Below are positions 1 through 38,037 of a stretch of 38,037 nucleotides of DNA, piece after piece. This stretch comes from Actinomycetota bacterium (GTDB taxonomy: Bacteria; Actinomycetota; Acidimicrobiia; IMCC26256; PALSA-610). The DNA is taken from positions 1 to 38,037 of the forward strand of contig PLBO01000042.1 in NCBI GenBank assembly GCA_003134555.1, written 5' to 3'. The notes under the pieces are model-generated. The model ran no database searches and was not told where the DNA came from. It saw only the letters and a program-made list of their open reading frames with translations. Numbering within the stretch: position 1 is the stretch's first letter; each line of letters begins with the position of its first letter. The position numbers were made by a program, and so were the translations under genes.

Positions 1-1866
1 CGGTGGTGGTGGCGGTGGTGGTGCGCCAACATTGAAGCTCTGTGGGGAGCCGTCCGCGGCGGTGTAGTTGGTCCCAGCCGCAACGTGGGCCGTCAGGGTG
101 CACGTACCCAGCTCGACGTAGGCCACGGTGCCAGAGGAGGACACGCTGCACACCGTCAACGTCGATGAGGTAACCGATGTCGCCCCGTCACCGGTGGTGC
201 TCACGACGGGCATGAAGCTGCCACCGAGGATGGCCTCCCCGGCAGCGGGAACGTTCGTGATCACGGGTGTGGAGGGTAATCCCGGACTCACTCCGAAGGA
301 CTGCTGAACTCGCGGTGCCGCGATGAAGTTGGCGCTACCAGACTGGTTGGCGTCGATCGTGCATGTCCCTACACCGTTGAAGCTCACCATCGAGCCCATC
401 ATCGAACAGACAGAAAATGTCGACGCATCGACGCTCAGGGAAACGGAAAGACCTGAGGAAGCTGCGGCCGAGACGGCATAGCTCGGACCGCGCACTGTCG
501 CGTTCGACGGCGTGGTTGAGGTGAACGCGAGTGTCTGCCCCGATTGGACGACGACCTGATACGCACCGGTGTCGCAGGGGGTGGGTCGTATCGCTCCTCG
601 CTGGTCAGGAGTCGAGCACAGCCACGCGGCCTTGACCACTCCGATAGCGTGGCTTCCCGGTTCCAAGGCGATCGTCTGGGTGAGACCATAGTTGTCGCGG
701 AGTCCCACTGGATCAAGACCAGCAGGAGTCGGTGAAAGATCGTTGTGGCCGGCGGTGAGGCCACAGGTGCCATCGTCGTCAAGGTTGTAGCCATCGGTTG
801 TGTCTGTAATGGCCCCAGAGCAATCTCCGCCTGAAGCGTTATTGGCCACAATGGTGGCCATCGCACTCACCGTTCCTGCAATGTAAATGCCACCGCCACC
901 GGCCACAATCAAGGCGCGATTGCCTGCCACGGTGCTGGCGATGATGGTTAGCGTGCCGTTGTTGTCGATGCCACCGCCGTACTGAGAGCCGTTGCCGGAA
1001 ACGGTACTATCCGCAATGTGGGCGGTGACACCATTGTAAATGCCACCTCCATTCTGACTGGCAGCGTTGTTGGACAAGGTGCTGTCGGTGAGGTTCACAT
1101 TGCTGACGATTCCGTTCTCGCCACCACCATTGAAGATGCCTCCACCGTCAGTGCCAGCGTGGTTCCCCGACAAGGTGCTGTTCGTGACAGTTACTGTGCT
1201 GTCGTAGTTCTCAATGCCTCCGCCATAGTTGCCCGCGCTGTTGGCGGAGAGGGTGCTGTCTGTAACCGTCACCACGCCGTTGTTGCTCGAAATACCGCCA
1301 CCGGAATTGTTGGCAGAGTTTCCCGACAAAGTGCATCCAGTGACGGTGAGCGTTCCGCCGTTGTTGAAGATGGCCCCGCCGTAACCGTCACCGTTCGCGC
1401 TGTTATCGGACAATGTGCTTGCGGTCACTGTCAGCGTGCCCTGATTGTAGATGCCGCCGCCCTGGAGGCCGGTCCCATGTTCGATAGTCAGTCCGGAGAC
1501 ACTTGTGATTACACCTGGTGTCACCTCGAAGACCTCCGCCTTCCCGTTTCCACTCACCGCCAGGTCGTTTGCGGCCGGCCCGTCAAAGGTCAGATTGGTA
1601 GCGATGACGATGGTGCTGGCAAGCGAAATGGGAGAGCCAGGAGGGCAAAAGGCTGAGAACGTGATTGTCTGGCCCGAACCGGCATTCTTCACTACATAGG
1701 GCAGGGAGCCCGAGTCAGACACAGAGCCGCTGCAGTTGGTGACGATGTCGGTGGCAGCTGCGGCGACTTGGATGGGAACAGCGGCGATGGTGATCCCGGC
1801 GACGAGGCTGGCGGCACAGGCGTACTTCAGAACCTTGTGCGTCTGATCCCTAGATTGAGTCCGCAT
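1..1866 (-). CDS. Secreted beta-helix repeat / choice-of-anchor-Q-like surface protein, 3' end outside window
   Basis: I translated the minus strand from an ATG at 1866; the frame stays open for 622 codons to the window edge, so the C-terminus is missing. Residues about 12-38 form a signal peptide (basic start, hydrophobic core, AAAA cleavage region). Residues about 137-330 hold roughly eight repeats of the pattern GGGIYN-x-GTLTVT-x-STLSGNSA, the signature of right-handed parallel beta-helix proteins with Pmp-like repeats. Residues about 345-436 resemble the choice-of-anchor Q region (YNLDDDGTCGL, then CDTGAYQ). Two Ig-like modules follow at about 441-526 and 533-613, each with a Cys pair, then a poly-proline linker runs off the edge. 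The role is probably surface or extracellular adhesion or glycan binding; the repeats do not tell the substrate. A GGGGA stretch lies 5 nt before the start. No anchor is visible because the end is cut. Confidence 0.85.
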   Translation of the reverse strand, partial: MRTQSRDQTHKVLKYACAASLVAGITIAAVPIQVAAAATDIVTNCSGSVSDSGSLPYVVKNAGSGQTITFSAFCPPGSPISLASTIVIATNLTFDGPAANDLAVSGNGKAEVFEVTPGVITSVSGLTIEHGTGLQGGGIYNQGTLTVTASTLSDNSANGDGYGGAIFNNGGTLTVTGCTLSGNSANNSGGGISSNNGVVTVTDSTLSANSAGNYGGGIENYDSTVTVTNSTLSGNHAGTDGGGIFNGGGENGIVSNVNLTDSTLSNNAASQNGGGIYNGVTAHIADSTVSGNGSQYGGGIDNNGTLTIIASTVAGNRALIVAGGGGIYIAGTVSAMATIVANNASGGDCSGAITDTTDGYNLDDDGTCGLTAGHNDLSPTPAGLDPVGLRDNYGLTQTIALEPGSHAIGVVKAAWLCSTPDQRGAIRPTPCDTGAYQVVVQSGQTLAFTSTTPSNATVRGPSYAVSAAASSGLSVSLSVDASTFSVCSMMGSMVSFNGVGTCTIDANQSGSANFIAAPRVQQSFGVSPGLPSTPVITNVPAAGEAILGGSFMPVVSTTGDGATSVTSSTLTVCSVSSSGTVAYVELGTCTLTAHVAAGTNYTAADGSPQSFNVGAPPPPPPP

Positions 1867-1929
1867 CCGATCCCCGATTGAATCTGAAAAGCATTCCAGG
1901 GAGAAAATGACGGCGCTTACCCATCACCC

Positions 1930-1975
1930 CCCAACTGGTCAAGTCTCCCACAAGAATAGGACTTATACAGTTGGG
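1930..1975. promoter_or_regulatory. Nested inverted repeat between the beta-helix gene and the XRE gene
   Basis: CCCAACTG (1930-1937) is the exact inverse complement of CAGTTGGG (1968-1975). Inside it AAGTC (1941-1945) pairs with GACTT (1960-1964), with equal 3-nt offsets on both sides. The result is one symmetrical 46-bp dyad. It lies in the 160-bp gap upstream of both divergent genes, so it may be an operator for the XRE repressor or a cruciform or hairpin. No T-run follows, so a terminator is less likely. Confidence 0.5.
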
Positions 1976-2026
1976 ATGCAGATTCTCTGGTCATGAAGGC
2001 TTGGGACGGATGGTGTTGGGGTCAAG

Positions 2027-2266
2027 ATGCCTCAGCCACTATCACCCACAACAGCCGAGTTCGGACGCCGCGTTCGGTCTCGCAGAGAGAAATTGAAACT
2101 GAGCCAAGAAGCCTTCGCCCGAGAAGCCGGTGTTCACTGGACTTTCGTAGGCCAGGTCGAACGAGGGATGAGGAACCTTTCCCTACACAACATCTGCAAG
2201 CTAGCCGTAGGACTCGGGGTCGACCCTGCGTTTTTGGTCAAAGGACTCAAGCCACCGCCAAGGTAG
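2027..2266 (+). CDS. XRE/Cro-type helix-turn-helix regulator, 79 aa
   Basis: A small single-domain protein. Residues about 11-65 match the HTH_3/Cro-CI fold: FGRRVRSRREKLKLSQEAFA, then the recognition segment AREAGVHWTFVGQVERGMRN and a LGVDPAFL tail. It is probably a cytoplasmic repressor of the surrounding accessory genes. A GGGG stretch lies about 6-9 nt before the ATG. It is convergent with the excisionase-like gene, whose stop is 9 bp away. A nested dyad at 1930-1975 lies about 50 bp upstream and could be its operator (inference). A longer frame on the same strand (1993-2499) is a shadow. Confidence 0.8.
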   Translation: MPQPLSPTTAEFGRRVRSRREKLKLSQEAFAREAGVHWTFVGQVERGMRNLSLHNICKLAVGLGVDPAFLVKGLKPPPR

Positions 2267-2275
2267 AGCTACGAC

Positions 2276-2491
2276 TCAAAGTCGCCCAGTTTGCTTCGCC
2301 CACGCCTCGATGTCGCGCCAGTTCCAAGCTGGTTGACCGCTCACCGCCCATTTTGGCTCAGGAAGCAGTCCGCGATGTCGCCACATTCCCGCTGTTTGCC
2401 GTTGGACCCCGAGCCGGGCGGCGATCTCCGCCAGACCTACTGGTTCGCATCCTGCCCTCTGTAGTGCAGCGATTGACAGCTCATCCGGCAC
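2276..2491 (-). CDS. Excisionase/AlpA-like helix-turn-helix protein, 71 aa
   Basis: The protein starts at GTG 2491. Residues about 18-65 carry a MerR/excisionase-type winged helix: VGLAEIAARLGVQRQTAGMW, then a RGLLPEP wing and an aromatic WNWRDIEAWAKQTGR end. Such small proteins bind DNA as excisionases or as regulators of integrated elements. It faces the XRE gene tail-to-tail and is divergent from the nuclease gene, with a shared 90-bp control region. An ATG four bases upstream is out of frame. Its closeness to recombination genes favours a mobile-element role, but plain regulation is equally possible. Confidence 0.65.
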   Translation of the reverse strand: MPDELSIAALQRAGCEPVGLAEIAARLGVQRQTAGMWRHRGLLPEPKWAVSGQPAWNWRDIEAWAKQTGRL

Positions 2492-2502
2492 TCATGTAGC
2501 CT
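2473..2502 (+). promoter_or_regulatory. Candidate promoter for the Cas4-like nuclease gene, with a 10-bp direct repeat
   Basis: TTGACA at 2473-2478 is followed after 18 nt by TAGCCT at 2497-2502. The predicted start, near 2509, is about 70 nt ahead of the nuclease ATG. The decamer CGATTGACAG occurs twice, at 2470-2479 and 2505-2514; the second copy covers the predicted start, as an operator would. The promoter overlaps the first codons of the divergent HTH gene. Confidence 0.4.
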
Positions 2503-2580
2503 ACCGATTGACAGTGACAATGGCCCGGGCGGTGCGCTAACACCCCCGGGCCCGGCCAGCACCTACTTGGAGGTACTGAC

Positions 2581-3333
2581 ATGACCAAGGCTAGTGAAAC
2601 GCGCCTGGGTGGGCCTGGTCGCGATCGAGCTCGCAGGATGATCCATCCCATATTTTGCGGGGAGGTCCTCGTCCCTTGGGCACTGAGTCCGACCGATCTC
2701 ACGTTCCTTTGGGACGACTGCCCACGCTGCTTCTATAACAAGATCGTCCTTAAACAGCCCCGGCCCCGGGGACCCTTCCCCGTGGTGTTCAACCAGATTG
2801 ACCGGGCGATGAAGGACTGCTATTTGGGCGAGCGGGCCGATGCGCTCGTTCCAGGCATGCCACCGGGCGTGTTCGTGGGGCGGGATCAGTGGGTGAGGTC
2901 GGCAGCGATCGTCCCCATGGGAGCGAACTCGGCATGCCTAATCAGGGGTCGGGTGGACGTGCTCGTTGACTGCGACGACGGGACGACGGCGGTCATCGAC
3001 ATGAAGACCGCCGAGCCCGGCGCCGCCAACGTGGAGAAGTACTCCCGCCAGCTCCATGCCTACGCCCTAGCTTTGGAGAACCCGGCCTCCGGGCCGGCAA
3101 CGACGGTGAGTGAACTCGGCTTGCTGAGCTTCGTGCCCGCCTCCTTCGTCGGAACCGATGAGAAAGCCGCCTTGTGCGGGGACCTGCGGTGGCTCGAAGT
3201 TGAACGTGACGACGAGGCGTTCCTGTGCTTCCTCACCGAAGTGGTTTCAGTCTTGGAGCAGCCCGAGCCACCACCTGCCTCGCCGGAGTGTTGCTGGTGC
3301 GCTTGGCATGGCGACATCCGTGTCCTCGCCTGA
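2581..3333 (+). CDS. Cas4/RecB-like PD-(D/E)XK nuclease with probable Fe-S cluster
   Basis: 250 aa, preceded by a clear ribosome binding site (GGAGG, 7 nt before ATG). It has the layout of Cas4/RecB-family nucleases. SPTDLTFLWDDCPRCFY gives two Cys (47, 50). GRVDVLVD supplies the motif II Asp (126). VIDMKT supplies Asp140 and Lys142 of the D/E-x-K motif. RQLHAY gives the Q-x-x-x-Y motif (157-161). A Cys cluster near the end (237, 238, 240) would complete a four-Cys iron-sulfur site. All catalytic positions are present, so an active DNA nuclease is likely. No cas1/cas2 or repeats are nearby, so it is not CRISPR adaptation. The gene lies upstream of the recombinase-like and transposase genes on the same strand. 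Its role there (end processing or defence) is unknown. Confidence 0.8.
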   Translation: MTKASETRLGGPGRDRARRMIHPIFCGEVLVPWALSPTDLTFLWDDCPRCFYNKIVLKQPRPRGPFPVVFNQIDRAMKDCYLGERADALVPGMPPGVFVGRDQWVRSAAIVPMGANSACLIRGRVDVLVDCDDGTTAVIDMKTAEPGAANVEKYSRQLHAYALALENPASGPATTVSELGLLSFVPASFVGTDEKAALCGDLRWLEVERDDEAFLCFLTEVVSVLEQPEPPPASPECCWCAWHGDIRVLA

Positions 3334-3337
3334 TATC

Positions 3338-3360
3338 GCTCCCTGGCTCGTACAGGGAGC
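3338..3360 (+). terminator. Perfect 8-bp hairpin directly after the nuclease stop codon
   Basis: GCTCCCTG (3338-3345) and CAGGGAGC (3353-3360) pair perfectly around a 7-nt loop, starting 5 nt after the nuclease stop. No T-run follows, so it could be a GC-rich factor-independent terminator, an mRNA-stabilising structure or an element-specific site. The 210-bp gap it sits in (3334-3543) has weaker coding bias than its neighbours and separates nuclease from recombinase-like gene. An open frame from ATG 3308 crosses the gap but turns Arg/Ser-rich after about 80 codons. Confidence 0.4.
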
Positions 3361-3543
3361 CAATGAGCTCTCCAAAAGTGCCGAATCGCTCCTCCCTGGC
3401 GAACCCAATTGGAGAAATCTCAGAGCCTTGCGGGATAAGTCCTATTCAGAGGGCAGAAAATTCCTCTACCTAGTCCCCCCCTCTGAATGGATCTTCGGCC
3501 AACCTCGATGTAGAGGGTCATTTTTCGAGGCTGAGGACGTCCG

Positions 3544-4668
3544 ATGGGACGAAGCGGGAACGAGGAGACGAGGTCGGACGAGGAGCCAGACGCATCGCAT
3601 CTACCGAGCTTTCTCGCCGAGTCGTTGTCAAACGCAAGGCTCTCGGCCGCAGGTCTGGAGTCGACGTCACTGCCCCCGGTTCCCCATGTTGGTGACCGAT
3701 CCTTCCTCGACGACCGCAGTGCCCGATGGTTCTTCGCCGGTGAGCCAGTTCGCCCGGAGGATTCGGTGAGCGACGCCATCGCCCGTTTCACCCCAGCCAA
3801 AGTATCCGCCGCACAGTGGAGTCGGATCGGGCCCGTCGTCCGGTCCTCGGTCGAAAAGGCCGAACCCACCTGCGTCTACGGGGCTCGAGCACTTTTGACG
3901 ACAGTGACACAGCTGGCCCTGTGGGCGGACACCCTGGGCCAGCCGATCGAGCCAAGTGAGCTCTTTATGCCAGACGTTCTCGACCGCTTCGCCCAGGAGG
4001 GGTGTTCGCATCTCGCCCCCGGCACGAGGCTCAACTACCGACGGCATCTGCGAGCCGTCGGGGCGGCCGTCCTCGGCCCCGAGCACTATCCTCCTCGCCC
4101 CCTCCCACTCTACCGCCCCGATCCTCTGCGGCCCTACACAGCCAGGGAGGTCACCGCCCTCACGGCTTGGTGTCGAGGTCTTCCCACGGACCGGTTCCGG
4201 GACAACGCCTCGGGCGTTGTAGCCCTCGGTTTCGGAGCAGGCCTCACCAGCCAGGAGATGTGCCGGTTGGTGGGCACCGATGTCGCCGTGGACTGTGACG
4301 CGGTCGTGGTCAACCTGATCGGACGCACGGCACGTTCGGTGCCGGTCATAGACCGCTGGGCCGAGGCGGTTCACGCTCGCTCCCTCGAGGTGGGCTCCCG
4401 ACCATTTCTGTTCCCCGAGCGCACGAAGGTCAGTCGCCACCAGTTGCCCAATTTCTTGGAGCGTTGCCCTTCGGGCGACGCCCCGGAGTTGAACACGCTT
4501 CGTCTGCGCATCAGCTGGATGGTTTCCCACCTCTCGGCGGGCACGCACCTCTCGGTCATCGCCGAGGCCGCCGGAGTGGCCGCCGCCCAGGTCGCGAAGT
4601 ACCTGCCCTTCGCCGAGCGTCTGGACTCCGACGAGGCCCGCCGTCAGCTTCGCCAGGCTCGGCAGTGA
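3544..4668 (+). CDS. Degenerate tyrosine-recombinase-fold protein (integrase-like, catalytic residues mostly lost)
   Basis: 374 aa; start ATG 3544 is supported by GAGGA about 8 nt upstream. Residues about 105-215 look like the SAM-like core-binding domain of tyrosine recombinases, and 220-358 like the catalytic domain. Aligned by eye to XerC, GLRxSEL reads GLTSQEM (Arg I replaced by Thr235). The beta-hairpin Lys is Arg261. The HxxR box reads LRLR (His replaced by Leu319, Arg322 kept). The LGH box reads AGV (His replaced by Val345). The Tyr is kept at Tyr353. With only Arg322 and Tyr353 left, strand exchange is doubtful and a DNA-binding role is more likely (inference). Its stop overlaps the start of the transposase gene in a GTGA junction, implying coupled translation and joint function. 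An alternative start is GTG 3766. Confidence 0.7.
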   Translation: MGRSGNEETRSDEEPDASHLPSFLAESLSNARLSAAGLESTSLPPVPHVGDRSFLDDRSARWFFAGEPVRPEDSVSDAIARFTPAKVSAAQWSRIGPVVRSSVEKAEPTCVYGARALLTTVTQLALWADTLGQPIEPSELFMPDVLDRFAQEGCSHLAPGTRLNYRRHLRAVGAAVLGPEHYPPRPLPLYRPDPLRPYTAREVTALTAWCRGLPTDRFRDNASGVVALGFGAGLTSQEMCRLVGTDVAVDCDAVVVNLIGRTARSVPVIDRWAEAVHARSLEVGSRPFLFPERTKVSRHQLPNFLERCPSGDAPELNTLRLRISWMVSHLSAGTHLSVIAEAAGVAAAQVAKYLPFAERLDSDEARRQLRQARQ

Positions 4669-6461
4669 GGCAGTTCCCGCTTCCCTTGATTTTTAATGAG
4701 CCCGAGGTTCCGGTCGACGCGCCATCGCCTCGCGGACTGGTGATACCCGACGCCATGGTGCAAAAGGCGGTCCAGCTCGTCGATCTCATGAAGGTGCTCG
4801 AACGCGTTGATGCGTGGCGGAACGAAGATAGGAGGGGTCCCGGTGGCCGGCCCGAGACGTTTCCTATGCGAGCAGTGCTCGTAGCCATGGTGCTGTGCGT
4901 CACGACCGGCGAGCCGCTGCTTGTCACCCGCATGCGCGATGTCCTGTTTCTCCAGATCAGCTCGACCATGCGCGTGTCTCTCGGCGTGCCGGATCCCCCC
5001 GGCCCGCTCGACCGCCGGGGCCGGGAGGCCTGTTACCGCAATGTCCGCACCCGGATTCATACTCTTCTCGACCTGGTGGACCCTTCGGTTCTGCCGAAGA
5101 ACCGACGACTGGACGCCGACGCATTTCACATTGCGGTCGCCTTGCGCCGCTCGATTCGTTCCGAAGCGGATTGCGCAATGCGTGGCGATCGCCTTGTGTG
5201 GCTCATCAACCAGATCCTTGAAGCGAGCTTCCGTATGCTCCCCCGATCCTTTCGCCGCAAATGGAAGGGATCGGTGGCCGTTGACGCCACCGTGGTGAAG
5301 GCCTTCGCCCGCGAAGAGATCCGGGTGGAGGGGAAGGAGAAGGCCTCGAAGCGTGCCGTTCTCATATATTCGGCGGATCCGGACGCGGCGTGGTACCACC
5401 GCGAGCCAGATCGCCGTAACCTCGACGCCTCCCCGAAGAAGGACTCCGTTTGGGGCTACGAACTGAGCATCGTCGTCACGGGCACCGACGATCCTGAATC
5501 GCTGGCGGCTGTTCCTAGTCTCGCCATCGGCATGGCCCCCCTGCATCGTCCGGGTACCGACCCGGGACCGAATGCCATCGTGGCGCTCACCAGTGTCCAC
5601 GCCCGGGGTCACCCTAGGGGGTGGCTGGCGGGGGACATGGCCTACACGGGCGCCAAGGCGGACAACTTCCAGCTGCCGGCCCTCGCCCTCGATTACCGGG
5701 TGGTGCTCGACTATAGGAAGGATCAGCTGGGTGTGCAGGACTCCTTCGGTGGTCTGGTGCTGATCGAAGGGGCCTGGTACTGCCCGTCGACCCCCGACGT
5801 GCTCATCAACGCCACGCGCGACTATCGCAAGCGCCTCATCGACGAAGCAACCTATGACAGGCTCCTCCAGGAGCGCTGGCTCTATCTCGCCGGGGCCAGG
5901 GCCGGGGTCGACGACGAGGGGCACCAGCGGGTGTCGTGTCCAGCGGCCCCCTACGCCACGGCGCGCTGCGACCTCAAGCCGGCCTCGCTCACCCTCAAAT
6001 CGACGCAAGGGAAGCTCCGCATTCCGGTCCGTTCCGACGTGCGGGCAAACCCACCTCGGGTGTGCACCCAGCAGAGCCTGACGATCCCGCCTGAGGCGGG
6101 AGCTAAGTTCCGCCAGGAACTCCTGTTCGGCTCGCCCAAGTGGCACGCCGTCTACCACACCCTGCGCAATTCGATCGAAGGCTTCAATGGCTATGTGAAG
6201 GACGGGGCCCATGACGCTCTCGGCGAAGCCCAGCGTCGGCGCCTGAGGGGAGTCACGGCCCAAAGCGTCTTGGTCGCATTCCTCCTCTTCGGCGCCAATC
6301 TGCGCAAGATCAGCGCATTCCTCGCCGAGGAGGATGCCGTGGCCGTTGGGGCGGTGCGCCGTCTTCCTCGTCGTCGCCGGACCCGGTCGATCGAGGCGTG
6401 GAAGCCCGAGTCGCCAGGCACTGGGACGAACTCCGGGCCTGATCCTCCACGCACCGGCTAA
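4665..6461 (+). CDS. DDE transposase (IS4/IS1182-like catalytic core), 598 aa
   Basis: I place the start at GTG 4665, which overlaps the upstream stop codon (GTGA). An earlier frame start lies inside the integrase-like gene and reads as shadow. The acidic triad of an RNase-H-fold transposase can be proposed at Asp207 (KGSVAVDAT), Asp324 (LAGDMAYTGAK) and Glu505 (RNSIEGFNGYVKD). The last is followed by a basic helix and Arg-rich tail (RRLPRRRRTR). The N-terminal about 140 residues resemble the helical DNA-binding part of IS1182-type enzymes. The roughly 180 residues between the second Asp and Glu are longer than in minimal DDE enzymes and include Cys425, Cys435 and Cys467. No terminal inverted repeats or target duplications were found. 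Coupling to a recombinase-like gene is unusual for a simple insertion sequence. Confidence 0.75.
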   Translation: MRQFPLPLIFNEPEVPVDAPSPRGLVIPDAMVQKAVQLVDLMKVLERVDAWRNEDRRGPGGRPETFPMRAVLVAMVLCVTTGEPLLVTRMRDVLFLQISSTMRVSLGVPDPPGPLDRRGREACYRNVRTRIHTLLDLVDPSVLPKNRRLDADAFHIAVALRRSIRSEADCAMRGDRLVWLINQILEASFRMLPRSFRRKWKGSVAVDATVVKAFAREEIRVEGKEKASKRAVLIYSADPDAAWYHREPDRRNLDASPKKDSVWGYELSIVVTGTDDPESLAAVPSLAIGMAPLHRPGTDPGPNAIVALTSVHARGHPRGWLAGDMAYTGAKADNFQLPALALDYRVVLDYRKDQLGVQDSFGGLVLIEGAWYCPSTPDVLINATRDYRKRLIDEATYDRLLQERWLYLAGARAGVDDEGHQRVSCPAAPYATARCDLKPASLTLKSTQGKLRIPVRSDVRANPPRVCTQQSLTIPPEAGAKFRQELLFGSPKWHAVYHTLRNSIEGFNGYVKDGAHDALGEAQRRRLRGVTAQSVLVAFLLFGANLRKISAFLAEEDAVAVGAVRRLPRRRRTRSIEAWKPESPGTGTNSGPDPPRTG

Positions 6462-6678
6462 ACCGCCGCGATACCGTCACTCCGGAGCCATCCGGGGCTT
6501 TGTCGCGTCCGGGGCCAGGCTTGGATTGTCATTTGCTGGCAACGCCGGGCGCCAGACAGGACTGTGGGAGGAGCTTGAGGTGCCGACGACAGCGCCGGCT
6601 ACCTCCTCGAACCTTCGAGAAGACCTGTTCAGGGGGTTTTGTCGTCGCGATGGGCCGAGTTTTGTCGGAAGCCCGGGG

Positions 6679-6762
<84 letters not shown>

Positions 6763-6875
6763 GAGTGATCGTCGGTAAGGGTATCCGATCCGCACGCCAT
6801 CCCGAATCCGCAGGTCAGCCGCTTTGAATCCTCCGAACCGACCCGGGTGAACGGCCGTCCGCCGGTCACCGTGGG

Positions 6876-6881
6876 TAAGGT
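6876..6881 (+). promoter_or_regulatory. Candidate -10 box for the fhaA operon
   Basis: TAAGGT lies 11 nt before the fhaA ATG, placing transcription start at or just before the start codon. An AGGTGAG segment overlaps it, so a very short leader with a weak ribosome site is also possible. No convincing -35 is seen. Confidence 0.3.
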
Positions 6882-6892
6882 GAGCACCAACC

Positions 6893-7552
6893 ATGGGACT
6901 TCAGCAGTTCGAGCAGCGGCTCGAGCGACTGGTCGAAGGTGTCTTCGCCAAAGCATTCCGGAGCGGGCTCGAGCCCGTGGAGATCGGCCGGAGGTTGGCC
7001 CGCGAGATCGACCTGCACCGCACGATCGCCACCCGGGGCGTGATCGTGCCCAACGCGTTCACCGTGGCCGTCTCGGCGACCGACCGTGAGCGGTTCGCAT
7101 CCTTCGAGGGCGAACTGGTCCGAGAGTTGACCGGCTACGCGGCCGAGCACGCCCGGGACGAGGGCTACCACTTCCTCGGCCCGCTGACCGTCGAGTTTGC
7201 CACCGACGCGAACCTCCGGACCGGCACTTTCCTCGTCGCCAGCGAGGTGCGCCCCTCCCCCGCGGGCGCGCTCACGGGTGCGTTGGTCCTGCCCGATGGT
7301 TCCCGCGTCGACGTCGGCGGGCAGCCGGTCGTGATCGGCCGCCTACCGGACTGCCAGATCACGGTGGCGGATCCTAACGTGAGCCGCCGCCACGCCGAGG
7401 TCCGCGTCGAGGACGGCCGGCCGGTCGTCGTCGATCTCGGTTCGACGAATGGCACCAAGGTCAACGGCGCGCCTATCAGCACCCACCACCTCGACGACGG
7501 CGACACGATCACCGTCGGCCTGACGTCGATCCGGTACGAGGCCGCCGGCTAA
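6893..7552 (+). CDS. fhaA: FhaA: DUF3662 plus FHA domain protein
   Basis: 219 aa. The N-terminal 110 residues match the DUF3662/FhaA domain (LQQFEQRLERLVEGVFAKAF, then EIGRRLAREID). A short linker leads to a C-terminal forkhead-associated domain (about 143-215) with the phosphothreonine-binding signature GR-x5-I-x6-SRRHAEV and DLGSTNGTKVNG. In mycobacteria FhaA binds phosphorylated partners of PknB, such as the pseudokinase domain of MviN/MurJ, and tunes peptidoglycan precursor export. Here it is the first gene of a tight operon with fhaB 5 bp downstream. The linker is short, making the protein much smaller than the mycobacterial form, which has a long disordered middle. Confidence 0.93.
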   Translation: MGLQQFEQRLERLVEGVFAKAFRSGLEPVEIGRRLAREIDLHRTIATRGVIVPNAFTVAVSATDRERFASFEGELVRELTGYAAEHARDEGYHFLGPLTVEFATDANLRTGTFLVASEVRPSPAGALTGALVLPDGSRVDVGGQPVVIGRLPDCQITVADPNVSRRHAEVRVEDGRPVVVDLGSTNGTKVNGAPISTHHLDDGDTITVGLTSIRYEAAG

Positions 7553-7557
7553 CGCTC

Positions 7558-8100
7558 ATGTCCGACCAGCTCCTGACCGTCCTCAAGTTCGCATTGCTCG
7601 CCCTCCTCTACCTGTTTTTCCTCCGCGTGGTGCGTGCTGTGTGGGCGGAACTGAAGGATCCCGCCGCCCAAGCGCCGGTGCCGGTGCCGATGCCGTTACC
7701 GGCGCCGGCGATGGCCGCGGCCCCCACGATCGTGCGGCCGGCCCAGGTAACCGCGGCGGTGCCGGGCCCGGGCGCGCCACCGCCGGTGGCGGATCCGCAG
7801 CTGCACCTGGTCGTCGTCGACCCGGCCGAGGCGCGAGGGCGGACGTTCCCACTCGGTGAGCACGGCCAAACCGACCTCACCGTCGGCCGGGCGATCGGGT
7901 GCGGGCTCGCGCTGCCTGAGGACACCTTCGTCTCCCAGCTCCACGCCCGGCTGTTCCAGGCCGACGGCACGTGGCAGATCGAGGACCTCGGCTCGACCAA
8001 CGGCACGTTCCTCAACCGCCACAAGGTCTCGGGGCCGCAGGCGCTTCGTCCCGGTGACCGCATCCAGATCGGTCGCACGGAGCTCGAGGTCGCCCGATGA
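7558..8100 (+). CDS. fhaB: FhaB/FipA: membrane-anchored FHA protein
   Basis: 180 aa. An N-terminal membrane helix (about 7-27, LKFALLALLYLFFLRVVRAV) is followed by a Pro/Ala-rich linker and a C-terminal FHA domain (about 83-178). The FHA domain shows TVGRAIGCGLAL, SQLHARLF and DLGSTNGTFLN. The arrangement equals FhaB/FipA of mycobacteria, a PknB substrate that takes part in septal cell-wall control. The stop overlaps the pstP start by 4 bp (ATGA), indicating coupled translation. Confidence 0.92.
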   Translation: MSDQLLTVLKFALLALLYLFFLRVVRAVWAELKDPAAQAPVPVPMPLPAPAMAAAPTIVRPAQVTAAVPGPGAPPPVADPQLHLVVVDPAEARGRTFPLGEHGQTDLTVGRAIGCGLALPEDTFVSQLHARLFQADGTWQIEDLGSTNGTFLNRHKVSGPQALRPGDRIQIGRTELEVAR

Positions 8101-9335
8101 CGACGCTTCGCTCCGCCGGCGGAAGCGACGTGGGGATGGTCCGCGGCAACAACGAGGACCAGTTGCTGGTCGGCGACTCGCTCTTCGCAGTGGCCGACGG
8201 CATGGGCGGCCATGCCGCGGGGGAGGTCGCCGCCCTGACCGCGGTCGAAGCGCTGCGCCGCGCCTTCGAAGAGGACCACTCCGCCACCGGCCTCGTCCTC
8301 GCCACCCTGCGGGCCAACCGCGCCGTGTGGGAGCGCGGCCAGCAGGAAGCGAAGCTGCGCGGCATGGGCACAACGCTCTGCACCCTGGCCCTCGTCGTCG
8401 AAGACGGCGAAGAACGCATCGCCATCGTGAACGTCGGTGACTCCCGCGCCTACCGCTTGCACGACGGCGAGCTCGAACAGCTCACCGAGGATCACAGTCT
8501 CGTCACCGAGCTGGTCCGGGAAGGCCAGATCTCCGAGGACGAGGCCGCGGTCCACCCGCAGCGCCACGTCCTCACGAGGGTCGTCGGCGTCGATCCGGAC
8601 GTGGAGGCCGACTGCCTGCAACTCCTGCCGCTCGTCGGCGACCGGTACGTGCTGTGCAGCGACGGCCTCACCCGCGAAGTCTCGGATGGCCAGATCGCCT
8701 CGACGCTGCGACGCCTGGCTGACCCGAAAGAGGCCGTCAAAGCGCTCATCTCCCAGGCCAAGGCGAGCGGAGGCAACGACAACATCACGATCGTTGTCGT
8801 CGACGTGACCGACGACGACGACCGGTCGGAGGTCGCCTCGGCGGCGCTGGCCGACGCACCCGCGCCGGCACCGGCGCCACATACGGCCGAGGCTGCCGAT
8901 GAGGGGAAGGAGAAAGGGCGCACCCCGGCAAGCCCCGCGAGTGTCGACGCCCCGCCGGCGCCCACCGCCCCACGAACCCCGATCTTCACGTTGCGCACCG
9001 TCGGCTTTCTCGTGCTCCTCATCGCCGTCCTCGCCGGTGCCGCCCTCGCCGTCGGCGTCTACGCGCGCGCGAATTACTACGTCGGCGTCGGTCCGCAACA
9101 GAAGGTCACGGTGTACAAGGGCCGGCCGGGCGGGGTCCTCTGGTTCAAGCCGACGGTGGACTCGATCACGCCCTACAGCCTCAGCCAGCTCCAGGCCCAG
9201 GCCCAGGAAGAGGTGAAAGGCAACAAACTCGAGTCGTCCCGGGCCGCGGCGACCGACTACGTGGCCCGCAACTTGGTGCCCCCGCAACCGTCGACGGCTA
9301 CCTCTCTGCCTCCGCCGTCTACATCCGTCCCGTGA
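8097..9335 (+). CDS. pstP: PstP: PP2C-type Ser/Thr protein phosphatase
   Basis: 412 aa. The cytoplasmic PP2C domain fills residues 1-240 with the metal-binding motifs in order: GMVRGNNEDQ, ADGMGGHAAGE, GTTLCTLAL, NVGDSRAYR, CSDGLT and GNDNITIVVV. A charged Pro/Ala linker leads to one membrane helix (about 302-322) and an extracellular tail of about 85 residues ending in a Pro/Ser/Thr stretch. In actinobacteria this enzyme reverses phosphorylation by PknB and acts on FHA proteins and wall enzymes. It overlaps both neighbours by 4 bp, in ATGA and GTGA junctions. Confidence 0.95.
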   Translation: MTTLRSAGGSDVGMVRGNNEDQLLVGDSLFAVADGMGGHAAGEVAALTAVEALRRAFEEDHSATGLVLATLRANRAVWERGQQEAKLRGMGTTLCTLALVVEDGEERIAIVNVGDSRAYRLHDGELEQLTEDHSLVTELVREGQISEDEAAVHPQRHVLTRVVGVDPDVEADCLQLLPLVGDRYVLCSDGLTREVSDGQIASTLRRLADPKEAVKALISQAKASGGNDNITIVVVDVTDDDDRSEVASAALADAPAPAPAPHTAEAADEGKEKGRTPASPASVDAPPAPTAPRTPIFTLRTVGFLVLLIAVLAGAALAVGVYARANYYVGVGPQQKVTVYKGRPGGVLWFKPTVDSITPYSLSQLQAQAQEEVKGNKLESSRAAATDYVARNLVPPQPSTATSLPPPSTSVP

Positions 9336-10603
9336 TCCAGGCCGTCCGGCCCCGCCGGCGCACCGAACTCGGGCTGATCGTCCTCGTCGCCCTGATCGTC
9401 GTGAGCGCCTACATCCTGGCCAGCCTCGGCCGCACCTCGGAGATGCCGGCGAACGCGGGGCCGTTCCTCGGGATCATCCTCGGCCTTCTCCTCCTGGCCC
9501 ACGTCGCCCTCCGCATCTGGGCGCCGACGGCCGATTCCATCCTCCTGCCGATGGCCGGGCTCCTCAACGGGCTTGGCTACGTCTTTATCGCGCGGCTCGA
9601 CCACCGCCTGGCCGCGCTCCAGGCCACCTGGACGATCCTCGGCGTCGGCGCGTTCGTCCTCACACTGGCCGTGGTCCGGCGGGCCCGCGATCTGGAGCGG
9701 TACCGCTACACGTTGGCGTTTCTCGGGGTGGCGTTCCTGCTCCTCCCGCTTGTCCCCCACATCGGGCGCAACATCAACGGCGCCCGCCTCTGGGTGCGGG
9801 TGGGCAGCATCACGTTCCAGCCGGGCGAGCTGGCCAAACTGGCGTTGGCCGTCTTCTTCGCGTCCTACCTCGTTGACAAGCGCGAGCTCCAAGCCCGCCC
9901 GACGTGGCGGGTCGGCCCGCTGTTTCTTCCCGACCCGAAGCATCTGGGCCCGATCGTGCTGGCGTGGGGCGCGTCGCTGGTGGTGCTGTTCAGCGAGAAC
10001 GACCTGGGCACGTCGTTCCTTTTCTTCGCGCTGTTCATCGCCATGCTGTGGGTGGCGACCGGCCGGGGTGCCTACCTCGGCGTCGGCTTCACCCTGTTCG
10101 TCGCCGGCGCCGGTCTCGCGTACAAGACCTTCGCCCATGCGCGCAGCCGGATCCAGGTGTGGATCAACCCGTGGGCGCACGCCCAGACGGCGGGCTACCA
10201 GGTCATCCAGGGGCTCTACGCGATGGGCTCGGGCGGCCTGGCCGGCAGCGGCCTGGGTCTGGGGAGCCCGACGCGCATCCCGGAGGTGGCGACGGACTTC
10301 ATCTTCGCCGCCATCGGTGAAGAGCTCGGCCTCCTCGGAACCGCCGCGATCGTGCTGGCGTTTGTGATCATCGTGGGGACCGGGCTCCGCATCGCGCTAC
10401 GAGCGGAGCGGGAGTTCGACAAGCTCCTCGCGACCGGCCTGACGTTCACGATCGGCCTGCAGGCCTTCATCATCATGGCGGGCGTCACCCGACTGACACC
10501 GCTCACCGGCATCACGCTGCCGTTTATCTCCTACGGCGGCTCGTCCTTGGTCGCCAACTACGTCCTTCTCGCGCTCCTCCTCCGCATCTCCACCGGCTCA
10601 TGA
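9332..10603 (+). CDS. rodA: RodA: SEDS-family peptidoglycan glycosyltransferase
   Basis: 423 aa, GTG start overlapping the pstP stop (GTGA). About ten to twelve hydrophobic helices are seen. Signature SEDS segments include HIGRNINGARLWVRVG, FQPGELAKLALAVFFASYL and, near the end, LPFISYGGSSLVANYVLLAL. The family polymerises lipid II into glycan strands together with a class B penicillin-binding protein, here the next gene pbpA, which overlaps by 4 bp (ATGA). Its place in the fha-pst-pbpA operon makes RodA more likely than FtsW. Confidence 0.94.
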   Translation: MIQAVRPRRRTELGLIVLVALIVVSAYILASLGRTSEMPANAGPFLGIILGLLLLAHVALRIWAPTADSILLPMAGLLNGLGYVFIARLDHRLAALQATWTILGVGAFVLTLAVVRRARDLERYRYTLAFLGVAFLLLPLVPHIGRNINGARLWVRVGSITFQPGELAKLALAVFFASYLVDKRELQARPTWRVGPLFLPDPKHLGPIVLAWGASLVVLFSENDLGTSFLFFALFIAMLWVATGRGAYLGVGFTLFVAGAGLAYKTFAHARSRIQVWINPWAHAQTAGYQVIQGLYAMGSGGLAGSGLGLGSPTRIPEVATDFIFAAIGEELGLLGTAAIVLAFVIIVGTGLRIALRAEREFDKLLATGLTFTIGLQAFIIMAGVTRLTPLTGITLPFISYGGSSLVANYVLLALLLRISTGS

Positions 10604-12054
10604 ACCGGCAGATCCGCTTCGTCGGCCTGGGCATGCTCGTCCTGTTCCTCGCCCTCTTCTTGCAGCTCAACTACCTCCAGGTGGTCGACGCCAACAAGCT
10701 GGCCCACGATCCCCGCAACACCCGCATAGCCACCCGGGACTTCTCCCGTCCGCGCGGCGACATCCTCTCGGCCGACGGCAAGGTCCTGGCCCACTCCGTA
10801 CCGAGCAACGACATCGACAAGCTGTTGCGCACCTATCCGGCCGGGGCGCTCTTCGCCCAGATCGTCGGCTACTACTCGTTTACCTACGGAAGCGACGGCG
10901 TCGAACGCCAGTACGACGGCCAGCTGAGCGGCCGGTCGGCGCCGATCGGGGTCAACAACATTGGCGGCCTGTTCACCGCCCAGGACCGCTCCGAGACCGT
11001 GACCCTGACGATCGACTCGCGCGTGCAGTTCGCGGCGGCAACCGCCCTCGGCAACCGGCGCGGCGCGGTCGTCGCCATCGTGCCGTCGACGGGGGCCATC
11101 CTCGCCATGTGGAGCTACCCGAGCTACGACAACACCCCGTTGGCCAGTCACAACCCGAAGGTGGCCGCGCAGGCGTGGAACAGCTATCAGGCTGACGCGT
11201 TGACCCCGATGCTCGCCCGGGCCTTCCGCGAGCGCTTCTTCCCCGGCTCCACGTTCAAGCTCGTCACCGCGTCCGCGGTCTACGACCACGACCCCGCGCT
11301 CGCTACCAAGGTTTACCCGACCCTTGGCGCCCTGCCTCTGCCCAACACCAACCACCTGACGCTCTCGAACTTCGGTGGCGAGACCTGCGGCGGGACGCTT
11401 CCCACCCTGCTCCGGGTGTCCTGCAACAGCGGCTTCGCGCAGATCGGCCTGGATCTCGGGGCGAGCAACCTGGCCGCGGAGGCAAACGCGTTCGGGTTCG
11501 ATCAGCGGCCGCCCCTCGACCTGCCCAACCCGGCCGTCTCCAACTTCCCCCCGGCATCATCGTTCGCCCAGGACCTGCCCGGCGTGGCCAAGTCGGCGAT
11601 CGGCCAGCAGGACGTGTCGGCCACCCCGCTGGAGATGGCGCTCGTCGCCGCCGGGCTGGCCAACGGCGGCGTCATCATGCGCCCCCACGTCCTGGAAAAC
11701 ATCAAGGACAGCGAGGGTCAGATCGTCCAGAGCTACCAGCCGCAGCCCTGGCTGACGGCCACCTCGGCGGCGACGGCGCTCACCATGCGGGGCCTGATGA
11801 TCCAGGTCGTCCAGGCCGGCACGGGCACCGCGGCGCAGCTACCCGGCGTCCAGGTCGCGGGCAAGACCGGCACCGCGCAGACCGGCAACAACACCGTCCA
11901 CACCTGGTTCGTCGCCTTCGCGCCGGCGGATGCCCCCCAGGTGGCGGTCGCGGTGCTTGTCGAAAACCAGCCCGCTTCCAACGACTTCACGGGAGGCCAG
12001 ATCGCGGCGCCGATCGCCAAGAAGGTCATCCAGGCGGCCCTGGCCGCAGGATGA
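10600..12054 (+). CDS. pbpA: PbpA: class B penicillin-binding protein (transpeptidase)
   Basis: 484 aa. An N-terminal membrane anchor (about 5-25) precedes a short pedestal with the RPRGDILSADGKVLAHS segment and the transpeptidase domain. Active-site motifs are complete: S217-TFK220 in FFPGSTFKLVTA, S274-CN276 in RVSCNSGFAQ and K422-TGT in AGKTGTAQT. It crosslinks peptidoglycan in partnership with the upstream SEDS polymerase. The protein matches the length of mycobacterial PbpA. A 54-bp gap with a -10-like box separates it from pknB; mycobacteria carry pknA in this position, which is missing here. Confidence 0.95.
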   Translation: MNRQIRFVGLGMLVLFLALFLQLNYLQVVDANKLAHDPRNTRIATRDFSRPRGDILSADGKVLAHSVPSNDIDKLLRTYPAGALFAQIVGYYSFTYGSDGVERQYDGQLSGRSAPIGVNNIGGLFTAQDRSETVTLTIDSRVQFAAATALGNRRGAVVAIVPSTGAILAMWSYPSYDNTPLASHNPKVAAQAWNSYQADALTPMLARAFRERFFPGSTFKLVTASAVYDHDPALATKVYPTLGALPLPNTNHLTLSNFGGETCGGTLPTLLRVSCNSGFAQIGLDLGASNLAAEANAFGFDQRPPLDLPNPAVSNFPPASSFAQDLPGVAKSAIGQQDVSATPLEMALVAAGLANGGVIMRPHVLENIKDSEGQIVQSYQPQPWLTATSAATALTMRGLMIQVVQAGTGTAAQLPGVQVAGKTGTAQTGNNTVHTWFVAFAPADAPQVAVAVLVENQPASNDFTGGQIAAPIAKKVIQAALAAG

Positions 12055-12093
12055 TCAGCCTCGGCCCGCCGCGTTCCGGACAGCCCGATCCCT

Positions 12094-12099
12094 TAGGCT
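12094..12099 (+). promoter_or_regulatory. Candidate -10 box (TAGGCT) for leaderless pknB
   Basis: TAGGCT ends 9 nt before the pknB ATG and no Shine-Dalgarno sequence lies between them. The kinase may therefore have its own promoter and a leaderless transcript in addition to read-through from pbpA. The same hexamer stands 7 nt before the methyltransferase start at 18333. Confidence 0.35.
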
Positions 12100-12108
12100 G
12101 AGCCCCAC

Positions 12109-14043
12109 ATGTCGCAGCAAGACCGTGTCTTCAACGGCCGTTACGAGCTGATCCGCCGGATTGCGAGGGGCGGCATGGCTGAAGTCTTCCTGGCCCACGA
12201 CCAGCTCCTCGACCGGCCGGTAGCCCTGAAGGTGCTGTTCCCGGAGCTCTCCATCGATCGCGCGTTTGTCGAGCGCTTCCGCCGGGAAGCCCAGTCCGCG
12301 GCGAACCTCTCACATCCCAACATCGTCTCTGTCTACGACTGGGGCGAAGAGGACGGTACCTACTTCATCGTCATGGAGTTCGTGTCCGGGCACTCGCTCT
12401 CGGCCGTGATCCGTCAAGACGGCTCACTGCTCCCCGACCGGGCCGCGTCCATCGGAGCGGATGTGGCCGCCGCGCTGGCCTTCGCCCACCGCAACGGGGT
12501 GATCCACCGCGACGTCAAACCGGGCAACGTCCTCATCGACGACGAAGGATCCGTCAAGGTCACCGACTTTGGCATCGCCCGGGCCAAAGGCGCCGATGAG
12601 GGACTCACGCAGACCGGCGCCGTCATGGGGACGGCAACGTACTTCTCCCCCGAGCAGGCCGAGGGCACCGCCGTCGACGCCCGCAGCGACGTCTACTCGC
12701 TCGGTGTCGTGCTGTACGAGATGGTGACGGGCCGCCCGCCGTTCGCGGGCGACAACCCGGTCACCATCGCGTACAAGCACGTGCGTGAAGAGCCGGTTCC
12801 GCCCCGGCGCATCAACCCCGCTATCCCGGCCGCGTTCGAAGCGGTGGTCCTCCAGGCCATGGCCAAGGACCGCGACCGGCGCTACGCCAGCGCCGACGAG
12901 TTACGCAACGACCTGCTCCGCTTCCGCCATGGGCGAGCGGTCGCGGCGGCGCCGTACGTGCCGCCTCCCGCCGACCTCACCGTCATGCAGCCGGCATACG
13001 AGAACGCGCCGACAAGCACCACCGTCCTCCCGGCCGCAGCCGCACTGCAACCGCCGCCGAACCAACGCACGTGGATCTATATCGTCCTGCTGGTCGTCAT
13101 GCTGCTCGCGCTCGCCGGTCTGCTCTTCGCCCTCGGCCGGAACCTGGGCCTCTTCGGCGGCAACAGCACAACGGCGGCAGTCACCGTGCCGTCGCTCACC
13201 GGCCTCGACAAGACGGTGGCGGAGTCCCAGCTCCGCAACGCCGGCCTGCAGTTCACCGAAGACCTCCAGGCGAACCCGGCCGTCGACGCCAACAAGGTCT
13301 TCGACCAAGACCCGAAAGCAGGCACGCAACTCCAGAAGGGCAAGTCCGTGGTGCTGAAGATCAGCACCGGCGCGGCGCTGGTCAAGGTCGTGGATGTCAC
13401 CAACCAGCCGACCGACCAGGCCCACGCCAGCCTCTCGAGCGCCGGCTTCACCGTCGGCCAGGACATCCAGCAGGCGAGTAGCACCGTGCCGTCGGGCACC
13501 GTGATCTCCATGAATCCACCAGCCGGTACCCAGATCGACCCCAAGGCGACCACCATCATCTTGACGGTGTCGTCCGGGCCGGCAACCGTGACCGTACCCG
13601 ACGAGCGCGGCAAGGACGTAGCCACGGCGGCCGCCGATCTTGGTCAGGCCGGCTTCCAGGTGCAGCAGCAGTCGCAGGCGTCGCCCACGGTGCCCAACGG
13701 AACGGTCATCACCACCAACCCGCCGCCCGCGGCGACCGCGCCCAAGGGCTCGATGGTCACAATCATCGTGTCATCCGGACCGCCGCAGCAGCCGACCGTG
13801 CCCCACGTGATCGGCGACCCGCAGGCCAATGCCGTCTCGGCCCTCCAGGCGGCCGGCTTCTCCGTCGCCACGCAGACCGTGACCGTCACGGACCCGAGCC
13901 AGGACGGGGTCGTCCAGCAGCAGAACCCGGCGGGTGGTACCCAGCAGCCGACCGGGACAACGGTGACCATCGCAGTCGGCAAGTTCGTGGCGACCACCAC
14001 GACGTCGATCCAGCCGACGACGAGTACTACCGCGTCCCACTGA
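12109..14043 (+). CDS. pknB: PknB: Ser/Thr protein kinase with four PASTA domains
   Basis: 644 aa. The kinase domain (about 12-275) has the Gly-rich loop [11 protein letters not shown], Lys41 (VALKVL), Glu60, the catalytic loop HRDVKPGNV with Asp135 and DFGIARA with Asp153. Its activation loop carries [17 protein letters not shown], with the paired Thr of PknB-type kinases. A juxtamembrane linker leads to one membrane helix (about 323-345). Four PASTA repeats follow outside the cell, starting near residues 360, 427, 494 and 563, and a Thr/Ser tail ends the protein. PASTA domains sense muropeptides or lipid II, and the kinase controls growth and division. The last 17 bp overlap the convergent trpG gene, an arrangement shared in order and orientation with mycobacteria. 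Confidence 0.96.
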
Positions 14044-14620
14044 GCGCGGCGGCGCCTTCGAGCCAGTTGCCCAGCAGGCGATGGCCGGCCGTGGTCAGGA
14101 TCGACTCGGGGTGAAACTGCACGCCCTCCACGGCCAGCTCGCGGTGGCGAAGAGCCATGATCGTGCCGTCGCCGGTCTCAGCAGTGACCTCGAGGACATC
14201 CGGCAGGCCGTCCCGCTCGACCACCAACGAGTGATAGCGAGTCGCCTCGAAGGGTGACGGCAGGCCGCGGAGCACGCCGGCGTCGGTGTGGCTCACCATC
14301 GATGTCTTCCCGTGCATGAGCTCGGCGGCCCGCACGACCTGGCCGCCGAACACCTCGCCGATGCACTGGTGGCCGAGGCACACACCGAGCAGGGGCACCA
14401 CTCCGGCGAACTCCCGGATCAGGTCGTTGCTGACGCCGGCGTCGACCGGTCGCCCCGGCCCCGGGGAGATGAGCACGGCATCGGGCTCGAGGCCCCGCAC
14501 GCCGTCGACCGTGATGGCGTCGTTGCGGTAGACAACCGGGTCGGCACCGAGCTCACCCAGGTACTGGACCAGGTTGTAGACGAACGAGTCGTAGTTGTCG
14601 ATCACCAGCACGCGCGGCAC
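14027..14620 (-). CDS. trpG: Glutamine amidotransferase subunit of anthranilate / aminodeoxychorismate synthase
   Basis: About 197 aa from GTG 14620 ([20 protein letters not shown]). Class I glutamine amidotransferase motifs are complete: oxyanion region ISPGPGRP, nucleophile elbow GVCLGHQ, and His/Glu of VQFHPESI. It releases ammonia from glutamine for the chorismate-using partner (TrpE or PabB), which is not in the window. TrpG and PabA cannot be told apart from sequence alone; the gene at this position in mycobacteria is annotated trpG. An upstream ATG at 14650 is possible but would overlap the crgA start codon. The gene converges on pknB with a 17-bp overlap. Confidence 0.9.
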
Positions 14621-14635
14621 GGCGCCATTGTCGCG

Positions 14636-14641
14636 TACTCT
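14636..14641 (+). promoter_or_regulatory. Candidate -10 box (TACTCT) for leaderless crgA
   Basis: TACTCT ends 7 nt before the crgA ATG with no ribosome binding site between, as expected for a leaderless mRNA. An identical hexamer lies 6 nt before the SDR start at 20618. The divergent trpG start is only 28 bp away. Confidence 0.35.
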
Positions 14642-14648
14642 TTCCGCC

Positions 14649-14882
14649 ATGCCCGAGAGCAAAAGCAAGCGGTCGCGCTACACGCCGCCGCCGCAGAAGA
14701 AGGCGCCGCCGTCGAAACTCTGGGTGCCGGTCGGGCTTACGACGCTGCTCGCCGCCGGCCTCGCCGTGGTGGTGACGAACTATCTGAACCTGCTTCCGGG
14801 CGCCGACACCGAGAACCGCTACCTCCTGCTCGGGATCGCTCTCATCAGCGGGGGCTTCATGATGGCGACGAACTACCGCTGA
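14649..14882 (+). CDS. crgA: CrgA: cell division regulator
   Basis: 77 aa from ATG 14649; a longer upstream frame is not needed. The protein has a basic, Pro-rich cytoplasmic head ([17 protein letters not shown]) and two membrane helices, about 27-45 and 58-74, joined by a short outer loop ([12 protein letters not shown]). This is the full CrgA layout, including the ending MMATNYR. In actinobacteria CrgA links FtsZ, FtsQ, FtsI and CwsA at the divisome. It is divergent from trpG, in the same order relative to pknB as in mycobacteria. Confidence 0.93.
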
Positions 14883-14892
14883 CCTGCGGGTT

Positions 14893-14919
14893 ACCGAGAG
14901 GTGACCGAGAAGTGACCGA
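14893..14919. repeat. 11-bp tandem repeat, 2.5 copies, just after crgA
   Basis: ACCGAGAGGTG, ACCGAGAAGTG and ACCGA follow each other without a gap from 14893. The 11-bp period places each copy on the same DNA face, as in operator or iteron arrays. Two DnaA-box-like sites begin 15 bp further on. Confidence 0.6.
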
Positions 14920-14934
14920 ATCGCAATGATGTGA

Positions 14935-14955
14935 TTTCCCACAGAGTTATCCACA
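14935..14955 (+). promoter_or_regulatory. Two adjacent DnaA-box-like sites
   Basis: TTATCCACA at 14947-14955 is the perfect DnaA consensus. TTTCCCACA at 14935-14943, in the same direction, departs at one informative position. They are 3 bp apart. One perfect 9-mer can arise by chance, but the pair beside a tandem repeat in a non-coding gap is notable. Possible roles are DnaA titration or DnaA control of the nearby transcript. Confidence 0.45.
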
Positions 14956-15026
14956 CCCTGTGCGGAACGGGTGATGTGTTTCGGTGACACACCCAGGTCG
15001 CGTCTGGCCTTCCAGAAGATGACTGG

Positions 15027-15058
15027 CAGATACGCACAGGTAAGCACAGGTATCTGTG
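15027..15058. promoter_or_regulatory. Overlapping dyads upstream of a promoter
   Basis: CAGATAC (15027-15033) is inverted as GTATCTG (15050-15056). CACAG (15045-15049) is inverted as CTGTG (15054-15058). CACAGGTA is directly repeated at 15035 and 15045, a 10-bp period. The group ends 11 bp before a -35 box, the usual place for an activator or repressor site. Confidence 0.4.
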
Positions 15059-15068
15059 ACTAACCGTC

Positions 15069-15097
15069 TTGACCCTGGCGTACCGTCGTATCTAGGT
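15069..15097 (+). promoter_or_regulatory. Candidate sigma-A-type promoter in the crgA-ANTAR gap
   Basis: TTGACC (15069-15074), a 17-nt spacer and CTAGGT (15092-15097) make a good actinobacterial vegetative promoter, with TATCTA overlapping the -10 region. No open frame of note follows before the hairpin at 15169, so the product may be a short untranslated RNA. Confidence 0.45.
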
Positions 15098-15102
15098 CCG
15101 CT

Positions 15103-15202
15103 GGCACGCGACGGACTCGTGCCGCGCAACTCGCAGCCCCTTGGTAGTTCGTGTCGTCGGACTCGTAGCGATGCCCCCCGTGTTCCCGCCTGGGGGGCAT
15201 CG
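15103..15202 (+). ncRNA. Candidate small RNA of about 100 nt
   Basis: It runs from the predicted start of the promoter at 15069-15097 to the end of the strong hairpin. The 5' end can fold GGCACG (15103-15108) with CGTGCC (15118-15123) around a 9-nt loop. The 3' end is the 11-bp terminator-like stem. The middle contains no convincing reading frame. The next gene, on the opposite strand, encodes an ANTAR RNA-binding domain, but no ANTAR-type hexaloop hairpin pair is evident. This is an inference from layout only. Confidence 0.3.
15169..15202. terminator. Strong GC hairpin, probable bidirectional terminator
   Basis: CGATGCCCCCC (15169-15179) pairs perfectly with GGGGGGCATCG (15192-15202) around a 12-nt loop. 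It lies between rightward transcription from crgA or the candidate small RNA and the leftward ANTAR gene, whose stop is at 15237. There is no U-tract on either strand, which is usual for high-GC actinobacteria. Confidence 0.6.
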
Positions 15203-15236
15203 TCGCGTCCGCGGCAATGAGGTCCGATACAGACCG

Positions 15237-15470
15237 TTAGTCGTCGAATCGGAGGGCACCGTCGATCACATCGATAGCGGTGAGTTCCAGCATCTGGTCC
15301 AGCACGAAGGCGCGTTCGCGGAGCAGATCGAAGGCTTCGGCGAGTGTGCATCCGGCCTGGACGGAGATCATCCCTGTCGCTTGTGATACCCGGTCACTCT
15401 GAGGACCATATGCAGGCGGATCCGGCATGTCCGATTGACCGTACGCCGCCGTGGGTGATCCTGATATCAC
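15237..15470 (-). CDS. Stand-alone ANTAR RNA-binding domain protein, 77 aa
   Basis: Residues about 26-72 match the ANTAR domain: DRVSQATGMISVQAGCTLAE, then AFDLLRERAFVLD and a hydrophobic C-terminal helix. ANTAR proteins bind paired hairpins in nascent RNA and prevent termination. They usually carry a GAF or receiver sensor in front; here an in-frame stop lies directly before GTG 15470, so no sensor is encoded. The protein could be a truncated remnant or a minimal regulator. Conserved bulky residues of the domain are present. It is the last of three leftward genes after thiolase and the zinc-ribbon protein, with a 92-bp gap before it. An internal ATG at 15428 is another possible start. Confidence 0.7.
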   Translation of the reverse strand: MISGSPTAAYGQSDMPDPPAYGPQSDRVSQATGMISVQAGCTLAEAFDLLRERAFVLDQMLELTAIDVIDGALRFDD

Positions 15471-15562
15471 TCATCCGGTCCGGTGGTCCGTTGCGACCTG
15501 ACCCTGGATGCGTCACCGAACACATCACCGAAGAAGGTCGACGGGCGGACCGCGCGGACCGG

Positions 15563-15832
15563 CTACTCGACCGGGGTGACCAGCACCATCGACTCGCGGC
15601 AGTGCCGAGGGGCGTCGGGCATGTCGCCTTCCGGCGCCGCGAACAACACGAGCTGGGCGCCGCACACGATGCAGCGGTAGCGGTAGTCGACGTCCTCGAG
15701 CGGGACCTCGGACGGGTCGGGGGGCGGATCCGACTTCGAGAAGTTGCCGATGCTGCGCGCGCCGAGCACGTAGATCACGACCGCGGCAACCAGGGCCGCG
15801 AGCACCTTCAACCCGAACCAGACGACGTCCAT
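15563..15832 (-). CDS. Small membrane protein with C-terminal zinc-ribbon-like motif
   Basis: 89 aa. One N-terminal membrane helix (about 7-24, LKVLAALVAAVVIYVLG) is followed by a short acidic linker and a cytoplasmic or periplasmic end. That end has RCIVCGAQLVLF and, about 20 residues on, APRHCRESM. The CxxC plus HC set could bind one zinc ion. I do not recognise a named family. It follows the thiolase stop by 36 bp on the same strand and is probably co-transcribed with it. Confidence 0.75.
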   Translation of the reverse strand: MDVVWFGLKVLAALVAAVVIYVLGARSIGNFSKSDPPPDPSEVPLEDVDYRYRCIVCGAQLVLFAAPEGDMPDAPRHCRESMVLVTPVE

Positions 15833-15868
15833 GGCCGACGCCGATGGTAGGCCGTCGCGCTTGTCGGC

Positions 15869-17029
15869 TTAGATCCGCTCGATGATCGTGGCGTTGGCCA
15901 TGCCGCCGCCCTCGCACATCGTCTGGAGGCCGAAGCGGCCGCCCGTGCGCTCGAGCTCGTTGAGCAGCGTGGCCATGAGCCGTGCGCCCGAGCACCCGAG
16001 CGGGTGGCCGAGGGCGATTGCGCCGCCGTTGACGTTCACCTTCGCCATGTCGGGGTGGTGCTCCTTCTCCCACGCGAGCACGACCGGCGCGAACGCCTCG
16101 TTGATCTCGATGAGATCCATCTGGTCGAGCGTCATCTTCGCCCGCTCGAGCACCTTCGTGGTCGCCGGAATCGGGCCGGTCAACATCAACACCGGGTCGA
16201 CGCCTGCGAGCGCGAACGTGTGGAACCGGGCGCGCGGCTTGAGGCCGAGTTGGTTCGCCTTCTCCTCGCTCATGATCAACACCGCCGCGGCGCCGTCGGT
16301 GATCTGCGACGAGTTTGCCGCGGTGACGACACCATCGGGCTTGAACGCCGGCTTGAGCTGCGCCAGCTTCTCGAGCGACGTGTCGGGGCGGATGCCCTCG
16401 TCGCGGTTGACGACTTCGTTGCCCGCCTCGGTCGGCACCGTGATCGGAAGCATCTCCCGGTCGTACCGGCCTTCGTCGGTGGCGCGCGCCGCGCGGAGGT
16501 GCGACTCGAGCGAGAACGCGTCGTTCTGCTCGCGCGTGATCCCCCACTTCTCGGAGATCAGCTCCGCCGAGATCCCTTGCGGCACGAGGTTGGGATAACG
16601 GCCCGTCATCATCGGTCCGAACGGGAAGCCGTACTTGCCGTCGGCGACCGATGCACCCATCGGGACGCGCGTCATGCTCTCGACGCCGGCCGCGATGACG
16701 ACGTCGTACGCGCCCGCGATCACACCCTGCGCGGCGAAGTGCGCGGCCTGTTGCGACGAACCGCACTGGCGGTCGACGGTCGTGCCGACGGTCGACTCGG
16801 GGAACCCGGCCGCGAGCGCGGCGTTGCGGGCGATATTGATGCCCTGCTCGCCGACCTGCATGACGCAGCCCATGATCACGTCTTCGACGAGCGCGGGGTC
16901 GACGTCGTTGCGCTCGACCACCGCACGCAACACGTGGGCCGCGAGGTCGACGGGATGGATGTCCTTCAGCTTGCCGTTGCGCCGTCCGAGCGGGGTGCGG
17001 ATGGCGTCGACGATGACGGCCGTCGGCAT
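15869..17029 (-). CDS. Thiolase (acetyl-CoA C-acyltransferase)
   Basis: 386 aa from ATG 17029, chosen because GGAGG lies about 6 nt upstream and MPTAVIVDAIRTPLGRR is the usual thiolase start; a longer frame to 17074 adds an atypical leader. The nucleophilic Cys is at 89 (VDRQCGSSQQ). His342 lies in ALGHPLGCSG and the second Cys372 in TMCEGGGMANA. All catalytic residues for condensation or thiolysis are present. Sequence favours a degradative thiolase of fatty acid or steroid-type beta-oxidation in the cytoplasm. No other beta-oxidation gene is adjacent. A perfect inverted repeat 27 bp before the start probably binds a TetR-type repressor. Confidence 0.92.
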   Translation of the reverse strand: MPTAVIVDAIRTPLGRRNGKLKDIHPVDLAAHVLRAVVERNDVDPALVEDVIMGCVMQVGEQGINIARNAALAAGFPESTVGTTVDRQCGSSQQAAHFAAQGVIAGAYDVVIAAGVESMTRVPMGASVADGKYGFPFGPMMTGRYPNLVPQGISAELISEKWGITREQNDAFSLESHLRAARATDEGRYDREMLPITVPTEAGNEVVNRDEGIRPDTSLEKLAQLKPAFKPDGVVTAANSSQITDGAAAVLIMSEEKANQLGLKPRARFHTFALAGVDPVLMLTGPIPATTKVLERAKMTLDQMDLIEINEAFAPVVLAWEKEHHPDMAKVNVNGGAIALGHPLGCSGARLMATLLNELERTGGRFGLQTMCEGGGMANATIIERI

Positions 17030-17055
17030 GGCGTCCTCCAGAGTCGCGCGATCAG

Positions 17056-17077
17056 AACTTGACCGGTTGGTCAAGTT
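17056..17077. promoter_or_regulatory. Perfect palindromic operator, TetR-type, before the thiolase gene
   Basis: AACTTGACC (17056-17064) and GGTCAAGTT (17069-17077) are exact inverse complements around GGTT. Arm length, the TTGACC...GGTCAA core and the position in the 99-bp divergent gap between thiolase and histidine phosphatase fit the operators of TetR-family lipid-metabolism repressors. The regulator gene is not in the window. Confidence 0.7.
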
Positions 17078-17128
17078 TCGCCGCGGCTGACGCCCAGGTC
17101 AAACCGACTCTGCTTCACTGTGATTCCC

Positions 17129-17707
17129 ATGCAACGCCTCCTCCTGCTCCGCCACGGCGAGTCGACATGGAACGTCGAACAGCGCTGGCAGGGCTGGCTC
17201 GATGCGCCATTGACCCCGGCCGGCGAAGCCCAGGCCGCGGCGCGGGCGCGGACCCTCGCGCACGAGAGCTTCGCCCCGCGGGTGATCTACACGTCCGACC
17301 TTCAGCGCGCGGCTCGGACCGCGGAGATCATCGCCGCCCACGTCGAGGCACCGGTCATCGCCGACGCGGGCTTCCGCGAGCGCTTCGGCGGCGAGTGGCA
17401 AGGACACACCGGTGCCGAGATCGACGCGGGCTGGCCGGGCATGCGCGACGCGTGGCGCCGGGGTGAGTTGTCCGCGCCACCCGGCGGCGAGGAGGACGTC
17501 GACGTTCTCGAGCGCTTCGACGCGGCGCTCTCGCGCGCTCTCGCGCAAGCCGGCCACGGCGTCGTCGGAATCGTGACCCATCACGGAATGCTTCGCATCG
17601 TCGCGACGCGCGCCGGCGTCGACGTGCACGCGCTGATCCCCAACCTCGGTGGCTTCTGGTTCGACGTCGTCGGCAGCCGGTTGGCCAACGCCGAGCCGCT
17701 CGAGTGA
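17129..17707 (+). CDS. Histidine phosphatase family protein (phosphoglycerate-mutase-like)
   Basis: 192 aa from ATG 17129 (a GTG 9 nt upstream is possible). The phosphohistidine motif LLLLRHGEST sets His9. The family then shows YTSDLQRAARTAE, the acidic FRERFGGEWQG segment and the second histidine in VTHHGMLRIV (His151). The fold is that of cofactor-dependent mutases and broad phosphatases such as alpha-ribazole phosphatase or GpgP; the substrate cannot be named from sequence. Its last 4 bp overlap the PEBP lipoprotein start (GTGA). It is divergent from thiolase across the palindrome and so may share its control. Confidence 0.88.
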   Translation: MQRLLLLRHGESTWNVEQRWQGWLDAPLTPAGEAQAAARARTLAHESFAPRVIYTSDLQRAARTAEIIAAHVEAPVIADAGFRERFGGEWQGHTGAEIDAGWPGMRDAWRRGELSAPPGGEEDVDVLERFDAALSRALAQAGHGVVGIVTHHGMLRIVATRAGVDVHALIPNLGGFWFDVVGSRLANAEPLE

Positions 17708-18282
17708 CGTGGCCGCGCGCGACGGCGCTCGTCGCGCTCGTCGCGCTCGTCGGCGCGTGCGGCGGGTCCACGTCGAAGAACACGCGCGCGCTCGACACCA
17801 CCGGCGTACCCGAGAAGATCACAGTCACGAGCTCGGCGTTCGCGAACGGCGGCACGATCCCGCGCGCGAACACGTGCAGCGGAACGGGAACGCCACCCAC
17901 CATCACGTGGACCGCGGTTCCCGCGGCGACGAAGAGCGTGGCGGTCGTCGTCGACGATCCCGACGCTTCCGGCGGCGACTTCCTCCATTGGCTCGTGATC
18001 GGGTTACCTCCGATGGCCGGAAGCGTGCCGAGCCGGGCTTCCGGTGTGAGCGAGCTCGACAACACGGGCGGAACGAAGGGCTGGACGCCGCCGTGCCCGC
18101 CCGCCGGGAAGACCCACCACTATCAATTCGCCGTGTACGCGCTCCGCGACTACGTCTGCGCGGACAACGGCGACGCGTCGAACGGCCCCGATTGCTCACC
18201 GCCGAGCTCGGTCCAGGCATTGCCACAAATCCGTGACTCGGCGATCGCCAAGGGCGTGCTGGTCGGGACGTACAGCCGGTGA
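17704..18282 (+). CDS. YbhB/YbcL-type PEBP lipoprotein
   Basis: 192 aa with GTG start overlapping the upstream stop (GTGA). A short signal peptide ends in the lipobox LVGAC (Cys near residue 19), so the protein is exported and lipid-anchored. The rest is a phosphatidylethanolamine-binding-protein fold: ITVTSSAFANGGTIP, VAVVVDDPDASGGDFLHWLV and HHYQFAVYAL carry the ligand-pocket Asp and His residues. Bacterial members have no settled function. Four extra Cys residues (for example near CADNGDASNGPDC) could form disulfides. The ending IAKGVLVGTYSR is typical, so the gene is intact. Confidence 0.88.
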   Translation: MTWPRATALVALVALVGACGGSTSKNTRALDTTGVPEKITVTSSAFANGGTIPRANTCSGTGTPPTITWTAVPAATKSVAVVVDDPDASGGDFLHWLVIGLPPMAGSVPSRASGVSELDNTGGTKGWTPPCPPAGKTHHYQFAVYALRDYVCADNGDASNGPDCSPPSSVQALPQIRDSAIAKGVLVGTYSR

Positions 18283-18319
18283 CGAGCGCAGGTAGACGGT
18301 GACTGGCGCAGGCGCCGCG

Positions 18320-18325
18320 TAGGCT
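18320..18325 (+). promoter_or_regulatory. Candidate -10 box (TAGGCT) for the R-M operon
   Basis: TAGGCT ends 7 nt before the methyltransferase ATG, with no ribosome site between them. This suggests a leaderless transcript starting the restriction-modification operon. No -35 of good match was found. Confidence 0.35.
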
Positions 18326-18332
18326 ACGAACG

Positions 18333-19793
18333 ATGGCGACGCCGAAGAAGCGCGGCCCCAAGGGCGGCACGACAACCTCGAGCTTCGGCGTCTCTCGTCG
18401 CGAGAATCACGACGCGACCCCGTTCTACGAGCGCTTCACCGCACCCGAGCTCTCTACCTCCGACGAAGTCGGCGGTCGCAAAGAAATCGACGACATCTTC
18501 GGTGACGACGCCCGGCACATGGACAAGGTCGACGACAACTCGGTCGCGCTCGTCGTCACATCACCGCCGTATTTCGCCGGCAAAGAATACGAGACGGCAC
18601 TCGGCGAAGGACACGTACCCGCGACGTACGCCGCGTATCTCGCGATGCTCGAAGAGGTCTTCGCCGAATGCGTGCGGACGCTCGAACCGGGTGGCCGGAT
18701 CGCGGTCAACGTGGCCAACCTGGGGCGCAAGCCCTACCGTTCGTTGTCCGGCGACGTGACTTGGATCCTGCAGGATCGGCTCCGATTACTGCTCCGCGGT
18801 GAAGTCATCTGGCTCAAGGCGCGCGGTGCAGCCGGATCTTGCGCTTGGGGCTCCTTTCAACGACCGGCAAACCCCGTATTGAGAGACCTGACGGAGCGGG
18901 TCATCATTGCCAGCAAGGGTCGATTCGACCGCGCATTGAATCCGCGTCGGCGTGCCAAGGACTCGTTGCCGTCCGAGGCATCGATCTTCCGCGACGAGTT
19001 CATGGAAGCAACCACCGACATCTGGGAGATTCCGCCGGAGAGCGCGAGTCGAGTCGGCCACCCCGCTCCTTTTCCGGTCGAGTTGCCGGAACGACTCATC
19101 CACCTCTACACCTACCGAGACGATCTGGTACTCGATCCGTTCATGGGCTCGGGGACCACGGCGGTCGCCGCAGTTCGAACGGAACGTCACTACGTCGGTT
19201 ACGACACCGACCCCGTGTACATCGAGAAGGCGAAGAAGCGCATAGAGCGCGAGAAGGCCGACCTCCTCCGGCGGCGAGAGTCGGACACAGAACCGCCCCG
19301 CGTCGTATTGCCGAGCACTCCGATCACGGCACCCGAAGGCGAAGACTTTCAAGCCCGCGCCGTTCGTGAAGGACTCGCGGCGCGCGACCTCGCGCGTGTA
19401 GCGCTCGAACAGTGCGGCTTCGTTGACATATATCCCAATGTCAACCTGCGGTCGGGCGTCGAGGTGAACTTCAGGGCGCAAGACCAATCCGGGAAGACGT
19501 GGTACTTCGACGTCTCCGGAGGTTTCACCTCAAATCGACCCGGGTTGCGTCGGACCGACACTCTCTGGAAGGCCCTCGGAAAAGCGGCTGTCTTGCATCA
19601 GGCGGAGAAGGAAACTCCGTTGATCTTGTTGACCACGCACGCGCCGGCGCCGAATAGCTCAGGCGACGCCGCGCTCAAGTTAATGAAGGGTCTGCGCAAT
19701 CCCATTCGCGATGTGATCGTGTTGAGCTCATCCGACGACCTCCAGCGGCTGCGCAGCTACGCACGCGGACACGCAAGCCGTCGGGCGCCGTAA
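18333..19793 (+). CDS. Beta-class DNA methyltransferase fused to an inactive PD-(D/E)XK-like domain
   Basis: 486 aa. The catalytic motif TSPPY (76-80) comes before the AdoMet motif DPFMGSGTT (268-276), the beta-class order; SPPY favours N4-cytosine, but N6-adenine is not excluded. Residues 81-267 contain the target recognition part (LKARGAAGSCAWGSFQRP). Residues about 335-476 form an extra domain that aligns over its length with the downstream restriction enzyme: GVEVNF against GVEIDR, and SNRPGLRRTDTLWKA against GSRPGLLRTDTLKKA. The nuclease residues are replaced: Asp44, Glu58 and Lys60 of the enzyme correspond to Asn379, Asp393 and Ser395. The domain therefore probably does not cut and may serve recognition or dimerisation (inference). 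First gene of a three-gene operon. Confidence 0.88.
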   Translation: MATPKKRGPKGGTTTSSFGVSRRENHDATPFYERFTAPELSTSDEVGGRKEIDDIFGDDARHMDKVDDNSVALVVTSPPYFAGKEYETALGEGHVPATYAAYLAMLEEVFAECVRTLEPGGRIAVNVANLGRKPYRSLSGDVTWILQDRLRLLLRGEVIWLKARGAAGSCAWGSFQRPANPVLRDLTERVIIASKGRFDRALNPRRRAKDSLPSEASIFRDEFMEATTDIWEIPPESASRVGHPAPFPVELPERLIHLYTYRDDLVLDPFMGSGTTAVAAVRTERHYVGYDTDPVYIEKAKKRIEREKADLLRRRESDTEPPRVVLPSTPITAPEGEDFQARAVREGLAARDLARVALEQCGFVDIYPNVNLRSGVEVNFRAQDQSGKTWYFDVSGGFTSNRPGLRRTDTLWKALGKAAVLHQAEKETPLILLTTHAPAPNSSGDAALKLMKGLRNPIRDVIVLSSSDDLQRLRSYARGHASRRAP

Positions 19794-19795
19794 AC

Positions 19796-20149
19796 GTGCC
19801 GGACCAGAGCCGGGCAGGGTGGCCCGGTCGGGTCGCAGTCGCAATCGTGGGCTCCGATCCGGCCCAGGTCTTTCTCGCAACCGACGAGGCGGTCCTCAGT
19901 CGCGTCCTCGCGCTGAAAGTCGTGGCGCGTCTCGATCCCGCTCTTCTCTCCCCCGGCGCGCTGCAACCAATCCGCGACGCGCTGCTCGAGGAGCGCTGGG
20001 CCGACGCCGTCGGTGAGTGGATACAGGCGACCGGCGAAGCGATCGACGCGTATCCCGACGAGGACGTTTGGTCGGAGTCTCGGCTCGACGCCGAGGTTGC
20101 CGCATTGGAGATTCGGCTCCAGCGAATCTTCGACGACCCTCATGAGTGA
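19796..20149 (+). CDS. Unknown 117-aa protein between methyltransferase and restriction enzyme
   Basis: GTG start 2 bp after the methyltransferase stop; the end overlaps the restriction gene by 8 bp, so translation of all three is probably coupled. The start (VAVAIVGSDPAQVFLATDEA) looks like a beta strand followed by helix. The rest is mostly helical and acidic, with DALLEERWADAVGEWIQATG and a C-terminal amphipathic helix (AALEIRLQRIFDD). I do not recognise the family, and it lacks a helix-turn-helix or a nuclease motif, so it is not an obvious controller protein. A subunit, specificity helper or inhibitor of the nuclease are all possible. Confidence 0.75.
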   Translation: MPDQSRAGWPGRVAVAIVGSDPAQVFLATDEAVLSRVLALKVVARLDPALLSPGALQPIRDALLEERWADAVGEWIQATGEAIDAYPDEDVWSESRLDAEVAALEIRLQRIFDDPHE

Positions 20150-20561
20150 CTTCCAAGCCTCGGCCGGCATCCAAGGCCGGCAGTTCGCCGAGCAGTGCGA
20201 CCAGTTGCTCACGCACGACGGTTTCGAATTGCATGGCCGGCAATTGTTGCGGAACGTGGGTGTCGAGATAGATCGTGTTGCTCGAAGCCCTCGCGGCGAC
20301 CTCGTTTGGTTCGAATACAAAGGCAGTGTCCAGGGATCGCGTCCGGGACTCCTCCGCACCGACACCCTGAAGAAGGCGATCGCGAACGGTGCGCTTCTGG
20401 CCGCGGAAGCCGACCGACATCCCTACGTCGTCCTCACGTCACATCTGCCCGACACGGGCTCCGGCGCGGCGATGCTTCGAGCCGCCCTGGAACTGGGCTA
20501 CCTCACCGACGTCATATGCATCTACACGCCGGCTGACGCAAACCGCCTGCGTGCCATGTAG
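20142..20561 (+). CDS. PD-(D/E)XK restriction endonuclease-like protein, 139 aa
   Basis: Start ATG 20142 overlaps the preceding gene by 8 bp; a longer frame to 20013 lies inside that gene. The core shows GVEIDRVA (Asp44), a short turn, then WFEYKG (Glu58, Lys60), the D...E-x-K arrangement of the PD-(D/E)XK fold. A long helix (LRTDTLKKAIANGALLAAEA) and strand (YVVLTSHLP) follow. It is small for a whole type II enzyme, so it probably acts as a dimer or with the methyltransferase. The same fold, without the catalytic residues, is fused to the methyltransferase upstream. Recognition sequence unknown. Confidence 0.8.
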   Translation: MSDFQASAGIQGRQFAEQCDQLLTHDGFELHGRQLLRNVGVEIDRVARSPRGDLVWFEYKGSVQGSRPGLLRTDTLKKAIANGALLAAEADRHPYVVLTSHLPDTGSGAAMLRAALELGYLTDVICIYTPADANRLRAM

Positions 20562-20605
20562 GCGCTGTCATCGCGCGTGCATCGCGTCGGACACACGCGG
20601 CCCCG

Positions 20606-20611
20606 TACTCT
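20606..20611 (+). promoter_or_regulatory. Candidate -10 box (TACTCT) for leaderless SDR gene
   Basis: TACTCT ends 6 nt before GTG 20618, with no Shine-Dalgarno in between. It is the same hexamer and nearly the same spacing as before crgA. Confidence 0.35.
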
Positions 20612-20617
20612 GACCCC

Positions 20618-21400
20618 GTGCCCGGTAGCCCGCTGATTGATCTCGCGCTCGCGGACAAGCACGTCTTCGTTGTGGGAGTCGGGAACGGCATCGGCCGCGC
20701 GTGCGTGTGCACGTTCGCAGCCGCCGGCGCGAACGTCTCGTGCTTCGACATCGACGAGGCGGCTGCGAACGCATCGGTCGACGCCATCGGCGCACAGGGA
20801 CGCGCCTTCACCGGCGACGCGAGCCGGCTCGACGACTTGCGCGCCGCGCACGACACCGCGACCACCGAGTTCGGTCCCGTCGACGTAGCCGTCGACGTCG
20901 TCGGCGAGACGCGCTGGGGTCGGACGATCGAGCTCGGCGACGACGTGTGGGAAGAGAGCTTCGATCTGGCACTGCGCCACTTCTTCAATCTCGCCCGCGT
21001 CGCCGGGCGCGCCATGTCCGACCGCGGTCGCGGCTCGATCGTCGCGATCGCGTCGGTGAGCGGGTTGCGCTCCGCGCCACTGCACGGCGCCTACGGTGCG
21101 GCGAAGGCCGCGATGATGTCGCTCGTGCGCACCCTGGCGATGGAGCTCGGCGCGAACGGTGTGCGGGTGAACGCGGTTGCGCCCGGCGCCGTCCTCACGC
21201 CGCGCGTCGAAGCGATGATGAGCGAAGACCGACGGGCCGCGTCGGCGGCGAACATCCCGCTCGGCCGCTTCGCCACACCCGACGACATCGCCCGCGCGGT
21301 CCTGTTCCTCTCGTCCGACCTCGCGTCGTACATCACCGGCCAGACGCTCATCGTCGACGGCGGCGCGACCGCGCAGTTCCCCCTCTCGTTACGGGCCTAA
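20618..21400 (+). CDS. Short-chain dehydrogenase/reductase
   Basis: 260 aa, GTG start. The Rossmann motif is VVGVGNGIGRA (Gly20, 22, 24, 26), with Asp44 after strand two, which favours NAD(H). The catalytic residues are Ser146 or Ser148 (IASVSG), Tyr159 and Lys163 (YGAAK). The classical NNAG motif is changed to VDVVGE. The ending TGQTLIVDGGA is standard. Substrate unknown. The final 12 bp overlap the convergent MauE-like gene. Confidence 0.9.
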   Translation: MPGSPLIDLALADKHVFVVGVGNGIGRACVCTFAAAGANVSCFDIDEAAANASVDAIGAQGRAFTGDASRLDDLRAAHDTATTEFGPVDVAVDVVGETRWGRTIELGDDVWEESFDLALRHFFNLARVAGRAMSDRGRGSIVAIASVSGLRSAPLHGAYGAAKAAMMSLVRTLAMELGANGVRVNAVAPGAVLTPRVEAMMSEDRRAASAANIPLGRFATPDDIARAVLFLSSDLASYITGQTLIVDGGATAQFPLSLRA

Positions 21401-22012
21401 CGAGTAGAGGTCGTTGTCGTAGCCGGTCAGGCTTCGAACGGAGCGCGCGAAGGACGGTTCGCCGGACTGCAGCTCGACGCCCGGTCGCACTCTCGCTCCT
21501 ATGCGCTGCGCGGCCGCGATGAGACCGGCGGTCGCCACGAACGCCACGGCCGCAACCGGTCCGGCGGCATAGCCCGTACTTGCGTCGAGCGCGCGGTGCA
21601 CGACCAGGAACGACGCCCCCGCGACCAGGGCGATCCCGCGCGCGATCTCCCGACCGCCCGCGGCGGTGCGTCCGAGCCGGCCGAAACAGGCGCACGGCAC
21701 GCTCTGCTGTATCGCCCGCGCCAGCGCCACGAGGAAACCCGCGCACGCGACGATCAGCGCGCACGCGAAGACGAAACCCACCGCGCCGCGGAACACCACG
21801 ACACCGACTCCGACACTGGCCTCGTAGCCCGCCACGACGAACGCCAACCGGATCGAGAGCGATCTGCGACCCGACAGCGCCGGGTCGAGCCTCTGCAGGG
21901 TGAGCGCGAACACACGCGGCCGTTGCAGCTTGCGAATCGCGGCCGTCTCGACCATCAGACCCAACGCCAGCGCGACGCCCGCGTCCACCTGCGACCAGAA
22001 GGGTCCACTCAT
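21389..22012 (-). CDS. MauE-like integral membrane protein
   Basis: 207 aa from ATG 22012, whose ATGA overlaps the stop of the upstream small gene. Four hydrophobic helices are seen (about 9-25, 55-75, 80-102 and 140-175). A Cys pair near the third helix (SVPCACFGRLGRT) is the hallmark of MauE/DoxD-like proteins. Those carry electrons for disulfide chemistry in the envelope, for example maturation of methylamine dehydrogenase or, more widely, thioredoxin-like partners. Here no methylamine genes are present, so the partner is unknown. The coupled small exported protein may be the partner. A basic C-terminal tail of about 40 residues lies in the cytoplasm. Confidence 0.75.
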   Translation of the reverse strand: MSGPFWSQVDAGVALALGLMVETAAIRKLQRPRVFALTLQRLDPALSGRRSLSIRLAFVVAGYEASVGVGVVVFRGAVGFVFACALIVACAGFLVALARAIQQSVPCACFGRLGRTAAGGREIARGIALVAGASFLVVHRALDASTGYAAGPVAAVAFVATAGLIAAAQRIGARVRPGVELQSGEPSFARSVRSLTGYDNDLYSLGP

Positions 22013-22251
22013 ACCGGCCCCGATTGTGGTCGACAACGCGCCGCGCTACGAAACCATTCGATCCGGAAGTTCGGCGTCGTCGGCGCGACCGTCTTCGTCG
22101 CGCCACCCTTGTCGTCGGCGGCGGGACCGCCGGGGGGTACGACCTGCGCCGCCGGCTTCGTACTCACCTGCGCGGCGACGTAGGCGGCAAACCCGCTGAA
22201 CAGCGGGACGGCGAGGACGACGAGAGCGAGCTTGGCGGAAGGCTTGAACAT
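22009..22251 (-). CDS. Small exported or membrane-anchored protein coupled to the MauE-like gene
   Basis: 80 aa. A GGAG sequence stands about 8 nt before the ATG. Residues about 6-27 form a signal or anchor helix (LALVVLAVPLFSGFAAYVAA). A Pro/Ala/Thr-rich stretch and a basic end with a single Cys follow. Stop and next start overlap (ATGA at 22012-22009), so it is translated together with the MauE-like protein. I do not recognise a family. It may be a small envelope partner. Confidence 0.65.
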   Translation of the reverse strand: MFKPSAKLALVVLAVPLFSGFAAYVAAQVSTKPAAQVVPPGGPAADDKGGATKTVAPTTPNFRIEWFRSAARCRPQSGPV

Positions 22252-22373
22252 GGTTGCTCCAAAGGAGGGCCGGCTGGATGTGTCCCCAGCCTCGGGCCAA
22301 CTCGGTCGCGACTCCTAGTGGTCGATGGTGCTGGTACCTCCCGTTCCGCTGATGCTCGGTGTGGCACTTCTAG

Positions 22374-22570
22374 GCTGCGATCGCGACGAATTCCGGCGGT
22401 GGCGAGCGCGCTCGCGTCGACGACCTCGTCCAGGAGACGTTCTCGGCCGCGATCCGCACCTGGAAGGCGGGCAAGTCGGCCGACGTGACCCTGCCGTGGC
22501 TGCTCACGGTCGCGCGCCACAAGATGATCGACGCCTATCGCAAGCATGATCGTGAGACCCGCCACATGGA
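22374..22570 (+). pseudogene. Remnant of an ECF sigma factor (region 2 only)
   Basis: The frame after a TAG at 22371 reads RVDDLVQETFSAAIRTWKAG, then WLLTVARHKMIDAYRKHDRE. This is the core-binding and -10-reading region 2 of ECF sigma factors. No start codon with the usual N-terminus lies upstream, and region 4 is missing; the frame runs on as shadow sequence of the next gene. I judge it a deletion remnant, joined directly to the membrane segment of a partner gene. Confidence 0.75.
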
Positions 22571-22579
22571 GAAGGCCGC

Positions 22580-23451
22580 ATGGCGGCCGCCTTGGTCGGA
22601 CTGTTCACTCTCACGCGCAGCAGATCGTCCGCGCCAAATGTCGACGTGCAGCCCGCGACATCCACAACGACCGTCACGCGGCCCGCCGGACGAGTCGCAG
22701 CGGAGGCAGTCGCGCGGCAACTGCTCGATCGAGCTGTGCTCCCTCCGGGAGCGAGTGTTTCGACCGCGCCGCCGCCGTCGGTCTTGTTACTGCTCCCGCC
22801 GCACCGGGAGCCAAGACGCTCGTCGATCTCCACCGGCTCTGGACCGTTCCGATGTCGGCGCACGACGCCGCGTCGTTTGCGCAAGCGCACACGACACCCG
22901 GCCTGCGCAACTTCGGCGTGGGGTTGGGCTCACTCTCGATTCGTGGAGTTACGGCTCTCGAGGTCGAACAAGACTTGATCAGCACGACGGACGACACGAT
23001 CGTCTCGGCCGAGCTCTTCTATTCGGCGTCGTCGACCGGGCCGTCGACGAGCGCGCTACGGGTCGACGCGCTGGTCGTTTGGGGACCCCATCATCCGCAC
23101 ATCCCCGCGCGCGACACGGTCGTGACGGTGACCGGCACGCTTCAATATCCGTCGGGGAAGTCCAAGACGGCCGTGGTCACGGACGCCCGCACGGTCACTC
23201 AGTTGGTGACGGAGTTCGAGAAGGCGCGGATCATGCTCGTCCCTGGCGCTTACAACTGCCCGCTCGCGATTTCGCATCCTTCGCTCATCACGTTCAGCTT
23301 TGCGACGTCACGCACGGCGCAACCCGACGTCGTCGTCACGGTCACCGACACCGGATGCCGTTTCGCGGGGGTGAGGATCGACGGTCATGACGCGCCGGCG
23401 ATCTACGGAGGCGGCCTGATCGACCTCGCCCGGACGATCCTCCAGCGCTGA
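22580..23451 (+). pseudogene. Membrane-anchored partner gene (anti-sigma-position), frameshifted
   Basis: From ATG 22580 one frame gives a membrane helix, a Thr-rich spacer and AEAVARQLLDRAVLPPGASV. A second frame then continues with PGAKTLVDLHRLWTVP and a folded extracellular domain to a stop at 23451. The joint lies at about 22760-22800 in a CCG-rich run, so one base has been lost or two gained. Actinobacterial genes directly after ECF sigma factors often encode such a protein. The normal cytoplasmic N-terminus is absent, lost with sigma region 4. A sequencing error would explain the shift but not the missing start. Confidence 0.7.
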
Positions 23452-23469
23452 CCGGCGCAACACGCGTGC

Positions 23470-23499
23470 GGGCGGGCCGATCGCGAGACCGGCCCGCCC
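23470..23499. terminator. Strong bidirectional terminator hairpin
   Basis: GGGCGGGCCG (23470-23479) pairs perfectly with CGGCCCGCCC (23490-23499) around a 10-nt loop. It sits in the 61-bp gap between two convergent genes (stops at 23451 and 23513) and can end transcription from both sides. Confidence 0.7.
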
Positions 23500-23512
23500 G
23501 ATGACGCGTCGA

Positions 23513-24454
23513 TCAGGTCAGTCCGTTCTGCGTCAGCCACTCGGTGGCGACGGCCGACGGGTCCTTCTTGTCGTTGAATATCTGCAATGCCATCCCGTTG
23601 TACGCAGCCGTGTCGAGCTTCGCGTTCACCGCGTTGATCACGGCGTCGAGCGCGGAACTGTCGACCGCTTGGCGCCACACGGCGATGGCGTTGTCGGCGG
23701 GCTGCAGGCCCTTGTCGTCGGTGAGCAGCACGAAGTTCGGGTCGATGACGCTGCTGCCCGTGAAGAGCAGGCCGACGTCGATGCTGCCGTCCTTCAATGC
23801 CTTGTTCGTGATCGGCCCGCCGGCGTCGAGCTTCTTCACGGTCTTGAACTTGAGGTTGTAGAGCTGTTGCTCGGTGGTACCCAGGCACAGAGGACGCGTC
23901 TGGCATTCGGGAGGTCCGCCGAACGTGAGCTGCGGTGCGACCGCCGTGAGGTCGGACACCTTGCTGAGGTTGTACTTCGCCGCGGTCGCCTTCGTGACGT
24001 AGAAGCCGTTGACGTCGACTGCGGACGACGCGGTCGAGGCCTTGACGCCGTCGGTCGGCACCTTCGCCTGTAGCGCGGTATTCGTCGCACCGGCGTCGCC
24101 GGTGGGCGTGCCCTTGAGGTAGGTGAGCAACGTGCCTTGGTACTCGCCGTAGAGGTCGATCTGGCCGTTCTTCAACGCCGGATACGTCACCTCGGTGGGT
24201 CCGAGGTTCTTGTACGACACCTTGAAGCCCTTGGCGACGAGCGCCTGCCCGTAGAGCTGCGAGAGCAACTGCGCGCCGGCGAAGTCCTTCTGACCCACGA
24301 CGATCTTGGCGCCCGCGCCGCCGCCGGCCGACGTCGTCGTCGTCGTGGAACTCGGTTTGCTGCTGCTGCCACACGCCGCGAGAACGAGGGCCAGTGAGAC
24401 GAGCATGGCGCCCAGCGCGAGGCCGGGGTAACGCCGTCGGGGATTCCGCCGCAT
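23513..24454 (-). CDS. Osmoprotectant ABC transporter substrate-binding lipoprotein (OpuCC/ProX-like)
   Basis: 313 aa from ATG 24454, preceded by GAGGAG 8 nt upstream; a longer frame to 24637 reads through the permease end. The signal peptide ends in lipobox LVLAAC, followed by a Ser/Thr linker. The domain begins with IVVGQKDFAGAQLLSQLYGQ and contains the LYGEYQGTLL segment, both typical of the OpuAC family that binds glycine betaine, choline or carnitine. The ending TEWLTQNGL is complete. It is the last gene of the leftward permease unit. Confidence 0.9.
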   Translation of the reverse strand: MRRNPRRRYPGLALGAMLVSLALVLAACGSSSKPSSTTTTTSAGGGAGAKIVVGQKDFAGAQLLSQLYGQALVAKGFKVSYKNLGPTEVTYPALKNGQIDLYGEYQGTLLTYLKGTPTGDAGATNTALQAKVPTDGVKASTASSAVDVNGFYVTKATAAKYNLSKVSDLTAVAPQLTFGGPPECQTRPLCLGTTEQQLYNLKFKTVKKLDAGGPITNKALKDGSIDVGLLFTGSSVIDPNFVLLTDDKGLQPADNAIAVWRQAVDSSALDAVINAVNAKLDTAAYNGMALQIFNDKKDPSAVATEWLTQNGLT

Positions 24455-24494
24455 GGAAGTACTCCTCATTCGGAGGGGATTCGGTCGAGACACC

Positions 24495-25232
24495 CTATGC
24501 GGCGGCCGCAACCGGCACCACGGCCCGAGTGCGCCGAGCGTGGCCCGCGCGCAGTCCCGGCGACACCACCGAGCGCTGTACGACGGCGAGCGCGAGATCG
24601 GCGACGACGGCGAGCACGGCGACGAGCACCGCCCCACCGAAAACCGCGACGTTGTCGTTCGTGTTCAGCCCGATGTAGATCGGCGTGGCGAGGGTGTCGA
24701 CTCCGGTGAACGAAGCCAGCGTCGCCGTTGCGATGATCCCGACCATGGCGGTACGGATCCCGGCCATGATCAGTGGCAGCGCAACCGGAAACTCGACGCG
24801 CCGCAGAATCTCACGTTCCGACAATCCCATGCCACGCGCCGCGTCGACGAGCTCCTCGCCGACCTCGTGCACACCGACGTAGCTGTTCGTCAACATGGGC
24901 GGGATGCCCAGCAACACGAGCGGCACGAACGCCACGAACGAGCCCGTCCAGGCGAAGCCGGTCGGGCTGGTGATACCGAAGATCTGTACTGCCAGCACGA
25001 GCATGGCGTACACCGGGATCGCACGACCGACGTTGGCGACGTTGATCGCGACGACACCTCCGACGCCACGGTGACCCAACCAGGCGCCGAGGGGCACGGC
25101 GATCACCATCGCCACGAGCAACGACGAGAACGACACGCGCAGGTGGTTCGCCAACAGGTGCGGCACGCCGTCGCCGCCGTGCCATTGGGCGCTTGCGGTG
25201 AGCCAATGCCATACGTCGACAAGGAAGTGCAT
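24495..25232 (-). CDS. Osmoprotectant ABC transporter permease
   Basis: 245 aa. Five to six membrane helices surround the inner-membrane component motif VDAARGMGLSEREILRRVEF, the EAA-type loop that contacts the ATPase. Similarity to OpuCB/OpuCD-type permeases is clear (RAIPVYAMLVLAV, GLNTNDNVAVFGGA). It starts 14 bp after the stop of the other permease, and the binding protein follows 41 bp downstream. Together with that permease it forms the channel. Confidence 0.9.
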   Translation of the reverse strand: MHFLVDVWHWLTASAQWHGGDGVPHLLANHLRVSFSSLLVAMVIAVPLGAWLGHRGVGGVVAINVANVGRAIPVYAMLVLAVQIFGITSPTGFAWTGSFVAFVPLVLLGIPPMLTNSYVGVHEVGEELVDAARGMGLSEREILRRVEFPVALPLIMAGIRTAMVGIIATATLASFTGVDTLATPIYIGLNTNDNVAVFGGAVLVAVLAVVADLALAVVQRSVVSPGLRAGHARRTRAVVPVAAAA

Positions 25233-25246
25233 GGGTCACACGCCTT

Positions 25247-25951
25247 TCAACGCGACGCCCGGCGCCACGGCGTCACCGCGCGCTCCACGCGGACGAGGAG
25301 CAGGTCGGCGACGACTGCGAGCGCGACCGAGAGCACGATGCCGACAACGAGCGGAGTGTGGAAGTCGCGCTGGTAGCCGTCTTGGATGAAACGCCCGAGA
25401 CCGCCCTGGTCGACAATGAACGTCACCGTCACGAGTCCGATCGTCGACACGGTCGCGAGACGGATGCCGGCGACGATCGCCGGTAGCGCCAACGGCAGCT
25501 CGACGCGCAACAACCGGCGCCACCGCGTGTAACCCATGCCGTCGGCCGCGTCGAGCACGTCGTCCGACACGCCCCGCAGGCCTTCGAGCATGTTTCGCAC
25601 CAGGATCGTGAGGCTGTACAGCGTCAGCGCGATCACAGCGGGCTCGCGGCCGGTGCCCGTGATCGGCAAAAGAAGACCGAGCAGCGCGACCGACGGGATC
25701 GTGTACAGCGAATTCACCACAGGCACGACGACGGCCGCGACCGCGCGCCGGCGGGACGCGAACACCGCCAGGGGAAGCGAGATCAGAAGGCCGTACAGGA
25801 CCGACAGCGCGGTCAGCGTCATGTGCTCGCGCAGGTACGCGTAGATCTCGTGCTGATGGTCGGGGATCCACGCCCACCAGATCCACGAGTTCGCGTCGTT
25901 CCCCACGACGGTGTTCCCCAGAACGGCATGGGCGAGCACGGCAAGGTGCAA
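25247..25951 (-). CDS. Osmoprotectant ABC transporter permease, first of two
   Basis: 234 aa with a TTG start at 25951. The EAA-type loop reads LDAADGMGYTRWRRLLRVEL, and the hydrophobic helices follow the OpuC permease pattern (NSLYTIPSVALLGLLLP, TVSTIGLVTVTFIVDQGG). The TTG lies 7 nt behind a TACCAT box, consistent with a leaderless message. It is divergent from the ATPase gene, only 26 bp apart. Confidence 0.88.
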   Translation of the reverse strand: MHLAVLAHAVLGNTVVGNDANSWIWWAWIPDHQHEIYAYLREHMTLTALSVLYGLLISLPLAVFASRRRAVAAVVVPVVNSLYTIPSVALLGLLLPITGTGREPAVIALTLYSLTILVRNMLEGLRGVSDDVLDAADGMGYTRWRRLLRVELPLALPAIVAGIRLATVSTIGLVTVTFIVDQGGLGRFIQDGYQRDFHTPLVVGIVLSVALAVVADLLLVRVERAVTPWRRASR

Positions 25952-25958
25952 GGGCCCG

Positions 25959-25968
25959 ATGGTACCGT
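25959..25968. promoter_or_regulatory. Overlapping divergent -10 boxes of the osmoprotectant transporter
   Basis: In ATGGTACCGT the rightward -10 is TACCGT (25963-25968, 9 nt before GTG 25978). The leftward -10 is TACCAT on the minus strand (25964-25959, 7 nt before TTG 25951). Both transcripts would be leaderless and share one core, so the two polymerases should exclude each other. Confidence 0.4.
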
Positions 25969-25977
25969 CCCACCCCA

Positions 25978-27027
25978 GTGATCCGACTCGAGTCGGTGCG
26001 CAAGCAGTATCCCGCCGGACTCGTCGCGGTAGAGGATCTCAGCCTCGACGTGCCCGACGGCGAGGTCTGCGTCCTCGTCGGACCGTCGGGCTGCGGCAAG
26101 ACGACGATCCTGCGGATGATCAACCGCCTCATCGAGCCGTCGGGCGGCCGGATCCTCGTCGACGACGAAGACATCCTGCGCGTCGATCCCGTCGAGCTCC
26201 GGCGACGGATCGGCTACGTGATCCAGCAGGTCGGCCTGTTTCCGCATCAGACCGTCGCCACCAACGTCGCGACCGTCCCGCGCCTTCTGGGCTGGGATCG
26301 CGCGCGCGTCAGCGCGCGCGTCGACGAGCTGCTCGATCTCGTCGGGCTACCGGCCGACGAGAATCGCAACCGTTATCCCAACGAGCTCTCGGGCGGCCAA
26401 CGCCAACGTGTGGGCGTCGCCCGTGCGCTCGCGGCCGATCCGCCGATCATGTTGATGGACGAGCCGTTCGCCGCGATCGACCCGGTGACGCGCACCCAGT
26501 TGCAGGACGAATTCCTGCGCCTACAACAGACGCTGCGCAAGACGATCGTGTTCGTCACCCACGACATCGACGAAGCGGTGAAGATGGGCGACCGAATCGC
26601 GATCCTGCAGGTCGGCGGTCGGCTCGCGCAGTACGACCCGCCGGATCGGCTGCTCGCGTCGCCCGCGAACGACTTCGTCGCCGATTTCGTCGGACACGAC
26701 CGCGCGCTGAAACGACTTCGCATCACGCGCATCGACCTCGACGCGCTCCACCGGCCGCCGACGGCCGGCGACATTGCCGCGGCGAGAACCGTGCTCGAGA
26801 CCCACGATCTCGTGGTCGTCGTCGACGACGCCGACGGTCAGGTCGCGGTGCTCGCGAGAGGAGACGATCCCCCCGCGATCGTTCCCGGCGTGGAGCAGGA
26901 CCGTCCTCTCCAGGACGCGCTCGCCTTGATGCTCGAGCGCCACTGTCCGTGGGTCGCGGTAAAGAAGGACGGACGCTACGTCGGACTGCTCGGGATCAAC
27001 GATTTCTGGAACGGCGCCGTCACGTAA
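25978..27027 (+). CDS. opuCA: Osmoprotectant ABC transporter ATPase with CBS-like C-terminus (OpuCA-type)
   Basis: 349 aa, GTG start. Walker A is GPSGCGKT (35-42), the Q-loop VIQQVGLFP, the signature LSGGQRQRVGVARAL, Walker B IMLMDEPF and the switch His is in VTHDIDEA. After residue 245 a CBS-type regulatory part follows (VVVVDDADGQVAVLA, PWVAVKKDGRYVGLLGINDF). In OpuA/OpuCA proteins this part senses ionic strength and gates transport. The gene is divergent from both permeases and converges on the CrtA-like gene 8 bp away. Confidence 0.92.
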   Translation: MIRLESVRKQYPAGLVAVEDLSLDVPDGEVCVLVGPSGCGKTTILRMINRLIEPSGGRILVDDEDILRVDPVELRRRIGYVIQQVGLFPHQTVATNVATVPRLLGWDRARVSARVDELLDLVGLPADENRNRYPNELSGGQRQRVGVARALAADPPIMLMDEPFAAIDPVTRTQLQDEFLRLQQTLRKTIVFVTHDIDEAVKMGDRIAILQVGGRLAQYDPPDRLLASPANDFVADFVGHDRALKRLRITRIDLDALHRPPTAGDIAAARTVLETHDLVVVVDDADGQVAVLARGDDPPAIVPGVEQDRPLQDALALMLERHCPWVAVKKDGRYVGLLGINDFWNGAVT

Positions 27028-27035
27028 CCGTCGGA

Positions 27036-27725
27036 TTACACGCCAGCGAGCGAGTACTCCGGCAATCGGTTCCTGCCGTCGAGACGGCCGTGCGCACCGT
27101 ACGGACGGAACCGGATGAACGCCGACTCGTGATGAAACGGTCGGGCGCGGTCGGTCCTGATCGCGCTCTGATGCGCGGCGTCGCTCGGGCCGTACGCATA
27201 CGTCGCCGCCGCGTGCGACGACTCCCACAACGAACATGTCGCGACGAACGGCGGCCGGCCGAGCCCGGTCGCCCAGATCAACCCCGGCGCGGTGACGACC
27301 GCGGCTTCCGCCTTCGCGCTGGTCCGCAGGAAGCGCAGTGCTTGCGAGATACGGAGGCGACCGAGCGTCAACACGACGGTCGGGCCGTCGTAGTCGACGG
27401 TGCGCGTCACGGGTACGTCGCTCGGTAGGCCGGGCCAGCTTCCGAACGCGCGTAGCGGCTCGAGGCGGACCTGCCATCCCTGCGCAAACGATGTCGCCAC
27501 AGGATCCTCGGCGAGGAAGCGGTCGAGCGCGTCGTCGTCATCCCAGAACGCGACGAGCCCCGGGCGCCTGAGGTCAGGTGATGGAAGCAAGGAGGATCGA
27601 AGGGGCGCGGCGAGCGCGACCAGGGCGTAACGCAACCCGGGTGTCGAGGCGGGATCGGGTGTACGGCGCAATGCCGCCAGCGCCCGACGCACGCTGACAT
27701 CCGCGAGATGAACCGACGCGATCAC
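27036..27725 (-). CDS. Spheroidene monooxygenase (CrtA)-like protein
   Basis: 229 aa, GTG start behind AGGAGG (the decamer AGGAGGCGTC directly precedes the start). The N-terminus IASVHLADVSVRRALAAL and the segment AFWDDDDALDRFLAEDPVA, followed by RLEPLRAFGSWPGL, match actinobacterial relatives of CrtA. That family has a dimeric alpha-beta barrel fold and adds keto groups to carotenoids in phototrophs. No carotenoid genes are present here, so the substrate is unknown. It lies 54 bp downstream of the LAL regulator on the same strand and may be its target or operon partner. Confidence 0.7.
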   Translation of the reverse strand: MIASVHLADVSVRRALAALRRTPDPASTPGLRYALVALAAPLRSSLLPSPDLRRPGLVAFWDDDDALDRFLAEDPVATSFAQGWQVRLEPLRAFGSWPGLPSDVPVTRTVDYDGPTVVLTLGRLRISQALRFLRTSAKAEAAVVTAPGLIWATGLGRPPFVATCSLWESSHAAATYAYGPSDAAHQSAIRTDRARPFHHESAFIRFRPYGAHGRLDGRNRLPEYSLAGV

Positions 27726-27779
27726 GACGCCTCCTGACTCCGGCGCCGTGCGAGACGCCGGCGCAGATCATGGCGCGTC

Positions 27780-30700
27780 TCAGGGGCCGAGGTCGAGGCC
27801 GAGCCGCCGGGCCGCGGCCGCCGCTTCGCCGCGGTTCGTCACGCCGAGCTTGGCCAAGATGTTCGACACGTGCACGCTCGCGGTCTTCGCCGAGATGAAC
27901 AGCGCGTCGGCAATCTGGCGATTGGTGCGACCCTCCGCGACGAGCGCGACGACGTCGAGCTCTCGAGCCGTCAGGCCGTAACGATCCGCGGGGGAGATGA
28001 CAGCATCGTTCGCGGTACCCAGATCGAGACGGGCCCGCCGAGCGAGACTCGCGATCGCGTCGCGCACGCATACCCAGCCGATGTCACGCGCCAGCGCGTA
28101 CGCGTCGCGCGCACTTGCCGCCGCGGCATCGCGGTCGTCGCCGCGGACGAACGCCTCGGCGGCGCGGAAGCGCGCGTACGCCTCGCGTGGTCGCATCTTG
28201 TGACCGGCCCACCTCTCGGCCACGGCAAGCCAGACCGGACCGTCGTCCTCGCCAACGGCGCGGGAAATCTCGGCCCCGAAGTGCGCGGTGAGCGCGTCGA
28301 GAGCGCCGGGGCGGCCACCACCCCAACGGCCGGTCGCAACCCAATGCTCGAGCTGGCCGCCCAAGTCGCGCACCTGTTGGACGTACGCGGCGCGCGCTTC
28401 GGGCTCACGCGTTCGCGACGCGACCGACGCTCCCGCCGCGATTCCTTCGACGATGACGTCGATGCTGACGTCGGAGCAGAGGCTGAGATCTTCGACGGGC
28501 GTGCGCATCGCGTCCACGGCGCGCTCCAACGCGCCGACTTCGTCTCCGCTCCAGCCCGCGATCGCGACCCACGCACGTTCGACCGTGAGGTGGTCACGCA
28601 CGGCTCCCACCCGGCCGATCAACTGTTCCATGAGCTCGGCTTCCGCACGCGCGGCCTCGAACTGCGCGCGGCCCACCGCCAACAGGCATCGCTGCTCGGC
28701 CAGGCGCCAGGCGTCGATGCCGAGCGGATCGGTGCCCTCGACTTCGCGAAGTTGTTCGTCGGCCTCGTCCCAACGGCCCAGCACTCGCAGCGCTTCACTG
28801 GCGTTCAAACGCAAGAACGCACCGGACGCGCGATCGAGGCCATGGGCGCGCGCGACCTCGGCGCCTTCGAGCGAGATCGCCAACGCCTCCTCGTCGCGAG
28901 CCAGCGTCTGTAGCGCGCCGCCCTCGTTCACCGCGGCGCGAGCAACGTCGCCCCACGACTCCGTCTCGAGCGCGAGCTCGCGCGCGCGGTGGAGCTGGGC
29001 AAGTCCCTCGTCCATCCGCCCGATGGCGGCGAAGGTCGCGCCGAGCGAGTTGCGCGCGTGACCCTCGATGACGGGCTCGCCGACCTCCTGCGCGACTGCG
29101 ATCGCTTGCTCGCACACCGAGATCGCCTCGTCGCTGCGCGACGCGAGCATCAACTGTTGGCCGAGTGTGGCGAGCACCTTCGCCCGCGCCGCGCTGGGTT
29201 CGACCGGGACGAGGCGTACTGCTTCACGGCAATGCTCGAGGATGTCCGACCAAGATCGCGCGAGCATCCAGAGGTACCGGCCGAAGCGTTCGTGCAACAG
29301 CCCGGCAGTGACCGCGTCGTCGACCGGATCGACCTCGGCAATCGCCGATCGGATGTAGTCGACGGCCCGATCGGTGCTTCCCGACATCTCGGCCTGCGTC
29401 GCCGCATACCGCAGCATGTCGACGTGGCGCATCCCGGTGCGCTGCTCGGCATCGGGCACCTGCGCCCACAAGGCGAGGATCAGCTCCGCGTGTTCGAGGG
29501 CGTCACCGTACGCGTAGATGTGCTCGGCGGCGCGGGCCGCGTCGAGCGCCGCAGCCAGCGCGCGGGGCGCGTCGCGCGCCGCGTCCCAATGACAGGCCAG
29601 CTCGGCGAAGAGCTGCGCGGCACCGCCTTCGAACCATTCGGGTCGCTCGGCGAGCACTTCCGCGACGCGCGTGTGTAACGCGACCCGATCACCGGGCAGC
29701 AGGTCGTCCTCGACCGCTTCGCGCACGAGCGCGTGCCGGAAGCGGTACGCCAACGCGTCGCCGTCGGTGACGAGCAGGTGCTCGGCAACGGCTTCCCGAG
29801 TGCCCGCGAGAAGTTCCGCGTGCGACAGACCCGCCGCGGCCTCGAGGAGCCGGTGATCGGCAGAGCGCCCGATGACCGCAGCGCAGCGCAGCACGCTCTG
29901 CGCCGCTTCCGACAGCGCGTCGACGCGCGCCAGCACGATCTCGCGCAGTGTCGGCGGCATCGAGGCGCCGTACTGGCCTTCGACCGCGAGGAGCTCCTCG
30001 GCGAAGAACACGTTGCCATCGGACCTGCGGTACGTACGGTCGACGAGCTCGGCCGACGGCTCAGTCCCGACGATGGCCGAGATGAGCTCGCGCACCTCGT
30101 CCCGATCGAAGCGATCGAGATCGATCCGCTCGACCGCGCCCGAGCGGTCGAGCTCCGCGAGCAGACCGCGCAGTGGGTGACGGCGGTGGAGGTCGTCGGA
30201 TCGATACGTACCCACGAGCACCATCGACGCGGTGCGGAGACTGCGCGCGAGATACACGAACAACTCGCGCGTCGACCGGTCGGCCCAGTGAAGATCTTCG
30301 AGCACGAGCAACGTCGGCACGTGTTCGGTCAGCCGCTCGAACAAGCCCAGCAGCTGTTCGAACAATGCACCGGCGACGATGCCCTCGCGCGCCCGCGTGT
30401 GGAGCTCGGGCAGCAGGGCCGCGAGCTCGTCGCGCCCCGGACCGACAACCGCGTCGAGCGTCGAGTCGTCGAGGGTGCGGTGCAGCGTGCGCAACACCTC
30501 CACGATCGGACCGAAGGGCAACGCGCGGTCGACCAGGTCGAAGCATTGGCCGACGAGCACCAGCGACGGCTCCGGAATGCGCGCGACGAGTTCGGCGACC
30601 AGCCGCGACTTGCCGACGCCCGCCTCGCCCGCAACGAGCACGGTGGCCGCGCGCTCGTCGGCAACCGCGGCCTTCCAGATCTCCTCGAGCCGCGTCAGCT

Positions 30701-30803
30701 CGGCGCGGCGGCCGACGAACCGGGAGCTGGAAACGCGGGCGGGCACGGCGTTCAGTTTGGTCCACTCTCGATCCGGCCGGCAGCCGGATACGGACGCGCT
30801 CAC
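27780..30803 (-). CDS. LuxR-family LAL transcriptional regulator (AAA ATPase, helical repeats, HTH)
   Basis: 1007 aa from GTG 30803; a GTG at 30743 is another possible start. The N-terminal ATPase has RFVGRRAELTRLEE, Walker A GEAGVGKS (59-66) and Walker B LLVLEDLHWAD (164-174). The middle, about 350-880, is helical and Ala/Glu-rich, like the TPR sensor part of MalT-type regulators. The last about 65 residues are a LuxR helix-turn-helix: LTARELDVVALVAEGRTNRQ, then ISAKTASVHVSNILAKLGV. Such proteins activate transcription when a ligand binds the sensor region. The gene starts 4 nt after the stop of a 63-aa gene and is probably co-transcribed with it. Confidence 0.92.
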   Translation of the reverse strand: MSASVSGCRPDREWTKLNAVPARVSSSRFVGRRAELTRLEEIWKAAVADERAATVLVAGEAGVGKSRLVAELVARIPEPSLVLVGQCFDLVDRALPFGPIVEVLRTLHRTLDDSTLDAVVGPGRDELAALLPELHTRAREGIVAGALFEQLLGLFERLTEHVPTLLVLEDLHWADRSTRELFVYLARSLRTASMVLVGTYRSDDLHRRHPLRGLLAELDRSGAVERIDLDRFDRDEVRELISAIVGTEPSAELVDRTYRRSDGNVFFAEELLAVEGQYGASMPPTLREIVLARVDALSEAAQSVLRCAAVIGRSADHRLLEAAAGLSHAELLAGTREAVAEHLLVTDGDALAYRFRHALVREAVEDDLLPGDRVALHTRVAEVLAERPEWFEGGAAQLFAELACHWDAARDAPRALAAALDAARAAEHIYAYGDALEHAELILALWAQVPDAEQRTGMRHVDMLRYAATQAEMSGSTDRAVDYIRSAIAEVDPVDDAVTAGLLHERFGRYLWMLARSWSDILEHCREAVRLVPVEPSAARAKVLATLGQQLMLASRSDEAISVCEQAIAVAQEVGEPVIEGHARNSLGATFAAIGRMDEGLAQLHRARELALETESWGDVARAAVNEGGALQTLARDEEALAISLEGAEVARAHGLDRASGAFLRLNASEALRVLGRWDEADEQLREVEGTDPLGIDAWRLAEQRCLLAVGRAQFEAARAEAELMEQLIGRVGAVRDHLTVERAWVAIAGWSGDEVGALERAVDAMRTPVEDLSLCSDVSIDVIVEGIAAGASVASRTREPEARAAYVQQVRDLGGQLEHWVATGRWGGGRPGALDALTAHFGAEISRAVGEDDGPVWLAVAERWAGHKMRPREAYARFRAAEAFVRGDDRDAAAASARDAYALARDIGWVCVRDAIASLARRARLDLGTANDAVISPADRYGLTARELDVVALVAEGRTNRQIADALFISAKTASVHVSNILAKLGVTNRGEAAAAARRLGLDLGP

Positions 30804-30807
30804 GGCA

Positions 30808-30999
30808 TCACGCCGTCGCGGGCCCCGGTGCGCTTGCCGTCCGGCGGCGGCGGTCGAACCGCGGGGTCGCCTGCATCCGGAGCAGACCGCGCCGCCGGCG
30901 CCGAGCGGGCCCCGCGAGCCGATGATCCGCGGCCTCGCGCTGACGCTGCTCGAGCCGGCCGTTCACCAGTTGTCTCATGATCTCGGGGTTGCCGAACAT
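30808..30999 (-). CDS. Small basic protein (63 aa) upstream of the LAL regulator
   Basis: The ATG at 30999 is preceded by an excellent ribosome site in GTAGGAGGCGTC. The first 25 residues (MFGNPEIMRQLVNGRLEQRQ, then REAADHRLA) resemble short actinobacterial proteins of unknown role that begin with an N-P-x-I motif and an amphipathic, Gln/Arg-rich helix. The remainder is Arg-rich and probably disordered. Its stop is 4 nt before the LAL start, so it is expressed with it. The same SD decamer precedes the CrtA-like gene at the other end of the group. Confidence 0.6.
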   Translation of the reverse strand: MFGNPEIMRQLVNGRLEQRQREAADHRLAGPARRRRRGLLRMQATPRFDRRRRTASAPGPATA

Positions 31000-31008
31000 G
31001 ACGCCTCC

Positions 31009-31026
31009 TACCTGTTGCTACAGGTA
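31009..31026. promoter_or_regulatory. Inverted repeat before the small-protein/LAL operon
   Basis: TACCTGT (31009-31015) and ACAGGTA (31020-31026) are exact inverse complements around TGCT. The dyad begins 9 nt upstream of the start codon at 30999 and overlaps the ribosome site, so it could be an operator or an RNA hairpin that hides the Shine-Dalgarno sequence. Confidence 0.45.
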
Positions 31027-31090
31027 CATGGTCGGGCTAAGACCCCCGCGTGCGCATCCGGCAGATGACGTATTTGGCGTACGGAGCGCT

Positions 31091-31909
31091 CTATCCGCGC
31101 TTCGTACGCCCGCGCAGGGCCCCGAAGCACAGCGACATGCTGACCGCGCCGACGACGCCGATCGCGAGGAGGGCCTGGCCGATCTGGGTCCACTGCCATC
31201 CGTGCGTGACCAGCGACCGCTGCCCCTCGAGCACATAGGTGACCGGGTTCCAGGCCGCGATGGTGTTCAACCACCCGGTGAGTTGGTTCCGCGGCACGTA
31301 CGACGACGTCATGAACAGGAACGGAAAGAACAACAGGAAGCTGGAGCTGACCGCGGCCGGGTTTCCGGTCTTGAGCGCGATCGCGTAGCCGAAGCCCGCG
31401 AAGGCCAGGCTCCACAGGCCGGCGATCGCGATGAAGGCAACAAGGCCGAGCAACCCGGACTCGAGGCGAACACCCAGCGCCAGGCCGAGGGCAAGGATGG
31501 GACCCGTCAGGAGGCAGGCAACGGCGACGTCGGCGACCATGTGCCCGACGAGGATCGCGACCCGCCGAACCGGAGTCAGCAGGAGCCGATCGAAGTAGCC
31601 GTCCTGGATGTCGAGCACGAGCGATCCCGCGCGGGACACACCGGTGACCCCGATCAGGATGGCCGTGGGCATCATGAACGCCTTGATGTCGAAGCCGCCG
31701 ATGTGGTTCTCGGTGATGCTCTGCAAGGTTCCGATGTTGACCACGAAGAAGAACAGAGCGATGAAGATCGGTGGGATCGCCGTCTCGAGCTCGCGGGGAA
31801 CGGCACGCAGAGCCCGCCCGGCGATCGACGCGACGTCTCGCAGGACGGGGGCGCGACGCGCGCCCACCGCGCCCATGTCACCGCGAGCTGCAATGTCGAG
31901 CACAGTCAT
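31091..31909 (-). CDS. ABC-2 type transporter permease (DrrB-like)
   Basis: 272 aa from ATG 31909, which overlaps the ATPase stop (ATGA). After a cytoplasmic head, six membrane helices follow from about residue 45. Family marks are FVVNIGTLQSITE, the region DIQDGYFDRLLLTPVRR and the late FMTSSYVPRNQLTGWLNTIA segment, all of the daunorubicin-resistance type exporter permease. It would pair with the ATPase to export a hydrophobic compound. A longer frame to 32389 is a shadow of the ATPase gene. Confidence 0.92.
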   Translation of the reverse strand: MTVLDIAARGDMGAVGARRAPVLRDVASIAGRALRAVPRELETAIPPIFIALFFFVVNIGTLQSITENHIGGFDIKAFMMPTAILIGVTGVSRAGSLVLDIQDGYFDRLLLTPVRRVAILVGHMVADVAVACLLTGPILALGLALGVRLESGLLGLVAFIAIAGLWSLAFAGFGYAIALKTGNPAAVSSSFLLFFPFLFMTSSYVPRNQLTGWLNTIAAWNPVTYVLEGQRSLVTHGWQWTQIGQALLAIGVVGAVSMSLCFGALRGRTKRG

Positions 31910-32925
31910 CGAGCCACCTCCACAACTTCGGGTCGAGCCACTTTGCGTGGGCCCGCGTCGCCGGCCACCCGGTCGTCGGATTGGATGTGGTTTCCGGTCA
32001 GCTCGAGGAATACATCGTCGAGCGTCGGCGTGCGCAAGGTGAGGTGCCGCACCGGCGCCACCGTGTTGAGGGCGACGGCAATCGGTCCGATCGTCGCGGC
32101 GCCGTCGGCCGCGGTGACGGTCATCTCGTCGCCTCGGGCCTCCACGCTCAACACGCCGGCCAACGCCTCGACTGCTTCGCGCGCGGCCGCCGCGCTGCCG
32201 TCGACACGGGCGACGATGACGTCGTTGCCGACGCTCCGTTTGAGCTCGTCGGGCGTGCCCTCGGCAACCAGCCGGCCGTCGTTGATGATGCCGACCCGGT
32301 CGGCCAGCTCGTCGGCCTCTTCGAGGTACTGGGTGGTGAGGAAGATCGTCATGTCGAGCTCGCGGTTGAGCCGCCGGACCTCCTCCCACATCCGCACCCG
32401 GCTCACCGGATCGAGACCCGTGGTCGGTTCGTCGAGGAAGAGGACCTCGGGGTTATGGACCAACGCCGCGGCCAGATCGAGCCGGCGCTTCATCCCGCCC
32501 GAATAGGTGGCGATGCGGCGGTCGAGCGCGTCTCCGATGTCGATCAGCCGGCCGAGCTCGGTCAATCGCTGCTCGATCTCGGCGCGGGTCAACCCGTAGA
32601 GCCGCCCCTGGAGGCGCAATAGCTCGATCCCCGTCTGCTTGGGGTCGAGGGCAACGTCTTGCAGCGCGACGCCGATACGGAGGCGGACCTTGTCGGGCTG
32701 GGTGGCGACGTCGTAGCCGGCGACGACTGCTCTCCCCGCCGTCGGCGCCAGCAGCGTGCAGAGCACGCGGACCGTCGTCGACTTGCCGGCTCCGTTGGGA
32801 CCGAGGAATCCGTAGATCTCGCCGCGCCGGATGTGGAGGTCGAGCTCGTCGACGGCCGGGCGTCCGTCGAACTCGCGAACGAGGCGTTCGGCCACGATGG
32901 CCGTAGGCGCGTTGGGGTTGTTCAT
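31906..32925 (-). CDS. ABC transporter ATPase (DrrA-like)
   Basis: 339 aa from ATG 32925, supported by GGAGG about 9 nt upstream; a longer frame begins at 32955. Walker A is GPNGAGKST (42-50), the Q-loop VALQDVALDP, the signature YSGGMKRRLDLA, Walker B VLFLDEPTTGLD and the switch residue Gln in LTTQYLEEAD, as usual in DrrA. The C-terminal 80 residues form the DrrA-type regulatory tail with TLDDVFLELTG. It is coupled to the permease by a 4-bp overlap and divergent from the Gfo/Idh/MocA gene. Confidence 0.93.
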   Translation of the reverse strand: MNNPNAPTAIVAERLVREFDGRPAVDELDLHIRRGEIYGFLGPNGAGKSTTVRVLCTLLAPTAGRAVVAGYDVATQPDKVRLRIGVALQDVALDPKQTGIELLRLQGRLYGLTRAEIEQRLTELGRLIDIGDALDRRIATYSGGMKRRLDLAAALVHNPEVLFLDEPTTGLDPVSRVRMWEEVRRLNRELDMTIFLTTQYLEEADELADRVGIINDGRLVAEGTPDELKRSVGNDVIVARVDGSAAAAREAVEALAGVLSVEARGDEMTVTAADGAATIGPIAVALNTVAPVRHLTLRTPTLDDVFLELTGNHIQSDDRVAGDAGPRKVARPEVVEVAR

Positions 32926-32949
32926 ACCGGCATCCTCCGCCATCAAACT

Positions 32950-32964
32950 GGCCACCTAGTGACC
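32950..32964. promoter_or_regulatory. Imperfect dyad in the exporter/oxidoreductase divergent gap
   Basis: GGCCACCTAGTGACC is a partial palindrome (GGYCAC...GTGRCC) about 25 bp upstream of the ATPase start, within the 107-bp divergent region. TetR-type operators of drug exporters often look like this, but two arm positions mismatch. Confidence 0.25.
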
Positions 32965-33032
32965 TGTTTCGAATCCACGTGTTGAACCGTGAGACCGTGC
33001 GGCGGCGCCGAAATCATCGGTCGTAGCGTGGC

Positions 33033-34019
33033 GTGATGGATGTCGTGCGGATCGGTGTGCTCGGTGCGGCGCGCATTGCGCCCTCGGCGGTGATCAAGCC
33101 GGCGCCCCATGTGGGGGAGGCCGAGGTCGTCGCGATCGCGGCGCGAGACCGAGCGCGGGCCGAGAAGTTCGCGGCCAAGCACGGCGTGCCGAACGTGTAT
33201 GCCGATTACGAGGCGCTGATCGGCGCGCCCGACGTCGACGCGATCTACAACCCGTTGCCGAACGGTTTGCACGCGCCGTGGACCACGGCTGCGCTCGAGG
33301 CCGGCAAGCACGTGTTGTGCGAGAAGCCGCTCACCGCGAATGCTGCGGAGGCGGAACAGCTCGCGGCGGTTGCGCGGCAGACCGGTCTCGTCCTCATGGA
33401 GGCCTTCCATTGGCGCTACCACCCGCTCGCCCGGCGGATGGTCGAGATCGTCCGCAGCGGTGAGCTCGGCACGTTGCGCGACGTCGAGGCCGCGTTGTGC
33501 TTCCCGTTGCCGCGGTTCTCGGACATCCGCTTCCAGTACGACCTCGCGGGTGGCGCGTTGATGGACGCGGGTTGCTACACGGTGCACATTGTGCGCACCC
33601 TCGGAGGTGAGGAGCCGGAGGTTGTGCGCGCGACGCCCAAGCTGCGCACTCCCGACATCGACCGCGCGATGCGTGCCGAGTTGCGATTCCCGAGCGGCCA
33701 CACGGGCACGATCACCTGCTCGATGTGGTCGTCGTCGTTGCTGAGGCTGCACGCCAAGGCCGTCGGCGATCGCGGCGAGATGCGCGTTTTCAACCCGACG
33801 ACGCCGCAGCTCTACCACCGCCTCAAGGTCACGGTCGACGGCCGGAGCCGGGTCGAGCGCTTTCCGCGGAAGCCGACCTACGAGTACCAGCTCGAGGCGT
33901 TCTGCGCGGCGGTGCTGCGGGGCGAACCAACGCTGACACCCCCGTCCGAGTCGATCGCGAACATGCGCGTCATCGACGCGATCTACCGCGCCGCGGGCAT
34001 GAAGGTACGCGGGACCTGA
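33033..34019 (+). CDS. Gfo/Idh/MocA family oxidoreductase
   Basis: 328 aa; GTG 33033 or the ATG directly after it is the start. The Rossmann motif is IGVLGAARIAPSA. The catalytic-lysine motif is CEKPLTANAAEAEQL, followed by MEAFHWRYHP and, in the second domain, GGALMDAGCYTVH, the usual trans-dihydrodiol or sugar dehydrogenase type. The enzyme oxidises or reduces a hydroxyl group with NAD(P), on a sugar or cyclic diol; the substrate is not evident. The ending IDAIYRAAGMK is standard. It converges on the 62-aa gene. Confidence 0.92.
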   Translation: MMDVVRIGVLGAARIAPSAVIKPAPHVGEAEVVAIAARDRARAEKFAAKHGVPNVYADYEALIGAPDVDAIYNPLPNGLHAPWTTAALEAGKHVLCEKPLTANAAEAEQLAAVARQTGLVLMEAFHWRYHPLARRMVEIVRSGELGTLRDVEAALCFPLPRFSDIRFQYDLAGGALMDAGCYTVHIVRTLGGEEPEVVRATPKLRTPDIDRAMRAELRFPSGHTGTITCSMWSSSLLRLHAKAVGDRGEMRVFNPTTPQLYHRLKVTVDGRSRVERFPRKPTYEYQLEAFCAAVLRGEPTLTPPSESIANMRVIDAIYRAAGMKVRGT

Positions 34020-34037
34020 CCCTTACCCACTCGGGCA

Positions 34038-34226
34038 CTACTTGGCCGGCGATTCAGTGCTGTGCGGCCGGAGCCGTAACAGGGCGTGAGCGGAACGTAC
34101 GGCATCGAGGCAACTTTCCTCGTCGAGCGGCCAGGTACGCGCGAGGTAGCCCGCAACGACGTCATCGGCCATGCCGTGACGCAGGAGCACTTCGGCGGTG
34201 ACAACGGGTGCGACGTCTCGGCGCAT
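34038..34226 (-). CDS. Small helical protein of unknown function (62 aa)
   Basis: ATG 34226 follows GAGGGG at about 6 nt, a good ribosome site. The product is mainly helical: VTAEVLLRHGMADDVVAGYL, then a short loop with Trp and a second helix (SCLDAVRSAHALLRL). I do not recognise the family. The composition is that of a real protein and codon bias is normal. It is 130 bp downstream of the HxlR gene on the same strand. Confidence 0.55.
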   Translation of the reverse strand: MRRDVAPVVTAEVLLRHGMADDVVAGYLARTWPLDEESCLDAVRSAHALLRLRPHSTESPAK

Positions 34227-34355
34227 GAGTTCCCCTCGTGGCCCCGACGCCTCCCGCCGGCGTCATTCTTCCACGCGTTCGACTTCAGATAGGTGACGCT
34301 CAAACGTGTAGCGCCGGGGAGCCGACCGTCTTGCGCGCAGTCCGGGCCGACCGTT

Positions 34356-34781
34356 TCAGCTGACCGCGCGCGCCGCGGGCTCGTTCGCAGCCGCGCGCGC
34401 GTCGTACACCGCGCGTGCGTCGGCGATCTCTTTGCCGTGCTCACCCGCCCACGCGACGAGCGCCTGGATCGTGTCGAGCAGTGTGGCTCCGAGGGAGGTG
34501 AGCTCGTAGTCGACGCGCGGCGGCACGACGGGAAACACCGTTCGGGTGACGAGGCCTTCGCGTTCGAGTTGGCGCAGCGTGAGTGTGAGCATGCGTTGGC
34601 TGATCCCGTCGATCTCGCGCCGCAACTCCCCGAACCGGCGCACACCGTCGGCGAGAACGCAGATGACGAGCAGCGACCACTTGTCGGCGATCCGGTCGAG
34701 GATGTTGCGCACCTCGCAGGTGGGATCGGTGCGATCGGTATGGCGCGTGGGCCTCGGTGACTTGGAAATTCCGTCTTTCAT
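34356..34781 (-). CDS. HxlR-family winged-helix regulator
   Basis: 141 aa. Cys22 begins the domain ([20 protein letters not shown]), followed by [20 protein letters not shown] (recognition helix) and a wing with [17 protein letters not shown], all as in HxlR/MarR-like dimers. Many members sense electrophiles or quinones through that Cys. It lies 22 bp after the stop of the cNMP-domain phosphotransferase gene and is probably in the same transcript, so it may control that operon. Confidence 0.92.
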
Positions 34782-34803
34782 TGCTACGCGGAGGTCCTCG
34801 GCA

Positions 34804-36078
34804 TCACGACCCCTGGTCCGATTGCGCGGCGCGGAGCATCTTCGCCATCGACTGCAGCAACTTCCAGCCGATCGCTCCGTTCGCGTGCACGAGCGGACGG
34901 AACTCCCAATAGGTGAGCCCGTAACAGACGAGATCGCTCGACGCGGTGATCGTCGCCAAGCGATGACCCTCGTCGATCAGGGCGATCTCACCGAAGTGAT
35001 CGCCCGATTTCAACGTCGCTCGCTCCGCGCCGCGGATCGAGACCGTTGCCTCCCCGGAGTCGATCAGGAAGAAGGCCGCGCCGCCCGAGCCTTCCCTGAT
35101 GACCGTTTCTCCTTCGGAGAAACGTCGCACCTTGAACAGGCGCGCGATCTGCTCGACCTCGTCCGGGTCGAGCTCCGCGAAGAGCGGCACGCGTTCGAGG
35201 GCTTCGATGGGATCGCTTGTCGCCGGGCCGGGCGCAGACTCCTTCTCGTGTGACGCTCCGGTCGTGACCGCCCGGCACTGCAGCAGGTAGAGCGTCCCAT
35301 CGGCGAACGCCCACTCGATGTCGCGTGCCATGCCATAGACCTGCTCGCACCGGAGCGCGAGCTGGGCCAGCTTCTCGAGCTGGTCGTCGTCGAGGCAGAG
35401 CTGCTCCGCTCGGTCGGCCGCAACCTTCTCTTCGACCGTGCCTCCGGTCGCGACGGAGCGGATCGCCACCTGCTTGCGTCCGGCGCGGCGCTCGAGCACC
35501 CGGCCCGAGCGGTCGACCCGGAAAGTGTCGGGGATCACGAGGCCCGCAACGACCGCTTCGCCCAATCCCCAGCTCGCTTCGATCACACGCTCGTCGGCCC
35601 CCGTTACCGGATTCTGCGTGAACATCACACCGGCGACGTCGGGATCGAGCAGTGTCTGAATGACGACGCCGACGCTCGGCCGCGTGAACAGCCCGACGCG
35701 CTGGCGGTAGGTGATGGCCGAATCCGAGTTCGCCGACCACCAGATCTCCCGCAACGCCGCCGGCACTTCGTCGGCCGACGGGACGTTGAGCAGCGTGAGG
35801 TGTTGGCCGGCGAAGCTCGCGTCGGCGCCGTCCTCGTCGGCGGCGGACGAGCGCACCGCGAGCGGCACGGGCAGGAGTCGCACCGCCTTCGCGACCTTCG
35901 CGATCGCCTTTTCGTCCTCGGCGGAGACGGCCTCGACCACGGCCCCCGAGAGTGCGACGCCGGGCGGGACCGGGAGGCCATCGCGCAGGGCGTCGCCGAG
36001 CCCGACTGCTTTCGACCCGAAGATCGCAGTCTCACGCGCCTTTTCGAGCGGGACGATCTCCTTCGCGTGTTGTTTCAC
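34804..36078 (-). CDS. PEP-synthase-type ATP-binding subunit fused to a cyclic-nucleotide-binding domain
   Basis: 424 aa, GTG start overlapping the upstream stop (GTGA). Residues 1-290 are the PPDK/PEP-synthase N-terminal ATP-grasp domain: [71 protein letters not shown] and [20 protein letters not shown]. This part phosphorylates a His on the swivel domain. Residues about 305-415 are a Crp-like cNMP-binding domain ([40 protein letters not shown]), which keeps the phosphate-binding Arg. The swivel domain itself is on the preceding gene, so the two proteins form a split enzyme whose activity may respond to cAMP or cGMP (inference). Confidence 0.88.
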
Positions 36079-37715
36079 GTCAGGACTGTGACTTCGCCCG
36101 CGGTCCCGTCGACGCGCACACGCGTCCCGTCGGCGATGAGATCGGTCGCGTCGCGCGTTCCGACCACACCCGGGATGCCGTACTCACGCGCGACGATCGC
36201 GGAGTGCGAGAGCAGGCCACCGTTGTCGGTGACGATCGCTCCCAGCAGCGGCAACAAGATGTTGAACGCCTCCGTCGTCGCCTCGGTCAACAGAACGTCG
36301 CCTTGGACGATGCGGCCGAACTCGGAGGGACCGGAGACGCGCCGGGCCGGCCCTTCGTAGACGCCCGGACTCGCCGCCAGCCCGCGCAAGAGATGCTCTT
36401 CGTGCTCCTCCTCGGAACTGCCGAACAGTGAGCCCAATGCGATACCGACCGCGCGCATCAGTCGTCCGACCATCGGCGGCAGGCCGGACGGGTCCGGCGT
36501 CGGGGGCGGCGGCGGACCCAGGGTCGCAGGCGCGTCCTTGGTGTTGTAGTCAGTGCGTTGTTGGAAGCGCGCCAAGAGCTCGTCTGCGGACGGTCCAACG
36601 GAATCGGAGAGCAGCGAGCTCATCTCGCCGACGTCGGCATCGACGAGATGCTCGGCGTCGTGGATACGTCCCTTGCTCGCGAGCCGGCGACCGCCGGCGA
36701 GGACCGCCCGGCGCATGAGCCCCGACGCCCAGATGTCGCTGTAGATTCCGCGCTCGTCGCGGAGCCGGTAGAGGAGCCGGGCCTCCCCGAGCAACTCGTC
36801 GAACTCGGCGCGGTGCTCTTCGGGGACCTTGGCGCGGACGCCCGCGATGCGCTCGTCGACCTCGGCGGTCTCGAGGTCGCGGCCCGAGGCGGCGACGCGG
36901 ATCGAACGGAGCAGCGCGTCGGGCATCTCCAGCGCGGACGGCTCGCAGATGTCGAAGCCGTCGAGCAGTCTGTTTCCGACAAGGTCGAGATAGCCCGCCA
37001 CGGCCGCGCCCGCCTCACCCGGCAGGGCGCGCAGTGCTTCGAGCACGCGGGCGGGATCGTCCTGTGACTGGAGGAGCTCCAGAGCCGCGGGGTCCTTCCC
37101 GATGGCGGTCGTGAGCCGCACCAGCTCGTCGGACCCGCCCGCGGACACCGGCGCGGCGCCCCGCATCAGACCGAGCAGCTCGGCGGGCGGGAGCCCGGTC
37201 CAGTCCCCCACGTGCGCGAGGAAGTCGCCCGTCGGGACCACGGCCGAAGCCGTGAAGCGCATGTGCTGGGTGATCATCGCCGAGTGGTGGTCACGGCACC
37301 GCGTGATGTAGGCGACCAACTCCGCGTCGGAGAGCGCGTCCGGATCGACCGCCTGGATCTCCCGGTGCGTCGCGATCGACGACGGCTTGACGGTTTCGTC
37401 CCACTGGCGCAGCTGCTCCCGCCAGAGCTTTCCTTCCATGACCTCCTGCGCGCGCTGAAAGCGCTGCGGGATCTCGTCTTCCGGAACCGGCATCACTGAG
37501 TTGTACGCGACGCCGTTCACGTACGCCGACTGGAGGCCGTCCATGAGCATCCCGTAGAAGCGCGCAAAATCGTTGGTGCCGCGTTTGAAGGCCGCGGGAT
37601 GGGTCTCGGCCCAATAGCGCGTCGCCGGTCGAGGAAAGTGCACGTTGTCTCGCGACCAAGAACCCGGGCCCGGAGGCTCGAAACGGAGTTCAGTCATTGC
37701 CCCTGCATCTGTCAT
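36075..37715 (-). CDS. PEP-utilising swivel-domain subunit of a split phosphotransferase
   Basis: 546 aa from ATG 37715, preceded by AGAGGA; ATG 37697 is the alternative. The last 80 residues are the mobile phosphohistidine domain: TDNGGLLSHSAIVAREYGIP with His504, and VDGTAGEVTVL. The first about 420 residues resemble the middle part of rifampicin phosphotransferase-like and phenylphosphate synthase-like enzymes and would bind the acceptor. A Pro-rich linker (PPPPPTPDPSGLPP) near 405-420 joins the parts. There is no C-terminal PEP/pyruvate TIM barrel, so it is not a PEP synthase; the phosphate should pass to another acceptor. The ATP-binding subunit follows with a 4-bp overlap. Confidence 0.85.
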   Translation of the reverse strand: MTDAGAMTELRFEPPGPGSWSRDNVHFPRPATRYWAETHPAAFKRGTNDFARFYGMLMDGLQSAYVNGVAYNSVMPVPEDEIPQRFQRAQEVMEGKLWREQLRQWDETVKPSSIATHREIQAVDPDALSDAELVAYITRCRDHHSAMITQHMRFTASAVVPTGDFLAHVGDWTGLPPAELLGLMRGAAPVSAGGSDELVRLTTAIGKDPAALELLQSQDDPARVLEALRALPGEAGAAVAGYLDLVGNRLLDGFDICEPSALEMPDALLRSIRVAASGRDLETAEVDERIAGVRAKVPEEHRAEFDELLGEARLLYRLRDERGIYSDIWASGLMRRAVLAGGRRLASKGRIHDAEHLVDADVGEMSSLLSDSVGPSADELLARFQQRTDYNTKDAPATLGPPPPPTPDPSGLPPMVGRLMRAVGIALGSLFGSSEEEHEEHLLRGLAASPGVYEGPARRVSGPSEFGRIVQGDVLLTEATTEAFNILLPLLGAIVTDNGGLLSHSAIVAREYGIPGVVGTRDATDLIADGTRVRVDGTAGEVTVLT

Positions 37716-37800
37716 CGACGGTCCTCTCGGTCGCATCTCGCCGTTCGGCGCGCGCAGGCGATTATGCGGCCTGCTTCACGAGGGGCGCAAAGGTACGTCT

Positions 37801-38037
37801 TCAGAAATGACGCTGAGAGCCGAGTGTCGCCCAGCCGGCGCTGAGCTCGGCGAGGTCGGCGGGCACGACGAATTCCGGGGGCAGGTTGGGTCCCCACGTG
37901 TTGGCGGCGTGCTCCAAGCTCAGCGGCGCGCGCCCGCGTTCCCACGCGGCGTCGTCCGTGATGCGATCGAAATCCGAGTACAGCTCGAGGAACGAGCCGG
38001 AGGGGTCCCGCAGGTACCAGTAGAAGTTGGAGCCGGC
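37801..38037 (-). CDS. VOC-family (extradiol dioxygenase-like) protein, C-terminal part only
   Basis: The frame enters at the right edge and ends with TGA at 37803-37801, giving 78 residues. It starts with AGSNFYWYLRDPSGSFLELY, followed by SDFDRITDD. The Tyr and the metal-ligand Glu in DPSGSFLELYSD are the end of the second beta-alpha-beta-beta-beta module of glyoxalase/extradiol dioxygenases. The tail LEHAANTWGPNLPPEF is usual for ring-cleaving members. The 5' part is outside the window. It is upstream on the same strand as the split phosphotransferase, which hints at work on an aromatic compound. Confidence 0.75.
   Translation of the reverse strand, partial: AGSNFYWYLRDPSGSFLELYSDFDRITDDAAWERGRAPLSLEHAANTWGPNLPPEFVVPADLAELSAGWATLGSQRHF

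Follow-up and report, generated by a model that had tools for sequence, protein, structure and literature searches.

The DNA methyltransferase M encoded in the 38,037-nucleotide stretch analysed here (the window) ends in a nuclease-like domain that is homologous to R, the small nuclease encoded in the same operon, and that has lost the catalytic residues R retains. The preliminary description saw in this domain a copy of M's own partner R; this is not supported, and the dead tail proves to be the usual condition in a widespread family of M enzymes. Comparison of the relatives indicates that the fusion and inactivation are far older than the window operon. It seems probable that the operon represents an old, mostly solitary methyltransferase provided with a clamp made from a retired nuclease, to which R as the cutter and the small protein S as an accessory were joined in a small Type II-like restriction-modification (R-M) unit.

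M, S and R are three plus-strand genes arranged head to tail. M (18333..19793, 486 amino acids) is a β-class N4/N6 DNA methyltransferase (PF01555, 1.8e-36; PADLOC MTase_II, 5.6e-83) with a C-terminal pseudo-nuclease tail. The Pfam match assigns its catalytic methyltransferase domain to residues 71-302 (18543..19238). The TSPPY motif is followed by DPFMGSG, and this order, with the SPPY motif IV preceding the FxGSG motif I, is that of the β class. The PD-(D/E)XK-like tail covers residues from about 337 to 476 (19341..19760). S (19796..20149, 117 amino acids) begins with a GTG codon 2 nt past the stop of M, and the start of R (R139; 20142..20561, 139 amino acids) overlaps the end of S by 8 nt. 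M and R are therefore neighbours, as is usual in Type II R-M systems, in the order M-S-R with S and R overlapping. The third small gene between them was rightly noted before, and the arrangement recurs in other genomes. Upstream of the operon, a Ser/Thr kinase bearing PASTA-like repeats and a small membrane protein resembling CrgA are encoded (12109-14043 and 14595-14882), which from a reading of the sequence looks like an ordinary actinobacterial cell-division neighbourhood.

The tail and R were aligned by BLASTP over 146 columns with 36% identity (61.6 bits, 8e-18), including the stretch PGL-RTDTL-KA. When the whole genome was searched with R, only R itself and the M tail (5e-13) were returned; the likeness is thus far above chance. 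The full-length alignment of the tail (about residues 335-476) with the 139-residue nuclease, as proposed in the preliminary description, was borne out, and the residue numbers given there are exact: D44, E58 and K60 of R correspond to N379, D393 and S395 of M. Through this full-length homology to R, a PD-(D/E)XK fold is predicted for the tail, which lacks the catalytic set of D, E/D and K expected of an active nuclease.

In the AF2 model of R (pLDDT 95), the elements follow the order α-β-β-β-α-β-α-β-α; strand 2 holds D44, and strand 3 the E58-x-K60 motif. The best Foldseek matches of this model in the PDB were all PD-(D/E)XK nucleases, namely NucS/EndoMS (probability 1.00), XisH, BstEII, BsoBI, Card1, Hjc and EcoO109I. 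The top three were of the NucS/EndoMS type, with 16-18% identity to NucS. The alignment behind the model also contained tails, so the fold test is a test of the whole family and not of R and the tail separately. The active site suggested earlier for R is therefore placed in a predicted PD-(D/E)XK core, and by its residues and modelled fold R is a predicted catalytically intact nuclease, in keeping with the D-E-K site of its complete relatives. No family match for R was found in Pfam or NCBIfam; it does not belong by sequence to a repair-nuclease family, and the likeness is at the fold level only. Searches of R, the tail, S and the archaeal R against PDB sequences, Pfam, NCBIfam and PADLOC, in part of the protein/library combinations, gave nothing significant. 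Plasmid and phage collections contained no relatives of R, and origin from a mobile element was rejected on this ground.

The catalytic triad was surveyed in relatives belonging to the class, to the phylum at large and to archaea. It was absent from all 111 tails fused to M, N-D-S being found in 54 and other broken triads in the rest. None of these tails has K at position 60, and in 84% of them N, S, P, G, A or T occupies position 44, where active R has the metal-binding D. The counter-example named in the preliminary description, a homologous methyltransferase with an intact D...E-x-K tail, was sought in this set and not found. Free-standing copies that group with R and have a complete site were D-E-K in 38 of 38 cases (about 32 unique). 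In two loci (L196:3914-5149 and L065:4928-6401), the M core and the tail are in different reading frames owing to a sequencing error or a real split; these are probable frameshifts, and their tail state was scored as unknown. A third type of copy, a free-standing broken relative of R (D-L-R), is encoded convergently with tailed M in a different family of the phylum (L186:4871-5582, L187:4654-5554 and L190, minus strand, 1890-2352). One R139 gene with an internal deletion and a frame break follows M and S genes that are intact (L076:7451-7663; L119 is from the same genome), where restriction appears to be in the course of loss while M and S stay.

The window genome has its named relatives in the Acidimicrobiia. 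The M family was found in 242 of 296 genomes of the class, mostly as a single copy. In the same sample, free R was detected in 6 genomes and the tail in 107, the latter being a low estimate because R served as the query. R139 is present in 6 of the tailed genomes, a second protein, R350, in 41, and neither in 60. R350 comprises about 340 amino acids, is unrelated in sequence to R139 and the tail, and shows the PD-(D/E)XK-like consensus EWkG...PaDlR.D...ScK. It has no Pfam family, and its PADLOC match (REase_II, 0.011) is weak. R350 lies directly 3' of M or S in 27 of 70 loci (L066 and 26 more) and was never found together with R139; it fills the same slot and is the commoner nuclease-like partner of the M family. 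In the sampled loci with neither nuclease, M is followed by ordinary genes, those of housekeeping type encoding HSP70, thiolase or ketoacyl synthase and others ADP-ribosylglycohydrolase, and in one case by a DUF222/HNH gene. By these counts M would be a class-wide, mostly solitary methyltransferase family.

A scan of genome contigs gave 24 R loci in Acidimicrobiia/Actinomycetota, partly the same as the six of the class sample and including one in a metagenome-assembled genome (MAG) labelled Acidobacteria; five relatives are archaeal. M of this family was present in all 15 R139-bearing genomes checked, and in 11 of them it was unlinked from R139. This co-occurrence is weak evidence alone, since 82% of the class has M (0.82^15 = 0.05), and adjacency of the genes is the stronger evidence. 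Eight loci with R139 unlinked from M (L092, L093, L096, L097, L100, L102, L103 and L105) belong to Aquihabitans-like genomes and partly share a chromosomal neighbourhood in which conserved large ORFs flank R139, an unusual setting for a restriction enzyme. In the complete genome of Aquihabitans sp. G128, S adjoins a member of the M family, and R139 lies at another place.

S gave no match in Pfam, NCBIfam or PADLOC. Its model (pLDDT 88) has an α/β fold, and a Foldseek search of the PDB returned no match under 0.001. The gene occurs in 27 of the 296 class genomes, always with a tailed M and directly after it, and 26 of the 27 also carry R139 or R350. By this association, S may be an accessory of the restriction side.

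In the tree of the nuclease-like domains, all tails form one clade (UFBoot/SH-aLRT 100/100). A seeming R within this clade (L098) proved to be an M tail cut off at a contig edge. Rooting of the M-core tree with archaeal M places tail-less M at the base. The 103 tailed M all fall into a single clade (122 rows, support 100) that also holds some tail-less M. The large trees were built with FastTree, and most of the genomes sampled are MAGs. These topologies are most simply read as one gain of the tail and a few losses, and given the losses the tail would be dispensable to some M. The archaeal R is active by its residues and convergent with a tail-less M. In one basal actinobacterial locus (L195), a tail-less M is followed directly by an active R on the same strand, which is plausibly the arrangement before fusion. 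From the state of these archaeal and basal actinobacterial systems it follows that a free active R and a tail-less M came first. Identity between R and the tail in the family alignment averages 30% within loci (34% for the window pair) and 30% across loci. Together with the single tail clade, this dates the fusion far back and means that the window R is not its recent source; a recent duplication of the window R into the window M was rejected for the same reasons. The sequence of duplication, fusion and loss of catalysis proposed in the preliminary description is supported by the polarity and by the single clade.

The tails are highly conserved at several positions: G61 and G69 (100% each), R67 (99%), R72 (94%), W77 (95%) and a basic residue at 82 (above 90%). 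They keep the noncatalytic residues that are invariant in active R (G61, R67, G69, R72, D74 and K78) and add a conserved set of their own (W55, D58, W77 and the basic residue at 82). This pattern fits a retained DNA-contacting face with a new role. A tail in decay was rejected on account of its own conserved signature over about 100 genomes. Since most relatives retain the tail without a matching cutter, the dead domain has probably taken on a function in the methylase; by analogy with CcrM, this would most likely be that of a clamp for DNA binding or dimerisation of M. It is very improbable that the tail cuts DNA by means of a non-canonical active site, which would make M a fused restriction-and-modification enzyme. 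PD-(D/E)XK families with relocated catalytic residues are known, and most tails retain D58, D74 and a basic residue at position 78. However, active R conserves D74 and K78 to the same degree, so that they offer no replacement site, and the substitutions at positions 44 and 60 also speak against cutting. Alternatively, the tail could be a docking module that forms a heterodimer with R, directly or through S, and either recruits the nuclease where sites are unmethylated or holds it back where they are methylated. PD-(D/E)XK enzymes often dimerise, the tail and R share a fold family, and the restriction of S to tailed M, nearly always with a nuclease gene, makes an M-tail/S/R assembly conceivable. 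Nevertheless, docking is a rather unlikely explanation. The 60 tailed genomes with neither nuclease imply that the tail is not there to pair with R, and 41 others have R350, whose sequence is unrelated to the tail. Furthermore, R139 adjoins tail-less M in two loci (L109 and L114), as its relatives do in L194, L195 and archaea, it is unlinked from M in 11 genomes, and R and the tail of the same locus are no closer than random pairs. Dimerisation with R, suggested in the preliminary description as the reason for the tail, is thereby disfavoured.

R is probably the restriction enzyme of the operon, its rival role being that of a methyltransferase-associated repair nuclease comparable to Vsr beside Dcm or to NucS/EndoMS, acting on mismatches or damage linked to methylated sites. 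The size of R is close to that of Vsr, and its three best structural matches are of the NucS/EndoMS type. Its gene lies apart from M and is stable in the chromosome of 11 genomes, and the lack of relatives on plasmids and phages points the same way. Against this, R occupies the slot held elsewhere by R350, which resembles restriction enzymes in size and motif, and the convergent or tandem pairing of R with M in the archaeal and basal loci is typical of Type II systems. The deletion and frame break in R of L076/L119 are likewise expected of dispensable defence genes. A repair function appears unlikely on this evidence.

The R139 system resembles Type IIP R-M systems in its separate adjacent or overlapping M and R genes, the small R with D...E-x-K and the M with TSPPY and DPFMGSG, and differs in that M contains a domain homologous to R. 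In ordinary Type II systems, restriction enzymes have no sequence similarity to their companion methyltransferases (PMC4081073, review). This usual state, which is not strictly defining, does not hold here, and through the common domain the M/R family is an exception to it at the level of sequence. Type IIC/IIG enzymes such as MmeI, BpuSI and TaqII also combine nuclease-type and methyltransferase domains in one chain, whereas the nuclease domain of M is C-terminal, small and inactive, with any cutting left to a separate active paralogue. M is not a Type IIC enzyme because its fused nuclease site is broken. With CcrM-type enzymes M shares the β-class core, the class-wide distribution usually without a restriction partner, and a C-terminal domain after a linker. 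The C-terminal domain of CcrM is SAND/PWWP-like and clamps the non-target strand (PMC6787082); the extra domain of M is a dead nuclease unrelated to it, and M is sometimes accompanied by R139 or R350. Vsr and NucS/EndoMS are, like R, small PD-(D/E)XK-type nucleases; the vsr gene adjoins a methyltransferase gene, and NucS is the best structural match of R. The similarity of R to them is at the fold level only, and R recurs as the partner of the M family. A literature search for a methylome of the class found one paper, in whose Acidimicrobiia bin no motif and no MTase were detected (PMC6329791).

In the proposed history, M would methylate a short DNA site, likely at N4 of cytosine to judge from its SPPY motif. 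Early in the actinobacterial lineage of M, a PD-(D/E)XK nuclease gene from next to M, either the original or a duplicate, was joined to M at its 3' end, and the fused domain lost its catalytic residues; the comparison of relatives shows both the fusion and the loss. The dead domain may have been kept for holding DNA or aiding the dimerisation of M, as the C-terminal domain of CcrM suggests. R, an intact member of the nuclease family of the tail, would be the current cutter. In relatives its slot is taken by the unrelated nuclease-like gene of about 340 residues or left empty, and S may act as a restriction accessory with M and whichever nuclease is present. There is some small chance that R and the tail, stemming from one nuclease ancestor, still read the same DNA site by the same surface, so that one copy cuts while the other guides methylation and the matched specificity was born by duplication, not by chance association.

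The analysis defines by sequence a methyltransferase family with a retired nuclease as its extra domain, together with the nuclease families R139 and R350 and the partner S, which have no convincing match in Pfam or PADLOC. How R and M enzymes without common ancestry come to recognise one site is an old question. Four natural states were found here: tail-less M beside active R, M with a dead R fused on, the two combined, and solitary M. With this series, one route to such matching becomes directly testable.
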